From an uncultured Bacteroidota bacterium (GTDB lineage: Bacteria > Bacteroidota > Bacteroidia > Flavobacteriales > Flavobacteriaceae): DNA of 64,000 nt. The notes below the pieces were generated by a model. The model did not search any database. It was not told the DNA's origin and saw only the letters and a list, made by a program, of their open reading frames with translations. Positions 1-64,000 of this stretch are shown piece after piece. The stretch covers positions 137,456 to 201,455 of the forward strand of contig CAIMMM010000006.1 of the NCBI GenBank assembly GCA_903842575.1, in the 5' to 3' direction. The position numbers and the translations under genes are program-made. The first letter of the stretch is position 1. Each line of letters opens with the position of its first letter.

Positions 1-1059
1 AGCCTGTTTCCAACTGAATTTGACCGCCATTTTTTCTCTTTTTTGGGAGATTTGTGTGTCTATTAAACCAATATCTATTTTGTTTTTCAGGTCTGCTAAG
101 TCCAAAGGATTGAAAAGACAATCGTCAAAAAAATCAAAATCAGACATAGCAGTAGTGTTCGAACAAATGGTTGGGGTTTTGGTGGCCAATGATTCTAAAG
201 GCGGAATACCAAAACCTTCTGCGATGGAAGGATAAATAGATAAATCAGCACCCCGAACCAACGATAGTAAATCTTGGGAATTGACTTTATTAAAGGAAAA
301 AATGTTTGCTTTTATTTCTTCCGAAAGTGATGTATAATAGTCATTATAGACTTTGTTTTCTATAGCTTTATCACCAACAAAAACTAAGGTGTGATTTTTA
401 TAATAGCCATTTTCAACAAACACTTTTAGTAATCGGTCGTGATTTTTTCTGGGCTCCCATCGACTAACATAAATAAAGTAGTTTGTAACTTTGAACTTTC
501 CTTTTATTTCTTCTTTTACAAAAGCTTTATCATAATCTTCAAAATAAATGGGGTCAACTGCATTGGGCGTTATGGTAATTTCTGAGATCTTGAAATGTTT
601 TTGGATTTGTTTTTTTGAATATTCTGAAACCGTCAAAACAACATCTGAATGTTTAGCACTAGCTTTAAATAGTAGCTTGTTTTTGATTTTATAAAGAAGA
701 GGAAAAGAATCAGGGAAATCTAAAAACAATACATCGTGAATGGTTACGATGTATTTGCATTTTTTTATAGGAGGAACAATGTATTGAAAATGGGCATAAT
801 CAATATTGTTTGTTTTTATTAATTTTGGAATGTCGAATAACAATCTAATGTATTTGTTTTTGGATTTATATTTTAAATAAATAACATTTACATGTATCCC
901 AAAAACAGACTGCAAATTTTCAACATCAAATGCAGCTAAGAAAAAAGTTTTTCTTTTGTCTTTGATAAGTTCCTGATACAATCCTTTAATATAGCTTGTA
1001 GTCCCTTGAAGGTTTCCGTCAAAGACGTGACAGTCTACAAAAAAAAATTTTGCGCCCAT
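1..1059 (-). CDS. Glycosyltransferase family 1/4 (partial, C-terminus runs off the window)
   Basis: Manual translation from ATG at 1059-1057: MGAKFFFVDCHVFDG...VTIHDVLFLDFP...YVSRWEPRKNHDRLL...SIYPSIAEGFGIPPLESLA; typical GT4 C-terminal E-x7-E region; no stop before base 1. Confidence 0.88.
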   Translation of the reverse strand, partial: MGAKFFFVDCHVFDGNLQGTTSYIKGLYQELIKDKRKTFFLAAFDVENLQSVFGIHVNVIYLKYKSKNKYIRLLFDIPKLIKTNNIDYAHFQYIVPPIKKCKYIVTIHDVLFLDFPDSFPLLYKIKNKLLFKASAKHSDVVLTVSEYSKKQIQKHFKISEITITPNAVDPIYFEDYDKAFVKEEIKGKFKVTNYFIYVSRWEPRKNHDRLLKVFVENGYYKNHTLVFVGDKAIENKVYNDYYTSLSEEIKANIFSFNKVNSQDLLSLVRGADLSIYPSIAEGFGIPPLESLATKTPTICSNTTAMSDFDFFDDCLFNPLDLADLKNKIDIGLIDTQISQKREKMAVKFSWKQA

Positions 1060-1060
1060 T

Positions 1061-2308
1061 TCAATTTATTCTATTCTGATTATTAGTCTTTACATGAATT
1101 TCCCTGAAACAAATTAAAAGACCTAATAAAATAGATTTATTGTCTGATAAATTATATACACCCATAAAAACCCAATTTGAAAACATCAAAAAAACACCGG
1201 TACCTATAAGAAGTAAATTTATATTATTAACAATTTCAATGTTTGATTCTGTTTTCTTAAAAAGAAAATAAATTGAGAATAAATAAATAAACAATCCTAA
1301 TAGTCCTGATTTTAAAAAAATTGTCATGAATCCATTATGAAGAATAGAAATATATCTTAATTCCATATCTCCTAACCAAACTTTTTGTTTTAAATCAATT
1401 TTTGACCCTATTCCCTGGCCAAACAAAACAGAATTCATGCCGTCTCTGGTAATTTGCCTAACGGTCATTATGTTTTCATAGGAACGATAATTATCATTAA
1501 AATCTTTCCAATCGTCTCTATTAATTTTAGTTTTAAATGGTTCAATTGGGGCAATTTTTATTTTATACAATAATGCTTCAATCCCTTCACCATTTCTTTT
1601 CGGGTTGATATATAATATTGTTGAATAGCCTATTATGCTTACAATTATAACAGAAACTAAAATGGTTATGGCTCTTTTATTTATTTTGAAATATCCTTTT
1701 ATAGCTAAGAAAAGAATAATAAACTGAATGAAATTAGTTCTTGCAAGATACATAAATGCAGAAATCATAATGATTATAGTATAAAGAAGCGTTTTTTCTT
1801 TAGAAAAATTTAATTCAAATTTTTCATGAAAAATTAATATTATCAAAGCATAAACCTCAAAATCACTAAAATAACCTCCATAAAATCGGAGGTCATTAAC
1901 TGTTATTGCTTTAAAAAAAATCACACCGTAAAAAATTAAACAGAAATGAATAATAGCTATAAAAAAAGCAACGTGGGTGATGGATTGAAATACTTTTTCT
2001 GGAAATTTTTTACACAGTTGATAGCCAATTAATAGCCCTATTATTGGTTTAATTAAATATGTAATATCGCGTATAACATAGTAAAATTCGTGATTCTTAA
2101 AAAAGAATACAATTGACGCAAGTGCTAGAATCAAAGAAAAACAAAACAACTGTTTTAAAATTCCTAATGAGTAATGGTTTTGGATTGTAAAAAGTGCCGT
2201 AAATGACCAAATAGCAAAAGTTAACTCGTAATTATTTAGATAAGGGACATAAATACAAATGGCGAAAAGTAATTGATAGAGTAATGTTTTCTTTATAACT
2301 GTTGTCAT
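1061..2308 (-). CDS. O-antigen ligase/polymerase-like polytopic membrane protein (Wzy-like)
   Basis: 415 aa, many TM segments, locus context; HNGFMTIFLKSGLLGLFIYLF motif typical of O-antigen ligase/polymerase. Confidence 0.75.
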   Translation of the reverse strand: MTTVIKKTLLYQLLFAICIYVPYLNNYELTFAIWSFTALFTIQNHYSLGILKQLFCFSLILALASIVFFFKNHEFYYVIRDITYLIKPIIGLLIGYQLCKKFPEKVFQSITHVAFFIAIIHFCLIFYGVIFFKAITVNDLRFYGGYFSDFEVYALIILIFHEKFELNFSKEKTLLYTIIIMISAFMYLARTNFIQFIILFLAIKGYFKINKRAITILVSVIIVSIIGYSTILYINPKRNGEGIEALLYKIKIAPIEPFKTKINRDDWKDFNDNYRSYENIMTVRQITRDGMNSVLFGQGIGSKIDLKQKVWLGDMELRYISILHNGFMTIFLKSGLLGLFIYLFSIYFLFKKTESNIEIVNNINLLLIGTGVFLMFSNWVFMGVYNLSDNKSILLGLLICFREIHVKTNNQNRIN

Positions 2309-2985
2309 TATTCTATGATTTTTAAAACTTTTGCCGGAATCCCACCAATGACCACATTGTCTGGAAAAGTATTATTGACCACGGCGCCAGCAGCAACCAC
2401 TGAATTATTTCCTACACTACAACCATCAAGAAAAGTAACTTTAGCGCCAACCCAAATGTTGTTTCCTAATTTAATTCCCTTTGAAGTAACCCCTTGTTCT
2501 CTGATAAGTGTTTTAGGGTCTGAAAAGATGTGGTTTTCCGAATGAAATGAAATATAGGAACCCATAATTACATCATCTCCTATTTCTATTCCGCCTGCGG
2601 CACCAAAATGGGAGTAATCACCTATTGCAGAATTATTTCCCATTTTTAAACCAATGCCATATTTTGAAAGATGACTAGTCGAATTTAAATTTGAAAAAGC
2701 TCCAATTTTTACAAAATCCCCAAATATGATTTTTTCTGAAGAAAAACCATCTATAATTGTGTGCTTTTCTATGGTTACATTTTTTCCGAAAATAATATTT
2801 TGAGAATTTAGTATTTTTGTGTTTTGCCCAACAAAAACCTTACTCCCGGTTTTTAAAAAACCTCTGATAAGCATGCCTGTCCTTTTGTATATTATTTGAC
2901 AAAAAAGTTTATTTGGAATTCTTGGGTCAATCTGATACCTTTTCCCAGACCTCAATAATAATTTTTGAAATATCCCTTTTATCAT
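2308..2985 (-). CDS. Hexapeptide-repeat (LbH) acyltransferase
   Basis: Hexapeptide repeats, IWVGAKVTFLDGCSVGNNSVVAAGAVV...VIGGIPAKVLK. Confidence 0.88.
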   Translation of the reverse strand: MIKGIFQKLLLRSGKRYQIDPRIPNKLFCQIIYKRTGMLIRGFLKTGSKVFVGQNTKILNSQNIIFGKNVTIEKHTIIDGFSSEKIIFGDFVKIGAFSNLNSTSHLSKYGIGLKMGNNSAIGDYSHFGAAGGIEIGDDVIMGSYISFHSENHIFSDPKTLIREQGVTSKGIKLGNNIWVGAKVTFLDGCSVGNNSVVAAGAVVNNTFPDNVVIGGIPAKVLKIIE

Positions 2986-3031
2986 TAGATTAAGCCTTAA
3001 TTGCTACAACTACCAAAAATACAATTGTTTT

Positions 3032-4297
3032 TTAACTTGAACGAATAAATAATTTATTTTTAATGCAATAGAAATAGTAAGAAATTATGAGTGTTTCGGA
3101 AATTATCAATGAAATTAACGCACCAAAAACTTTGTAAATTGGTGTTAAGATAACTATCAACAAAAGTGTTATAATTGTAATTGTCATCACTGAGTTTATG
3201 TATTCCTTTTGCTTATTCCACCCTAACATTAATTGTTTCAAAGGCTGAGCAATACTTTGTAGTATAGGAATCATTAAAGCAATTTTTAACAACTCACTAA
3301 TAAGTAAAACGTTTTTAGGATTAAAATAATCAATAATTTTTAATGAAAATATAGCAATGAATAGGGTTGAAAATAATATAAAAAGAAAATTTAACCCGTT
3401 TACCTTTTCCCAAAATTTTATCCCTTCATTTTTACTTTTATCTAATAAAAAACAAACTCTTGGAAACACAAAATTGAAAAATAATATAATATAAGTTCTA
3501 AAGATTACAATGATTTGATCGATGATTTTATATTGACCTGCCATCATATTATTCCCAAAAAAACTAATCAAAACTATTGGAGAATACATTTGAAGCGAAA
3601 CAAATATTTGGGAGAAAAACATAGAAAAATTAGTCTTTAAATAGGTTTTGACTTCTTTTAAAGTAGTTTTATTAAATGAAAAAGAATAGCGCTTCCATAA
3701 GTAAATAAAGACAATGCTGTTGGCAATAATCATCCCTAATCCCCATAATAAATTATTATAAATATAATCGTTTGGTTCATGGATAAAAACAAATATCCCT
3801 ATAACATATAAAACTTTGGATATAATATTTAAAATGGTAATCCATTTAAAATTTTCTAATCCCTGTAAAAACCATGTCGGATTAATAAATTGACCTATAA
3901 GGATTGGCAAGCTTAAAAAAAACAATTTCTTCTCATGATTAAAAAAAGGGGCTGTATAAAAAAGAACGCTCGTGATAGCTAAAACTATTAATAGCAAAAT
4001 AAATTTGGCGGAATAAATTGTTACAAAAATTTTTTCGAGATTTTCATTATTTTCTCTATTTATTGAAACTTCTTTAACGCCCAAAATATCCGAACCATAA
4101 TCTATGAAAACCATTAAAAAAAAGGAAATTGCTAATCCAACTCCAATTTTTCCATAACCTTCTTCGCTACAAATTGAAACAATATAGGGAACTACAAGTA
4201 TTGGTGTAACTAAATTAAATACTTGCCCAACACCATATGTTACAAAGTTGTTGAGCTGTTTATGCTTTTTAATATAATCAATACTTTTATTTAGCAT
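3032..4297 (-). CDS. Oligosaccharide flippase family protein (Wzx-like)
   Basis: 421 aa polytopic protein, N-terminus NFVTYGVGQVFNLVTPILVVPYIVSICSEEGYGKIGVGLAISFF typical of polysaccharide flippases. Confidence 0.85.
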   Translation of the reverse strand: MLNKSIDYIKKHKQLNNFVTYGVGQVFNLVTPILVVPYIVSICSEEGYGKIGVGLAISFFLMVFIDYGSDILGVKEVSINRENNENLEKIFVTIYSAKFILLLIVLAITSVLFYTAPFFNHEKKLFFLSLPILIGQFINPTWFLQGLENFKWITILNIISKVLYVIGIFVFIHEPNDYIYNNLLWGLGMIIANSIVFIYLWKRYSFSFNKTTLKEVKTYLKTNFSMFFSQIFVSLQMYSPIVLISFFGNNMMAGQYKIIDQIIVIFRTYIILFFNFVFPRVCFLLDKSKNEGIKFWEKVNGLNFLFILFSTLFIAIFSLKIIDYFNPKNVLLISELLKIALMIPILQSIAQPLKQLMLGWNKQKEYINSVMTITIITLLLIVILTPIYKVFGALISLIISETLIISYYFYCIKNKLFIRSS

Positions 4298-4314
4298 TTA
4301 GTCGTTGTTATAAA

Positions 4315-4357
4315 ACAAAAAACTACAAATAAAGAGACTCTTTTATTTGTAGTTTTT
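4315..4357 (-). terminator. Strong hairpin terminator downstream of the lipoprotein gene
   Basis: Long inverted repeat aactacaaataaagag / ctcttttatttgtagtt flanked by A/T runs between the stop of 4377..4925 and the start of the flippase gene. Confidence 0.7.
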
Positions 4358-4376
4358 ATGATTCTATTTATGTGCT

Positions 4377-4925
4377 TTATTTTACCAACTTAATCAATTC
4401 TGGCCCTAAAATGTCTTGCTGTGGACAAATTGAAGGTACTTTCCTTTCCCCATTTTCTACAGCCGCTTTAACAAGTCCTGTATTAATATCAGCTTTACAT
4501 TGGTTTAAATCATCTCTAAAGAACAGCCAAAATTTTGGCCCATATGCTTCAAAAGTCTTTCCTTGATAAGTCATTTTTACTCCTTTAACCGTAATGTCTT
4601 CTTGGTCTTTTTTCAGACCCAAGTCAAATCTTATTTGTGTTGGGTAAACATCTTCTGGAAGTGTATATACAACTTCTTGTTCGTTTTCGCTTCCTTTTAC
4701 ACCCTGCCACATTGGTTTTACACTATAAAAATTTGTCGAACCATCTTCTGTAAAATATAAAGCAAAATCGTCATCCTTTTTAACGATAACCCTCAATGCC
4801 ACTTTAAAACTATTGTCTACGACTTCGGGCTTTACTACTTCTAAGCTGTCAACAGATTTATCATTTTTACATCCTGTAAAAACAGTTGCAACGAATAAAA
4901 TGGATAAAATAATTCTTGTTTTCAT
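4377..4925 (-). CDS. Small predicted lipoprotein, unknown function
   Basis: Signal peptide with lipobox FTGC, 182 aa. Confidence 0.75.
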   Translation of the reverse strand: MKTRIILSILFVATVFTGCKNDKSVDSLEVVKPEVVDNSFKVALRVIVKKDDDFALYFTEDGSTNFYSVKPMWQGVKGSENEQEVVYTLPEDVYPTQIRFDLGLKKDQEDITVKGVKMTYQGKTFEAYGPKFWLFFRDDLNQCKADINTGLVKAAVENGERKVPSICPQQDILGPELIKLVK

Positions 4926-4964
4926 TTTTTAATAAATTTTTACAAAGTTAATTTTTTTTTTAAA

Positions 4965-5705
4965 CTACAGTGATTTTCTTTTAAAATCTCCTCTCGAAAA
5001 ATATTTTTCTACAAAGCAATAAACCAAGATAAAGAAATAGCGACTTCCCATTTCTTTGATTTTTAATTTGGAAACGCCAAATTTTCTATTCGTCCAAGAG
5101 TTAGGAACAACGGTATAACTATACCCTCTAATAATGGCTTTTAAAGGCAGCTCAATTGTTAAATTAAAGTGGGGTGATAAAATTGGCTTAACACCATCTA
5201 TAACTTCTCTTTTGTATAATTTAAAAGCATTGGTCGTATCGTTGTATTTGATGCTCATCACCATTTGGATGATAAAATTAGCGATACGATTAATGACTTT
5301 TTTCACCCATGGATAATCTATTACTTTTCCTCCTTTGATAAATCGGCTACCGAATACACAATCATAATTACCTTCAATCATTGTGGTATAATAACGAATC
5401 AGATCATATGGCGAATCGGATAAATCGGCCATCATCACGGCTACACAATCCCCTGAATACCGCTCTAAACCGTAACGAACCGCATAGCCAAAACCATTTG
5501 GACCCTGATTGGTTCCATAAGTAACTGCCGGATATTTTTGTGCCAACGTTTCTAAAACCTTAAGTGTTCCATCTTTTGAATTGTCATTAACCACATAAAT
5601 TTCATGATCAATATTAACTTTAGCAAACGCCTCTTCAATTTGGTCAATGGTTTCTGTAATCGATTCTTCTTCGTTATAGGCCGGAATTACAATGCTTAAT
5701 TTCAT
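4965..5705 (-). CDS. Glycosyltransferase family 2, DPM1-like (polyprenyl-phosphate sugar synthase type)
   Basis: MKLSIVIPAYNEEESITETIDQIEE...VVNDNSKDGT...MMADLSDSPYDL. Confidence 0.85.
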   Translation of the reverse strand: MKLSIVIPAYNEEESITETIDQIEEAFAKVNIDHEIYVVNDNSKDGTLKVLETLAQKYPAVTYGTNQGPNGFGYAVRYGLERYSGDCVAVMMADLSDSPYDLIRYYTTMIEGNYDCVFGSRFIKGGKVIDYPWVKKVINRIANFIIQMVMSIKYNDTTNAFKLYKREVIDGVKPILSPHFNLTIELPLKAIIRGYSYTVVPNSWTNRKFGVSKLKIKEMGSRYFFILVYCFVEKYFSRGDFKRKSL

Positions 5706-6434
5706 TTATTTTCTCTTATTCTCAAATATTATTTCTGCGAAATCTCCAAATCCGTGCTTGATTTTAGCAATCTTTTCAAAACCATTTTTATTTAAAATAG
5801 TTTCAATGTCCTCATGTTGATTATTGCTCAGATACATGTCGTCATTATGACTTTCTAATTGAATAAATCGTATTGGTAAAACAGTTTCGTCATTTGTAAA
5901 CAATCCTTGTAAGCATTGTAATTCATGACCTTCAACATCTATTTTTAAAACATCGTATGACTTATTTGGATTCTCTTTTAAAAAATCAATCAATCGGATT
6001 ACGGCAACTTTATAACGGTCGACAATTATATTTTCTTTGGAAACGCCTAAAATTTTGGCTTTTTTGGCTAAAAATTTAGAGTTAAGGTTTAGCTCTTCAA
6101 AAGTAGAGGTTTCATCTAAAATGTTTTCGTGAAAAACCAATTCTCCTTTTATATTGCTGACCCCAAAATTATGTAATCTAATATTATTTGATACTTTGTA
6201 TTTGTTTTCCAAATAAACAAAAAGCTTTTTGTTAGGCTCAAAAGCATCAAACTTTGCATTAGGGATAATTTTTAAAAAAAAATCTATTGATTGTCCCTTG
6301 TTAGCCCCAACATCTAGAATGCTGACATTCTCTTTCTTTAAATTTTCAATATAAAATCTTTTCAACTTCGGATAAAAGAAAATGCCTTCATTTATATGAA
6401 CTAGTTTTTGTACAATTTTGGTTCTAATGTTCAT
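5706..6434 (-). CDS. FkbM family methyltransferase
   Basis: ILDVGANKGQSIDFFLK...VLKIDVEGHELQCLQG. Confidence 0.88.
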   Translation of the reverse strand: MNIRTKIVQKLVHINEGIFFYPKLKRFYIENLKKENVSILDVGANKGQSIDFFLKIIPNAKFDAFEPNKKLFVYLENKYKVSNNIRLHNFGVSNIKGELVFHENILDETSTFEELNLNSKFLAKKAKILGVSKENIIVDRYKVAVIRLIDFLKENPNKSYDVLKIDVEGHELQCLQGLFTNDETVLPIRFIQLESHNDDMYLSNNQHEDIETILNKNGFEKIAKIKHGFGDFAEIIFENKRK

Positions 6435-6437
6435 GAA

Positions 6438-7499
6438 TTAGTTTTTATTACTCGTTGCAATATAAATTTGTTTCAAAATATCATTGATATTATATTTCCA
6501 AGTCCAGTTTGGGTAATGTGCTTGGAATTTAGAAACATCACTTATCCACCAAATATGATCTCCAATTCGGTTGGCTTCGGTATACTCGTAATTCATCGGC
6601 TTTCCCGTAATCGCTTCACACATTTCTATTGCTTCAGCCATAGAACAATTAGAATGCCTTCCTCCGCCTGCATTATATACTTCGCCTTGTCTTGGGTTTT
6701 GATAAAAATGCCAAAACATATTTACCAAATCCCAACTGTGAATGTTATCGCGAACTTGTTTCCCTTGATAACCAAAAACCGTGTATTTATCTCCTGTAAT
6801 GGCGCATTTCATAAGGTAAGATAAAAATCCGTGAAGCTTTGTTCCTGAGTGATTTGGACCCGTTAAGCAACCTCCGCGAAAAACACCTGTATTCATGCCA
6901 AAATATTTTCCGTATTCTTGTACCAACACATCCGCAGCTACTTTTGAAGCGCCGAAAAGCGAATGTTTGGTTTGGTCAATACTCATTTTTTCATCAATTC
7001 CGTCCTTGAAATAGGGATGCGATTCATCAATTTCCCAACGTTTTTCTAATTCTACTAAAGGTAAATAGTTTGGCGTATCTCCATAAACCTTATTGGTAGA
7101 TGTAAAAATAAAGGTAGCGCCCGAACAATACAATCTTGTTGACTCCAACATATTTAATGTTCCATTGGCATTGACGGTAAAATCGGTAATAGGTTCATTG
7201 GCAGCCCAATCATGACTTGGTTGTGCGGCAGTGTGAATTACTAATTTTATAGCCGAACCATATGTTGAAAATATTTTTTCTATTTCCTCAAAATTTCTAA
7301 TATCAGCATGGTGATGCTCGAAATTTGGGATGGAGTCTACCAACTTTTTTGTATTCCATTCTGTAGAGGCATCGGCACCAAAGAACACTTGGCGCATATT
7401 GTTATCTATTCCAATAATTTTATCGAATTTTGAAGCAAAAAAAGTTACTGACTCGCTACCAATTAGTCCCGAAGACCCTGTAATAATACAAATATTCAT
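6438..7499 (-). CDS. NAD-dependent epimerase/dehydratase (CDP-paratose 2-epimerase-like SDR)
   Basis: GSSGLIGSE Rossmann start, [20 protein letters not shown]. Confidence 0.85.
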
Positions 7500-9400
7500 T
7501 ATTGTGTGATTTTATATTCGGTTATTTTAATTTTATCTTTGAACATTGTTTTGTTTCCGAGTTTAAAATTATAATATTTTATCGATTCTATTTTGTCCAA
7601 ACTGTCAGTAAAAAACAATCTGTAGAAATCCTCGGTCTTGGTTATATTTTTATCTAAAAATAATCCTGATTGCAAAAGGTTTTTCCCCGTTCTATATTGT
7701 CTAGGATTTCCAGTTGCATTAATTTCCAAATTAATTTCTGGTGAATGATCAATAACGGACATCATACTTCCTTTAATTGAATTATAAACTCCTATTTCAT
7801 AATATACATCTTGTTTTGGTGTCAAAGATGATTCTGCCATCATGGCGTATTCTTTAATTTTTTCAAGTTTGATAGGTTTAAAATCTTTTTTTCTTTGTAA
7901 TAAAATGAAATTCCTGTTTTGAAAATCAAATAAATCAACCGGGTTGTAGTTTTTAAGGAGGCACAGATTCACTTTTGGCTCGTCAAATAACGGATACCTT
8001 TCGTCCATAGAAAGATACTCATAGATAACAAATTCCGGCGCTTTATTGTAGTTGTTATAGTGATTGAAATTCATATTCTCCAAATAAAGCGTATAGGCGA
8101 TATAGGATTGAAAGATAGGTCTTGGCGAAAAGTTTAATTTATTTTCAAACAAAAGTTGCGTATTCCACGGGAAAATATCAACCGTGTTTACGCCAATTTT
8201 TGCTTTAACAGAAAACGGAAGTTGATTGTCGTTTGGGAAAAGGTGTAAGCCGGATATGGGTGTAAAATCTTTAATCCCTATTAAGTAATATTTATCCATC
8301 TTGTTAACGGTTTCAAAGGGTAATTTTGTTGCCTTATCAAAATAGACTATTCCAAATGAGGTCAAAACGCAAATCACTATTAAGCTACTCGAATATTTTT
8401 TATAATTATCAAAATGTAAATCTTGGATAGACAAGATTATTAAAACTGAAAATATAAAAAACTCCGTTTCGAGTCCTCTAACAAAACCCGACTTGTAGAT
8501 CACAAATATTGGAATTGCATAAATAATTAAGATAGTTCCGTTTTTAATTAGGTTGGTTTTTCTTTCTGCAAATGTTTTATGTCCTAAAATAAATACGGTT
8601 GAAAAAAATACAAAAAGTGCCAATAATCTTCTGTTTAATTTATGTTCTAAATACATCACATCATTATATCCAGATATAATCTCTAAAGCAGTTTTTACAT
8701 AGTTAACCAGGTCAACATTTAAAAATCTACAAGCCAAAACAATTCCAATTATTGGTGTTACAGCATAAAGCAACAACCAATAAATCTTTTCCTTTTTAGT
8801 TATCAAATTATAAAAAAGACCCATGAAAAATAAAGGGAAGGCAATTAATCCTGTGTTGAATTTGATAAAGAACAATAGTAATAAAAGTATTATTTGTAAT
8901 AAATAATAAATAAATTTAGGCGTTTCAATGCTTTGTCTTATCCAAAAAACTAAAAAGGCTAATAGGATTAAAGCTGTTGAAGATCCAATATGAACTGGGA
9001 TTAAAAGCGTATAACCAATAATCAAAAGGGCTGTGATTATCTTATTTTTACTCTTTGTAAAAGAAATGAAATAGATTAAAAAGAAGTTTAAATAAAAGAA
9101 GGTGTCAAACAAGATAAGCGCATTACCACTTGTTCCCCAGCCAAGTCTGGTTGAAAGATAGGATAGCGGGCCATAAGTAAACGCAAAATCTGTTCCCCAG
9201 ACCAATTGTTTGATATTAATATAATTAAGGGTTAATATCCATGATAAATCCAAACCCCACCAAACATCAGGAGAAGGTGTTAAAGGCGGAAAATAGACAT
9301 CAAAATATCTTGGAACGTGAATAAAAGCACAAAGCAACGACAAAAGCAACCCTAAAAGATTCCATTTGTTCCCTAAAAATTCTTTGCTCTTTTTTATCAT
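7499..9400 (-). CDS. Large polytopic membrane protein, possible GT-C-fold glycosyltransferase
   Basis: 633 aa, multiple TM segments in the N-terminal two thirds, WGLDLSW / FTYGPLSYL region in first periplasmic loop, soluble C-terminus, glyco-locus context. Confidence 0.55.
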
Positions 9401-9401
9401 A

Positions 9402-10463
9402 TTATTTCAAGATTAATTCTAATTGTTTTTCGTTTTCCTTAATCCAACTATAAATATCTTGAAAAACAGTTTCAACCGATTTCTTTGGTTTCCATCCTAT
9501 CTCTTTTTCAATTATTGAATTATCTGTAATATACATTCTCAAATCGGCTGGTCGTGTTTGAGTTTCAGAACCAATAGTTATCTTGTTTCCGGTGATTTTT
9601 TCGCAAATAGCGGTCATTTCTAATAACGATGCGCTATTCTCTATTCCACCGCCAACATTATAAATTTTACCATTAAATTTTTCAATTTGATGGATTTGTA
9701 AATCAATTAATTCCACCAAATCGTCCACATGTAAAATATCACGAACTTGCTTTCCTGTGCCGCCATAACCAATATATTTCAATGATTGATTCCAGTAGTG
9801 TTTAGCCATCCAAAGTGTCACAACACCTTGATCTGTCTTGCCCATTTGTCGTGGTCCGGCAATAACTCCAAATCGTGTAATAGCAGCTTTTAGCCCATAA
9901 AAAGCAGCATATTCCTGAATGAAAAGTTCCGACGCTAACTTAGTGGTGCCGTAAAAAGAACGCGCACCATCAAGGCTTAGTTTTTCAGAAACTCCTTGAG
10001 ATGAAATGCCTACCGTTTCTTGATTTTTATCAAAAGAAAAACGGGTTGCTTCTTCAATAAAATTAGCTTTTTCTATAGTTTCAATTGGATAAACTCTACT
10101 TGTGGATAGAAAAATAAGTTTGGCAGAATGTTTCAAACACGCATTAAAACAATTGATAGAACCATAAAGATTGTTGTTGATAACATAAGTTGGGTCGGAA
10201 TCTAATCCTGCCGTCACAGATGGTTCGGCGGATGCTTCAATTAAAACATCAAATGCTCCCACTGCTAAAATATCTTCGTTATTGCGAATATCTCCATGGA
10301 TAAATCCAATACCGAACTTTTGAAAATCGGATAGATTTAATTCAGAACCACGTCGTTTTAAATTATCAAAAGCAATTATTTGATAAGATGGATATTTTGT
10401 TTTTAATTGAATACAAAGTGTTGAACCAACAAAACCTGCACCTCCAGCAACTAGAATTTTCAT
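9402..10463 (-). CDS. NAD-dependent epimerase/dehydratase (CDP-paratose 2-epimerase-like SDR)
   Basis: MKILVAGGAGFVGS...GKQVRDILHVDDLV...YNVGGG; start placed at 10463 (ATGA overlap with rfbD stop) rather than the longer ORF start. Confidence 0.85.
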   Translation of the reverse strand: MKILVAGGAGFVGSTLCIQLKTKYPSYQIIAFDNLKRRGSELNLSDFQKFGIGFIHGDIRNNEDILAVGAFDVLIEASAEPSVTAGLDSDPTYVINNNLYGSINCFNACLKHSAKLIFLSTSRVYPIETIEKANFIEEATRFSFDKNQETVGISSQGVSEKLSLDGARSFYGTTKLASELFIQEYAAFYGLKAAITRFGVIAGPRQMGKTDQGVVTLWMAKHYWNQSLKYIGYGGTGKQVRDILHVDDLVELIDLQIHQIEKFNGKIYNVGGGIENSASLLEMTAICEKITGNKITIGSETQTRPADLRMYITDNSIIEKEIGWKPKKSVETVFQDIYSWIKENEKQLELILK

Positions 10464-11332
10464 TTTTTTATACTTTTTAAGCTGTCTTCCCAGCATTTTA
10501 TTTTAACACCAAAAATTGCTTTTATTTTCGATTTATCCAAAACGCTATGCTTAGGCCTTTTGGCTGGTGTTGGAAAACTTGAAGTAGGAATGGGTTGTAA
10601 ATTTATAGTTATATTATTTACTTCAAATATTTTTTGGGCAAAATCATACCAAGAACATTGTCCTTCGTTGCTGAAGTTGTAAACTCCAAAGTTGTCGGTT
10701 GTTGGTTGTTGGTTGTTGGTTAAAATAATTTGTACTAGAACTTCTGCTAAATCAACAGCATTAGTTGGTGTTCCTATTTGGTCATTAACCACCGAAATGG
10801 TATCTCTTTCTGAAGCCAGTCGCAACATGGTTTTCATAAAATTATTCCCAAATTGGGAATAAACCCAAGACGTTCTAATAATGAAATGTTTCTTCCACGT
10901 TTTTTGAATTGCCTTTTCACCATCCAATTTTGTTTGGCCATAAACGCCTGTTGGGTTTGGCAAATCATCTTCGTTGTAGCCCCTCGACTGCGCTCGGGGT
11001 GACAAATTGCCATCAAAAACGAAATCGGTGGAAATGTGTAACAAAATAGCGTTGTGATTTTTACTAATCTCGGCCAAATTTTTAGCGCCAACCACGTTAA
11101 TTAATCGAGCTTTTTCAGGTTCGCTTTCCGCTTTATCAACAGCGGTATATGCTGCTGCATTGATACAATAATGAGGTTTGTGTTTTGAAAAAATCTGTTC
11201 GCAATTGTCTAAATTAGTTATGTCTAATTCCTGAGAAGAACAAAAAATAAAATTAATATCCGGATGTTTTGGCGCAATAAATTGCAAACTTTGTCCCAAT
11301 TGTCCCGAGCTTCCTGTTACTAAAACTACCAT
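10460..11332 (-). CDS. rfbD: dTDP-4-dehydrorhamnose reductase
   Basis: VLVTGSSGQLGQSL, YCINAAAYTAVDKAE, ISTDFVFDG, YGQTKLDGE; adjacent to rfbC and rfbA. Confidence 0.92.
   Translation of the reverse strand: MVVLVTGSSGQLGQSLQFIAPKHPDINFIFCSSQELDITNLDNCEQIFSKHKPHYCINAAAYTAVDKAESEPEKARLINVVGAKNLAEISKNHNAILLHISTDFVFDGNLSPRAQSRGYNEDDLPNPTGVYGQTKLDGEKAIQKTWKKHFIIRTSWVYSQFGNNFMKTMLRLASERDTISVVNDQIGTPTNAVDLAEVLVQIILTNNQQPTTDNFGVYNFSNEGQCSWYDFAQKIFEVNNITINLQPIPTSSFPTPAKRPKHSVLDKSKIKAIFGVKIKCWEDSLKSIKK
10698..10722. repeat. Heptanucleotide tandem repeat (ggttgtt x3.6) inside rfbD
   Basis: ggttgtt ggttgtt ggttgtt ggtt read directly. Confidence 0.95.
10978..11004. repeat. REP-like palindromic repeat inserted in frame in rfbD
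   Basis: agcccctcgactgcgctcggggtgaca; imperfect hairpin cctcga/tcgggg; encodes SPRAQSRG in the rfbD frame and CHPERSRGA in another. Confidence 0.75.
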
Positions 11333-11877
11333 GCTTTTTTGGCGTTTCCAAGGGTGGGTTGCACTTTATCTTTTTCGGAAATGATTAATTCGTTCAACGG
11401 AAACTGCCAATCAATATTGATGGTTTTATCATTGTAAATGATCCCTCCTTCTGATTCTTTATTGTAGAAATTATCGCATTTATAAAAAAAAGTTGCGGTT
11501 TCACTCAATACTAAAAAGCCGTGTGCAAAACCTCTTGGTACAAAAAACTGTAATTGATTTTTTGCCGATAAAAGAACCGCTTCGTGTTGTCCGTAGGTTT
11601 TGGAATTAGGACGAATGTCCACAGCTACATCCAATACTTCACCTTCCAATACCCGAACTAATTTCGCTTGCGCATGTTCTCCTGTTTGATAATGTAAACC
11701 ACGTAAAACGCCCTTTGAAGAGTAGGATTGATTATCCTGTACAAAATGAACTTGTTGGTTTACTCCTTTTTGAAAAGTGATTTCATTAAAACTTTCCATG
11801 AAATAGCCTCTTTCATCAAGAATGATTTTTGGTTCAATTATAAAACAACCTTCGAGTTTGGTGGGAATAAAATTCAT
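11326..11877 (-). CDS. rfbC: dTDP-4-dehydrorhamnose 3,5-epimerase
   Basis: LEGCFIIEPKIILDERGYFMESFNE...GVLRGLHYQ...FVPRGFAHGFLVLSE. Confidence 0.95.
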   Translation of the reverse strand: MNFIPTKLEGCFIIEPKIILDERGYFMESFNEITFQKGVNQQVHFVQDNQSYSSKGVLRGLHYQTGEHAQAKLVRVLEGEVLDVAVDIRPNSKTYGQHEAVLLSAKNQLQFFVPRGFAHGFLVLSETATFFYKCDNFYNKESEGGIIYNDKTINIDWQFPLNELIISEKDKVQPTLGNAKKAW

Positions 11878-11880
11878 CTT

Positions 11881-12738
11881 TTAAATCAAACTTAATAAGT
11901 GTTTACCATAGCCGCTTTTTAATAAGGGTTCGGCTAATTTTTTTAATTGTATAACGTCTATGAAACCCATTTTAAAAGCTGCTTCTTCAATAGATCCGAT
12001 TTTTAACCCTTGTCGTTCTTCTATTACTTGGACAAATTGAGACGCTTGCATTAACGAATTGAACGTTCCTGTATCAAACCAAGCCGTGCCTCTATCGAGT
12101 ATGCTTACTTTAAGTTTTCCTCTTTTCAAATATTCTTTGTTAACATCGGTAATTTCTATTTCGCCTCGATGACTTGGCTTTATGTTTGCCGCAATTTCCA
12201 CAACATCATTGTCATAAAAATAAACGCCCGGAACGGCATAATTGGATTTTGGTTTTTCGGGTTTTTCTTCAATAGAAAGTACTTTGCCATCGGCATCAAA
12301 ATCTACAACACCATAACGCTCTGGGTCGTGAACATGGTAGGCATAAATAATACCGCCATCGGGATTATTGTTGGCTAAAAGCAAATCGGATAAACCTGTG
12401 CCGTAAAAAATATTGTCTCCAAGAACTAAAGCCACTTTATCCTTTCCTATAAATTCTTTCCCAATAATAAACGCTTCTGCTAATCCATTCGGATGTTCTT
12501 GAACGGCATATTCAAAACGACAGCCTAAACTTTTCCCATCGCCCAACAATTGTCGGAACAAAGGCAAATCATGAGGTGTTGAAATGATTAATATTTCACG
12601 AATTCCCGACCACATCAATGTTGATAGCGGATAATAAATCATGGGTTTATCGTAAATCGGCATCAATTGTTTGCTCACCGCCAAAGTCAATGGATGCAAT
12701 CTTGTTCCTGAACCACCAGCTAAAATAATTCCTTTCAT
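11881..12738 (-). CDS. rfbA: Glucose-1-phosphate thymidylyltransferase
   Basis: [42 protein letters not shown]. Confidence 0.97.
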
Positions 12739-12746
12739 TGGATAAA

Positions 12747-13730
12747 TTATTTGATTTGTTTTGCCATTTGTTTTCTATAAAAGGATCTGAAAATCCCAAA
12801 CAAAACAAATAGAAATATAAAAAATAAAGGCAAAAACAATTTCATTTTACCATTAGTGGCACTATTATTTTTTATGTTAGTTGTCACGCTGCTTTCTTTA
12901 ACAATTTTATCAAAGTTAACCAATTCAATTCTGTGAATTCCTTGTTCAGCAATCAAGGCATCTTTGGTTTTAATAATGTCGTTTAATTGTGTATTTTCAT
13001 TGTAATAAACAAGTTTGTCGCTTTTTTGAGAACCGTTTAGAGTATTAGAAAAACTATTTAAAAAACCATTGATTTGTGAAATGATGGAATCGTTCTCAAC
13101 CATTTTAATTTTAATATTATTCATGTTTTCTTTTTGAATAATTGCATAATAATCTGATTTGTTTAAAAAGTCTAATAACGGTTGAACTGTTTTTTCGGTG
13201 CTTGTTAGTTTATCTGTAGTATAGGATATAATATGAAATGGATAGTTCTTACTTGTTAAATTTTCATTTACAATTTTTTTAATGTCTCCATCTTCAGCCA
13301 AGAGTTTTACAAGTTCAAAATTTTGCGCGCTATTGTTGATGAATTTGTAAACATCCGTAATTGGAGCAATTGATATCTTCTTAAGTTTTTTTGGTTCTTT
13401 AATTCCAACGATTTCTTTTAAGAAAACGGTGTCGTTTTCATTTATCTTTGAACTAATTAAATCAATTTTCGCATACAAATAATCGGTTGAGTTAAAGTTT
13501 GGAGAAACAATAATTTGATTGTCATAAACTTTTGTGGTAGAATCCAAATAAATACCCAAACCAACTCCAAGAACAAAGAGCATCCCAATAATTTTAATGT
13601 TTCTTTTAAAAAACAAAATTCCTCTAAAAATCTTTGTAGCTATACCTTCAAAGAAATCTCCAATTTTTTTTGATAATTGAGATAAATCAATTTCTTGATT
13701 ATCTGTGTTGTTTTGAGGTGTTGCACTCAT
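12747..13730 (-). CDS. Wzz-like polysaccharide chain-length/export-associated protein
   Basis: Two TM segments flanking a periplasmic domain, adjacent to the O-antigen-like locus. Confidence 0.55.
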
Positions 13731-13739
13731 AAAAATTAT

Positions 13740-15455
13740 TTATTTAATGTTAAAAATTTGCTCTAATATTTTAATGGTAATCAAATAGGTAGGTTTAACT
13801 CCCGTTGTCCCTAATCCTCCAGATGCCAAGGTACTTCCTGTTTCTAATGGATTATCCGAGGCATAATAAGCGTAACGAACTTTTACATTGGGATGAATGC
13901 TTTTTCTAATTTTCGAAGCCGATTGTATTGCTTTTTGATAATAAGCGCCTTCCATTTCTAATCCTATAATTTCCCATGTAGATTCGTGGAAAAACTTTAA
14001 TAAATCCCTGTTTTGTAATGATGTTCCAAGAACGGTAATCATTGGACCGGCACAAACAGGAATGTCGTTCCCTTCAAACATGGCTGCGGTCAACTCATTT
14101 TCAAACGGATAATTATCGGCTGTTCCTTCATTGATGTGTGCCGATGGAATCATGATATCTCCTTTTCCGCCTTCAAGAATTCCGGCTTTCCCCATGATAG
14201 AAACTGATTCTACATTTAAAAAAGTTCTATTTTTGCCTTCTTTATAGGGTTTTAACAATTCGTCAATGGTTTCAAAAGCTTGTTCTCCAAATGCATAATC
14301 CATTACAATAAGTACCGGGCTTTGTTCCCCCACTTTTGCTTTTGGAAAACTTGAATTGGACCAATTAATTTTGGCTGTATCAAAAATTTGAACATCAATA
14401 TTGGTTCCGGAAGCATCCGGAAGCGAAATCATTCCATGTTTTAAAGCGAATTCTTCTACTTTATTTCGCACCTCATCAGCGCCTGATTTACTTAATTCTT
14501 CATAAATAAAGAAATCGGGTTTGTCTTTAAACTTTGTTTTTAAAACATGGGTGGCAAAAATAGAATTCATCACACTATGCATGTTGGCGCTAATAACATG
14601 AATGGGTCTTTCGAGTAAATCGTTTTCTTTTAAAACTTCTTTTATTGTTGTAGCCCAAATTTCACCATGAATATGATGCCCTAGTCGTTCTCTTAAAATG
14701 GGACTAAAGGTAATGGTTCTCTTATTGTTATCTAAAATTTCTTCTATAGCTAATTTACCCAACCAGTAAATAATATGCAAAAAGCGATCGGGTTTTTCAA
14801 TCGTTCCAAAAGAGGCATAAACATCTATAACCTCGGAGAAACTTCTTCCTAAAACATTGGCTACATGCGAAATAGCACGTTCTTTTTCGGTTTGAGTGAG
14901 TTTCTTATTTTGTATAACAACCTCTTCTAATTTTTCCCAATCCCGAGTTACCTCACGTTCAATTTCGTCTAATAAAACACGGTCTTTTATTTTGTGGGAT
15001 TCGATGAAAATAAAAGTTAAGTGCGTCAAAATATCATAAATATCCGAACGGCCACGCGTGATTTCCACATTCATTTGCTCTTCATCAATCCGATAACAAT
15101 TTCTCCTTCTTTTTGGCGGAACAATGGCTTTAAAATGGGATTTTGAATACCCTTCATCCGACGTTAAATTGATAAATCTGCATTCTTCTATTCCAACAGG
15201 TAGTCGTTCGATAACGTATAGTAATCCGCTTAATTCTACCTTTTCTTCGGCAATACTTCCATATATTTCAGGGCGTAGCGAAAGCAACGCCTCTCTTAGA
15301 GTTTCTCCTGAAACACCCATTGGTTTGTAGAAACCTCTGTTAAATAAATGTCTCATGGTAATGTACAATCGTTCGATAGCCGCCGACGATTCTTGCGCTC
15401 TGGAGCGCGAAATGTTTTTAATTTCCTTCATTAAATTTTGTTTATTAACCTGCAA
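13740..15455 (-). CDS. DUF6909-like protein with nucleoside-phosphorylase-like C-terminus
   Basis: 571 aa (start possibly internal Met MKEIKNISRSRAQESSAAIERLY); GLEMEGAYY and YYASDNPLETG motifs. Confidence 0.6.
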   Translation of the reverse strand: MQVNKQNLMKEIKNISRSRAQESSAAIERLYITMRHLFNRGFYKPMGVSGETLREALLSLRPEIYGSIAEEKVELSGLLYVIERLPVGIEECRFINLTSDEGYSKSHFKAIVPPKRRRNCYRIDEEQMNVEITRGRSDIYDILTHLTFIFIESHKIKDRVLLDEIEREVTRDWEKLEEVVIQNKKLTQTEKERAISHVANVLGRSFSEVIDVYASFGTIEKPDRFLHIIYWLGKLAIEEILDNNKRTITFSPILRERLGHHIHGEIWATTIKEVLKENDLLERPIHVISANMHSVMNSIFATHVLKTKFKDKPDFFIYEELSKSGADEVRNKVEEFALKHGMISLPDASGTNIDVQIFDTAKINWSNSSFPKAKVGEQSPVLIVMDYAFGEQAFETIDELLKPYKEGKNRTFLNVESVSIMGKAGILEGGKGDIMIPSAHINEGTADNYPFENELTAAMFEGNDIPVCAGPMITVLGTSLQNRDLLKFFHESTWEIIGLEMEGAYYQKAIQSASKIRKSIHPNVKVRYAYYASDNPLETGSTLASGGLGTTGVKPTYLITIKILEQIFNIK

Positions 15456-15473
15456 ATATATGGATTTTATATT

Positions 15474-16340
15474 TTAGTTAGTTAACACTAGATTTATTGC
15501 GGGTTCATACACCATCATTTTCTCCGACGGATTGTTAACGTCATCTTTCGTTTGTTTGTTCCATTTTCCGCCAAAGAAGGTATATATAAATTCTCTTTGT
15601 ACATAATTGTAAAGCATGAATGGATAATACGTTTTTTGAATTTTTGTTTGATTAGTGTTGAAGTCTGTTATCGTTTTTTCTACTTTGTTTTTTTCAATTA
15701 TTAATTTTTCATAACCCACAAAAATTCCCGTTTTTGGGAATCGCAAATTCAAATCGGATAGGTTAAAAAAAGTCTTTTTTACTCCTTTTTTAACCGAAAC
15801 TAAAAAATCTTTGTTCAACATTTCTTCACCCGGAAAACCATTGGCATCGACCGAATATAAATGAATTTTAATGGCGGCATTTTCTATTTCGCTATCGGTA
15901 AAGACGGTAACTTGTTTGATGTATTTCGTCTTTTTGTATTTGATGTAATACGGGAAAAACTTCGCGTCAATTCTGGGTCCGTTGTCAAAAGCTTGATAGG
16001 TTTCGTTTTTGACTTTGCCTATTTCAATTTCTCTGGTTTCATGTTTATTGACAATGACAACCTCCTCCATTTTAATAGCATTAACCATTAAAACCACTTT
16101 CTGAGCTTCGGAAGCTTTAACTGTTTTTTTTTCAAATCCCAATGCAGAAAAAATCAAAATTTTACTTTCCATAACATTTATAGAAAATGTGCCATTTTCC
16201 TCGGAAGTGGTTCCAATATTTTCATTTTCCGCCCAAATGTTTACATAGGAAATGGGCTTATTGTTTTCATCAACAACAACTCCTTTAACTTGAGCCGAAA
16301 AAGAAAGAGGGAATAAAAGAAATAGTATTGTATGTTTCAT
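15474..16340 (-). CDS. Carboxypeptidase-like regulatory domain protein
   Basis: Signal peptide then QVKGVVVDENNKPISYVNIWAENENIGTTSEENGTFSI. Confidence 0.75.
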   Translation of the reverse strand: MKHTILFLLFPLSFSAQVKGVVVDENNKPISYVNIWAENENIGTTSEENGTFSINVMESKILIFSALGFEKKTVKASEAQKVVLMVNAIKMEEVVIVNKHETREIEIGKVKNETYQAFDNGPRIDAKFFPYYIKYKKTKYIKQVTVFTDSEIENAAIKIHLYSVDANGFPGEEMLNKDFLVSVKKGVKKTFFNLSDLNLRFPKTGIFVGYEKLIIEKNKVEKTITDFNTNQTKIQKTYYPFMLYNYVQREFIYTFFGGKWNKQTKDDVNNPSEKMMVYEPAINLVLTN

Positions 16341-16341
16341 T

Positions 16342-17049
16342 TTAGTTGGTTAATTCTAAGCTTATGGCTAATTCTATAAACTTGTTGTAATATTCTCTCT
16401 GATTTTCATAATTATATGGATTTCTATTAACTCCTTTTTTCCACTCTTTATTATAAATCCATAATGTTTTTTTCTCGGAAGGTAGCGCTCCTATGGCTGG
16501 AGAATAATTAACATATTTCTTTTTGTTTACATAATACATATCATATTCATTGTCTTTTATCTTTAGCAATTCAATGACAACAAAAACGCCGTCTTCATCG
16601 ATTTTTAGTTTGTGCTTTGAAACATCAAATTTCGATTTTCTGTTGCCTTTTTTAACTTTAAAAATCAAATTCTCATTGATTAAATCGGTTTCGGGATTTC
16701 CGTCTTCATCGGCAGCCATAACTCTGATTCTTACTGATGTTGTTCTATTGAATGCTTGAGTATTGATAATGATGCTTTTTAAAAATGGCGTTTGCTTGAT
16801 GGTGTCATTGAACACAAAAAACTTGGCTAATGAATATTGGTTTATTGCCAAACCATAATAGAAATGAACTTTGTCTTTATCAAATTTATCGAGTTCATTC
16901 GTAATGCTTGCCCGTGGCTTTTCAATTTGCACTTCCTTTAATTGAATTTGCGCCAACTTATTATTTTCATCAACAACAACTCCTTTGACTTGAGCCGACA
17001 ATGAAAAACCAATCATTAACACCAACCACGCCAATCGTTTTTCTTTCAT
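16342..17049 (-). CDS. Paralogue of 15474..16340 lacking most of the regulatory beta-sandwich
   Basis: Shared SAQVKGVVVDENNK followed directly by AQIQLKEVQIEKPRA; similar C-terminal region ending ELAISLELTN vs EPAINLVLTN. Confidence 0.7.
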   Translation of the reverse strand: MKEKRLAWLVLMIGFSLSAQVKGVVVDENNKLAQIQLKEVQIEKPRASITNELDKFDKDKVHFYYGLAINQYSLAKFFVFNDTIKQTPFLKSIIINTQAFNRTTSVRIRVMAADEDGNPETDLINENLIFKVKKGNRKSKFDVSKHKLKIDEDGVFVVIELLKIKDNEYDMYYVNKKKYVNYSPAIGALPSEKKTLWIYNKEWKKGVNRNPYNYENQREYYNKFIELAISLELTN

Positions 17050-17056
17050 CTTTTTT

Positions 17057-18556
17057 CTATGCTCTTTTTAATAAATCCGCAATCTTTCTATCATTACTCA
17101 ACCTTGGAATTTTGTTTTGTCCTCCGAGTTTCCCAATGGATTTCATATACTCTTGAAAACCGTTTTTTTGAACTTTGGTAATCACTAGCGTTCGCAAAAC
17201 ATTCCCAACAATCAAGTCATCGTAATAGGTATTTTGCTTTCGCATGGCATGGTCTATTTGAAGCGCAAAATCTTCAAGATTTTCGGGTTCTCCCGAAGCT
17301 TCGGGATCAAATTCAATGAACCATTCGTGATAGGGTAAACCTATGATTGGAGAGATCTGTGGCGCCACCGTAAATTCATTCACGCGAATTGTGGCGTTTT
17401 CCATCGCTTCTTTCAAAGCACATTCTACTTCCTTCCCAATAACATGTTCGCCAAAAGCAGAAATGTAATGTTTGATTCTTCCCGAGACTATAATCCTGTA
17501 AGGTTTCAAACTCGTAAATTGCACCGTATCGCCAATGTTATAGGCCCAAAGTCCGGCATTGGTAGAAATTATTAAAACATAATTCACCCCGAGTTCTACT
17601 TCGCCAATAGTATAGCGTCTAGAATTTTCGGTTAAAAACTCTTCTGTTTTTACAAATTCATAAAAAATTCCTCCGTTTAAAAGCAACAACATGCCTTTGT
17701 CTTTTTGCAAATCCTGATAGGCGAAAAACCCTTCGGAAGCAGGAAAAAACTCAATGGAATCTACTTTTCTTCCAATAAGATTTTCAAATTTGGCACGATA
17801 CGGTTCGTAATTTACACCACCATAAATGAAAAGATTAAAGTTTTTGAATATCTCGCCAACTGGCTTATTCTTTTCTTTTTGTAATTTTTCAAAATACATT
17901 TGAACCCAAGACGGAATTCCAGAAATAACCGTCATGTTTTCGTTGATGGTTTCGCCAACAATAGCATCCACTTTGGCTTCCCAATCTTCAATACAATTGG
18001 TTTCCCAACTTGGCATTCGGTTTTTCTGTAAATATTTGGGAACAAAGTGCGCCACAATTCCGGAAAGTCTTCCTAACTGTATTCCATTTTTTTCTTCCAA
18101 GATGGGACTGCCTTGCAAAAAAATCATTTTTCCATCTACAAAATTGGCGTTTCCTGTTTCGTGAATGTAATGTAAAATAGCATTTCGCGCAGCTTCAATA
18201 TGAGTTGGCATGGACTCCTTAGTGAGTGGAATATATTTTGCCCCCGAAGTAGTTCCAGATGTTTTAGCAAAATAAAGCGGTTTTCCTTTCCAAAGAATAT
18301 CCGATTCGCCTTTTACCGCTTTATCTACATAAGGTTTTAATTCTTCATAATCTCTGATGGGAACTTGTTTGGCAAAGTCTTCAAAAGTTTTTATTGCCGA
18401 AAAATTGTGGTCTTTCCCAAACTGTGTCTTATTCGCTTGATAGATTAAGTTTTGAAATACTTTTTGTTGCGTCCCAATCGGATTGGAGGACCAAATTTGG
18501 GTTTTATTATAAATTATTTTAGCAAAAAGTTTTGCGGCTATTGACTTTATTGACAT
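17057..18556 (-). CDS. GH3 auxin-responsive promoter family protein (acyl-adenylating)
   Basis: FAKTSGTTSGAKYIPLTKES...LFIYGGVNYEPYRAKF...FFPASEGFFAYQ. Confidence 0.92.
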   Translation of the reverse strand: MSIKSIAAKLFAKIIYNKTQIWSSNPIGTQQKVFQNLIYQANKTQFGKDHNFSAIKTFEDFAKQVPIRDYEELKPYVDKAVKGESDILWKGKPLYFAKTSGTTSGAKYIPLTKESMPTHIEAARNAILHYIHETGNANFVDGKMIFLQGSPILEEKNGIQLGRLSGIVAHFVPKYLQKNRMPSWETNCIEDWEAKVDAIVGETINENMTVISGIPSWVQMYFEKLQKEKNKPVGEIFKNFNLFIYGGVNYEPYRAKFENLIGRKVDSIEFFPASEGFFAYQDLQKDKGMLLLLNGGIFYEFVKTEEFLTENSRRYTIGEVELGVNYVLIISTNAGLWAYNIGDTVQFTSLKPYRIIVSGRIKHYISAFGEHVIGKEVECALKEAMENATIRVNEFTVAPQISPIIGLPYHEWFIEFDPEASGEPENLEDFALQIDHAMRKQNTYYDDLIVGNVLRTLVITKVQKNGFQEYMKSIGKLGGQNKIPRLSNDRKIADLLKRA

Positions 18557-18565
18557 CTTTTTGCG

Positions 18566-19075
18566 TTACGGTTTATTCTTTTTCCTTCTTGGTTGTTTTG
18601 AATTGGCTTTTTTTTCTTCAGCAGCAACTTGTTCTCGTAGTTTTAATTCGGATGGGGTGGGTTTTAAATCTTCTTTTTCGATGTCTTCAATAGGCGTTGC
18701 CAAAATAGAATCTTTATTGAATTTTGCATACTCTAAATCGCCTGTTAAAACTTTTTTAAGCGATTGAATGTAGGCTTCGTTTTTCTTCAAAGCGCCTGTT
18801 AGTGAGTCGGATTTTAAAGCAAGTTCCGTTGCGTCTTTTTTTAATTGTGTAGAAGCATAGCCGGGGATGTATTCTCGTAAAGGCGTGAAAGCAATGATAT
18901 ATGTTGTAATAAAAATAATTAACATAGCGCCAATAGTGGCCACAACGAAAACATTCATTAATGTTAATCGCAAGGAAAAAATTTCTTCAAAAGTATCTTC
19001 ATTCAAAATAACCAAGCGGTTTTTTGTGAACAATTTCTTTTTTAATAATTTTCTTTTCAGGCGTTTTTCTGACAT
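18566..19075 (-). CDS. Single-pass membrane protein, unknown (basic N-terminus, TM, coiled coil)
   Basis: 169 aa ORF divergent from tatA. Confidence 0.6.
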   Translation of the reverse strand: MSEKRLKRKLLKKKLFTKNRLVILNEDTFEEIFSLRLTLMNVFVVATIGAMLIIFITTYIIAFTPLREYIPGYASTQLKKDATELALKSDSLTGALKKNEAYIQSLKKVLTGDLEYAKFNKDSILATPIEDIEKEDLKPTPSELKLREQVAAEEKKANSKQPRRKKNKP

Positions 19076-19192
19076 GGTATTTTATTATAGTACAAATATA
19101 GAAATTTATGTCGTTTATGCCATTTTATAGCTATTTAACGAAGTTTAACTATAAATAGTATAAAGAAAACTCTCTGAATATTATTTTCTTTA

Positions 19193-19200
19193 TACCTTTG
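19193..19200 (+). promoter_or_regulatory. Bacteroidota -7 element (TAnnTTTG) upstream of tatA
   Basis: tacctttg, about 46 nt upstream of the tatA ATG. Confidence 0.5.
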
Positions 19201-19246
19201 TCGCTCAGTTTAATTAAAAATTGCGGAAGCATAAATTTTATATATC

Positions 19247-19426
19247 ATGGGAAGATTTGGTGTTACAGAAATGCTTATCATACTTGTTGTTGTTGTATTG
19301 TTATTCGGAGGTAAAAAAATTCCAGAATTAATGAAAGGTTTAGGAACCGGAATTAAGGAATTTAAAGATGCCGCTAAAGGGGAAGATAAAGCTCCGGAAA
19401 CAAAAAAAGACGAAACTAAAGAATAA
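19247..19426 (+). CDS. tatA: Sec-independent protein translocase TatA/TatB family
   Basis: Manual translation [59 protein letters not shown]; 59 aa, below the ORF-track cutoff. Confidence 0.93.
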
Positions 19427-19432
19427 TTAATT

Positions 19433-19546
19433 ATGGAGAGATTAGGAATTGCTGAAATTATACTAATACTCACAATTGCAGGTTTACCTATTTTAATCAT
19501 TCTAATTATTCTTTTTTTACGAAGAAATAGAAAGAATCTTATGTAA
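19433..19546 (+). CDS. 37-aa membrane microprotein resembling a truncated TatA N-terminus
   Basis: MERLGIAEIILILTIAGLPILIILIILFLRRNRKNLM; 6 nt after the tatA stop, followed by a terminator. Confidence 0.65.
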   Translation: MERLGIAEIILILTIAGLPILIILIILFLRRNRKNLM

Positions 19547-19573
19547 AACCAACTTATAAAGTTGGTTTTTTTT
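19547..19573 (+). terminator. Intrinsic terminator downstream of tatA and microORF
   Basis: aaccaactt-ata-aagttggtt followed by a T run. Confidence 0.85.
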
Positions 19574-21706
19574 ATAGTATCATGGAAAGCTGAATCCGCT
19601 TTCTCTCTTCGTCTACTTCAGTAACTTTCACCTGAACATGTTCCTGCAGTTTTACCACTTCGTTTACATCCGATACAAAACCTGCTCGGAGTTGGGAAAT
19701 ATGAACCAGTCCGCTTTCTTTAATTCCAATATCTACAAAGCAGCCAAAATTGGTAATATTATTAACAATTCCCGGAAGAACCATTCCGGTTTTTAAATCT
19801 TTAATCGATTTTACATTGGCATCAAATTCGAAAATTTTTGCTGCTTTTCTTGGATCCAATCCTGGTTTTTCGAGCTCTTTAATAATGTCTTTTAAGGTCA
19901 ATACTCCTATTTGAGGGGTAATATATTTTTCGGGTTGAATGAGTTTTGTTTTGTCTTTATTGGCAATTAAATCATGTACAGACAGCTTCAAATCTTTTGC
20001 CATTTTCTCCACAATTTCATAGGCTTCGGGATGCACTGCCGAATTGTCTAACGGATTTTTTCCTTCTTTAATTCTGATAAAAGCAACGCCTTGTTGGTAG
20101 GCTTTATCTCCCAATCGTGGTACTTTTTTGAGCTGTTTTCTATCTGTAAATGGACCGTTTTCGGAACGGTATTGCACAATGTTTTCGGCTAGTTTTTCTC
20201 CAATGCCGCTTACATAGCTCAACAAATGTTTACTTGCTGTATTGATATTTATGCCAACCGAGTTCACGCAACGAATGACGGTTTTATCCAATTCCTCTTT
20301 TAATTTGGTTGATCTACATCGTGTTGGTATTGCCCAACACCTATGGCTTTTGGGTCAATCTTTACCAATTCCGCCAACGGATCTGAAAGTCGTCTTCCAA
20401 TGGAAACTGAACCACGAACCGTTACATCATAATTGGGAAATTCGTCCCGCGCAATTTTTGAGGCAGAATAAACGGATGCTCCGGCTTCGGAAACCACAAA
20501 AACTTGAACTGGTTTATCGAAGGCGATTTTCTTGATGAAAAATTCGGTTTCACGAGAAGCCGTTCCGTTTCCAATGGATATCGCATCAATTTGATAAGCA
20601 TTCACCATGGAACGAATTTTTTTCATCGCCATGGCCGATTCGTTTTGTGGCGCATGCGGATAAATGTTTTCGTTGTATAATAAGACTCCGTTTTCATCCA
20701 AACAAACTACTTTGCAACCGCTACGAAATCCGGGGTCAATGGCTAAAATTCTTTTTTCTCCTAAGGGTGGCGCGAGTAATAATTGTCCCAGATTATTGGC
20801 AAAAACCTGAATGGAATTAATATCGGCTTTGGCTTTGGCTTCTTGCAAAGATTCATTCGAAATGGCTGGATGCAACAAGCGTTTAAAGCTATCTTCAATC
20901 GCTAAATGCAAGTGGGGCGTGGTGTCATTTTGCCTTTTGATGATAATTTCATTCATCATTTCTATGGCTTCTTCTCCAGAATTATCGGGATCTATTTCAA
21001 TTTTTAATTTTACAAAACCTTCATTTTCGGCTCTAAGCATCGCTAATAATCGATGGGAGGGCGCTTTTGATAGGTTTTCTGACCAATCAAAATATTGAGA
21101 AAATTTTTGCGCTTCCTGATCTTCTTTTTTAGCTTTGGAAACTTTGGTTGTTATGATAGCTTTGCGTTGGTAAATTCTTCGCAACTGTTTTCGAACGTAA
21201 ATGTTTTCATTAATCCATTCGGCAATAATATCCCTTGCGCCCTGCAAAGCGTCGTCTTCATTGATGACGGTTTTGTTTAAATATTGTGTGGCTATAAAAT
21301 CGACATCATCATTATTTTGTGCCATGATGATTTTAGCCAAGGGTTCTAGTCCGTTTTCTCGAGCCACATCTGCGCGTGTTTTTTTCTTCTTTTTAAAAGG
21401 CAAATACAAATCCTCCAACTCTTTCAAATCGAAACTTTCTTGCATTTTTATTTTCAATTCAGGCGATAATTGTCCTTGTTCTTCTATAGCTTTTAGAATA
21501 GCTTCTTTTCGTTTTATAATGACTTCATATTCCTTATTTAACTTGGCAATTTGCTCAATAAAAACTTCGTCTAGATTTCCGGTTTGGTCTTTTCTATAGC
21601 GAGAAATAAAGGGAATAGTACAATCTTCTAGTAAAAGTTGTACTGTTTTTTCAATGTTTATAGAAGTGGTAGCAACCGATTTCGCTATGAATTGTATGTT
21701 GGTCAT
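19572..21706 (-). pseudogene. tex: Tex family transcription accessory/RNA-binding protein, split by a frameshift
   Basis: ORF 21706-20300 ends ...AIGVGQYQHDVDQPN*; downstream ORF continues LDKTVIRCVNSVGININTASKHLLSYVSGIG (HhH + S1). One added base restores VDQTKLKEELDKTVIRC. Confidence 0.85.
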
Positions 21707-21750
21707 TTTGGAATTTTAGAAGTAAACTATAATATATTAAGATTAAAATA

Positions 21751-22653
21751 TTAATCCTGAACAATAAAGTCTTTTGGATCTTCTTTTTTAAATTCAGGTT
21801 GGATGTTGATGTGGTTGATGTGGAATTGTTCAAATAAAACCATTTCCACTTTATCCAATAAGGTATTGAATTCGCTCATTTTTATATCTTCGGTACAATC
21901 CAGATGCGCCTCGAGATGCAATTCCTCGTCGTTTAAATGCCAAACATGAATATGATGCAATTTGTTTACGCCTGAAACTTTGTGTACTTCGCGAACTATT
22001 TCTTTAATGTCTATAAATTCAGGTGTAAAAAGCATTAACATTTTAGTGGCTTTTTTAATTAAATCTACGCCTACTATAATTAAGTAAACTGCAATAAGAA
22101 TCGTCATAACGCTATCCACCCAATACCATCCGTAAAATTTCATCAGTAATCCGCCAATTAAAACTGCTACTGACGCCATCATATCTGTCAATAAATGCAA
22201 ATAGGCCGACTTCATATTGATATTGTGTTTGGCATCATTTTGAAGTAATAATACTGAAAATCCGTTTACTGCAATTCCTAAAATAGCCAACCAAATTACT
22301 AAACCAGACTCAATTGGATGCGGATTAAAAAGTCTTTCAATGGCTCCATAAGTCAAAATTAAAGCCACTACAACTAAAGTTATCGCATTGATAAATGCGG
22401 CAATCAACTCCGCTCTTTTATAACCAAATGTTTGATTGATAGATGCTTTTTTTCGGGAAAGCTTGTTAGCAAAAAGGCTAAACCCAAGTGACAAAACATC
22501 TGAAAAATTGTGTAATGCATCCGATATTAATGCTAAACTTCCGGAAATAATTCCGCCTGCAAGTTGCGCAACCGTAATTAGTATATTGAGTAATATAGAA
22601 TAGATTAAATTTTTTCCTTTTACTTCGTGTTTATGAATGTGTACGTTACTCAT
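21751..22653 (-). CDS. Cation diffusion facilitator (CDF/CzcD-like) transporter
   Basis: LALISDALHNFSDVLSLGFSL...HLLTDMMASVAVLIGG...HHIHVWHLNDEELHLEAHL. Confidence 0.93.
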   Translation of the reverse strand: MSNVHIHKHEVKGKNLIYSILLNILITVAQLAGGIISGSLALISDALHNFSDVLSLGFSLFANKLSRKKASINQTFGYKRAELIAAFINAITLVVVALILTYGAIERLFNPHPIESGLVIWLAILGIAVNGFSVLLLQNDAKHNINMKSAYLHLLTDMMASVAVLIGGLLMKFYGWYWVDSVMTILIAVYLIIVGVDLIKKATKMLMLFTPEFIDIKEIVREVHKVSGVNKLHHIHVWHLNDEELHLEAHLDCTEDIKMSEFNTLLDKVEMVLFEQFHINHINIQPEFKKEDPKDFIVQD

Positions 22654-22656
22654 GAT

Positions 22657-23088
22657 TTACTGACAAGCTATTTTATTGACTCTATTAGCGTGTCTTCCGC
22701 CTTCAAAAGGTGTGACTAAAAATGTAGCCACAATTTCTACTGCCTGAGGAATAGAAGTGAAGCGTGCTGGTATACTTATAATGTTAGCATCATTATGTTG
22801 ACGCGCTAAAGCGGCAATTTCTTTAGTCCAACACAATGCGGCACGGATTCCTTGATGTTTATTAACCGTCATCGCTATTCCATTTCCCGAACCACAAATT
22901 ACAATACCAAAATCGGCATTTTTGTTTTCAACATCAATAGCAACAGGATGTCCAAAATCAGGATAATCAACACTGTCAAAAGCATCGGTTCCATAGTTTG
23001 TAATTTTATGCCCGTTGGTCTCTAAATAGTGAATAATGGCTTTTTTATATTCTGGCCCGGCGTGATCATTTCCAATGGAGATTTTCAT
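22657..23088 (-). CDS. rpiB: Ribose 5-phosphate isomerase B
   Basis: MKISIGNDHAGPEYKKAI...GIVICGSGNGIAMTVNK; start adjusted to 23088. Confidence 0.95.
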   Translation of the reverse strand: MKISIGNDHAGPEYKKAIIHYLETNGHKITNYGTDAFDSVDYPDFGHPVAIDVENKNADFGIVICGSGNGIAMTVNKHQGIRAALCWTKEIAALARQHNDANIISIPARFTSIPQAVEIVATFLVTPFEGGRHANRVNKIACQ

Positions 23089-23115
23089 AGTGTTGTTGAT
23101 TATAATTGTCAGCAC

Positions 23116-23733
23116 AAATTTAATAATATAATGACCAGTAATAGATGAATGGGGTGATTATTTTAAGCCTTTGATTTTAAAAGAACTAACTAAGTGTAAA
23201 AATTAAAAAATATTATAACTCTCTTTTAATCAATAGTTTTTCTATAATAAAAATATTAATTTTTTACATTGTTAATAGTAAAACCCAATTCGTTGATAAT
23301 CAGTTAACCTTAAGTTAACATTTATTGTTAACAACTTTGGATAGAAAAGAAGAAGTTTTTCTTGGTCGTATTATTATAATTTGTAATCCAAAATTGGTTT
23401 GAGAATATCAAATTTAGTTTCCCTTTTTTTTAGAAAAGTTATCACTATAAAAAAGAAGTTTTTCAACAAAAACCAATCTATAAAGTTATTTACAAAAAGT
23501 AGGTTTTAGAACTTATTAACAGTTGTTAATTATTTTAAAAAATACTTCAAAATGAATGATTTACTATTTTAAAACTATGTTGATAAATAAATGTAAATTT
23601 AAATAACTTCAAAAAGTTACTTTTAAAACAAAACTTATTATATCTATTAACACGCTATAATAACCATCATAAATTAAATTTAAATTTCCTTTTTATTTTG
23701 TTGTTTTTAATATGTGTTGACAACTTTTAAAGT
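23116..23733. other. Candidate chromosomal replication origin (oriC)
   Basis: ~600 bp noncoding AT-rich region with many (C/T)T[A/G]T[C/T]AACA-like 9-mers in both orientations, at a minus-to-plus gene orientation switch. Confidence 0.55.
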
Positions 23734-23973
23734 TTAAACAATTCTTAATTCATCTCTTCTTGAAAGATTATTTAAAATTTCTTTTACTTGCATAACATCG
23801 TTGGGGTGTACTTTTAAATTAATTCCACCGTATGCAAAACTAGCTAATGGATCAACAGCTACTACATTTTCATTTTGGAATAAATAAGGTATACCTTCAT
23901 TATCTAAAATTGTTTTTAAAATTGTTATTTCGTGTATAAAATTAAAAGTAGCTACCGTTACAAACTCATTCAT
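23734..23973 (-). CDS. DUF2007-type putative signal-transducing protein
   Basis: VTVATFNFIHEITILKTILDNEGIPYLFQNENVVAVDPL...INLKVHPNDVMQVKEIL. Confidence 0.75.
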   Translation of the reverse strand: MNEFVTVATFNFIHEITILKTILDNEGIPYLFQNENVVAVDPLASFAYGGINLKVHPNDVMQVKEILNNLSRRDELRIV

Positions 23974-24084
23974 CTTTTTTTTAATATAAAGGTAGTTAAA
24001 TGTTACATTTTATATAAATCTAATAGCTAATTTCTATTATCTAATTTCTTCTTCGTAATTTTCGACTTTATTACAAAAAGAATT

Positions 24085-26262
24085 ATGAGTAAGAAACCAA
24101 AAAAGTTTGGAAAAAAAGAGAAAACGTTCTCAGAAAAGATTTTAAAAATATTATCACAAAATGCCAATAAACCTTTTAATTATAAACAAATAGCAGCTGT
24201 TTTAGAATTAGATGATACCAAAAGTAGAAATGAAATCATAAAAGATTTAAAAATTCTTGCTGCTCAAAAAGTCATCATAGAATCGGAACCTGGAAAATAT
24301 TTAGTCAAAGCAATTAGTCAAGATTATTATGAAGGTACTATTGATATGACTTCTAGAAGAACCGCTTATTTTATTTGTGAAGATTTTGAAGAAGATGTTT
24401 TTATACCCACCAATAATTTAAATCGTGCTTTAGATAAAGATAAAGTAAAGGTTTATGTATATAATCGTCGAAGTGGAAAACGTCCAGAAGGGGAAGTTAT
24501 CGAAGTTTTAGAAAGAGCTAAAACAGAATTTGTTGGTGTTATTGATATTCAAAAGAATTTTGCTTTCGTTACCACTGCAAATGCTAAAATGTACACCGAT
24601 ATTTTTATTCCAAAAGATAAATTAGGAGGTGCCGAGCAAGGAGATGTTGTTGTTGCTAAAATTGAAGATTGGCCAAAAAGAGCCGATTCTCCTTTTGGTT
24701 CAATTATAAAAGTTTTAGGAAAACCTGGTGATCACGATACAGAAATCCATGCTATCCTTGCCGAATATGGTTTACCTTATGATTTTCCTGTAGAAGTTGA
24801 AATTTTCGCTCAAAAAATAGACACTACTATACAAGCCAGTGAAATTATGAAACGGAGAGATATGCGTGATACATTGACGTATACGATTGATCCAAGAGAT
24901 GCCAAAGATTTTGATGATGCCTTATCTTTTAAAAAATTAGAAAACGGAAACTACGAAATTGGCATTCATATTGCCGATGTTTCCCATTATCTACAAGAAG
25001 GAACAATACTCGATGACGAAGCTTTTAAACGAGGAACTTCAGTTTATTTAGTAGACAGAGTGGTGCCAATGTTGCCTGAAGTGTTATCTAATTTTGCCTG
25101 TTCGCTTCGTCCCAACGAAGAAAAATATACGTTTTCTGCCATCTTTGAAATCGATCACAAAGCAACCGTAATGAATCAGTGGTTTGGAAGAACCGTTATT
25201 AATTCAGATCAACGATTTGCTTATGAAGAAGCACAGGTAATTATTGAAACAAAATCGAATATAATTCCGGCAGACATTTCGTTGACAGGAAGTGATTTTA
25301 CAGCTTCGGATGAAATTGTAGAAGCTACTTTAAAACTTGATGAATTAGCTAAAATTCTTCGCAGAAACCGAATGAACAACGGTGCTATTTCTTTTGATAA
25401 AGTAGAAGTAAAATTTAATTTAAGTGAAGACGGCGAACCAGAAGGTGTTTACTTTAAAGTGTCCAAAGACGCCAATCATTTGATTGAAGAATTCATGCTT
25501 TTAGCCAATAGAAAAGTGGCGGAATATATTGGAAAACAAAAGAAAACCTTTGTCTATAGAATTCACGATGAACCCAACGAAGATAAGTTGTTTGCCATGC
25601 AAGCCTTGATTTCTAAGTTTGGTTACAAAATCGATTTACGCGATAAAAAAGATATTTCAAAATCCTTAAATCAGTTGATGGCGGATGTTAATGGCAAAAA
25701 AGAGCAAAATCTGATAGATACTTTAGCCATTCGAACGATGAGTAAAGCTAAATATTCTACGGATAATATTGGTCATTACGGACTAGCATTTGATTACTAC
25801 AGCCATTTTACATCTCCAATTAGACGTTATCCCGATGTGATGGTACATCGTTTACTGCAATATTATTTGGATGGCGGAAAATCGGTAGATACCGAAATTT
25901 ATGAAGAAAAATGTGTGCACGCTTCCAATATGGAAGGTTTGGCCACCAATGCCGAACGTGATTCCATCAAATACATGCAAATTAAATACATGCAGGATCA
26001 CAAAGATCAAGAGTTTGTGGGTGTTATTTCGGGCGTTACCGAATGGGGAATTTATGTGGAAATTATCGAAAATAAATGCGAAGGGATGTGTAGAATTCGG
26101 GAAATTAAGGATGATTATTACACCTTCGATGAAAAACAATATGCATTGGTAGGCGCTACGACTCAAAGCATTTTACAACTAGGCGATGAAGTGATTGTGA
26201 AAGTAAAAAATGCCGATTTAGTGAAGAAACAATTGGATTTTAATTTTATCAGAAAGAATTAA
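24085..26262 (+). CDS. rnr: Ribonuclease R
   Basis: RNB motif TIDPRDAKDFDDALS, HYGLAFDYYSHFTSPIRRYPDVMVHRLL, C-terminal S1. Confidence 0.96.
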   Translation: MSKKPKKFGKKEKTFSEKILKILSQNANKPFNYKQIAAVLELDDTKSRNEIIKDLKILAAQKVIIESEPGKYLVKAISQDYYEGTIDMTSRRTAYFICEDFEEDVFIPTNNLNRALDKDKVKVYVYNRRSGKRPEGEVIEVLERAKTEFVGVIDIQKNFAFVTTANAKMYTDIFIPKDKLGGAEQGDVVVAKIEDWPKRADSPFGSIIKVLGKPGDHDTEIHAILAEYGLPYDFPVEVEIFAQKIDTTIQASEIMKRRDMRDTLTYTIDPRDAKDFDDALSFKKLENGNYEIGIHIADVSHYLQEGTILDDEAFKRGTSVYLVDRVVPMLPEVLSNFACSLRPNEEKYTFSAIFEIDHKATVMNQWFGRTVINSDQRFAYEEAQVIIETKSNIIPADISLTGSDFTASDEIVEATLKLDELAKILRRNRMNNGAISFDKVEVKFNLSEDGEPEGVYFKVSKDANHLIEEFMLLANRKVAEYIGKQKKTFVYRIHDEPNEDKLFAMQALISKFGYKIDLRDKKDISKSLNQLMADVNGKKEQNLIDTLAIRTMSKAKYSTDNIGHYGLAFDYYSHFTSPIRRYPDVMVHRLLQYYLDGGKSVDTEIYEEKCVHASNMEGLATNAERDSIKYMQIKYMQDHKDQEFVGVISGVTEWGIYVEIIENKCEGMCRIREIKDDYYTFDEKQYALVGATTQSILQLGDEVIVKVKNADLVKKQLDFNFIRKN

Positions 26263-26296
26263 TTAGTAGTGTTCAGTGCTCAGTTATAAAATAGTC

Positions 26297-26965
26297 ATGA
26301 AAAATTTAGTTTGTAGTTTATTATTAATTAGTACGGTTGCTTTTTCTCAAATCGAGAAAGAAGTTGGCGATTTCTATAAAGTAACAGCATTTGACCAAAT
26401 AGATGTTTTATTAATTCAGTCTGATGAGAATAAAATAATCTTGAATGGAAATGGAGCTGAGGATGTTGAGTTGATTAATAAAAACGGAGAATTAAAAATA
26501 AGAATGCCACTTACAAAATTGCTTTCTGGCGATAATATTTCAGCAACGGTTTACTTTAAAGAGCTTACTGCCGTTGAAGCGAATGAAAAATCAAGAATTT
26601 CAAGCGAAGTAATTTTCGAAGCCACGGGTTTTGATATTATAGCCAAAGAAGGGTCGGAGATAAAAATCAAGCTTTTGGTGGATAGATTAATAGTGAAAGT
26701 AGCTAATGGATCCCAAGTTAATGTGGAAGGAAATGCTATAACCCAAGATGTTCTGATTAATTCAGGAGGAATTTATGAAGCGGAAAAACTACGAACAAGC
26801 CAAACTTATATTACAGCAAATGCAGGTGGTGAAGCGGATATTTATGCTACCGATATTGTAGACGCAAAAGTTCGTGCCGGAGGTGTTATTACCATTTATG
26901 GAAAACCAAAACAAATTAATCAAAATATCGTTGCGGGAGGAAGAATAGAAGAAGCTAAGAAATAA
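26297..26965 (+). CDS. Head GIN domain (DUF2807) secreted protein
   Basis: Signal peptide MKNLVCSLLLISTVAFSQ, repetitive beta-helix-like region with DIYATDIVDAKVRAGGVITIYGKP. Confidence 0.8.
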   Translation: MKNLVCSLLLISTVAFSQIEKEVGDFYKVTAFDQIDVLLIQSDENKIILNGNGAEDVELINKNGELKIRMPLTKLLSGDNISATVYFKELTAVEANEKSRISSEVIFEATGFDIIAKEGSEIKIKLLVDRLIVKVANGSQVNVEGNAITQDVLINSGGIYEAEKLRTSQTYITANAGGEADIYATDIVDAKVRAGGVITIYGKPKQINQNIVAGGRIEEAKK

Positions 26966-27000
26966 TTTCTTATTTTTGATTTTTCACTTTAAATAATTAT

Positions 27001-27675
27001 ATGCTACAAGATATATTATCAGGAATACCATTAGGAATTTTTTTAAGTTTCATGATTGGTCCTGTTTTTTTTGTACTCCTTGAAACCAGCGCTGTTAAAG
27101 GATTTCGGGCGGCATTAGTATTTGATTTTGGAGTAGTTACTGCCGACATTGTTTTTATTTCTTTAGCTTATTTTAGTAGTTACAGGTTGATACTAAGAAT
27201 AAAAAATGATCCTGCTATTTATATATTTGGTGGAATTTTGATGCTTAGCTATGGTTTAGTTTCTTATTTAAAAACAAAAAAAGCGAGGAAAAATTTCAAC
27301 GAAAAAGAAATCCTAGAAATCACAAAAAATAATTATACAAGCCTTTTTATTAAGGGTTTTTTATTAAACTTTATTAATGTGGGTGTTTTATTATTTTGGT
27401 TTTTGGTGTTGCTTACCTTTGGTCCAAAATTGGAATTAGAAACCTCAAGAATGCTGATATTCTTTACAGCCGTAATAGGGACATATTTACTTGTTGACAT
27501 CGGAAAAATTGTATTAGCTAAGCAGTTAAAAAGCAAAATGACTCCTATGAATATTTTAAAAATCAAGAAATTAATTAGTGTTTTATTAATTGTTTTTGGA
27601 TTGGTTTTGATGTTTCAAGGTTGGTTTCCAAGCGAAAACAAACTCGCAAAAAAGGTTTTAGAGAAGATTGATTGA
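27001..27675 (+). CDS. LysE family translocator
   Basis: ILSGIPLGIFLSFMIGPVFFVLLETSAVKGFRAAL. Confidence 0.85.
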   Translation: MLQDILSGIPLGIFLSFMIGPVFFVLLETSAVKGFRAALVFDFGVVTADIVFISLAYFSSYRLILRIKNDPAIYIFGGILMLSYGLVSYLKTKKARKNFNEKEILEITKNNYTSLFIKGFLLNFINVGVLLFWFLVLLTFGPKLELETSRMLIFFTAVIGTYLLVDIGKIVLAKQLKSKMTPMNILKIKKLISVLLIVFGLVLMFQGWFPSENKLAKKVLEKID

Positions 27676-27785
27676 GAGAAATAAATCAAATTGTTTTTTA
27701 ATAATAACTTCCAGGCTTCTTTAAGAGCTTTGGCAGCATCGTCCGGAGTCGAAAATTCCTTTAAATACTTTTCTAAAAATTTAAA

Positions 27786-27820
27786 ACAAAAAAAAGAGAC
27801 ACATTACTGTATCTCTTTTG
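27786..27820 (-). terminator. Terminator hairpin downstream of tRNA-Cys
   Basis: agagacaca-ttac-tgtatctct (one wobble) followed on the minus strand by a T run. Confidence 0.7.
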
Positions 27821-27891
27821 AGGCATCGTCCGGATTCGAACCGGAGTAGGAGCTTTTGCAGAGCCCAGCCTAGCCGCTCGGCCACGACGCC
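27821..27891 (-). tRNA. tRNA-Cys (GCA)
   Basis: Minus strand GGCGTCGTGGCCGAGCGGCTAGGCTGGGCTCTGCAAAAGCTCCTACTCCGGTTCGAATCCGGACGATGCCT; cloverleaf arms pair, loop CTGCAAA gives anticodon GCA. Confidence 0.93.
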
Positions 27892-27978
27892 AATAGGACG
27901 GCAAATATAGGTTTTTTTTTGAAAGTTCCAAAGTTTTTTAAAACAGCAACTTTGTGCTTCTCATTTATCAAATCGCAC

Positions 27979-28338
27979 TTAATTTCTATATTCTTCCATT
28001 TCAATCGTAACAGCCTCCACATCACCACCAATGGGAGGATTTAGTTTTGAAACTGCTAAAATAATCCTTGAAATCGAGGGAATTTCTTTAAAAATCCTAG
28101 TGATTATGCGGTGTGCAACATTTTCTAATAATTTAGAACGAATATCCATTTCTTCCACCACAATTTTATTTAAAAGCACATAATCAACGGTATCTTTTAG
28201 CTCATCCGTTATAGACGATTTTCTTAAATCGGTTTTGATTTCCAAATCAATGCGGTAATCCGAACCAATTTTTCCTTCTTCTTCCAAGCAGCCGTGAAAT
28301 GAAAATGTTCTTATGTTTTGGAGTTTTATTGTTCCCAT
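27979..28338 (-). CDS. folB: Dihydroneopterin aldolase
   Basis: IKLQNIRTFSFHGCLEEEGKIGSDYRIDLEI...LENVAHRI. Confidence 0.9.
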   Translation of the reverse strand: MGTIKLQNIRTFSFHGCLEEEGKIGSDYRIDLEIKTDLRKSSITDELKDTVDYVLLNKIVVEEMDIRSKLLENVAHRIITRIFKEIPSISRIILAVSKLNPPIGGDVEAVTIEMEEYRN

Positions 28339-28446
28339 TTTATGTTAATTCGGTTATTTAGTGATTCAGTTATTTGTCTTTGGATAATAAAGATTTTTTT
28401 AATGCTTTATCAAATACCCAAATAAACGAATAACCAAACATTTATT

Positions 28447-28454
28447 TATCTTTG
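28447..28454 (+). promoter_or_regulatory. Bacteroidota -7 element upstream of glnS
   Basis: tatctttg (TAnnTTTG), 18 nt before the ATG. Confidence 0.5.
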
Positions 28455-28471
28455 CTAAAATTACAAAAAAA

Positions 28472-30157
28472 ATGTCAACCGAAGAAAAAGCACTCAATTT
28501 CATTGAACAAATTATAGAAGAAGATTTAAAAAATGGTTTGTCGCAGGACAAATTGCGTTTTCGTTTTCCTCCAGAACCTAACGGTTACTTACACGTGGGT
28601 CATGCCAGTGCGATTTGTTTGAATTTTGGTTTAGGCATTGATTATAAAGCGCCGGTGAACTTGCGTTTTGATGATACAAATCCCGCAAAAGAAGAGCAGG
28701 AATTTGTGGACGCCATCAAAAAAGACATCGAATGGCTTGGTTTCACTTGGTCTGAAGAACGATATGCTTCCGATTATTTCCAACAATTATACGATTGGGC
28801 GGTTGCATTTATCAAACAAGGGAAAGCATATATTGATAGCCAATCTTCCGAAGAAATGGCCAAACAAAAAGGAACGCCAACACAAGTAGGTACTAATTCT
28901 CCTTTTAGAAATCGTTCGGTTGAAGAAAATTTAGACTTATTAACACGAATGAAAAACGGTGAGTTTCCAAATGGAACGCACATTCTTCGTGCTAAAATTG
29001 ATATGACGCACACCAATATGTTGATGCGTGATCCCATTATGTACCGCATTTTACATTCGCATCACCACCGAACCGGAAACGATTGGTGTATTTATCCAAT
29101 GTATGACTGGGCTCATGGTGAAAGTGATTATATAGAACAAATTTCGCATTCATTTTGTACGTTGGAGTTTTTACCTCATCGTGAATTGTATGATTGGTTT
29201 TTAGATCAAGTATATGATGCTGCAAAAGTGCGTCCGAAACAAAGAGAATTTGCTCGTAGAAACTTATCACACACTGTTGTTTCTAAACGTAAATTATTGC
29301 AATTGGTGGAAGAAAAACATGTGACTTCCTGGGATGATCCAAGAATGAGCACACTTTCAGGAATGCGAAGACGAGGTTACACGCCTATGGCCATTCGGAA
29401 TTTTGCCAATACGATTGGAATTGCCAAACGTACCAATTTAATTGATGTTTCCCTTTTGGAGTTTTGTGTTCGAGAAGATTTGAATAAAACAGCGCCAAGA
29501 GTTATGGCCGTTTTAAATCCGGTAAAATTGGTAATTACCAATTATCCTGATGGAAAAGAAGAGCTTTTAGAAGCTGAAAACAGTCAGGAAGATGCAAGTT
29601 TAGGTTTTAGAGAAGTGCCTTTTTCTAAAGAATTATATATCGAAAGAGAAGATTTTCAAGAAGAAGCGAATAAGAAATTTTTTAGATTGACATTAGGAAC
29701 TGAAGTCCGTTTGAAAAACGGTTATATCATCAAAGGCGAAAGCGTTGTAAAAGATTCGGAAGGGAACATTACCGAAATTCATTGTACTTATGATGAAGAT
29801 TCCCGAAGTGGAAGCGGCACCGAAGCATCTCAACGAAAAGTAAAAGGAACGATTCACTGGGTTTCTATAAAGCATGCGATTACTGCAGAAATCCGTTTGT
29901 ATGATAGATTGTTTACGCACGAAAATCCAGACGGCGATAAAGAAGTGGACTTCAAAGAATACATCAATCCCAATTCCTTGGAAGCGATTACAGGTTATTT
30001 AGAACCAAGTTTATTAACTGCACAAGATGGTGAGCGATTTCAATTTCAACGATTGGGCTATTATTGTGTGGATAAAGATTCCTCTATTGAAAAATTAGTT
30101 TTTAACAAAACAGTTGGCTTAAGAGATACTTGGGCAAAAGTGGAAAGTAAAGAATAA
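28472..30157 (+). CDS. glnS: Glutaminyl-tRNA synthetase
   Basis: RFPPEPNGYLHVGHASAICLNFGL, LSHTVVSKRKLLQLVEE, WDDPRMSTLSGMRRRGYTP. Confidence 0.97.
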   Translation: MSTEEKALNFIEQIIEEDLKNGLSQDKLRFRFPPEPNGYLHVGHASAICLNFGLGIDYKAPVNLRFDDTNPAKEEQEFVDAIKKDIEWLGFTWSEERYASDYFQQLYDWAVAFIKQGKAYIDSQSSEEMAKQKGTPTQVGTNSPFRNRSVEENLDLLTRMKNGEFPNGTHILRAKIDMTHTNMLMRDPIMYRILHSHHHRTGNDWCIYPMYDWAHGESDYIEQISHSFCTLEFLPHRELYDWFLDQVYDAAKVRPKQREFARRNLSHTVVSKRKLLQLVEEKHVTSWDDPRMSTLSGMRRRGYTPMAIRNFANTIGIAKRTNLIDVSLLEFCVREDLNKTAPRVMAVLNPVKLVITNYPDGKEELLEAENSQEDASLGFREVPFSKELYIEREDFQEEANKKFFRLTLGTEVRLKNGYIIKGESVVKDSEGNITEIHCTYDEDSRSGSGTEASQRKVKGTIHWVSIKHAITAEIRLYDRLFTHENPDGDKEVDFKEYINPNSLEAITGYLEPSLLTAQDGERFQFQRLGYYCVDKDSSIEKLVFNKTVGLRDTWAKVESKE

Positions 30158-30180
30158 TATTTTAGCAATATAGTTACAAT

Positions 30181-30207
30181 AAAAAAGAGCCAATTTGGCT
30201 CTTTTTT
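30181..30207. terminator. Intrinsic terminator between convergent glnS and SPFH gene
   Basis: aaaaaagagccaa-ttggctctttttt. Confidence 0.85.
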
Positions 30208-30223
30208 ATTTGTTTAAATTAAT

Positions 30224-31204
30224 TTATTCAGCAGGATTGGAGGTATCGGATGGGTTATAATCCAATGAAGTAGTATCCTTATTTTTCTTAACCCTTTTGG
30301 GTTGGTTTTTCATTTGTTCTCCCATGATGCTCGAAGCGGTAAAGCTTGTGACCATATTGTTCAGCATATCACTGGCGGCTTGTGGCGAATTGGGCAATAA
30401 AATCAAATTTGAATTGGTATCCGCGCCAATCGCTTGTAGCGTATCATAGTGTTGCGTTATGACAATCAAAGCCGAAGCTTCCTGGGAATTAATCCCCACA
30501 TTGTTTAAAACTTCTACACTTTCTACCAATCCACGAGCAATTTCTCTACGTTGATCGGCAATACCTTGTCCTTGTAATTTTTTACTTTCGGCTTCGGCTT
30601 TTGCTTTTGCCACAATTCTAATTCTTTGTGCTTCCGATTCGAAAGTCGCCGCGGTTTTTTCTCTGTCGGCAGCATTGATACGGTTCATCGCATTTTTTAC
30701 TTGAATATCTGGATCGATATCGGTTACCAGGGTGTTGATGATATCGTAACCATACGTCATCATGGCTTCGTTCAATTCGCGTTTTACACCAATCGCAATA
30801 TCATCTTTTCTTTCAAAAACGTCGTCCAAAATTAACTTCGGCACTTCGGCACGAACAACATCAAAAACATAAGCCGTAATTTGATCATGAGGATATTCTA
30901 ATTTATAAAATGCTTCATACACCTTGTCCTGAATTACATTAAATTGTACCGAAACTTTCATTTTAATAAAAACGTTGTCTTTGGTTTTGGTTTCAATAAT
31001 TACATCCAATTGTTGGATTCTTAAATTCACACGACCGGCAATGCGGTCAATTATGGGAAGTTTAAGTTGCAAACCCGAACTTCGAATGCTGGTAAATTTT
31101 CCGAAACGTTCAATAACAACAGCGCTTTGTTGCTTGACGGTAAAAAAGGAGGAAAAGAAAATAAAAAGACATAAAACGAGAAATACAATTAAAAATATAG
31201 ACAT
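30224..31204 (-). CDS. SPFH/band 7 domain protein (QmcA-like)
   Basis: VKQQSAVVIERFGKFTSIRSSGLQLKLPIIDRIAGRVNLRIQQLDV. Confidence 0.93.
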   Translation of the reverse strand: MSIFLIVFLVLCLFIFFSSFFTVKQQSAVVIERFGKFTSIRSSGLQLKLPIIDRIAGRVNLRIQQLDVIIETKTKDNVFIKMKVSVQFNVIQDKVYEAFYKLEYPHDQITAYVFDVVRAEVPKLILDDVFERKDDIAIGVKRELNEAMMTYGYDIINTLVTDIDPDIQVKNAMNRINAADREKTAATFESEAQRIRIVAKAKAEAESKKLQGQGIADQRREIARGLVESVEVLNNVGINSQEASALIVITQHYDTLQAIGADTNSNLILLPNSPQAASDMLNNMVTSFTASSIMGEQMKNQPKRVKKNKDTTSLDYNPSDTSNPAE

Positions 31205-31280
31205 TTTTTTAAATTTAAATTGTTAGTATATTGTTTATACGAAATATGTGTATGTTTGTTACAAATAAAATAAGTTCTCC

Positions 31281-31910
31281 ATGACGAAAAAGCTTTTAAT
31301 TATTTGCCTTCTAATTACAGCCACTTCATTTGCACAATACGGATACCGAGATTCTAATATGATTGGAATCACTTTAGGATTAAATCAATTCAACGTAACC
31401 ACATCAGATTTTAAAACCACCCCAGGACAAGGTTGGAATGTTGGGCTTTCCATGCGTGGAAATTTCTATAATAATTGGGATGCCCTTTACGGAATTCAAT
31501 TTAGTGAGTACAATTTTAAAGTTGAGACTTTAAACGCAACAATGCATATAAGAGAAACTAATTTAAAATTGCCTTGTGCCAATATTACTTTTCAGTTGAG
31601 CTATAAATTTATTGAAAACCATTTGAGTGTTGAATTTGGTCCAATGGTTCAGATTAATGGGAAATTTGCCGTAGAAAAAACAGAAGAAAACAACATCATT
31701 AATGATATTGCAGATGATATTCCCATTAAGAGCTTAACGGACGTAAGCAACGTTAGCTTTTATCCAGTTGCCGGACTTACTGCCGGAGTTAGAAATGCCA
31801 GATTGAATATTACTTACCAATATGGTGTAAATAATATATTCGCAAAAGCAGATGGCGGTTTTAGCGGGCATGCTTCTGTAATTAATGGCAATGTAATTTT
31901 CTACTTCTAA
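31281..31910 (+). CDS. Outer-membrane beta-barrel (PorT-like) protein
   Basis: Signal peptide, alternating beta-strand pattern ending NVIFYF. Confidence 0.65.
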   Translation: MTKKLLIICLLITATSFAQYGYRDSNMIGITLGLNQFNVTTSDFKTTPGQGWNVGLSMRGNFYNNWDALYGIQFSEYNFKVETLNATMHIRETNLKLPCANITFQLSYKFIENHLSVEFGPMVQINGKFAVEKTEENNIINDIADDIPIKSLTDVSNVSFYPVAGLTAGVRNARLNITYQYGVNNIFAKADGGFSGHASVINGNVIFYF

Positions 31911-31933
31911 TCTTATCTAACTTCAAACCATTC

Positions 31934-33379
31934 ATGAAAGAAAAGCTAATTTTAACCACGGCACTGCTATCGTTTGCCTTTGCAAAAGCTCAAACGATTA
32001 TCGTAGAGGACACTTATGAAAAAAATAACAAACCGGTTTCTTATGACTTGTTGTTTAAAAGCCAAAAAGTAGTAATCTGCAAAGGGAAAAAAATTGGTGG
32101 ACTGGTTGCGGGTTCGCAAACCAATAATATCTACAGTTATGATTTCTCAGGAAATAAAACTGCCATTGTTGAAAATGCAAAACTATACCAATGCAATTAT
32201 TCAAATTCTGAAAAAGCACTTCGGGTTGTGGATATTTCAGACGGATTGTTTAAAGCTACAGTAAAATATTTAGTGGATGGTAAATACACAAATCCGGTTT
32301 TGATGGATCAATCCAATGCTTTTCGAAGATACTTCCCATACTATAACAATTTTACCGACAAATATGAAATAAGGCTGACCAATCAACAAAACAAAGACGA
32401 TATTGACTATCAAAAAGATAACCTTAATTTATCGGTGGTTGATATCATGACCAAAAAAAGAAAAGCCTACAAATTGGAAAAACCTAATGTGGCGAGAATA
32501 ACGTCGGGAAATTTTGTGCTGCCAGAAAAAAAGCTGGGGTTGAATTATCGATTCAATGACGATGACTCGTTTGATTTTATTACCAAATCGATTGCTTTTG
32601 ATTATTCTAAAACTACTTTGTATAAAACAACTTATAACTTATCGGATGGCAAAATTTCAAAAGATATTGCCTTTGAATTAAGCCTGACGGGAAAATATTT
32701 TATCTATTCCCATAATAGCGCCGGATTCACAGATACACCAGCAAATAAATCATTACCGTACTTTGATGATGACCTGTTTGTAAACAATTATATTACAGAC
32801 AGGAATAATGGAGATGTCTATGTTTATGGATTATATAGCGATAAACCAGCTTCTTTGAATAAAGAAGTAATTCCAAGAGGTTATTATGTTTTCAAGTTTG
32901 ATAAAACTGGAAAAAAGCTTTGGGAATCTATCAATAAGATAGAAGACAAAGATTTCAACGAAAAACATTATATGTATTATACAGAAACGGATTTATCTTT
33001 TATCAATAATAAACTTTGTTTTTATGCTTTTGTTAATGAAAATGATGAATATTTAAATTATGGAATTTTAGACCAAGCGACAGGAAATCAAGAAAAAAGC
33101 AAAAAAATTGTTTTTCATGAATACGAGTCAAGAGTGGGTGTTGGCAGTGATTTTTTTAAATTAGACTATGAGTATAAAAACATCAAAGAATTAAAAAACA
33201 AAAAATTTAATGTCTTGGGGATTATAGCTTATGATAATAATAGTAAGTACGCGGATTATGTAAAAAATGTTAAGATTAAAGGAGAAACCCATTTTTTAAC
33301 CCGGTTTACAAACTTTGGAATGTTGGTAATAGAAACAGATAATGATGAATATTATAAAGTTCTTTATTTTAAAGAATAA
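31934..33379 (+). CDS. Secreted protein of unknown function
   Basis: Signal peptide ILTTALLSFAFAKAQ, 481 aa. Confidence 0.7.
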   Translation: MKEKLILTTALLSFAFAKAQTIIVEDTYEKNNKPVSYDLLFKSQKVVICKGKKIGGLVAGSQTNNIYSYDFSGNKTAIVENAKLYQCNYSNSEKALRVVDISDGLFKATVKYLVDGKYTNPVLMDQSNAFRRYFPYYNNFTDKYEIRLTNQQNKDDIDYQKDNLNLSVVDIMTKKRKAYKLEKPNVARITSGNFVLPEKKLGLNYRFNDDDSFDFITKSIAFDYSKTTLYKTTYNLSDGKISKDIAFELSLTGKYFIYSHNSAGFTDTPANKSLPYFDDDLFVNNYITDRNNGDVYVYGLYSDKPASLNKEVIPRGYYVFKFDKTGKKLWESINKIEDKDFNEKHYMYYTETDLSFINNKLCFYAFVNENDEYLNYGILDQATGNQEKSKKIVFHEYESRVGVGSDFFKLDYEYKNIKELKNKKFNVLGIIAYDNNSKYADYVKNVKIKGETHFLTRFTNFGMLVIETDNDEYYKVLYFKE

Positions 33380-33383
33380 AAAA

Positions 33384-33402
33384 GTCCCGAGTTAATCGGG
33401 AC
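33384..33402. terminator. Bidirectional terminator hairpin upstream of gltX stop
   Basis: gtcccga-gttaa-tcgggac between convergent genes. Confidence 0.85.
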
Positions 33403-33411
33403 CTTTCTTTT

Positions 33412-34917
33412 TTATAAACTTGCTATTGCTTTTTCTAATCGCTTGATGGTTTCTTCTTTTCCAATGAGCTCTACAACATCAAAAAGATGTGGTCCTTTCA
33501 AAGCACCAACCAAACTCAATCGAAAAGGCTGCATTACTTTTCCCATTCCAATCTCGTTTTGTATCATCCAATCTTTTACAATGGTTTCAATATTTACCGA
33601 AGTGAAATCTTCAATTGTTACCAAAACAGCAATCAATTGTTGCATCAAATCAGGCGTATCTTCTTTCCAATTTTTAGAAGCTTTTTCATCATAAGAGGTT
33701 GGCGCTTCAAAAAAGAAATTACTCATTTCCCAAAATTCTGAAACGAAATTAGCGCGTTCTTTTATCAAGGAGACTATTTTCGCCAAAGTAGTATAATCTA
33801 CATCAATTCCTTTTTCATAGACTATAGGGGCAAAAGATTTTGCTAAACTTTCATCAGATTGTTTTTGCAAATACTGGTGATTGAACCATTTGTTTTTCTC
33901 CGGATCAAATTTGGCTCCTGCTTTATGCACACGATTTAAATCAAAAACTTCACCCAATTCTTCTAGAGAGAACAATTCTTTTTCTGTCCCATCATTCCAT
34001 CCTAATAGCGCTAAAAAGTTCACCACTGCCTCTGGGAAAAAGCCGTTTTCTCTATAACCAGAAGAGATGCCTTCTTCGGTTTTCCATTCTAATGGGAATA
34101 CTGGAAATCCCATTTTATCGCCATCGCGTTTGGATAATTTTCCGTTTCCAATGGGTTTTAAAATCAAGGGTAAATGAGCAAATTCAGGAGCTTCCCAACC
34201 AAAGGCTTTGTATAACAAAATATGTAATGGCATGGAAGGCAACCATTCTTCGCCACGAATAACATGGGATGTTTCCATTAAATGGTCATCAACAATATTC
34301 GCCAAATGATAGGTTGGCATTCCGTCGCTTTTGAACAATACTTTATCGTCTAAAAGATTGGTGTCAAAATTAATATCGCCACGAATAATGTCATGCAAAT
34401 GCAAAGTTTCATTCACAGGAGTTTTGAATCGGATAACATAGGCTTCGCTATTGGCAATTCTCTTTCCGGTTTCTTCCTTTGAAAGAACTAACGAAGTATT
34501 TAGTTTTTCACGGTTACTCCAATTGTAGATAAATGTTTTCCCTTCGGTTTCGTATTGTTTTCTCAAACTATCCAAAGCTTCAGCTGTATCAAAAGCATAA
34601 TAGGCATTTCCAGAATTTATCAATTGATCTGCATATTGTTTGTACAAAGGTTTTCTTTCGCTTTGACGATAAGGGCCAAATTTTTCATTTTTTCCAACGG
34701 TTTCGCTAGGCGCAATTCCCAGCCATTCCAAAGCCTCCATGATATACTCTTCGGCTCCGGGAACGAAACGGTTTTGGTCGGTATCTTCAATTCGCAAATA
34801 AAAAACGCCGTTGTTTTTTTTTGCAAATAAGTAATTAAATAAGGCAGTTCTAACGCCACCAATGTGTAATGGTCCAGTTGGACTTGGCGCAAAACGAACT
34901 CTGACAGGTCTTGACAT
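33412..34917 (-). CDS. gltX: Glutamyl-tRNA synthetase
   Basis: MSRPVRVRFAPSPTGPLHIGGVRTALFNYLFA, KLSKRDGD; start adjusted to 34917. Confidence 0.97.
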   Translation of the reverse strand: MSRPVRVRFAPSPTGPLHIGGVRTALFNYLFAKKNNGVFYLRIEDTDQNRFVPGAEEYIMEALEWLGIAPSETVGKNEKFGPYRQSERKPLYKQYADQLINSGNAYYAFDTAEALDSLRKQYETEGKTFIYNWSNREKLNTSLVLSKEETGKRIANSEAYVIRFKTPVNETLHLHDIIRGDINFDTNLLDDKVLFKSDGMPTYHLANIVDDHLMETSHVIRGEEWLPSMPLHILLYKAFGWEAPEFAHLPLILKPIGNGKLSKRDGDKMGFPVFPLEWKTEEGISSGYRENGFFPEAVVNFLALLGWNDGTEKELFSLEELGEVFDLNRVHKAGAKFDPEKNKWFNHQYLQKQSDESLAKSFAPIVYEKGIDVDYTTLAKIVSLIKERANFVSEFWEMSNFFFEAPTSYDEKASKNWKEDTPDLMQQLIAVLVTIEDFTSVNIETIVKDWMIQNEIGMGKVMQPFRLSLVGALKGPHLFDVVELIGKEETIKRLEKAIASL

Positions 34918-34933
34918 TTCAATAAAATTTTTG

Positions 34934-34941
34934 CAAAGATA
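34934..34941 (-). promoter_or_regulatory. Bacteroidota -7 element upstream of gltX
   Basis: TATCTTTG on the minus strand. Confidence 0.5.
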
Positions 34942-35046
34942 CAATTTTAGCGATTAGACAAAAGGCAAAAGCCATTAGTAAAGATTTAACTTTTATTGTA
35001 TCTTTAAATTTGTACTTTTATCGGTTGTAAAAAGAAGTGCTATAAA

Positions 35047-38000
35047 TTGGAGAATTCAAATCTTATCTATCAAAAATTAGAAAGCTTTATTAAAAAGTTT
35101 TACACAAACGAATTGCTGCGTGGCACTATTTTCTTTGTTGGTTTAGGCTTACTGTATTTTATATTTACGCTTTTTGTGGAATATTTTTTTGGTTGAAACC
35201 CACGGCGAGAACCTGTCTTTTTTGGACGTTTATTAGTGTTGAAGTATTTCTTTTGGTAAGGTTTATTTTGTTTCCCATGTTTAAATTATTTAAACTTCAA
35301 AAAGGGATAGATTATAATCAAGCATCGGGTATTATTGGGAATCACTTTAGTGAAGTAGGTGATAAATTGACTAATTTTTTACAGTTATCGGTTGATAAAA
35401 ACAGATCCGAATTACTATTAGCTTCTATTGAACAAAAAGCAAACACCTTGCGGCCTATTCCATTTGGAAACGCCATTAACTTAGGAAAAAATAAAAAATA
35501 TTTGCCTTTAGTAATTATCCCATTTTTATTTTTTGCATTCTTTTATTTATCAGGCAACAGTCAAATGATTTCTCAAAGTTTTAACAGAGTGGTGCATTTC
35601 AAAGAACAATTTTTGCCGCCAGCACCCTTTGAATTTGTGGTAGTAAATGGGAATTTACAAACGGAACAAAACAAAGACTTTCTATTAAAAGTAAAAACCG
35701 AAGGGAATATTGTTCCCGAAAACGCAATAATTTTCATTGGAAGTGAAAGTTACTTTATGGAAAATACCAAAGCAGGAGAATTTGAGTTTATTATACCAAA
35801 ACCATCCCAAAACGTTGAATTTCATATTGAGTCTTCAACAGTTTCTTCGAAAGAATACGAACTGAATGTGGTTGTCGTTCCTTCGATTGCTGATTTTGAA
35901 ATGGCTTTAAATTTCCCAGGTTATTTAAATAAGAAACCTGAAAATGTAAAAGGAACCGGAAACGCCATTATCCCGGAAGGAACCAGAATTACTTGGAAAA
36001 TGAACACAGTAGCTACTCAAAAAGTGGATTGGCTGGATGCGAATTCTAAAAATACATTTGGCAAACAAGACAATACGTTTTCTTTAACCAAAAATATCAG
36101 CCAAAACACCGATTATCAAATCCTTACTTCCAATAACAAAGTTCAGAATTATGAGAAACTAAATTATAAAATTTCGGTTGTCAAAGACCAATTTCCTACT
36201 ATTAATGTTACTAATGCTCCCGATAGTTTGCGAGTTGGAAAGAATTATGTCTTAGGACAGGTTTCTGATGATTATGGTTTGTCAAAACTTCAAATCGTTT
36301 ATTATTCTAAAGACACACCAAACCTTGTTAAACGAGGAATAATATCCGTTAAAAGAGATATTTACGATCAGTTTGTTTTTTCATTTCCGAGTAATCTTCC
36401 TGTAGAAGAAGGCATTTCCTATGAGTATTATTTTGAGATTTTTGATAACGATGCGCCTCATAATTTCAAAAGCACTAAGTCATCGGTTTTCAGCAACCGT
36501 ATTGCCACCGAAGCGGAGAAAGAAGACGAAATGATGCAACAGCAAAACGAGAATATTAATTCATTACAAAAATCTTTAAATACGCAAGAAAAGCAAATTT
36601 CCGAAATGGAAAAATTGCAAAAAATGGGTAAGGAAAAAGAAACTTTAGAATTCAAGGAACAACAAAAAGTGAATGATTTTATTCAACGTCAAAAACAGCA
36701 AGACGATATGATGAAAGAGTTTACCGAGAAAATGAAAGACAATCTTGAGAAAGTCAAAACCGATAAAAAAGACGAATTAAAAGAGGTTTTAAAAGACAGA
36801 TTGGAGAAGTCTCAGAAAGACTTAGTGAAAAACCAAAAGCTATTGGATGAACTTAAAAAGCTGAATGACAAAATCAGCAATGAAGAATTTTTCGAAAAAA
36901 TGGAGAAGTTCAAACAAAACAGCAAAAACCAAATGAAAAGTTTAGAGCAATTGGTTGAATTGACAAAGAAATATTACGTAGAGAAAAAAGCAGACCAAAT
37001 TGCCGACAAACTAGATAAACTTTCAGAGAAACAAGACAAACTTTCTGAAGCCGATAAAGAAAACAACGAAGAGAAACAGGACGATATAAACAAGGAATTT
37101 GAAAAAATTCAGGAAGAATTAAAGGATTTGGAAAAAGACAATAAGGAATTAAAAAATCCTGTTGAATTGCCAAAAACCGAACCTAAAGAGAAAAGCATTG
37201 ACGAGGATTTAAAGAACGCAAAAGAGCAATTGCAAAAACAGCAGAAAGACAAAGCTAAACCCAAACAAAAAAGCGCTTCCAAAAAAATGAAGCAAATGAG
37301 TCAGGACATGAAAGAATCGATGGATTCTGGAGAAATGCAGCAAATGGAAGAAGATGTTGCCATGCTTCGACAAATTTTAGATAATTTATTAGCCTATTCT
37401 TTTTCTCAAGAAGATGTAATGAAAGAGTTCAGAGGATTAAAACGCGGCTCGCCTTCTTTTAATAAAAATTTAAAGATTCAGCAGGACTTGAAACAGCAAT
37501 TCAAACATGTTGATGATAGTTTATTTGCCCTGTCTTTGCGTAATCCAAAAATTGAGGAACAAATCACAAAGGAAATTGGCGAAGTGCATTACAATGTTGA
37601 TAAGGCAATTGAAAATCTAGCGGAAGCCAATATACCTAAAGGGAATTCACACCAGCAATTTGCTATCTCATCATCAAATAAACTTGCAGATATGTTAAGC
37701 GACATACTAAACGGAATGCAGATGGAAATGTCGGGTTCGGGAATGGGGAAACCAAAACCCGGAAAAGGGGAAGGTTCTGGAATGCAATTACCCGACATTA
37801 TTAAAAAACAAGAAGGACTTGGCGAGAAAGCTAAAAAAGGCTTGAAAAAAGGCGAAAAACCAGGGGAAGGGCAAGAAGGGAAACAGGGCGAAAAACAAGG
37901 AAGTGATGGAAGCCAAGGTAAAGGTAACAAAGGCGAAAAGGGCGAAAAGGGTGTTGGACAAGGTGATGGGGAAGACGGAGAAGACGGAGAAGGAGATGCG

Positions 38001-38402
38001 AAAGCCATTATGGAAATTTATAAAGAGCAACAGCAACTTCGTGATGCGTTACAAAATGAATTAAACAAACAAGGCCTTGGCGGAAGCGGACAAAATGCTT
38101 TGGATCAGATGAAAGAAATTGAAAAACAATTGCTCAACAAAGGCTTTAATAATGATGTTATCCAAAAGATTTTAAATGTAAAGTATGAGTTGTTAAAATT
38201 GGACAAAGCGATACAACAACAAGGGGAAGAAAAGAAACGCCAATCAGAAAGCAACAAGAAAGAATTTTCAAATCAGACGAATGCTTTACCAACTCGACTT
38301 CAAGATTATATTAATAGCATTGAGATTTTAAATAGACAAAGCTTACCTTTGCGCTCCAATTTTAACCAAAAGGTTCAAGAATATTTTAAAAACAATGATT
38401 AG
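35047..38402 (+). pseudogene. DUF4175-like large membrane/coiled-coil protein, frameshifted near the N-terminus
   Basis: TTG-started reading frame LENSNLIYQKLESFIKKFYTNELLRGTIFFVGLGLLYFIFTLFVEYFFG* ends at a 7-T run; one more T gives ...EYFFWLKPTARTCLFWTFISVEVFLLVRF continuing into the 1069-aa ORF. Confidence 0.75.
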
Positions 38403-38814
38403 TTTTAATTACGAACTAGAATTTACTATAGAAAATGAAGCCGCCATCGCTGATTGGTTGTCTAAAGTAATACTGTCCGAAAACAAAAAAGAAGGAGAAA
38501 TTAATTATATCTTTTGTGACGACGATTATTTGTTAGAAATAAATCAGCAATATTTAGATCACGATACGCTTACTGATATCATCAGCTTCGATTATTCTAT
38601 AGGAAATGAGCTACATGGAGATATTTTTATTTCAATAGAAAGGGTTTGTGAAAACGCTACAGATTTTAAAGTTTCCTTCGAAGAAGAATTAAAAAGAGTT
38701 TTAGCGCACGGTATTTTACATTACTGCGGATATAAAGATAAAACGCCTGAGGACGAAAAAGCAATGCGCATTAAAGAAGACGAAAAGATAAAAATGTTCC
38801 ACGTGAAACAATAA
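38395..38814 (+). CDS. ybeY: Endoribonuclease YbeY (rRNA maturation)
   Basis: LTDIISFDYSIGNELHGDIFIS, VLAHGILHYCGYKD zinc motif. Confidence 0.93.
   Translation: MISFNYELEFTIENEAAIADWLSKVILSENKKEGEINYIFCDDDYLLEINQQYLDHDTLTDIISFDYSIGNELHGDIFISIERVCENATDFKVSFEEELKRVLAHGILHYCGYKDKTPEDEKAMRIKEDEKIKMFHVKQ
38795..38810. promoter_or_regulatory. parS-like ParB binding site within the ybeY 3' end
   Basis: TGTTCCACGTGAAACA, matches the canonical TGTTNCACGTGAAACA. Confidence 0.88.
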
Positions 38815-38850
38815 TTGTGGATTTTCCAGAAGTTAACAGCAAAAAAAAGA

Positions 38851-40722
38851 ATGTTTTTAGAAAAATATGATGTCATAGTTGTCGGCGCGGGCCATGCCGG
38901 TTGTGAAGCCGCTGCTGCTGCTGCTAATATGGGTTGTAAAACCTTATTGGTTACCATGAGTTTGCAAAACATTGCTCAAATGTCTTGCAATCCTGCTATG
39001 GGCGGAATTGCAAAAGGGCAGATAGTTCGTGAGATAGATGCGCTTGGAGGGTATTCGGGAATCGTTTCGGATAAAACCGCTATTCAATTTAAGATGTTGA
39101 ATAAATCTAAAGGGCCCGCAATGTGGTCGCCAAGAGTTCAAAGTGACCGAATGCGTTTCTCAGAAGAATGGCGATTAATGTTAGAGCAGACGCCAAATCT
39201 TGATTTTTATCAAGAAATGGTTAAAGGTTTAATTATTAATAATGGAAAAGCAGAAGGTGTGAAAACATCTCTTGGATTGGAAATAAAAGCCAAAACAGTT
39301 GTATTAACTAACGGAACTTTTCTTAACGGATTAATACATATAGGTGAAAAACAATTTGGCGGAGGGAGAGCCGGTGAAAGTGCAGCATATGGAATTACGG
39401 AAGATTTAACTAATGTTGGTTTTGACTCGGGAAGAATGAAAACAGGAACGCCACCACGGGTTGATGGACGTTCATTGGATTATTCTAAAATGATTAAAGA
39501 GCCCGGAGATTTGATTCCTGATAAGTTTTCTTATTCAGACGAAACGAAGCCATTGACACATCAAAAATTGTGTCACATGACCTATACTTCTTTAGCTGTT
39601 CATGACATCCTCCGCGAAGGATTTGATCGTTCCCCAATGTTTAATGGAAGAATTAAAAGTATTGGTCCTAGATATTGTCCGTCGATTGAAGACAAGATTA
39701 ACCGTTTTGCGGATAAAGAAAGACATCAATTATTTGTTGAGCCTGAAGGTTGGAATACGGTTGAGGTATATGTAAATGGATTTTCAACATCTTTGCCTGA
39801 AGATGTTCAGTTCAAAGCATTACGTTCCGTTGTTGGATTTGAAAACGTTAAGTTTTTCCGCCCTGGTTACGCCATAGAATATGATTATTTTCCGCCTACA
39901 CAATTAAAACACACCTTAGAAACAAAGTTAATAGAAGGATTGTATTTTGCTGGACAAATTAATGGCACTACAGGTTATGAAGAAGCGGCGTCACAAGGAT
40001 TGATGGCCGGAATAAATGCTGCTTTAAAAGTTCAGGAAAAGGAACCTTTGATTTTAAAACGCGATGAAGCCTATATTGGAGTCCTTATAGACGATTTAAT
40101 TACAAAAGGAACGGAAGAGCCCTATAGAATGTTTACCTCCCGAGCCGAGTACCGAATATTATTGCGGCAAGACAATGCCGATTTCAGATTAACAGCCAAA
40201 GGCTACAAGATTGGGTTAGCTTCAGAAAAGAGACTCATAAGAATGGAAAAGAAGCAAAATGCAAGTCAAGCAATGGTTGATTTCTTTAAAGAAACTAGCG
40301 TAACTGTTGCGGAAACAAATCCTATTCTAGAATCAAAAGAAAGCGCAAAAATTGTACAAGCCGACAAAATGTTTAAAATATTTTCACGCCCACAAATTGA
40401 TTTAGAGGATATTCTAAAATTTGAAAAAGTAAAGGAATACGTTGCTGCAAATGGTTTGGATAAAGAGATATTAGAACAAGCAGAAATTCAAGTTAAGTAC
40501 TCGGGCTACATTGAAAAAGAAAGGAACAATGCTGATAAATTAACACGATTAGAGGAGGTAAAAATCCCTGAAAATTTTGATTACAATAAAATAAAATCCA
40601 TGTCGATTGAAGCTAAACAAAAGCTAAGCAAAATTAGACCAATAACAATTTCACAAGCATCAAGAATAAGCGGAGTTTCGCCAAGCGACATTTCAGTATT
40701 ACTAATCTATATGGGGAGATAG
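38851..40722 (+). CDS. mnmG: tRNA uridine-5-carboxymethylaminomethyl modification enzyme MnmG (GidA)
   Basis: YDVIVVGAGHAGCEAAAAAANMG...TGTPPRVDGRSLDYS; start adjusted to 38851. Confidence 0.97.
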   Translation: MFLEKYDVIVVGAGHAGCEAAAAAANMGCKTLLVTMSLQNIAQMSCNPAMGGIAKGQIVREIDALGGYSGIVSDKTAIQFKMLNKSKGPAMWSPRVQSDRMRFSEEWRLMLEQTPNLDFYQEMVKGLIINNGKAEGVKTSLGLEIKAKTVVLTNGTFLNGLIHIGEKQFGGGRAGESAAYGITEDLTNVGFDSGRMKTGTPPRVDGRSLDYSKMIKEPGDLIPDKFSYSDETKPLTHQKLCHMTYTSLAVHDILREGFDRSPMFNGRIKSIGPRYCPSIEDKINRFADKERHQLFVEPEGWNTVEVYVNGFSTSLPEDVQFKALRSVVGFENVKFFRPGYAIEYDYFPPTQLKHTLETKLIEGLYFAGQINGTTGYEEAASQGLMAGINAALKVQEKEPLILKRDEAYIGVLIDDLITKGTEEPYRMFTSRAEYRILLRQDNADFRLTAKGYKIGLASEKRLIRMEKKQNASQAMVDFFKETSVTVAETNPILESKESAKIVQADKMFKIFSRPQIDLEDILKFEKVKEYVAANGLDKEILEQAEIQVKYSGYIEKERNNADKLTRLEEVKIPENFDYNKIKSMSIEAKQKLSKIRPITISQASRISGVSPSDISVLLIYMGR

Positions 40723-40725
40723 TTT

Positions 40726-40741
40726 TGTTCCACGTGAAACT
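40726..40741. promoter_or_regulatory. Second parS-like site immediately downstream of mnmG
   Basis: TGTTCCACGTGAAACT, one mismatch to TGTTNCACGTGAAACA. Confidence 0.8.
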
Positions 40742-40774
40742 AATCTAGCGAAGCCTTATTAAAAAAGACATTAC

Positions 40775-41620
40775 ATGAGTTTTCAAAACAATATTTTTTA
40801 TAAAAAAGTAAAAGATTATTCAGTTTCAAAAGAAATTTTCGATCTGCACCATAACCCTGAATTTGATTTACTGTTAACCTATCCAAAACCAAGTATAGAA
40901 AAATTATCAAGTTATTACGAGAGTGATGATTATATCTCACACACAGATGGTAAACGATCTTTGTTCGAAAAACTGTATCATTTTATTAAAAGCATAGCTT
41001 TAAAAAACAAATTAAAATTAATTAATTCTCAATCTCAAAAAGGAAATCTTTTAGATATTGGAGCCGGAACAGGAGACTTTTTACTTGTTGCAAAAAAAGA
41101 CGGATGGCAAATCACAGGTATTGAACCAGGAGAAAAACCTAGAGCTATTGCCATTCAAAAAGGTGTTTCTTTTGTAAATGATTTAGCGGATTTAGACGAC
41201 AGTTCTTTTGATATAATTACTATGTGGCATGTTTTAGAGCATGTGCCGGATTTGGAATTTCAAATTAAAGAACTAAAAAGGTTAATAAAACCAGAAGGAA
41301 CTATTATAATTGCTGTTCCAAATTTCAAATCATTTGACGCAAATTATTATGGAAAATTTTGGGCCGCTTTTGATGTCCCAAGGCATTTATGGCATTTTTC
41401 GAAAACAGCCATTGAAAAACTTTTTGCAGTCGAAAAATTAAAATTAGTAAAAGTTCTTCCAATGAAATTTGACAGCTTTTATGTAAGTCTATTATCTGAA
41501 AAATATAAAAACGGAGAAATGAATTTCCTAAATGCATTTTGGATAGGATGGAAGTCAAATCGATACGGAAAACAAAATATCGAATATTCATCCCATATTT
41601 ACGTGATAAAAAAAGAGTAA
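40775..41620 (+). CDS. Class I SAM-dependent methyltransferase
   Basis: LLDIGAGTGDFLLVAKKDGWQITGIEPGEK...WHVLEHVPDLEF. Confidence 0.92.
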   Translation: MSFQNNIFYKKVKDYSVSKEIFDLHHNPEFDLLLTYPKPSIEKLSSYYESDDYISHTDGKRSLFEKLYHFIKSIALKNKLKLINSQSQKGNLLDIGAGTGDFLLVAKKDGWQITGIEPGEKPRAIAIQKGVSFVNDLADLDDSSFDIITMWHVLEHVPDLEFQIKELKRLIKPEGTIIIAVPNFKSFDANYYGKFWAAFDVPRHLWHFSKTAIEKLFAVEKLKLVKVLPMKFDSFYVSLLSEKYKNGEMNFLNAFWIGWKSNRYGKQNIEYSSHIYVIKKE

Positions 41621-41786
41621 ACGCAATATTATAGCCCCTGCTTTAAAATTTAAGGATGAGGCGAATCAATCGCCGTTTAAAATATATAGGTTGCTTAAAA
41701 CGCTTTATTTCAAGTCAAAATCCATAACATTTCTTTATCTCAAACAAAAAATCCATAACTAATTCTTATTATATTAAAAATTCATG

Positions 41787-41828
41787 ATAAACTACATTTT
41801 CTTCCTCTTTAAGAATAATGTAGTTTAT
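41787..41828. terminator. Inverted repeat upstream of OmpH-like gene (terminator or attenuator-like)
   Basis: ataaactacatt ...18 nt... aatgtagtttat, followed by T-rich sequence. Confidence 0.55.
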
Positions 41829-41868
41829 TTTTATACTTTTGAAAAAACTTAATAAAAAACAATAAATA

Positions 41869-42432
41869 ATGAAAAAATCTTTTATCCTTTTTGCCTTTGC
41901 TCTTTCAATAATTGCATGTAATAAAGTTTCTGATCCAAAAGAAACTAAAACAGCTTATGTGGACACTTCAAAATTACTTGAAGAATCAACACAAGCAAAA
42001 GACATCGAAGCAAAATATAAAGATAAATCTAAAGTAATGGGAGGTCAACTCGATGCAGAAGTAACTCGATTTAAGTCAGAAGCTGCAGATTTTAAGAAAA
42101 ACGCAGCGGCAAATGGTCAAGCATGGGCGCAACAAAAAGGTTCTGAATTACAACAAAGAGAGCAACAATTGAATTATGCTCAACAAGCAATGTTGCAACA
42201 ATTACAGCAAGAAAGTGGCGTTGAAATGGATACACTAGTAAAAACTTATAAGAAAATCATAAAAGAGTATGGTAAAGAAAAAGGATATGATTATATCTAT
42301 GGGACAGGAGAAGCAGCGTCAATATTATATGCTAAAGATTCATATGACATTACAAAAGAAGTCATCAAACTTGTAAATGACAAATACAAATCGGAGGGTA
42401 AAAAAGAAGAAGCTACAGAAGCTAAAAAATAA
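41869..42432 (+). CDS. OmpH/Skp-like periplasmic chaperone lipoprotein
   Basis: Lipobox IIAC, helical coiled coil, TAYVDTSKLLEEST...YDYIYGTGEAASILYAKDSYDITKEVIKLVNDKY. Confidence 0.82.
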   Translation: MKKSFILFAFALSIIACNKVSDPKETKTAYVDTSKLLEESTQAKDIEAKYKDKSKVMGGQLDAEVTRFKSEAADFKKNAAANGQAWAQQKGSELQQREQQLNYAQQAMLQQLQQESGVEMDTLVKTYKKIIKEYGKEKGYDYIYGTGEAASILYAKDSYDITKEVIKLVNDKYKSEGKKEEATEAKK

Positions 42433-42457
42433 AAGCCTAAATTATTTAATTTCAAAG

Positions 42458-42486
42458 AACGTCTTCGATTGAAGGCGTTTTTTTGT
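42458..42486 (+). terminator. Intrinsic terminator after OmpH-like gene
   Basis: aacgtcttc-gatt-gaaggcgtt then T run. Confidence 0.8.
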
Positions 42487-42537
42487 TGAATCTTGACATA
42501 CAATATTTTATCTTTGCTTTTCCTTAATTTAAAAGCC

Positions 42538-44802
42538 ATGGAATTCGTATCTGCAGAAGCAAACTATGTGTTGCAATTTATCAATCAAACCAACCGTTCC
42601 ATATTCTTAACTGGAAAAGCCGGAACCGGAAAAACTACACTTCTTAAAGAGATTATTAAATCTACCCACAAAAACTGTGTAGTAGTTGCTCCTACTGGAA
42701 TTGCTGCGCTAAATGCAGGAGGAGTTACCATTCATTCGATGTTTCAATTGCCTTTTGGCGGTTTCATCCCCGATAATTCCGCGCCGCAGTTTTCTGATAC
42801 TTCCAAGTTTGAAACCAAAGCCACTTTGCGAAGACATTTTAGAATGAGTGGATTAAAGAAAGCGGTTATTCAAAATATGGAATTACTAATCATTGACGAA
42901 GTAAGTATGTTGCGTTCCGATTTGATGGATGCTATCGATTTTATGTTGCAATCTGTTCGAAAAAAAAGTCAGGTTTTTGGCGGGGTGCAAGTGCTTTTTA
43001 TTGGCGATTTATTGCAATTGCCGCCGGTAATCCGAGACGAGGAATGGCGAACATTGCGTAATTATTACAAAGGAAAATTCTTTTTTCATTCGCACGTAAT
43101 TCAACAAAATCCACCACTTTATATAGAATTATCTAAAATTTTTCGCCAGACCGATGAACAGTTTATTTCCATTTTAAACAATTTGAGAAACAATCAAATA
43201 GCACAAAGCGATATTCAAATGCTCAACCAATTTGTGCAACCCCATTTTGATTTGAAAGCCAACAAAGGGTATATCACTTTGACAACCCATAATGCAAAAG
43301 CAGATGCTATCAACTCACAATCTTTGATTGATTTAGAAGGTAAAACCAAAGCATACAAAGCTTTAATTGTAGATGATTTCCCGGAAAAAATTTATCCGTT
43401 GGAAGAAAAATTAGAATTAAAAATTGGCGCACAAGTGATGTTTATCAAAAACGATTTGTCCTTTGATAAAAATTATTTCAATGGGAAAATGGGGGTAATC
43501 AAATCCCTTTCTGAAGCAGAAATTATGGTTCACTTCCCCGAAGAGAATAAAACCATCGAAGTGGAACGCTATGAATGGCAAAACATTCGGTATTATGTGG
43601 ATGAAAACACCAAAGAAATTAGCGAAGAAGTTTTGGGAACGTTCACGCATTATCCGATAAAATTGGCTTGGGCCATTACCGTTCATAAAAGTCAGGGATT
43701 GACTTTTGACAAAGCCGCACTCGATGTTTCGCAAGTTTTTCTTCCTGGTCAAGCCTATGTGGCACTTTCGAGATTGCGGTCATTAAATGGCTTGGTTTTG
43801 CTTTCTCCATTGCAAATGAATGGCATTTCCAATGATCAAGATGTCATGGATTATGCTGAAAATAAAGCTAACGAAGCGCTTTTAGAAAACACGTTGAAGC
43901 TAGAAACCAAAATTTTTATTCATAACTATTTGAATTCCAGTTTTGATTGGACTGATTTGGCTCAGGAATGGCGCAACCATCAATTTAGTTACACTGAAAA
44001 TTCGGAAATATCGGCCAAATCAAAACATGCTGTTTGGGCAAAAAATCAAACAGAAGCTATCGAAAATCTTTTAGAACCTTCAAGAAAATTCACCGCACAA
44101 TTGAACAACCTTTTCAAACAAGATGAGGTGGATTTAAAGTTTGTTTTTGAAAGGATTCAAGCGGCCTATTTTTATTTTTTACAACCTTTAGATAACTTGG
44201 TTTATGAAATCCTTTGGAAATTAGAAGAAGTAATTCGAATTAAAAAAGTCAAAGCGTTTCACGATGAATTAGTGGCGTTAGAAACCTTACAAATCAAAGC
44301 CGTTTTACGACTAATGAAAGCCAAACTATTAATAGAAACTGTAGTAAAAGGAGAAACAATTTCTAAAGAAAAATTAACTTCCGAAGAAATCAAATATTAC
44401 AAAATCAGAAAAACCGAAACTATTCGGGAGGAATTTAAAAATGTAAACGTCACTTTGATAGAAGATGAAGTTGATTTAGAACGCTACGCCCAAAAGAATA
44501 AAACCAATAAAGAACCAAAGAAAACAACCGTTCAAGAAACTTATGAATTATGGTTTCAGCGAAATTCCATCAAAGAAATTGCTGCAATTAGAAAGCTTAC
44601 AACTCAAACCATCAGTAGTCATATTGCTAAACTAATAGAAACAGAAACCATCTCAATTACAGATGTATTCCCAGAGAAAAAAATACTAGAATTAACAAAA
44701 GCATTTAAAGGATACAACGAAGAAAGCCTCAACGGATTGAAAGAGCAAGTAGGAAATAAATTTACCTGGGATGAATTAAAAATGTTTAAGGCGAGTTTGT
44801 AA
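42538..44802 (+). CDS. PIF1-like helicase (AAA) with C-terminal helix-turn-helix domain
   Basis: IFLTGKAGTGKTTLL, LIIDEVSMLRSDLMDAID, AWAITVHKSQGLTFDKAALD; HTH NSIKEIAAIRKLTTQTISSHIAKL; start adjusted. Confidence 0.92.
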   Translation: MEFVSAEANYVLQFINQTNRSIFLTGKAGTGKTTLLKEIIKSTHKNCVVVAPTGIAALNAGGVTIHSMFQLPFGGFIPDNSAPQFSDTSKFETKATLRRHFRMSGLKKAVIQNMELLIIDEVSMLRSDLMDAIDFMLQSVRKKSQVFGGVQVLFIGDLLQLPPVIRDEEWRTLRNYYKGKFFFHSHVIQQNPPLYIELSKIFRQTDEQFISILNNLRNNQIAQSDIQMLNQFVQPHFDLKANKGYITLTTHNAKADAINSQSLIDLEGKTKAYKALIVDDFPEKIYPLEEKLELKIGAQVMFIKNDLSFDKNYFNGKMGVIKSLSEAEIMVHFPEENKTIEVERYEWQNIRYYVDENTKEISEEVLGTFTHYPIKLAWAITVHKSQGLTFDKAALDVSQVFLPGQAYVALSRLRSLNGLVLLSPLQMNGISNDQDVMDYAENKANEALLENTLKLETKIFIHNYLNSSFDWTDLAQEWRNHQFSYTENSEISAKSKHAVWAKNQTEAIENLLEPSRKFTAQLNNLFKQDEVDLKFVFERIQAAYFYFLQPLDNLVYEILWKLEEVIRIKKVKAFHDELVALETLQIKAVLRLMKAKLLIETVVKGETISKEKLTSEEIKYYKIRKTETIREEFKNVNVTLIEDEVDLERYAQKNKTNKEPKKTTVQETYELWFQRNSIKEIAAIRKLTTQTISSHIAKLIETETISITDVFPEKKILELTKAFKGYNEESLNGLKEQVGNKFTWDELKMFKASL

Positions 44803-45186
44803 TTAACTCAACCAAAAAACAGCTAAAATGGCAGGAATATAATATATAGCTATCGTTCTTGCCCCGTCATAATCTCTTGCTAAACGTTGTCCTAGCAACA
44901 TATAAAGTAATGCAATACAAGAAAAAATGGCCCCATAAAACCCAAAAGTCCTTCCGCCATTTATAAAAAGTTCCATACAACCTGCCAAACTTAAAATCCC
45001 AGCAACAAGTTCTAATACCAACAGGATAAATAAGGCTAGAGGAAAAGTATTTTTCAAAACAGATTTTTCAAAATGTTCTTTCATCCAAGCTATTGTTACA
45101 TCCCAACTAAAAACTTTCTCATAGGCCGATTGCACAAAAGTAACGGCAAGGAAGAGCAATACTAATACAGAAGCTGAATTGTTCAT
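44803..45186 (-). CDS. DoxX-like membrane protein
   Basis: 127 aa four-TM protein. Confidence 0.6.
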   Translation of the reverse strand: MNNSASVLVLLFLAVTFVQSAYEKVFSWDVTIAWMKEHFEKSVLKNTFPLALFILLVLELVAGILSLAGCMELFINGGRTFGFYGAIFSCIALLYMLLGQRLARDYDGARTIAIYYIPAILAVFWLS

Positions 45187-45191
45187 AACAC

Positions 45192-46340
45192 TTATTTTTT
45201 ATGGATTAAACGGGTCAGTTTTATGGATAAATCGGTTAATATAATTTTGGCATTTCCGTTGCGTTCTATATGGTAAATAGCATCTGAAAGTTCGCTAAAA
45301 ATTGCGTTAATATTGTTTCCATTTACAAATGGAGCAAAGTTTTCAAGTTTAAATTTATCTACTTTCGTCTCTATGTAAACCAATTTCTCTGTTTGATAAT
45401 TTAACAACAATGCCTGGCGAAACATATCAATGCAATAATTTAAAAATTTCTTTTGCGCTTCTCTCCCCAGGCCAGAAATTTCTTCACTCCAAGAAATGAG
45501 GTCTAAAATAGCGGTGGCATTTCCTTTAGCACGAAAAGCAGCCCGAACCCAATCTACAAACCATTTCTCAAAGGGAAAATCTTCACTGTCTTCATGTAAT
45601 AAATGCAAGGCTTTGTTATAATTTCCCTGAGCTTGATGTGCAATTATTGTAGCTGTTTTAACAGCAACATTTAAGCGCGAAACCAACGCTTCCGCGATAA
45701 TGTTTTCTGGTAATGCACCAAAATGCATCACTTGACATCTGGAGCGGATGGTTTGAATAATGTCTTCTTCGTTTTCGGAAATGAGAATAAAAAGTGTCTT
45801 TTCGGGAGGCTCTTCAAGCAGTTTTAATAATTTATTGGATGCTGCAATATTCATTTTGTCGGCCATCCAAACAATCATAATTTTATAACCACCTTCATAG
45901 GATTTCAATGCCAATGATTTTAAAATGTCTTGAGCATCGTCTACCCGAATTTCGCCTTGTTTGTTTTGAACCCCCAAATGAGTGTACCAATCAAACAAGC
46001 TTCCATAGGGATTCAGAGATATAAATTCTCTCCAATCGCCAATAAAATCTAAGCTTTTAGGCTTAGTTTTTACATCTTCATTGGTAACATTTGGATATAC
46101 AAAATGCAAATCGGGATGGGAAAGCGATTTAAATTTTAAATTACAAGAATCATTTCCACCGCTATTTTCATTGTCCAAATTATTACACAAAACAAATTGT
46201 GAATAAGCAATCGCCATAGCCAAAGCGCCACTACCTTCAGGACCAATGAACAATTGCGCATGTGGAATTCTTCCCAACAAAGCACTCGTAGTTAAATGGT
46301 TTTTAATGTACTCTTGACCTAAGATATCTGAAAATTGCAT
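45192..46340 (-). CDS. holB: DNA polymerase III subunit delta'
   Basis: MQFSDILGQEYIKNHLTTSALLGRIPHAQLFIGPEGSG...NKLLKLLEEPPEKTLFILISE; start adjusted. Confidence 0.9.
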   Translation of the reverse strand: MQFSDILGQEYIKNHLTTSALLGRIPHAQLFIGPEGSGALAMAIAYSQFVLCNNLDNENSGGNDSCNLKFKSLSHPDLHFVYPNVTNEDVKTKPKSLDFIGDWREFISLNPYGSLFDWYTHLGVQNKQGEIRVDDAQDILKSLALKSYEGGYKIMIVWMADKMNIAASNKLLKLLEEPPEKTLFILISENEEDIIQTIRSRCQVMHFGALPENIIAEALVSRLNVAVKTATIIAHQAQGNYNKALHLLHEDSEDFPFEKWFVDWVRAAFRAKGNATAILDLISWSEEISGLGREAQKKFLNYCIDMFRQALLLNYQTEKLVYIETKVDKFKLENFAPFVNGNNINAIFSELSDAIYHIERNGNAKIILTDLSIKLTRLIHKK

Positions 46341-46514
46341 AGCGCAAATATAGCAGATTCTTTTACAGTATAAAAATGATAAATACAATTTATAAGCAGT
46401 AATAAAATCGAACAAAATAGTGTAATATCCTGAATTTTAATATATTGAAATTTTTAAACCCCATGCATTTCATCGATTAAAGCACAAAAAACACCGCCCA
46501 AATTAAAATTTCAT

Positions 46515-46522
46515 TATATTTG
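46515..46522 (+). promoter_or_regulatory. Bacteroidota -7 element upstream of pgk
   Basis: tatatttg (TAnnTTTG). Confidence 0.5.
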
Positions 46523-46550
46523 CAGGGTGTTCAACCTAGAAAAACAGTAC

Positions 46551-47738
46551 ATGAAAACGCTTCAAGATTTTAATTTTAATAATAAAAAGGCAATAATCAG
46601 AGTTGACTTCAATGTGCCATTGGATGAACATTATAAAGTTACTGATGACACTAGAATTACTTGTGCAAAGCCTACTATTGCTAAGATTCTTGCTGATGGC
46701 GGAAGTGTAATTTTGATGTCACATCTAGGAAGGCCAAAAGGGAAAGAAGATAAATATTCGCTGAAACATATACTGGCAAAAACATCAGAAGCACTTGGAG
46801 TAAACGTAAAATTTGCATCCGATTGCAGGGGTGAAAAGGCCCAAAAAGCGGCCAAAGAGCTGAACCCTGGTGAAGTTTTATTACTTGAAAACCTTAGATT
46901 TTACCAAGAAGAGGAAGCCGGCGATGTAAATTTTGCAAAAGAATTAGCTTCCCTTGGCGATATTTATGTGAATGATGCTTTTGGAACAGCACACCGTGCC
47001 CATGCCTCTACAACGATTATTGCTCAATTTTTCCCAAACAATAAATGCTTCGGAATGCTTTTAGCAAAAGAAATTGATAGTTTAAATCGTGTTTTGAATA
47101 ATTCGGTAAAACCCGTAACAGCAATTCTTGGAGGATCTAAAGTTTCTTCAAAAATTACGGTTATAAAAAATATTTTAGACAAAGTTGATCACATGATTAT
47201 TGGTGGCGGAATGACATTTACTTTTATTAAAGCATTAGGAGGTAAAATCGGGAATTCAATTTGTGAAGATGATAAACTAGAATTGGCTTTAGAGATTTTG
47301 CATTTGGCAAAACAGAAAAATGTTCAAATTCATATTCCTATAGATGTTGTGGCCGCCGATGCTTTTTCGAATGATGCCAACACAAAAATTATGGATGTCC
47401 GCGAAATTCCAGACGGCTGGCAAGGCTTAGACGCTGGGCCAAAATCATTAGAAAATTTCAAACAAGTAATTTTAGACTCTAAAACAATACTTTGGAATGG
47501 GCCGTTGGGCGTTTTTGAAATGCCAACATTTGCCAATGGGACAATACAATTGGGGAATTATATAGCCGAATCAACCGCCAATGGTGCGTTTTCGCTAGTA
47601 GGCGGCGGAGATTCTGTAGCCGCTGTAAAACAATTTGGGCTTGAAGATAAAATGAGTTATGTTTCCACTGGCGGCGGCGCTATGTTAGAAATGTTAGAAG
47701 GAAAGATTTTACCCGGAATAGCAGCCATTTTAAATTAA
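46551..47738 (+). CDS. pgk: Phosphoglycerate kinase
   Basis: [42 protein letters not shown]; start adjusted. Confidence 0.97.
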
Positions 47739-47834
47739 CAAATAGTTTAACAATAAATAAACAAATATATTCGTTATTAGGTTTTAAGTTTGCAAACTTA
47801 ATTATTTGAATAATACCACTTTAAACAAAACAGT

Positions 47835-50087
47835 ATGAATTTAAAAAAATTAGCCACAATAGCGTTACTTTCTTTTGGTTCGGTAATCTTTGCTCAGGAT
47901 AACCTAAACATAGCACCTTTTACGAAAAACCAAACGAATAAGCAAGTGTTGGATTCTGTAAAAGCAACCTTTGTTTATGACAATATTGCGTCATGTATTG
48001 ATAGTTTGTGGATGAAAGAATTGGCCGGTTTAGATTTGTATGAGGAATTAACTCTTGATATAAAAAACATCGATATCGATGAAAAAGTGGATTACGAATT
48101 GCCAACCGAACTTTTAAAAGAAAGATTAAAAAAAATGGATGAAAAATCTCCATTTAATATAGAATACAACGTTGGATTAGAAAATGTAATTAAATCATTT
48201 TTAAAGTATCGCAAGAAATCCTTTGAAAGATTGATGGGCGTTTCTCAATTCTATTTTCCATTATTTGAAGAAGCATTAGCCACTCAAAATATCCCTTTAG
48301 AAATTAAATATTTGGCGGTTGTTGAATCGGCTTTAAATCCAAGAGCGGTTTCAAGAGTTGGCGCTACAGGATTGTGGCAGTTTATGTATCAAACGGGTAA
48401 GCAGTACAATCTTGAAATCAATTCGTATATTGATGAAAGAAGCGATCCTTTGAAAGCAAGTCAGGCGGCAACACAGTATATGAGTAACATGTACAAGATT
48501 TTTGGCGATTGGGATTTGGTTTTAGCATCCTATAATTCAGGCCCTGGGAATGTAGCAAAAGCGATTAGACGCTCAGGAGGAAAACAAAATTATTGGAATA
48601 TTAGAAAAAATCTTCCAAAGGAAACGCAAGGTTATTTACCTGCTTTCTTGGCTACAATGTACATTTTCGAATATCACAAAGAACATGGAATAAAACCAAA
48701 CAGACCTATTGCAAATAATTTTGCTACAGATACAATTTTGATAAAAAAGGCCATGACGTTTACTCAAATTTCAAAGTTATTGGATGTTCCTATTGCAGAG
48801 TTACAGTTTTTAAATCCGTCTTATAAAAGAGAAGAAATTCCAGTTATCACGGGACAAAATAATTTTTTAAGGTTACCTCTCGATAAAATAGCAATGTTTA
48901 CTTCTAATGAAGATAAAATTTATGCTTATGTGCAATACGAATCGAGCCAAAGAGAAAGGCCTTATGAAAGCAGACTGGCATCAAGAGATTCATCGGATGT
49001 TGCAGGCGATAGAATCGTTACAAGAATAAAATACCATAAAGTGAGACGCGGAGATAGTTTGGGTGAGATATCGGATAAATATGGTATAACTATGTCAGAA
49101 TTGAAAAAGTGGAATCATTTGCGAAGTAGTAAAGCGCCATTAGGCAGAAAATTAAAAATAATCACCTCAGAAAGTGTAGCTTATTCTCCTAGAAAAGAAC
49201 CAAAATCTGACACCATTTCAGCACCAGCAACAAACCAAATTGTAGTTGCTGAAAGCAAGGTAATTAAACAATATAAAGAAGAAAAAGTGGTTTCTTATAA
49301 AGATGTTGTGAAATTTCATAAAGTGAAAAGAGGAGACAATCTTGGAGAAATATCTAATAAATATGACGTTGCAGTTTCCGATGTAAAAAAATGGAACAAT
49401 TTAAAAGGAAGTAATATCCCTGTTGGAAAAAGTTTGAAAATCATTAAAAACGAAAGAGTTGTTTCTTTAGTTAAAAAAGAAATTAAACCGGAAAATAGTA
49501 TTGCGGTTAATGATTCAAAGGAAATTCCAGAAAAATCAAGTGATTTTTATGAAGTTCAAAAAGGGGATAATTTATTTACCATTGCTAAAAAATTCAATGT
49601 TAGTTTTGAAGATTTAAAAAAATGGAATAATCTTGATACCACAAATCTTCAACAAGGGTCAAAATTGAGTTTAGCAAAGACCAACGAAGTTGAAACAGAA
49701 CTTGTCTATAAATCAGAAACAAAATCTATTGAATACACGGTAGAAAAAGGAGATAATCTATCTCTTATTGCTAAAAAATATGATGTGGCCATTTCGGATT
49801 TGAAAGATTGGAATCATGTAGATGACAATTCAATTCAAACGGGAATGAAATTAATTGTTTCTAAAAGATTAATTGTTACAACGGATATTAAACCAAAAAC
49901 GACCAAAAAAGAGATTATTGCTGAAGTAGAAAAACAGGACGCCAGTTTATACCAAGTTAAGAAGGGCGATTCATTATTTAGCATAGCAAAAAAATCAGGC
50001 GTTACGGTTTCCGATATTAAAAAATGGAATCAAAACATTAAAGTCGAAAGTTTAAAACCGGGGATGAAATTAAAAATTAACGGATAA
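47835..50087 (+). CDS. Lytic transglycosylase (MltD-like) with five C-terminal LysM repeats
   Basis: AVVESALNPRAVSRVGATGLWQFMYQTGKQYNL...YNSGPGNVAKAIRRSG; five [V]xxGDxLxxIxxK repeats. Confidence 0.92.
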   Translation: MNLKKLATIALLSFGSVIFAQDNLNIAPFTKNQTNKQVLDSVKATFVYDNIASCIDSLWMKELAGLDLYEELTLDIKNIDIDEKVDYELPTELLKERLKKMDEKSPFNIEYNVGLENVIKSFLKYRKKSFERLMGVSQFYFPLFEEALATQNIPLEIKYLAVVESALNPRAVSRVGATGLWQFMYQTGKQYNLEINSYIDERSDPLKASQAATQYMSNMYKIFGDWDLVLASYNSGPGNVAKAIRRSGGKQNYWNIRKNLPKETQGYLPAFLATMYIFEYHKEHGIKPNRPIANNFATDTILIKKAMTFTQISKLLDVPIAELQFLNPSYKREEIPVITGQNNFLRLPLDKIAMFTSNEDKIYAYVQYESSQRERPYESRLASRDSSDVAGDRIVTRIKYHKVRRGDSLGEISDKYGITMSELKKWNHLRSSKAPLGRKLKIITSESVAYSPRKEPKSDTISAPATNQIVVAESKVIKQYKEEKVVSYKDVVKFHKVKRGDNLGEISNKYDVAVSDVKKWNNLKGSNIPVGKSLKIIKNERVVSLVKKEIKPENSIAVNDSKEIPEKSSDFYEVQKGDNLFTIAKKFNVSFEDLKKWNNLDTTNLQQGSKLSLAKTNEVETELVYKSETKSIEYTVEKGDNLSLIAKKYDVAISDLKDWNHVDDNSIQTGMKLIVSKRLIVTTDIKPKTTKKEIIAEVEKQDASLYQVKKGDSLFSIAKKSGVTVSDIKKWNQNIKVESLKPGMKLKING

Positions 50088-50126
50088 TTCCGAAAATCTT
50101 ATCTAAATTTGGGTTTTATTTCAATT

Positions 50127-51089
50127 ATGAATAAGACCCTTTTTTTATGCCTTTTTTTTTCTGTCATTTCTTGCCAAAAGCAGGAAGAGAAATTAGCACA
50201 AAAAACTTCGGGAGCAATAAATACAATCGCAGTAATTATTGACGACCAGCTGTGGAATGGCGAAATGGGAGATAGTATTCGAAATAAATTTGCTTCTCCT
50301 GTTTTGGGATTGCCACAAGAGGAACCGCTTTTTAGTATTAATCAATATCCTGTAAAATTATTTGAAGGATTTTCAACGGATAGTCGCAATATTATTATTG
50401 TAAAAAAAGGGGGTAAATCAAATTTTGAAATCAAAGAAAATGAATATGCAACGCCACAAAATGCAATTCATATTTCAGGAAAGTCAACTACAGAAATCAT
50501 TGATATTTTAGAAAAAAATAAGATTACGATTATTAATAAAATGAGAACAACAGAAATTATTGAGAATCAAAGAATAAATAAGGATTCATTATTGAACCCC
50601 AAAAAAATAAAGGATAAATTTAATATTACCATTGATGTTCCTTCAAAATACAATTTTGTTATGCGAAGAAAGAATTTCATTTGGATTAAGAAAGAAATTA
50701 CAAGTGGAAATACTAGCATTTTGATATATCAATTACCTTTAAGCGCTATTCCTAAATACAACGAAGTGAATAGTATAATAAAAAAAAGAGATTCGATAGG
50801 GAAGCTGTATATTCACGGTACAGAAACCCACAGCAATATGATTACAGAGGCTGCTTATTCGCCCTATTTTTCAATGACTAATTTAGAAGGGAAAAGAGCA
50901 TATGAAACAAAAGGAACTTGGGAAATGAATAATGATTTTATGTCTGGACCCTTTATTAATTACGCAATAATTGATAAAAAAAATAATAGAATTTTGGTGC
51001 TAGAAGGATTTTGTTATGCACCATCAAAAGGGAAAAGAGATTTAATGTTTGAATTGGAATCCATTATCAAGTCTATAAAATTTCTATAA
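50127..51089 (+). CDS. DUF4837-like lipoprotein
   Basis: Lipobox VISC; IAVIIDDQLWNGEMGDSIRNKFASPVLGLPQEEPLFSINQ. Confidence 0.8.
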   Translation: MNKTLFLCLFFSVISCQKQEEKLAQKTSGAINTIAVIIDDQLWNGEMGDSIRNKFASPVLGLPQEEPLFSINQYPVKLFEGFSTDSRNIIIVKKGGKSNFEIKENEYATPQNAIHISGKSTTEIIDILEKNKITIINKMRTTEIIENQRINKDSLLNPKKIKDKFNITIDVPSKYNFVMRRKNFIWIKKEITSGNTSILIYQLPLSAIPKYNEVNSIIKKRDSIGKLYIHGTETHSNMITEAAYSPYFSMTNLEGKRAYETKGTWEMNNDFMSGPFINYAIIDKKNNRILVLEGFCYAPSKGKRDLMFELESIIKSIKFL

Positions 51090-51104
51090 ATTAAACAAAC
51101 CAGT

Positions 51105-51551
51105 ATGTTACTAAAATGGAGAATAAAGCGATTTGAAGCACTATCTCTAAATGAATTATACCAAATACTGCATTTGCGAAGCGAAGTCTTTGTGGTGGAG
51201 CAAAACTGTGTCTATCAAGACATTGATGGCAAAGACCAGAAAGCACTTCATGTTTTTGGCGAAAATAACGGCAAAATTTTAGCCTATGCTAGATTGTTTA
51301 AACCAAAAGATTATTTCGAAAAGGCCTCTATTGGCCGTGTTGTGGTTGACGAAAGCAGAAGAAATAAAAAAATAGGCCATATTTTAATGAAAGAATCCAT
51401 TGAGGGAATTCATAAGCATTTTGGCGAAAGTGAAATAACAATTTCAGCACAATTATATTTAAAAAAATTCTACGAAAGTCATGGGTTTATACAAACAAGC
51501 CAAATGTATTTAGAAGACAATATTCCGCATATTGAAATGAAAAGGGAATAG
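51105..51551 (+). CDS. GNAT family N-acetyltransferase (ElaA-like)
   Basis: LYQILHLRSEVFVVEQNCVYQDIDGKDQKALHV...IGRVVVDESRRNKKIGHILM. Confidence 0.9.
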   Translation: MLLKWRIKRFEALSLNELYQILHLRSEVFVVEQNCVYQDIDGKDQKALHVFGENNGKILAYARLFKPKDYFEKASIGRVVVDESRRNKKIGHILMKESIEGIHKHFGESEITISAQLYLKKFYESHGFIQTSQMYLEDNIPHIEMKRE

Positions 51552-51553
51552 TG

Positions 51554-52366
51554 TTAGATTTTTGTGATGACCAGTTCCACTCTTCTGTCATACTCTGTTC
51601 CTTTTCCTAGCGGAACAGTGTTTCCATAGCCTTTAAAAGTCATTCTGGTTTTTTGAATTTTCTTAAAAAACAGATACTTGTATACCGATTGGGCTCTATT
51701 GATTGAAAGCTGTCGTTTTTTAGTTTCCATATCAATGGCTTCTTTTTGATATGGCGGGGTACAACATACATGACCTTGAACTTCAAACTCTAGTGTTTTA
51801 TATTTTAATAAAAGCTTGGCAATTTTATCTAAAGCAGTCTTTGTTTTGAATGTAAGTTTGCTGCTCCCTCTTTCAAACAAAACATTGTCTAGATACACAT
51901 GGTCGCCCACAACAGCATTTTTTGGGATAGTATTGTACATGCCGGGAATTACAATTTTAGGTAATTCTTTTAAATTTAAAACCACATCTACACGACGGTT
52001 TTTAGAACGTTTTTCGGGGAGATTTTCAACAATATCATCATCAATTAATATTCGACCTTTTCCTTCGATAGTTACAATTATTTTGCTTTTTATACCATTT
52101 TCAATGAATTTGTTTTGAATAGCAGCAGCCCGATTTGCAGAAAGTTTATAATTATAGGCTTCTTTACCAATGTCATCTGTGTAGCCAAAAATTTGAATGG
52201 ATTCAATTCTTGTGGAGTCTGTTTTTTTTATAAAATCAACAACTTCCCCCGCTTGTTTTTCGTTTAAAATGGATTTATCAAAGTCAAAATATACCGAATA
52301 CACTACTTCTTCTTGAGCTTGTAGAAGTCCGATAAACAATAAAGGCAGATATTTTAAGAAGCGCAT
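51554..52366 (-). CDS. OmpA family protein
   Basis: YFDFDKSILNEKQ; two OmpA-like repeats; FKGYGNTVPLGKGTEYDRRVELVI. Confidence 0.9.
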   Translation of the reverse strand: MRFLKYLPLLFIGLLQAQEEVVYSVYFDFDKSILNEKQAGEVVDFIKKTDSTRIESIQIFGYTDDIGKEAYNYKLSANRAAAIQNKFIENGIKSKIIVTIEGKGRILIDDDIVENLPEKRSKNRRVDVVLNLKELPKIVIPGMYNTIPKNAVVGDHVYLDNVLFERGSSKLTFKTKTALDKIAKLLLKYKTLEFEVQGHVCCTPPYQKEAIDMETKKRQLSINRAQSVYKYLFFKKIQKTRMTFKGYGNTVPLGKGTEYDRRVELVITKI

Positions 52367-52367
52367 A

Positions 52368-54005
52368 TTAGATTTTTAAAATTTTATTGTATTCGGTTGA
52401 ATTGGTTAAAAGCGTAGTGGCTTTTTTAATTTCAAAATTGTTTTTAATGTAATATTGATACAATCCTTCTTTATATTGATAACGTTTGATAATCTCATCT
52501 AGTATCAAATTCTTGATTTCCTTTTGATTTTTGTCGATTAAAGTTTCTTCGCTTTTTTGTAAAGCAGTCATTAATTGTTGGTATTCCGTTGCTATTGTTG
52601 CTTCAATTTTTTCTTTTTTAGCTTTTTCTAATGTGTTCTTCAAAGCGACCTCTGTTTCGGTATCAAAACTAATTTTTTCCTTTTTCAAAAAGGTTTTAAA
52701 ATCAGCTAAATCGGCATCGGTTAAAGTTGGAATTTTGTCGCCAAGTGCTGGATTTTTATAATAGTATTGGGTTACGTAATTAAAAATTCCATCATTTTTT
52801 TGTAATGCTTCAGCAATGGAACTTAATTTGGTTTCTTCTATTTGAACATCTGGTAAAATCCCACCACCATCATAAACTGTTCTCCCTTTCTTTGTTTTGA
52901 ATGCATTATAATTTTTTTCTTCAGTACGAATGGCTTTACCACTTTTATCTTTATGGGAATAATCCAAAGCCTGAATACATCTTCCAGAAGGTGTGTAATA
53001 TCTGGAAATGGTCACTTTTACCTGAGTCCCATAGGTCATATCAATGGGTCTTTGCACCAATCCTTTTCCAAAACTTCTAGCGCCAACAATAACCGCTCTA
53101 TCCAAATCTTGCAAAGCTCCTGAAACAATTTCCGAAGCCGAAGCACTCTTCCCATCTACAATTACTACTAAAGGGATTTCAGTATCAACGGGTTCCTTTG
53201 TAGTTTTGTAGGTGATATTATATTTTTCGTTTTTTGATTTTGTGTTTACAATGACTTCATCTTTTGATACAAAAAGATTGCATATATTCACAGCTTCGTT
53301 TAGTAATCCGCCGGGATTCCCTCTTAAATCTAAAACTATTTTGGTTGCGCCATCAGCTTTTAAGCTCTCTAAGGCTTCTTTGGTTTCCTGAGATGCTTTT
53401 CTGTTGAACTGTGTTAAAACAATATAGCCCGTAGTTTCATCAATTTTACCAAAGAAAGGAACCGCTTTAATTTCAACTTCATCCAAAACCAATTGTGTGG
53501 TCATTGGCTTCCCTTGTCGTAAATATTTAATGGCTACTTTGGTATTTTTTGCACCTTTTAAAAGTTGGGAAGCGTCCTCTTTAAAATCAGCTAAAAGCAC
53601 ATCGCCAATTTGTATAATTTCATCGCCGGCTTTAAGGCCGGCTTTGTCGGCGGGGAAGTTTTTATAAGGTTCTTTGATAATCACTTTGTCATCTTTTCGA
53701 GTTATCAAAGCACCAATACCAGTATATTCCCCCGTGTTGTTGATTTTAAATTTAACAACGTCTTGTTCATTAAAGTAATTGGTGTATGGATCCAAATCGG
53801 CCAACATGCTTTTGATGGCTTTGTCCATCATTTCAGCAGGATTGGTCTGATCAACATAGTTTTGATTAACGGTTTTGAATAATGTTGTGAAGATTTCTAT
53901 TTGTTTGGCAATTTCAAAAAAATCATCTTTAAAACTAGCCCCAACTAATAAAAAGCCACTTAGAATGACAGGAATAAAATATCTTTTTTTAATTTTCGAA
54001 AACAT
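52368..54005 (-). CDS. S41 family C-terminal processing peptidase
   Basis: PDZ domain, VIVDGKSASASEIVSGALQDLDRAVIVGARSFGKGLVQ. Confidence 0.95.
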   Translation of the reverse strand: MFSKIKKRYFIPVILSGFLLVGASFKDDFFEIAKQIEIFTTLFKTVNQNYVDQTNPAEMMDKAIKSMLADLDPYTNYFNEQDVVKFKINNTGEYTGIGALITRKDDKVIIKEPYKNFPADKAGLKAGDEIIQIGDVLLADFKEDASQLLKGAKNTKVAIKYLRQGKPMTTQLVLDEVEIKAVPFFGKIDETTGYIVLTQFNRKASQETKEALESLKADGATKIVLDLRGNPGGLLNEAVNICNLFVSKDEVIVNTKSKNEKYNITYKTTKEPVDTEIPLVVIVDGKSASASEIVSGALQDLDRAVIVGARSFGKGLVQRPIDMTYGTQVKVTISRYYTPSGRCIQALDYSHKDKSGKAIRTEEKNYNAFKTKKGRTVYDGGGILPDVQIEETKLSSIAEALQKNDGIFNYVTQYYYKNPALGDKIPTLTDADLADFKTFLKKEKISFDTETEVALKNTLEKAKKEKIEATIATEYQQLMTALQKSEETLIDKNQKEIKNLILDEIIKRYQYKEGLYQYYIKNNFEIKKATTLLTNSTEYNKILKI

Positions 54006-54123
54006 AGTTGTTGCTTTTTCTTTTGGATAAAATTAAGGGAACGAATATAGTAAATAACTTCAAATATAGTTTATTGATGTTGCTGCAAAATATTTTTCGT
54101 CAATTTATTAAATCAAAGAAGCG

Positions 54124-54525
54124 CTATTGATTTTCATTTCCAGCGTTCTGTAAATTCAGAAATTTTTCGAACAATTTTATTGTTTTTTCATTAATTTCTT
54201 GATAAGACAAATGCTCTTTGGTTTGATAAAAGAACATGAAGGCATATTTTTCTTTTAGATTATCTATAAGCAAGTGCTTATTCAAACGATAGCATTCTCT
54301 TAAAACACGTTTGAAATAGTTTCTGTCAACAGCTTTTTTGAAATATTTTTTTGAAACAGAAACGCCCATTTTTAAACGCCCATCTTCTTCAAAATCAGTT
54401 GTGACAAATACCAACCGCAAAGGATATTTACTTACCGATTTGCCTTCCGAAAAAAGTAAATCGATAGTTTTTTTGCTTTTAAGTTTTTCTGCTTTTGGAT
54501 ATTTGAAACCGTTCGTTTCCATCAA
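54124..54525 (-). CDS. rnpA: Ribonuclease P protein component
   Basis: KKTIDLLFSEGKSVSKYPLRLVFV...KMGVSVSKKYFKKAVDRNYFKRVLRECYRLNK. Confidence 0.93.
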   Translation of the reverse strand: MMETNGFKYPKAEKLKSKKTIDLLFSEGKSVSKYPLRLVFVTTDFEEDGRLKMGVSVSKKYFKKAVDRNYFKRVLRECYRLNKHLLIDNLKEKYAFMFFYQTKEHLSYQEINEKTIKLFEKFLNLQNAGNENQ

Positions 54526-54528
54526 AAA

Positions 54529-54942
54529 TTATTCAATATTATAAATATTATATACCATTCTCACATCGTTATAATTGATATAAAACTGCATACGGTTGTT
54601 TTGATTTTTTCGAGTTACAATCAAAATAGTACAAGGCCCGCCCTCATTATCTTCACATTCAAATGTGATTGTGTCGTCATACTCTGTAGAAATTTTTTGG
54701 CCATAACTAATAATATTGAATAGCTGTAACTCAATTGAATTAACTATGATCCTATTTTTGGCGCCATCAAGAGTAATAATAAGTTCGGCTTTTCCAAATT
54801 CGGACCAATCCCCCCATTTCCCTAAGTCATTTTTTTTCATCACACTCAAACTACTGGTTTTAAACCGATAGACTTGTGAAGAAGCTTGTTGTACTCCAAA
54901 ACTTAAAAAGAGACAAATAAAAAGAGATTGCAATAGTTTCAT
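54529..54942 (-). CDS. Secreted hypothetical protein
   Basis: 137 aa with signal peptide. Confidence 0.6.
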   Translation of the reverse strand: MKLLQSLFICLFLSFGVQQASSQVYRFKTSSLSVMKKNDLGKWGDWSEFGKAELIITLDGAKNRIIVNSIELQLFNIISYGQKISTEYDDTITFECEDNEGGPCTILIVTRKNQNNRMQFYINYNDVRMVYNIYNIE

Positions 54943-55022
54943 TTTTTCGAAATTTAATCGATGGTAAAATTACAAATTCTATTTCATAAAAAAACGTCAA
55001 AAAAACCGAGGTCTTTTTCGGG

Positions 55023-56903
55023 TTATTTATTTTCAAAAAAATTATTATCCTTCTTCACATCAGCCATTAAACCACTTGGATCGAGGACTATATTTTTGAT
55101 GGTATTTTTTGGTTTTTGAATTTCGAAGATGTAGGTTGCTTGTGCCCAAGCCCAATCGTTCAAAACGGTTCTTTTAATTTCCTTTGTTGGGTTTTCTTTT
55201 TCAAAACTCATCATGCGCAATGGAATGTAAAAACTTTCTTTTGATCCATCGATATATTCCACTAAAACATCCATTGGCATTGGCGTTCTTCCAATTCTTT
55301 CAAGTGTTATTTTGGTTGACCCTTCTTTTTCGGCAACTTCCTTAATTCCATAATCAATAGTGTTGGTAGTTTGGGTCCAATCCGTCAAATACCAATCTAA
55401 ATTTCCTCCAGAAATACGTTCAGCGGTGCGTTTAATATCATTTGGAGTTGGATGTTTAAATTTAAAATCCGAATAATAACGCTTTAATGTTTTCATGACA
55501 TTTTCTTTTCCAATGAGATATTGCAATTGTGCCAAGAACACCTCCCCTTTACGATAGGAAGCGGTACTATAAGCTTTATTTGTATCATAACGATCACTAT
55601 GTGTAGAAAGAGGTTGTTCTTTTCCTGAATCTACCATTGCAAAATAGGCGTCATAACCAACTTTATAAGGGTTTTCAAGATGCGCCTGGTTTAATTCATT
55701 CACCCCATAATGCTCCAAAAAGGAAGCAAAACCTTCATCCATCCATGGGTGTTTACTTTCATTGGAACCTAAGACATGTTGAAACCAAGAATGCGCCATT
55801 TCGTGTGAGATTACTTTATTTACCATCCCTTCGGCAGTGCCTTCCCCTAACATCAGCGTACACATGGCATATTCCATACCGCCATCACCACCTTGAATTA
55901 TGGAATATTGATCGTAGGGATATTTGCCAACCGTTTTGTTATAAAGCTGCATTAATTGAACGGTTTTTTGTTGTATTTTTTTCCAATTGTCAATAATTTT
56001 AGGGTTGTTTTTATACAAAAAATGTAACGTGGCGCCGTCTGGAACTTGCACCACATCGTGCAAATAATCTTTATCGGCAGCCCAGGTAAAATCGTGAACA
56101 TTTGGTGCATAAAAATGCCAGGTTAGTGTTTTGGAGTCTAATTTTTTTTTGACTTTAACCCCTTTTTTTTCATATCCAAAACCAATTTCATTAGCATTTT
56201 GTAAATAACCTGTTCCACCAATAATATAGTCTTTATCGATAGTTATTTGGACATCAAAATTACCCCAAACACTATAAAATTCCCTAGCAATATAAGGATC
56301 GGCATGCCAGCCTTCAAAATCAAACTCTGCTATTTTTGGGTACCATTGTCCCATTGAAAGCGCAATGCCCTCTTTGTTATTTCGACCAGACCGCCTAATT
56401 TGAACTGGAACCTGACCGTCAAAATCTAAAGTAAAAGTAGTTTTTGAATTAGGTAAAAGTGGTTTTGCCAAAATTACTTCAAGTATTGTTCCTACCTCTT
56501 TTGATTTTGCCGAAATACCATCCTGCTTGAAGTTGGTTATTTTTAAATACCCAATCTCGTTAGGAAGTAATTTGGCAATCCGACTTTCTTTAGTCTCCGT
56601 TTCATCTGGATTTTTTATTTTAGTAACAAAACGGGCGTCTGGATCCGGAATATTCTGAATTCGTGCATCCATTTCACTACCCGGTTGAAAAGCATTGTTA
56701 TATAAATGATAGAAAACACGACGCAAAGTGTCCGATGAATTATTGGTATAGACTAATTTTTGTTTGCCTTGGTACTGATAGTTATTTACATCCATTACAA
56801 CATCCATTTTGTAATCCACTTTTTGTTGCCAATAGGTATTGCTTTGCGCAAAAGCAGAAGAAAAACTAAGAATAAATAAACTATGTAAAAAAATTTTTTT
56901 CAT
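55023..56903 (-). CDS. M1 family metallopeptidase
   Basis: VISHEMAHSWFQHVLGSNESKHPWMDEGFASF (HExxH-x18-E); start adjusted. Confidence 0.95.
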   Translation of the reverse strand: MKKIFLHSLFILSFSSAFAQSNTYWQQKVDYKMDVVMDVNNYQYQGKQKLVYTNNSSDTLRRVFYHLYNNAFQPGSEMDARIQNIPDPDARFVTKIKNPDETETKESRIAKLLPNEIGYLKITNFKQDGISAKSKEVGTILEVILAKPLLPNSKTTFTLDFDGQVPVQIRRSGRNNKEGIALSMGQWYPKIAEFDFEGWHADPYIAREFYSVWGNFDVQITIDKDYIIGGTGYLQNANEIGFGYEKKGVKVKKKLDSKTLTWHFYAPNVHDFTWAADKDYLHDVVQVPDGATLHFLYKNNPKIIDNWKKIQQKTVQLMQLYNKTVGKYPYDQYSIIQGGDGGMEYAMCTLMLGEGTAEGMVNKVISHEMAHSWFQHVLGSNESKHPWMDEGFASFLEHYGVNELNQAHLENPYKVGYDAYFAMVDSGKEQPLSTHSDRYDTNKAYSTASYRKGEVFLAQLQYLIGKENVMKTLKRYYSDFKFKHPTPNDIKRTAERISGGNLDWYLTDWTQTTNTIDYGIKEVAEKEGSTKITLERIGRTPMPMDVLVEYIDGSKESFYIPLRMMSFEKENPTKEIKRTVLNDWAWAQATYIFEIQKPKNTIKNIVLDPSGLMADVKKDNNFFENK

Positions 56904-56947
56904 GGAATTCAAAAAATAAAGGAAGTTGTTACCTTACCATCTGATAA

Positions 56948-58546
56948 TTATAATTTAGGGTTTTTTGAAAGTTTTTTTGACATATCTTCTGCCATTTTCA
57001 AAGCGTTATAGGCATCCACAATTTTTCCTGAAACACAGGTTTTATTAAATGGGATTTTTTCCTGTTTTTCTCCCACGGCAACACTTATGTTTATTGCTGT
57101 TCCCGATTTCATTATAATTTCTTTTACTTGCGAAGCTTTCAGATGGGGATAATAGGAACGAATTAAAGCTGCAACACCAGCTGCGTTTGGAGACGCCATT
57201 GATGTTCCCTGCAAATACTTGTATTGTCCTTCGGGGACAGTGGCGTAAATTTTTACTCCAGGAGCAAAAACATCCACGTTTTTAGATCCGTAATTAGAAA
57301 AATCGGCTATAACTCCTTCTCCATATTCATATTCAAGTGCTCCAATAGTCAATACATTATTAGAAATTTCTGTTTTTTTATCCATGGAATCTGTTGGGAA
57401 ACTTGGCTCAACATCCACATTTTTTTCGTCATTTCCGGCAGCAAATACAATTAAAACATCTTTACTGGCAGCGTATTTTATAGCTTCCCAAACCCATGCT
57501 GCATGGCCGGAATAAGCTTTTCCAAAACTTCCATTGATTACTTTTGCGCCATTATCAACTGCATAACGTATGCTCAAAGCAATGTCTTTGTCATATTCAT
57601 CACCTTCAGGCACCGCTCTAATGGCCATAATTTCAACATTGTCAGCAACACCATCACCACCAATCCCATTATTTCTGCCTTGCGCGATAATTCCAGCTAC
57701 GTGCGTTCCGTGAAATGAGTCCCCACGTTCTTTAGAATAAACGATGTTGTTACCATATTTTCTATCGTTGAAATCTTCTGGATTATCACCAACTACTTTT
57801 CTCCCATCAAATTCTTTATTAAGTTTAAAGTTTAAAAGATTGTCCATATTGTCTTTTTGATCTTTTATTCTTTCTTGAAAATTAGGACCGGCTTGAGACA
57901 CAATAGACAGCATTACCCTTTTTGCTTGATTCGTTTCGTTGCTGAAGCCCTGAATTCTTTTTAAATCTTCAACGGTGTAAATGTCCTTTTTTAAATATTC
58001 GCGAACTCTTTTGTCTGCAGCTAATATGAAATTGGTATTCTCTTTTGTGTCTAAATTTTCAGCTATTTTTTTGTTGTAAAGCGCTAATGCATCCTTATAT
58101 TTTTCGGAACCATCATCATCTTTTTTCAATATTCGAACATATTCAAAATTTTCATCATTAGAATCACCTAAGAAATTCCAACCATGAATGTCATCAACAT
58201 AACCATTTTTGTCATCGTCAATTCCGTTCCCTTCAATTTCTTTTTTGTTGGTCCAAATAGAATTTTTTAAATCTTCATGGTCAACATCAACACCAGAATC
58301 TATAACACCAACTATAACCGTTGTTCCCTTTTTTCCTTTTAAAAGTTGCGCGTAGGCTTTGTCCACACTCATTCCAGGAACAGAGTCTTTTTCTAAGTCA
58401 AAATGGCTCCATCGCTGTAATTGAGTTTCAGTTAAGGTAGTTTTTTTTGCCGTAAAATTATTGGTAGTAACTTGTTTTTGAGCATTCAAATTTAGGCCTA
58501 CCAAAAAAGCAACCACAGTAATATAAATATTCTTTAAAATTTTCAT
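56948..58546 (-). CDS. S8 (subtilisin-like) peptidase
   Basis: VIVGVIDSGVDVDHEDLK, DSFHGTHVAGIIAQ, LQGTSMASPNAAGVAAL. Confidence 0.95.
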   Translation of the reverse strand: MKILKNIYITVVAFLVGLNLNAQKQVTTNNFTAKKTTLTETQLQRWSHFDLEKDSVPGMSVDKAYAQLLKGKKGTTVIVGVIDSGVDVDHEDLKNSIWTNKKEIEGNGIDDDKNGYVDDIHGWNFLGDSNDENFEYVRILKKDDDGSEKYKDALALYNKKIAENLDTKENTNFILAADKRVREYLKKDIYTVEDLKRIQGFSNETNQAKRVMLSIVSQAGPNFQERIKDQKDNMDNLLNFKLNKEFDGRKVVGDNPEDFNDRKYGNNIVYSKERGDSFHGTHVAGIIAQGRNNGIGGDGVADNVEIMAIRAVPEGDEYDKDIALSIRYAVDNGAKVINGSFGKAYSGHAAWVWEAIKYAASKDVLIVFAAGNDEKNVDVEPSFPTDSMDKKTEISNNVLTIGALEYEYGEGVIADFSNYGSKNVDVFAPGVKIYATVPEGQYKYLQGTSMASPNAAGVAALIRSYYPHLKASQVKEIIMKSGTAINISVAVGEKQEKIPFNKTCVSGKIVDAYNALKMAEDMSKKLSKNPKL

Positions 58547-58616
58547 TTTATAAATGAATTTGTGATAATTGGCGCAAAAATATATCCTTTTAGAATAGGC
58601 GCATTATGGATTAACA

Positions 58617-59477
58617 CTACATTAAGATATCATCACAGCGAAAAACTTCTTTCAATCGAATACCTTTTTCGGTTTGTTCAACAGTTATAATTTCATTGTG
58701 TGCATCATGTTCCAAGAATAAATAATAATTGTTTTCGGCGGCCGAAGTTAAAAATTTTGCTTTTTCGGGCAAGGTTAAAAGTGGGCGCGTATCATAACCC
58801 ATAACATAGGGCAACGGAATATGTCCAGCTGTTGGAATTAAATCCGCACAAAAAACAATGGTTTTGTTTTGATATTGAATATGCGGAATCATCATTTTCT
58901 CGGTATGACCATCAACGAAGAAAATCCCAAAATCGAGTTCAGAATTGGAAAGGAAATCACCTTCTTCCCTTTTGATGAAATTGAGATGCCCGCTTTCCTG
59001 TATTGGTATAATATTTTCAGAAAGAAAGGATGCTTTTTCACGGGGATTTGGTTTGTTTGCCCATTCCCAATGGTTTTCGTTAGTCCAATATTTAGCATTT
59101 TTGAAAGCAACTTCATAACCTGTTCTGTCGGTATTCCATTGCACACTTCCGCCACAATGGTCAAAATGCAAATGGGTCATAAAAACATCGGTAATATCAT
59201 CACGATGGAAACCTTGTTTTGCCAATGATTTATCCATGGAATGAGTTCCCCACAGCGAATAATATCCAAAAAACTTTTCCGATTGCTTATTTCCCATACC
59301 CGTATCAATTAAAATCAAACGGTTTCCCTCTTCTATCAAAAGACATCTGGCAGCAATATCAATCAAATTATTATTATCGGCTGGATTGGTTTTATTCCAG
59401 ATAGTTTTAGGGACAACGCCAAACATCGCACCACCATCAAGTTTAAAGTTGCCAGATTCTATAGAATATAGTTTCAT
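58617..59477 (-). CDS. MBL fold metallo-hydrolase
   Basis: VFMTHLHFDHCGGSV, FVDGHTEKMMIPHIQ. Confidence 0.93.
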   Translation of the reverse strand: MKLYSIESGNFKLDGGAMFGVVPKTIWNKTNPADNNNLIDIAARCLLIEEGNRLILIDTGMGNKQSEKFFGYYSLWGTHSMDKSLAKQGFHRDDITDVFMTHLHFDHCGGSVQWNTDRTGYEVAFKNAKYWTNENHWEWANKPNPREKASFLSENIIPIQESGHLNFIKREEGDFLSNSELDFGIFFVDGHTEKMMIPHIQYQNKTIVFCADLIPTAGHIPLPYVMGYDTRPLLTLPEKAKFLTSAAENNYYLFLEHDAHNEIITVEQTEKGIRLKEVFRCDDILM

Positions 59478-59607
59478 TTTTATAGGAATATTAAATCGAT
59501 GTCAAAGTTAGGAAATACATTTACTTTTAGTTGAATGAATAGACTTTTTCTATACAATCATCAAACATAAAAATGTTAAGAAGTAGAACAAAAACGTTTA
59601 AAAGTAA

Positions 59608-59615
59608 TATATTTG
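59608..59615 (+). promoter_or_regulatory. Bacteroidota -7 element upstream of the suf operon
   Basis: tatatttg, 29 nt before the IscA/SufA ATG. Confidence 0.5.
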
Positions 59616-59644
59616 CCCTTTATTTAGACAAAATCAAAATAACA

Positions 59645-59974
59645 ATGATCAAAGTTTCAGATACAGCAAAGAAAAAAATCGTTGACATGATGAAAGACGA
59701 TGGTTTTGATGCGGCCAAAGATTATGTTCGAGTGGGCGTAAAAAGTGGGGGTTGCTCGGGATTGTCTTATGAATTAAAGTTTGACAATCAAATAGGGGAA
59801 AACGATAAAATTTTTGAAGATAATGATATAAAAATAGCCGTCGAAAAAAAGAGTTTTCTTTATTTGGCAGGAACCATATTGGAGTTTTCGGGCGGATTGA
59901 ACGGAAAAGGATTTGTATTTAACAATCCAAATGCAAATAGAACTTGTGGTTGTGGAGAATCTTTTTCGCTTTAA
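59645..59974 (+). CDS. sufA: Iron-sulfur cluster assembly protein, HesB/IscA/SufA family
   Basis: MIKVSDTAKKKIVDMM...RVGVKSGGCSGLSYELKFD...ANRTCGCGESFSL; start adjusted. Confidence 0.92.
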   Translation: MIKVSDTAKKKIVDMMKDDGFDAAKDYVRVGVKSGGCSGLSYELKFDNQIGENDKIFEDNDIKIAVEKKSFLYLAGTILEFSGGLNGKGFVFNNPNANRTCGCGESFSL

Positions 59975-59989
59975 AAATAAAAAACTAAA

Positions 59990-61438
59990 ATGTCAAAATA
60001 CACAGAGGACGATTTAAAAATCGAACTAGAAAATAAAGAATACGAATACGGATTTTACACTGATATTGCTTCAGATACTTTTCCTGTCGGGTTAAACGAA
60101 GAAATAGTTCGTGCCATTTCCCTCCGAAAAGAAGAACCACAATGGATGACAGATTGGCGTATAGAAGCTTTTCGTGCTTGGGAACAAATGAAGGAACCAA
60201 CATGGGCAAATGTTCATTATGACAAACCCGATTTTCAAGCCATTTCCTATTATTCTGCTCCGTTAAGCAAAGCAAAATATGAAAGTTTGGATGAAGTTGA
60301 CCCCGAATTATTGGAAACGTTTAAGAAATTAGGGATTTCTATTGATGAGCAAAAAATGCTTTCTGGTGTTGCTATGGATATTGTTGTTGACAGCGTTTCT
60401 GTTGCCACAACTTTCAAAAAAACATTGGGTGAAAAAGGAATTATTTTCTGTTCCATTTCAGAAGCTATTCGGGAATATCCTGAATTAATACAAAAATATT
60501 TAGGTACTGTAGTGCCTCAAAAAGATAATTTTTACGCGGCATTGAACTCCGCTGTTTTCTCAGACGGCAGTTTTTGTTATATCCCAAAAGGCGTTCGTTG
60601 CCCAATGGAATTATCAACGTATTTTCGAATTAATCAAGCTGGAACAGGACAATTTGAAAGAACATTGGTTATTGCAGATGAAGGAAGTTATGTAAGTTAT
60701 TTAGAAGGCTGTACGGCACCAAGTCGCGATGAAAACCAATTACATGCTGCCGTTGTGGAATTAATCGCTTTGGATGATGCCGAAATAAAATATTCAACCG
60801 TTCAAAATTGGTATCCAGGAAATAAGGAAGGCAAAGGGGGCGTTTTTAACTTTGTGACCAAAAGAGGGTTGTGTGAAAAAAACGCAAAAATTTCTTGGAC
60901 ACAAGTGGAAACAGGTTCCGCAGTAACATGGAAATATCCTTCTTGTATTTTAAAAGGTGATAATTCAGTGGGCGAATTTTATTCGATTGCCGTGACCAAT
61001 AATTTCCAACAAGCCGACACAGGAACCAAGATGATCCATTTGGGAAAAAACACCAAATCAACTATAATTTCTAAAGGTATTTCGGCAGGAAAATCACATA
61101 ATAGTTATCGTGGTTTGGTACAAATTAGTCCACGAGCGGATAATGCCAGAAACTTTTCCCAATGTGACTCGTTACTCATGGGAAACAATTGCAGTGCTAA
61201 TACTTTTCCCTATATTGAAAGTAAAAACCCAACTGCTAAAATTGAGCATGAAGCGACAACCAGTAAAATTGGTGAAGACCAAGTTTTTTATTGCAACCAA
61301 AGAGGAATCCCAACCGAAAAAGCCATTGCATTAATCGTCAATGGATTTAGCAAAGAGGTTTTAAACAAGTTACCAATGGAATTTGCGGTTGAAGCACAGA
61401 AATTATTGGAGATTTCCCTTGAGGGAAGCGTTGGATAA
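59990..61438 (+). CDS. sufB: Fe-S cluster assembly protein SufB
   Basis: [50 protein letters not shown]. Confidence 0.97.
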
Positions 61439-61514
61439 TTATTTCCGCCAATAAAAAAACTTAATGAATCTTAAATACCTTGAAATACCTTAAATGGTTT
61501 AAAATATAAAACTA

Positions 61515-62261
61515 ATGTTAAGCATAAAAAATTTACACGCCTCAATTGGCGAAAAAGAAATCCTAAAAGGGATAAACATACAAGTAAACGCAGGAGAAGT
61601 ACATGCTATTATGGGGCCAAATGGTTCAGGAAAAAGTACGCTTTCAGCGGTAATTGCCGGAAATGAAAATTATGAAGTAACCCACGGCACGGTTGTGCTT
61701 GATGGTGAAGACCTTGCCGATTTGGCTCCGGAGGAAAGAGCCCATAAAGGCATTTTCCTTTCCTTTCAATATCCCGTTGAAATACCAGGGGTTTCGGTGA
61801 CCAACTTTATGAGAACCGCTATCAACGAAACCCGAAAAGCTCAAGGAAAAGAAGAAATGCCCGCCAATGAAATGCTAAAATTCATTCGTGAAAAATCAGA
61901 ATTATTGGAAATTGACAGAAAGTTTTTGTCACGTTCTTTAAATGAAGGATTTTCAGGTGGAGAGAAAAAACGTAATGAGATTTTTCAAATGGCCATGTTA
62001 GAACCTAAATTGGCTATCCTTGACGAAACCGATTCAGGACTAGATATTGATGCCCTTCGTATCGTTGCTAATGGCGTAAATAAATTGAAAAGTAAAGATA
62101 ACGCGGTGATAGTAATTACACATTACCAACGCTTGTTAGATTATATTATTCCTGATTTTGTACACGTTTTACTCGATGGAAAAATAGTAAAAAGCGGCGG
62201 AAAAGAATTGGCCTACGAGCTCGAAGAAAAGGGATACGACTGGATTAAAGCAGAGAATTAA
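61515..62261 (+). CDS. sufC: Fe-S cluster assembly ATPase SufC
   Basis: IMGPNGSGKSTLSAVIAG, FSGGEKKRNEIFQMAMLEPKLAILDETDSGLDIDAL. Confidence 0.97.
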   Translation: MLSIKNLHASIGEKEILKGINIQVNAGEVHAIMGPNGSGKSTLSAVIAGNENYEVTHGTVVLDGEDLADLAPEERAHKGIFLSFQYPVEIPGVSVTNFMRTAINETRKAQGKEEMPANEMLKFIREKSELLEIDRKFLSRSLNEGFSGGEKKRNEIFQMAMLEPKLAILDETDSGLDIDALRIVANGVNKLKSKDNAVIVITHYQRLLDYIIPDFVHVLLDGKIVKSGGKELAYELEEKGYDWIKAEN

Positions 62262-62262
62262 A

Positions 62263-63579
62263 ATGGAATTAAAAGACAAACTCATATCCTCTTTCATGGC
62301 TTTTGAAGATCAAATTGATGTTCATTCTGAGCTTCACAATGTTCGTACACATGCTATAAAAAACTTTGAGAGCAAAGGTTTTCCAACGAAAAAGGACGAA
62401 GCGTGGAAGTACACTTCGTTAAATTCAATTTTAAAAAATGATCTTAGTGTTTTTCCAAAAAAGGAAAATTCAGTTGAATTTAAAGACGTAAAAAAATTTT
62501 TCCTTCATGAAATAGATACGCATAAAGTGATTTTTGTAGATGGGATATTTTCTTCATTTCTATCTGCAACAACTCATGATGGTTTGGATGTTTGCTTGAT
62601 GTCATCAGCATTGAACAAGCCAAAATACAAAATGATTATTGATGAGTTTTTCAATAAAATAGCTAGTAAACACGAAAGTTTAACAACCCTGAATACGGCT
62701 TTTGCCAATGAAGGGGCTTATATTAATATTCCAAAAAGCAAGGTGATTGAAAAACCAATTGAGATTATTTATTTTTCAACAGGTTCAGAAGCTGCGCTTA
62801 TGTTACAACCTCGGAATTTGGTCATTGTTGGCGAAAACGCACATGTTCAAATCATTGAGCGTCATCAAAGTTTGAATGAAAATCCATGTTTTACTAATTC
62901 GGTTACAGAGATTTTTGCACAAAAAAGAGCTATTGTTGATTACTATAAAATTCAGAATGACACCCTTGAAGCAAATCTGATTGACAACACTTTTGTGTCT
63001 CAAAAGCAAGAAAGTATCGTGTCAGTAAATACGTTTTCATTTGGTGGCAATCTGACCCGAAACAACTTGAATTTTTATCATTTTGGTGAAAGAATAGTAA
63101 GTCATCTCAATGGAATTACAATAATTGGAGAAAAGCAGCACGTGGATCATTACACATTAGTACAACATTCCACGCCAAACTGCGAAAGCCATCAAGATTA
63201 TAAAGGTATTTTTGCGGATCGTTCGACAGGCGTTTTTAACGGAAAAATTTTTGTGGAAAAAGAAGCTCAGAAAACCAATGCTTTCCAAAAAAGCAATAAC
63301 ATTTTATTAAGCGATAAAGCCACCATCAACGCCAAACCGCAATTAGAGATTTTTGCCGACGATGTAAAATGCTCTCATGGCTGCACCATTGGGCAATTGG
63401 ATGAAAACGCTATGTTTTATATGCAAACGCGTGGTATTCCAAAGAAAGAAGCCAAAGCTTTATTGATGTATGCGTTCTCAAATGCCGTTATAGAAAGCAT
63501 CAAAATTCCGGCATTGAAACAACGAATAACCAAAATTATCGCCACGAAGTTGGGTGTAAAAATTGGATTTGATTTATAA
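62263..63579 (+). CDS. sufD: Fe-S cluster assembly protein SufD
   Basis: KCSHGCTIGQLDENAMFYMQTRGIPKKEAKALLMYAFSNAV. Confidence 0.95.
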   Translation: MELKDKLISSFMAFEDQIDVHSELHNVRTHAIKNFESKGFPTKKDEAWKYTSLNSILKNDLSVFPKKENSVEFKDVKKFFLHEIDTHKVIFVDGIFSSFLSATTHDGLDVCLMSSALNKPKYKMIIDEFFNKIASKHESLTTLNTAFANEGAYINIPKSKVIEKPIEIIYFSTGSEAALMLQPRNLVIVGENAHVQIIERHQSLNENPCFTNSVTEIFAQKRAIVDYYKIQNDTLEANLIDNTFVSQKQESIVSVNTFSFGGNLTRNNLNFYHFGERIVSHLNGITIIGEKQHVDHYTLVQHSTPNCESHQDYKGIFADRSTGVFNGKIFVEKEAQKTNAFQKSNNILLSDKATINAKPQLEIFADDVKCSHGCTIGQLDENAMFYMQTRGIPKKEAKALLMYAFSNAVIESIKIPALKQRITKIIATKLGVKIGFDL

Positions 63580-63622
63580 TTTCAAAAAATTATTCAGCTT
63601 CTATCGCTAAAAAAAAGAAAAG

Positions 63623-64000
63623 ATGAGTTTTAATATAGATAATATTCGTATCGATTTTCCCATACTTTCTCAGAAAGTGAACGGCAAACCGCTCGTGTAT
63701 TTCGATAATGGAGCCACTTCGCAAAAGCCGCAAGTAGTCATTGATGCCATCTCAAAATATTATCAGGAAATCAATGCCAATATTCATCGTGGTGTTCATA
63801 CTTTGAGCCAGTTGGCGACGGATGCTTATGAGAAATCTAGAGCGAAAATACAAAATCACATCAATGCTAAATACCCACATGAAGTAATTTTCACAGCGGG
63901 AACAACACATGGAATTAATGCTGTTGCCAATGGATTCGCTTCATTGTTAAAGGCCGGTGATGAGGTTCTGGTTTCGGCATTGGAGCATCATAGTAATATA
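63623..64000 (+). CDS. sufS: SufS family cysteine desulfurase (partial, runs off window)
   Basis: Manual translation MSFNIDNIRIDFPILSQKVNGKPLVYFDNGATSQKPQ...ANIHRGVHTLSQLATDAYEKSR. Confidence 0.95.
   Translation, partial: MSFNIDNIRIDFPILSQKVNGKPLVYFDNGATSQKPQVVIDAISKYYQEINANIHRGVHTLSQLATDAYEKSRAKIQNHINAKYPHEVIFTAGTTHGINAVANGFASLLKAGDEVLVSALEHHSNI

Follow-up and report, generated by a model that had tools for sequence, protein, structure and literature searches.

The rpiB–rnr locus and its box array

We analysed a 64-kb stretch of a Flavobacterium draft genome (2.67 Mb in 178 contigs), here called the window, which covers part of the 212,586-bp contig C6 (G000:C6:137456-201455). It contains an AT-rich gap with rpiB to its left (22657–23088, minus strand; PF02502) and rnr to its right (24085–26262, plus strand; PF00773 and others). 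A translated open reading frame (23737–23973, minus strand) lies between the element described below and rnr and has homologues at the equivalent place in several loci; we take it to be DUF2007-like, the name given in the original prediction. Relative to that prediction, the start of the gap shifts to about 23089, because rpiB homologues align only from around residue 9–10 and translation therefore probably begins at ATG 23088 rather than GTG 23115.

The wider neighbourhood is as first described. Nearly all genes to the left of the gap are on the minus strand and many to the right are on the plus strand. Both mnmG (38815–40722) and rnpA (54124–54525) are present, as are two unstranded parS-like sites with the sequence GTTCCACGTGAAAC (38796–38809 and 40727–40740), 15.5 and 17.5 kb from the element, and dnaA is indeed absent from the window, being located on a separate contig. 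A second gap, between gltX and a DUF4175 gene (34945–35192, unstranded), holds the element in some relatives and contains no boxes in the window strain. GNAT (51105) and S41-peptidase (52368) genes adjoin rnpA about 30 kb to the right of the element, and their homologues in other genera (L099–L106) are found just left of rpiB, approximately 1–8 kb from it. This placement (window 51105–54525) would be accounted for by a rearrangement spanning the element, for instance an inversion about it.

The element itself spans 23262–23735 (plus strand; models R1 and R2) and includes a 244-bp core (23262–23505). Its first box, CTATTAACA on the minus strand (23270–23278; TGTTAATAG on the plus strand), contains a TGTTNA that is invariant in 37 aligned sequences. 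Two box-like sites follow: the weaker TTATCAACG (23291–23299, minus strand; CGTTGATAA on the plus strand), in which TTGA(t) is approximately 90% conserved, and AAGTTAACA (23312–23320, plus strand), in which TTAACA is mostly conserved. The box TTGTTAACAA (23325–23334, unstranded) is palindromic in the window and reads TGTTRAYAA in congeners; its TGTTNAYAA, at 23326, is invariant, and the box is kept in other genera. Three plus-strand boxes come next: TTTTCAACA (23460–23468), represented by a near-invariant TTNTNAACA in the genus and by TTATCAACA in other genera; TTATTTACA (23486–23494), with TTATNTACA about 90% conserved in the genus; and TTATTAACA (23513–23521), followed by a conserved TGTTAAT. 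The right end holds TTATCAACA (23578–23586, minus strand; TGTTNATAA conserved in genus and family), CTATTAACA with a conserved CNCTATAATAACCA block (23644–23668, plus strand), and TTGTCAACA (23715–23723, minus strand; TGTTGANAAC about 90% conserved in the genus), which is at a fixed spacing of 137 bp from the 23578 box. All eight 9-mers of the original prediction are present where they were reported, but the inventory had overlooked TTTTCAACA and TTATTTACA, which are among the best conserved sites.

The 23644–23668 segment, CTATTAACACGCTATAATAACCA, is the best conserved part of the element across the family, with TATTAACACNCTATAATAAC (23645) strongly conserved. Its CTATAATAAC portion does not form a DnaA box and might be recognised by some other factor.

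The boxes are strongly enriched. The element contains five TTRTYAACA sites, where 0.15 are expected, and seven YTRTYRACA sites, where 0.20 are expected (none of 20,000 dinucleotide shuffles reaches the observed counts). Nor are such 9-mers as common in other AT-rich DNA, where at most two TTRTYAACA sites occur in any of 75 further 475-bp stretches with GC content of no more than 25%, taken from the window and 20 congener loci. More weight attaches to conservation, because the box patterns were picked after the sites had been seen. The element is the sole strong box cluster within the 64-kb window, and likewise within 160 kb of the congener G018. The common box is TTATYAACA, with variants TTDTYWACA, and departs from the classical box TTATCCACA at position 6, which is A and not C. 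Classical boxes are ruled out as the basis of the array: at one mismatch, a scan of the window finds them neither enriched nor clustered in the element (one site against 0.14 expected, which is not significant).

The genome encodes an intact DnaA of 475 amino acids on contig C123. Compared with domain IV of E. coli DnaA (1j1v), this protein carries the substitutions P423A and T435A, affecting two residues described as base-contacting in E. coli (PMC5043019). Alanine is present at both positions in all congeners examined, and we hypothesize that the two substitutions cause the altered box.

Conservation across Flavobacterium and the family

We searched for RpiB in 60 congeners and extracted the rpiB–rnr gap from the loci obtained. 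In the window and 36 of the congeners, 37 sequences in all, this gap measures approximately 0.6–1.25 kb and holds the same boxes at recurring spacings, such as the 137 bp between the last two, so that the expected conservation of the 9-mers across Flavobacterium extends to both position and spacing. The segment equivalent to 23262–23505 is 243–245 bp long in 37 of 37 sequences, forming a nearly gap-free core, as would fit the need for a defined nucleoprotein complex. We also fetched 80 named loci (close relatives) from public genomes, including those of F. aquatile, F. johnsoniae, F. swingsii and F. fluvii, and the element lies in the rpiB–rnr gap in all 74 loci of Flavobacterium type that hold both genes.

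A sequence-only model of the 244-bp core (R1) has exactly one match in 30 of 32 congeners and never more than one per genome. The two congeners without an R1 match are G018, where box density and a profile do place an element, and G021, in which no element was located. Under strict filters R1 matches at least 24 of 201 family genomes. The element is recognisable in other Flavobacteriaceae genera, mostly at rpiB–rnr and in one genus (G107) at gltX–DUF4175. The models also give weak second matches within or next to the main one, in some cases on the other strand (L105 10290–10497, L069 1645–1763, L075 1664–1758 and window 23428–23593 on the minus strand), which suggests that the element has partial internal symmetry. 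Rnr proteins 85–96% identical to that of the window Flavobacterium are encoded on contigs of public metagenome bins that carry the names Rhizobium, Sphingobacterium and Klebsiella pneumoniae (L166, L182 and L207), and these bins are probably mislabelled or contaminated.

Strand composition and relocation of the element

The cumulative GC skew of the window reaches its minimum at 24074, just to the right of the array; this minimum is one within the window, the genome being a 178-contig draft. Five congeners place the minimum 134–641 bp from the core centre: G032 (minimum 885651, centre 885010), G008 (1040057, 1040370), G035 (1553344, 1553550), G026 (871230, 870700) and G031 (1115904, 1115770). 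The stretches used for these five were 80 kb long and centred on the element, and the values thus show precision, not uniqueness. Support for uniqueness comes from coarse samples of two whole chromosomes, in which the skew is negative on one side and positive on the other and flips at the element: between 810–830 kb and 900–920 kb in G032 (core at 885 kb), and between 1950 and 1970 kb in G055.

Ten congeners carry the element outside the rpiB–rnr gap, 11–75 kb away, between gltX and ybeY–mnmG, with DUF4175 preceding ybeY where present. R1 matches at this second site in G007, G009, G052, G060, G017, G042, G055, G030 and G015, and the G018 element (999420–999832, from the profile and box density) lies directly upstream of ybeY, 75 kb from rpiB. 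Several of these genomes keep the window's gene order rpiB–rnr–DUF2807–lysE–folB–glnS–band7–gltX. Their rpiB–rnr gap is box-free and 141–477 bp long, except that in G042 and G055 it is enlarged by other DNA. In G018 (C1 999420–1074579; L115, L116 and L032) the gltX–ybeY block is broken up: gltX and rnr are about 50 kb and 72 kb, respectively, from ybeY–mnmG and the element.

The skew minimum moves with the element. In G042 it falls at 1435156, inside the core (1434955–1435172), and in G055 at 1960485, 20 bp from the core (1960505–1960712), although element and minimum are 15 kb and 50 kb away from rpiB, respectively. Because both minima sit at the moved core, the switch in strand composition tracks the element rather than the genes. 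Where genes switch strand, a skew minimum is in part an effect of the coding strand, but the agreement of the minima with the moved element argues against coding strand as the cause. Seven complete congeners and the window thus have a local minimum no more than about 0.7 kb from the core. The skew of G018 is noisy, with the lowest point of 160 kb lying 25 kb from the element and clearly not at rpiB. Wherever it is well measurable, then, the minimum coincides with the element and does not fall elsewhere. The proposed rpiB–rnr site stands for the window strain, but in some congeners the element is not tied to these genes and the skew minimum goes along with it.

On a tree of 35 Rnr sequences the element has to change position four times, and well-supported branches force three of these changes, indicating that relocation between the same two gaps is recurrent; gains and reversals are indistinguishable on this tree.

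Other chromosomal landmarks are arranged around the same locus. The 16S rRNA genes point away from it in most complete genomes; in G042, with the element at 1435 kb, they are on the minus strand at 394 and 536 kb and on the plus strand at 1534, 1669, 2072 and 2164 kb. The parS-like sequence GTTYCACGTGRAAC occurs 10–25 kb from rpiB in most complete congeners and is rare elsewhere. At one mismatch there is no parS in G042 or G055, and in G018 the closest site adjoins the moved element, 75 kb from rpiB. The dnaA gene is approximately 0.6–1.25 Mb from rpiB in complete congeners that have both positions on one contig.

A probable chromosomal origin separable from its neighbouring genes

These comparisons make it very probable that the AT-rich element in the rpiB–rnr gap is the single chromosomal replication origin (oriC) of the window Flavobacterium. 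The argument is one of comparative sequence analysis and draws on where the element lies, how well it is conserved, the fixed spacing of its boxes, its coincidence with the skew switch and the joint movement of element and switch. The features expected of an oriC are present, namely a skew minimum, a cluster of variant boxes above chance, one element per chromosome and a DnaA encoded in the genome. A position beside dnaA or dnaN is not among them, dnaA being on another contig of the window genome. The suggestion that this origin is uncoupled from dnaA is borne out by skew, box conservation, divergent rRNA operons, clustered parS sites and the distance of roughly 0.6–1.25 Mb to dnaA.

Some 8–10 variant boxes (TTATYAACA and close variants), spread across about 480 bp in both halves of the element, would be bound by DnaA supplied from its distant gene, and growth of a DnaA filament would reach and melt the adjoining, very AT-rich DNA. 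The candidate DNA-unwinding element (23223–23269, unstranded) is placed next to the first box, where the least stable 40-bp windows of the gap start (23223–23244), a weak indication as the whole gap is AT-rich. Helicase loading would then give two forks travelling in opposite directions, one via rpiB and the other via rnr. In some lineages the whole element has moved to the second divergent gap (gltX/DUF4175–ybeY–mnmG) and would act as the origin there.

Long conserved intergenic DNA is often regulatory, and the element lies between divergent genes; it might accordingly serve rpiB, DUF2007 or rnr, either as an extended regulatory region or as a non-coding RNA gene, and its AT-rich repeats would then be bound by a transcription regulator. 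We consider this highly improbable. Some ten congeners keep rpiB and rnr adjacent and divergent while carrying the element between gltX and DUF4175/ybeY, and in G042 and G055 the skew minimum is at the moved element. Regulation of rpiB/rnr is excluded as the main explanation because element and skew minimum are separable from rpiB, the element moving without those genes. The non-coding RNA reading was dropped, as no Rfam family matches. A cluster of boxes is by itself no proof of initiation, and the element could in principle be a DnaA-titrating or initiation-control locus, like datA or DARS of E. coli, beside the true origin. Such a role is very unlikely given that each congener genome has at most one such element, that it lies within hundreds of base pairs of the skew switch, and that neither the 64-kb window nor 160 kb of G018 contains another strong box cluster.

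A further reading puts the origin at dnaA and takes the skew switch at the element to reflect gene orientation or an old origin. In its favour, dnaA is the conventional first gene in many of the family's deposited genomes (for example PMC5219744, PMC11278836). We regard this reading as scarcely credible: the skew has the same sign on both sides of dnaA in the G055 and G032 samples, most genomes lack rRNA operons diverging from dnaA, and the authors of a Mariniflexile study found dnaA to be out of line with the skew plot (PMC11278836).

Read as oriC, the element resembles the DnaA-dependent origins of the E. coli, B. subtilis and Helicobacter type in being a single site per chromosome with 9-bp boxes in both orientations, an AT-rich neighbour, a skew minimum, parS nearby and genes pointing outward. 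It differs from them in its box (TTATYAACA in place of TTATCCACA, with only one site within one mismatch of the latter), in not lying beside dnaA, dnaN or gyrB, and in shifting position among lineages. As in the basal unwinding system (BUS) of DnaA boxes and DnaA-trios, the boxes adjoin an AT-rich stretch of low stability, but by eye, with a BUS-type origin taken to have three or more clear 3'-(G/A)A(T/A)-5' trios no farther than 16 bp from a box, we see no convincing run of 3'-GAT-5' trios at the element, and the NAN pattern is uninformative in such AT-rich DNA.

Uncoupling of oriC from dnaA is not new in the family, since Ori-Finder users have already noted it. That tool predicts origins near mnmG and away from dnaA in Mariniflexile (PMC11278836) and Algorimicrobium/Bizionia (PMC12843772), and an origin about 1.9 Mb from dnaA in Elizabethkingia (PMC8994065). 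The Flavobacterium element resembles these Flavobacteriaceae/Flavobacteriales origins in its uncoupling and its neighbourhood (mnmG, parS). Unlike those reports, which give a tool prediction near a marker gene, the present analysis resolves the element, the box consensus, its conservation and the two alternative gaps. The papers searched contain no description of the exact element, the variant box or the repeated relocation, and no experimentally mapped origin for Flavobacterium and its relatives. One of them notes that some DoriC annotations disagree with true origins (PMC13342612).

More broadly, we think it likely that the Flavobacteriaceae origin is a separable module of about half a kilobase that has moved several times independently between two divergent gaps 11–15 kb apart (rpiB/rnr and gltX/DUF4175–ybeY) in an otherwise conserved gene order, and that it uses a box with A for C at position 6, a change paralleled by substitutions at base-contacting residues of DnaA. 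Genomes of the family are routinely started at dnaA; for an origin placed in this way, that is the wrong starting point for analyses built on replication, among them growth rates estimated from peak-to-trough coverage. With the 244-bp core as a sequence marker, the origin could be located precisely even in draft assemblies, and the core would also supply a defined fragment for building oriC plasmids in these bacteria, for which genetic tools are few. The repeated natural moves of oriC, with the local order of genes otherwise kept, would also serve as natural experiments on the relation of origin position to parS, to transcription of neighbouring genes and to strand composition.
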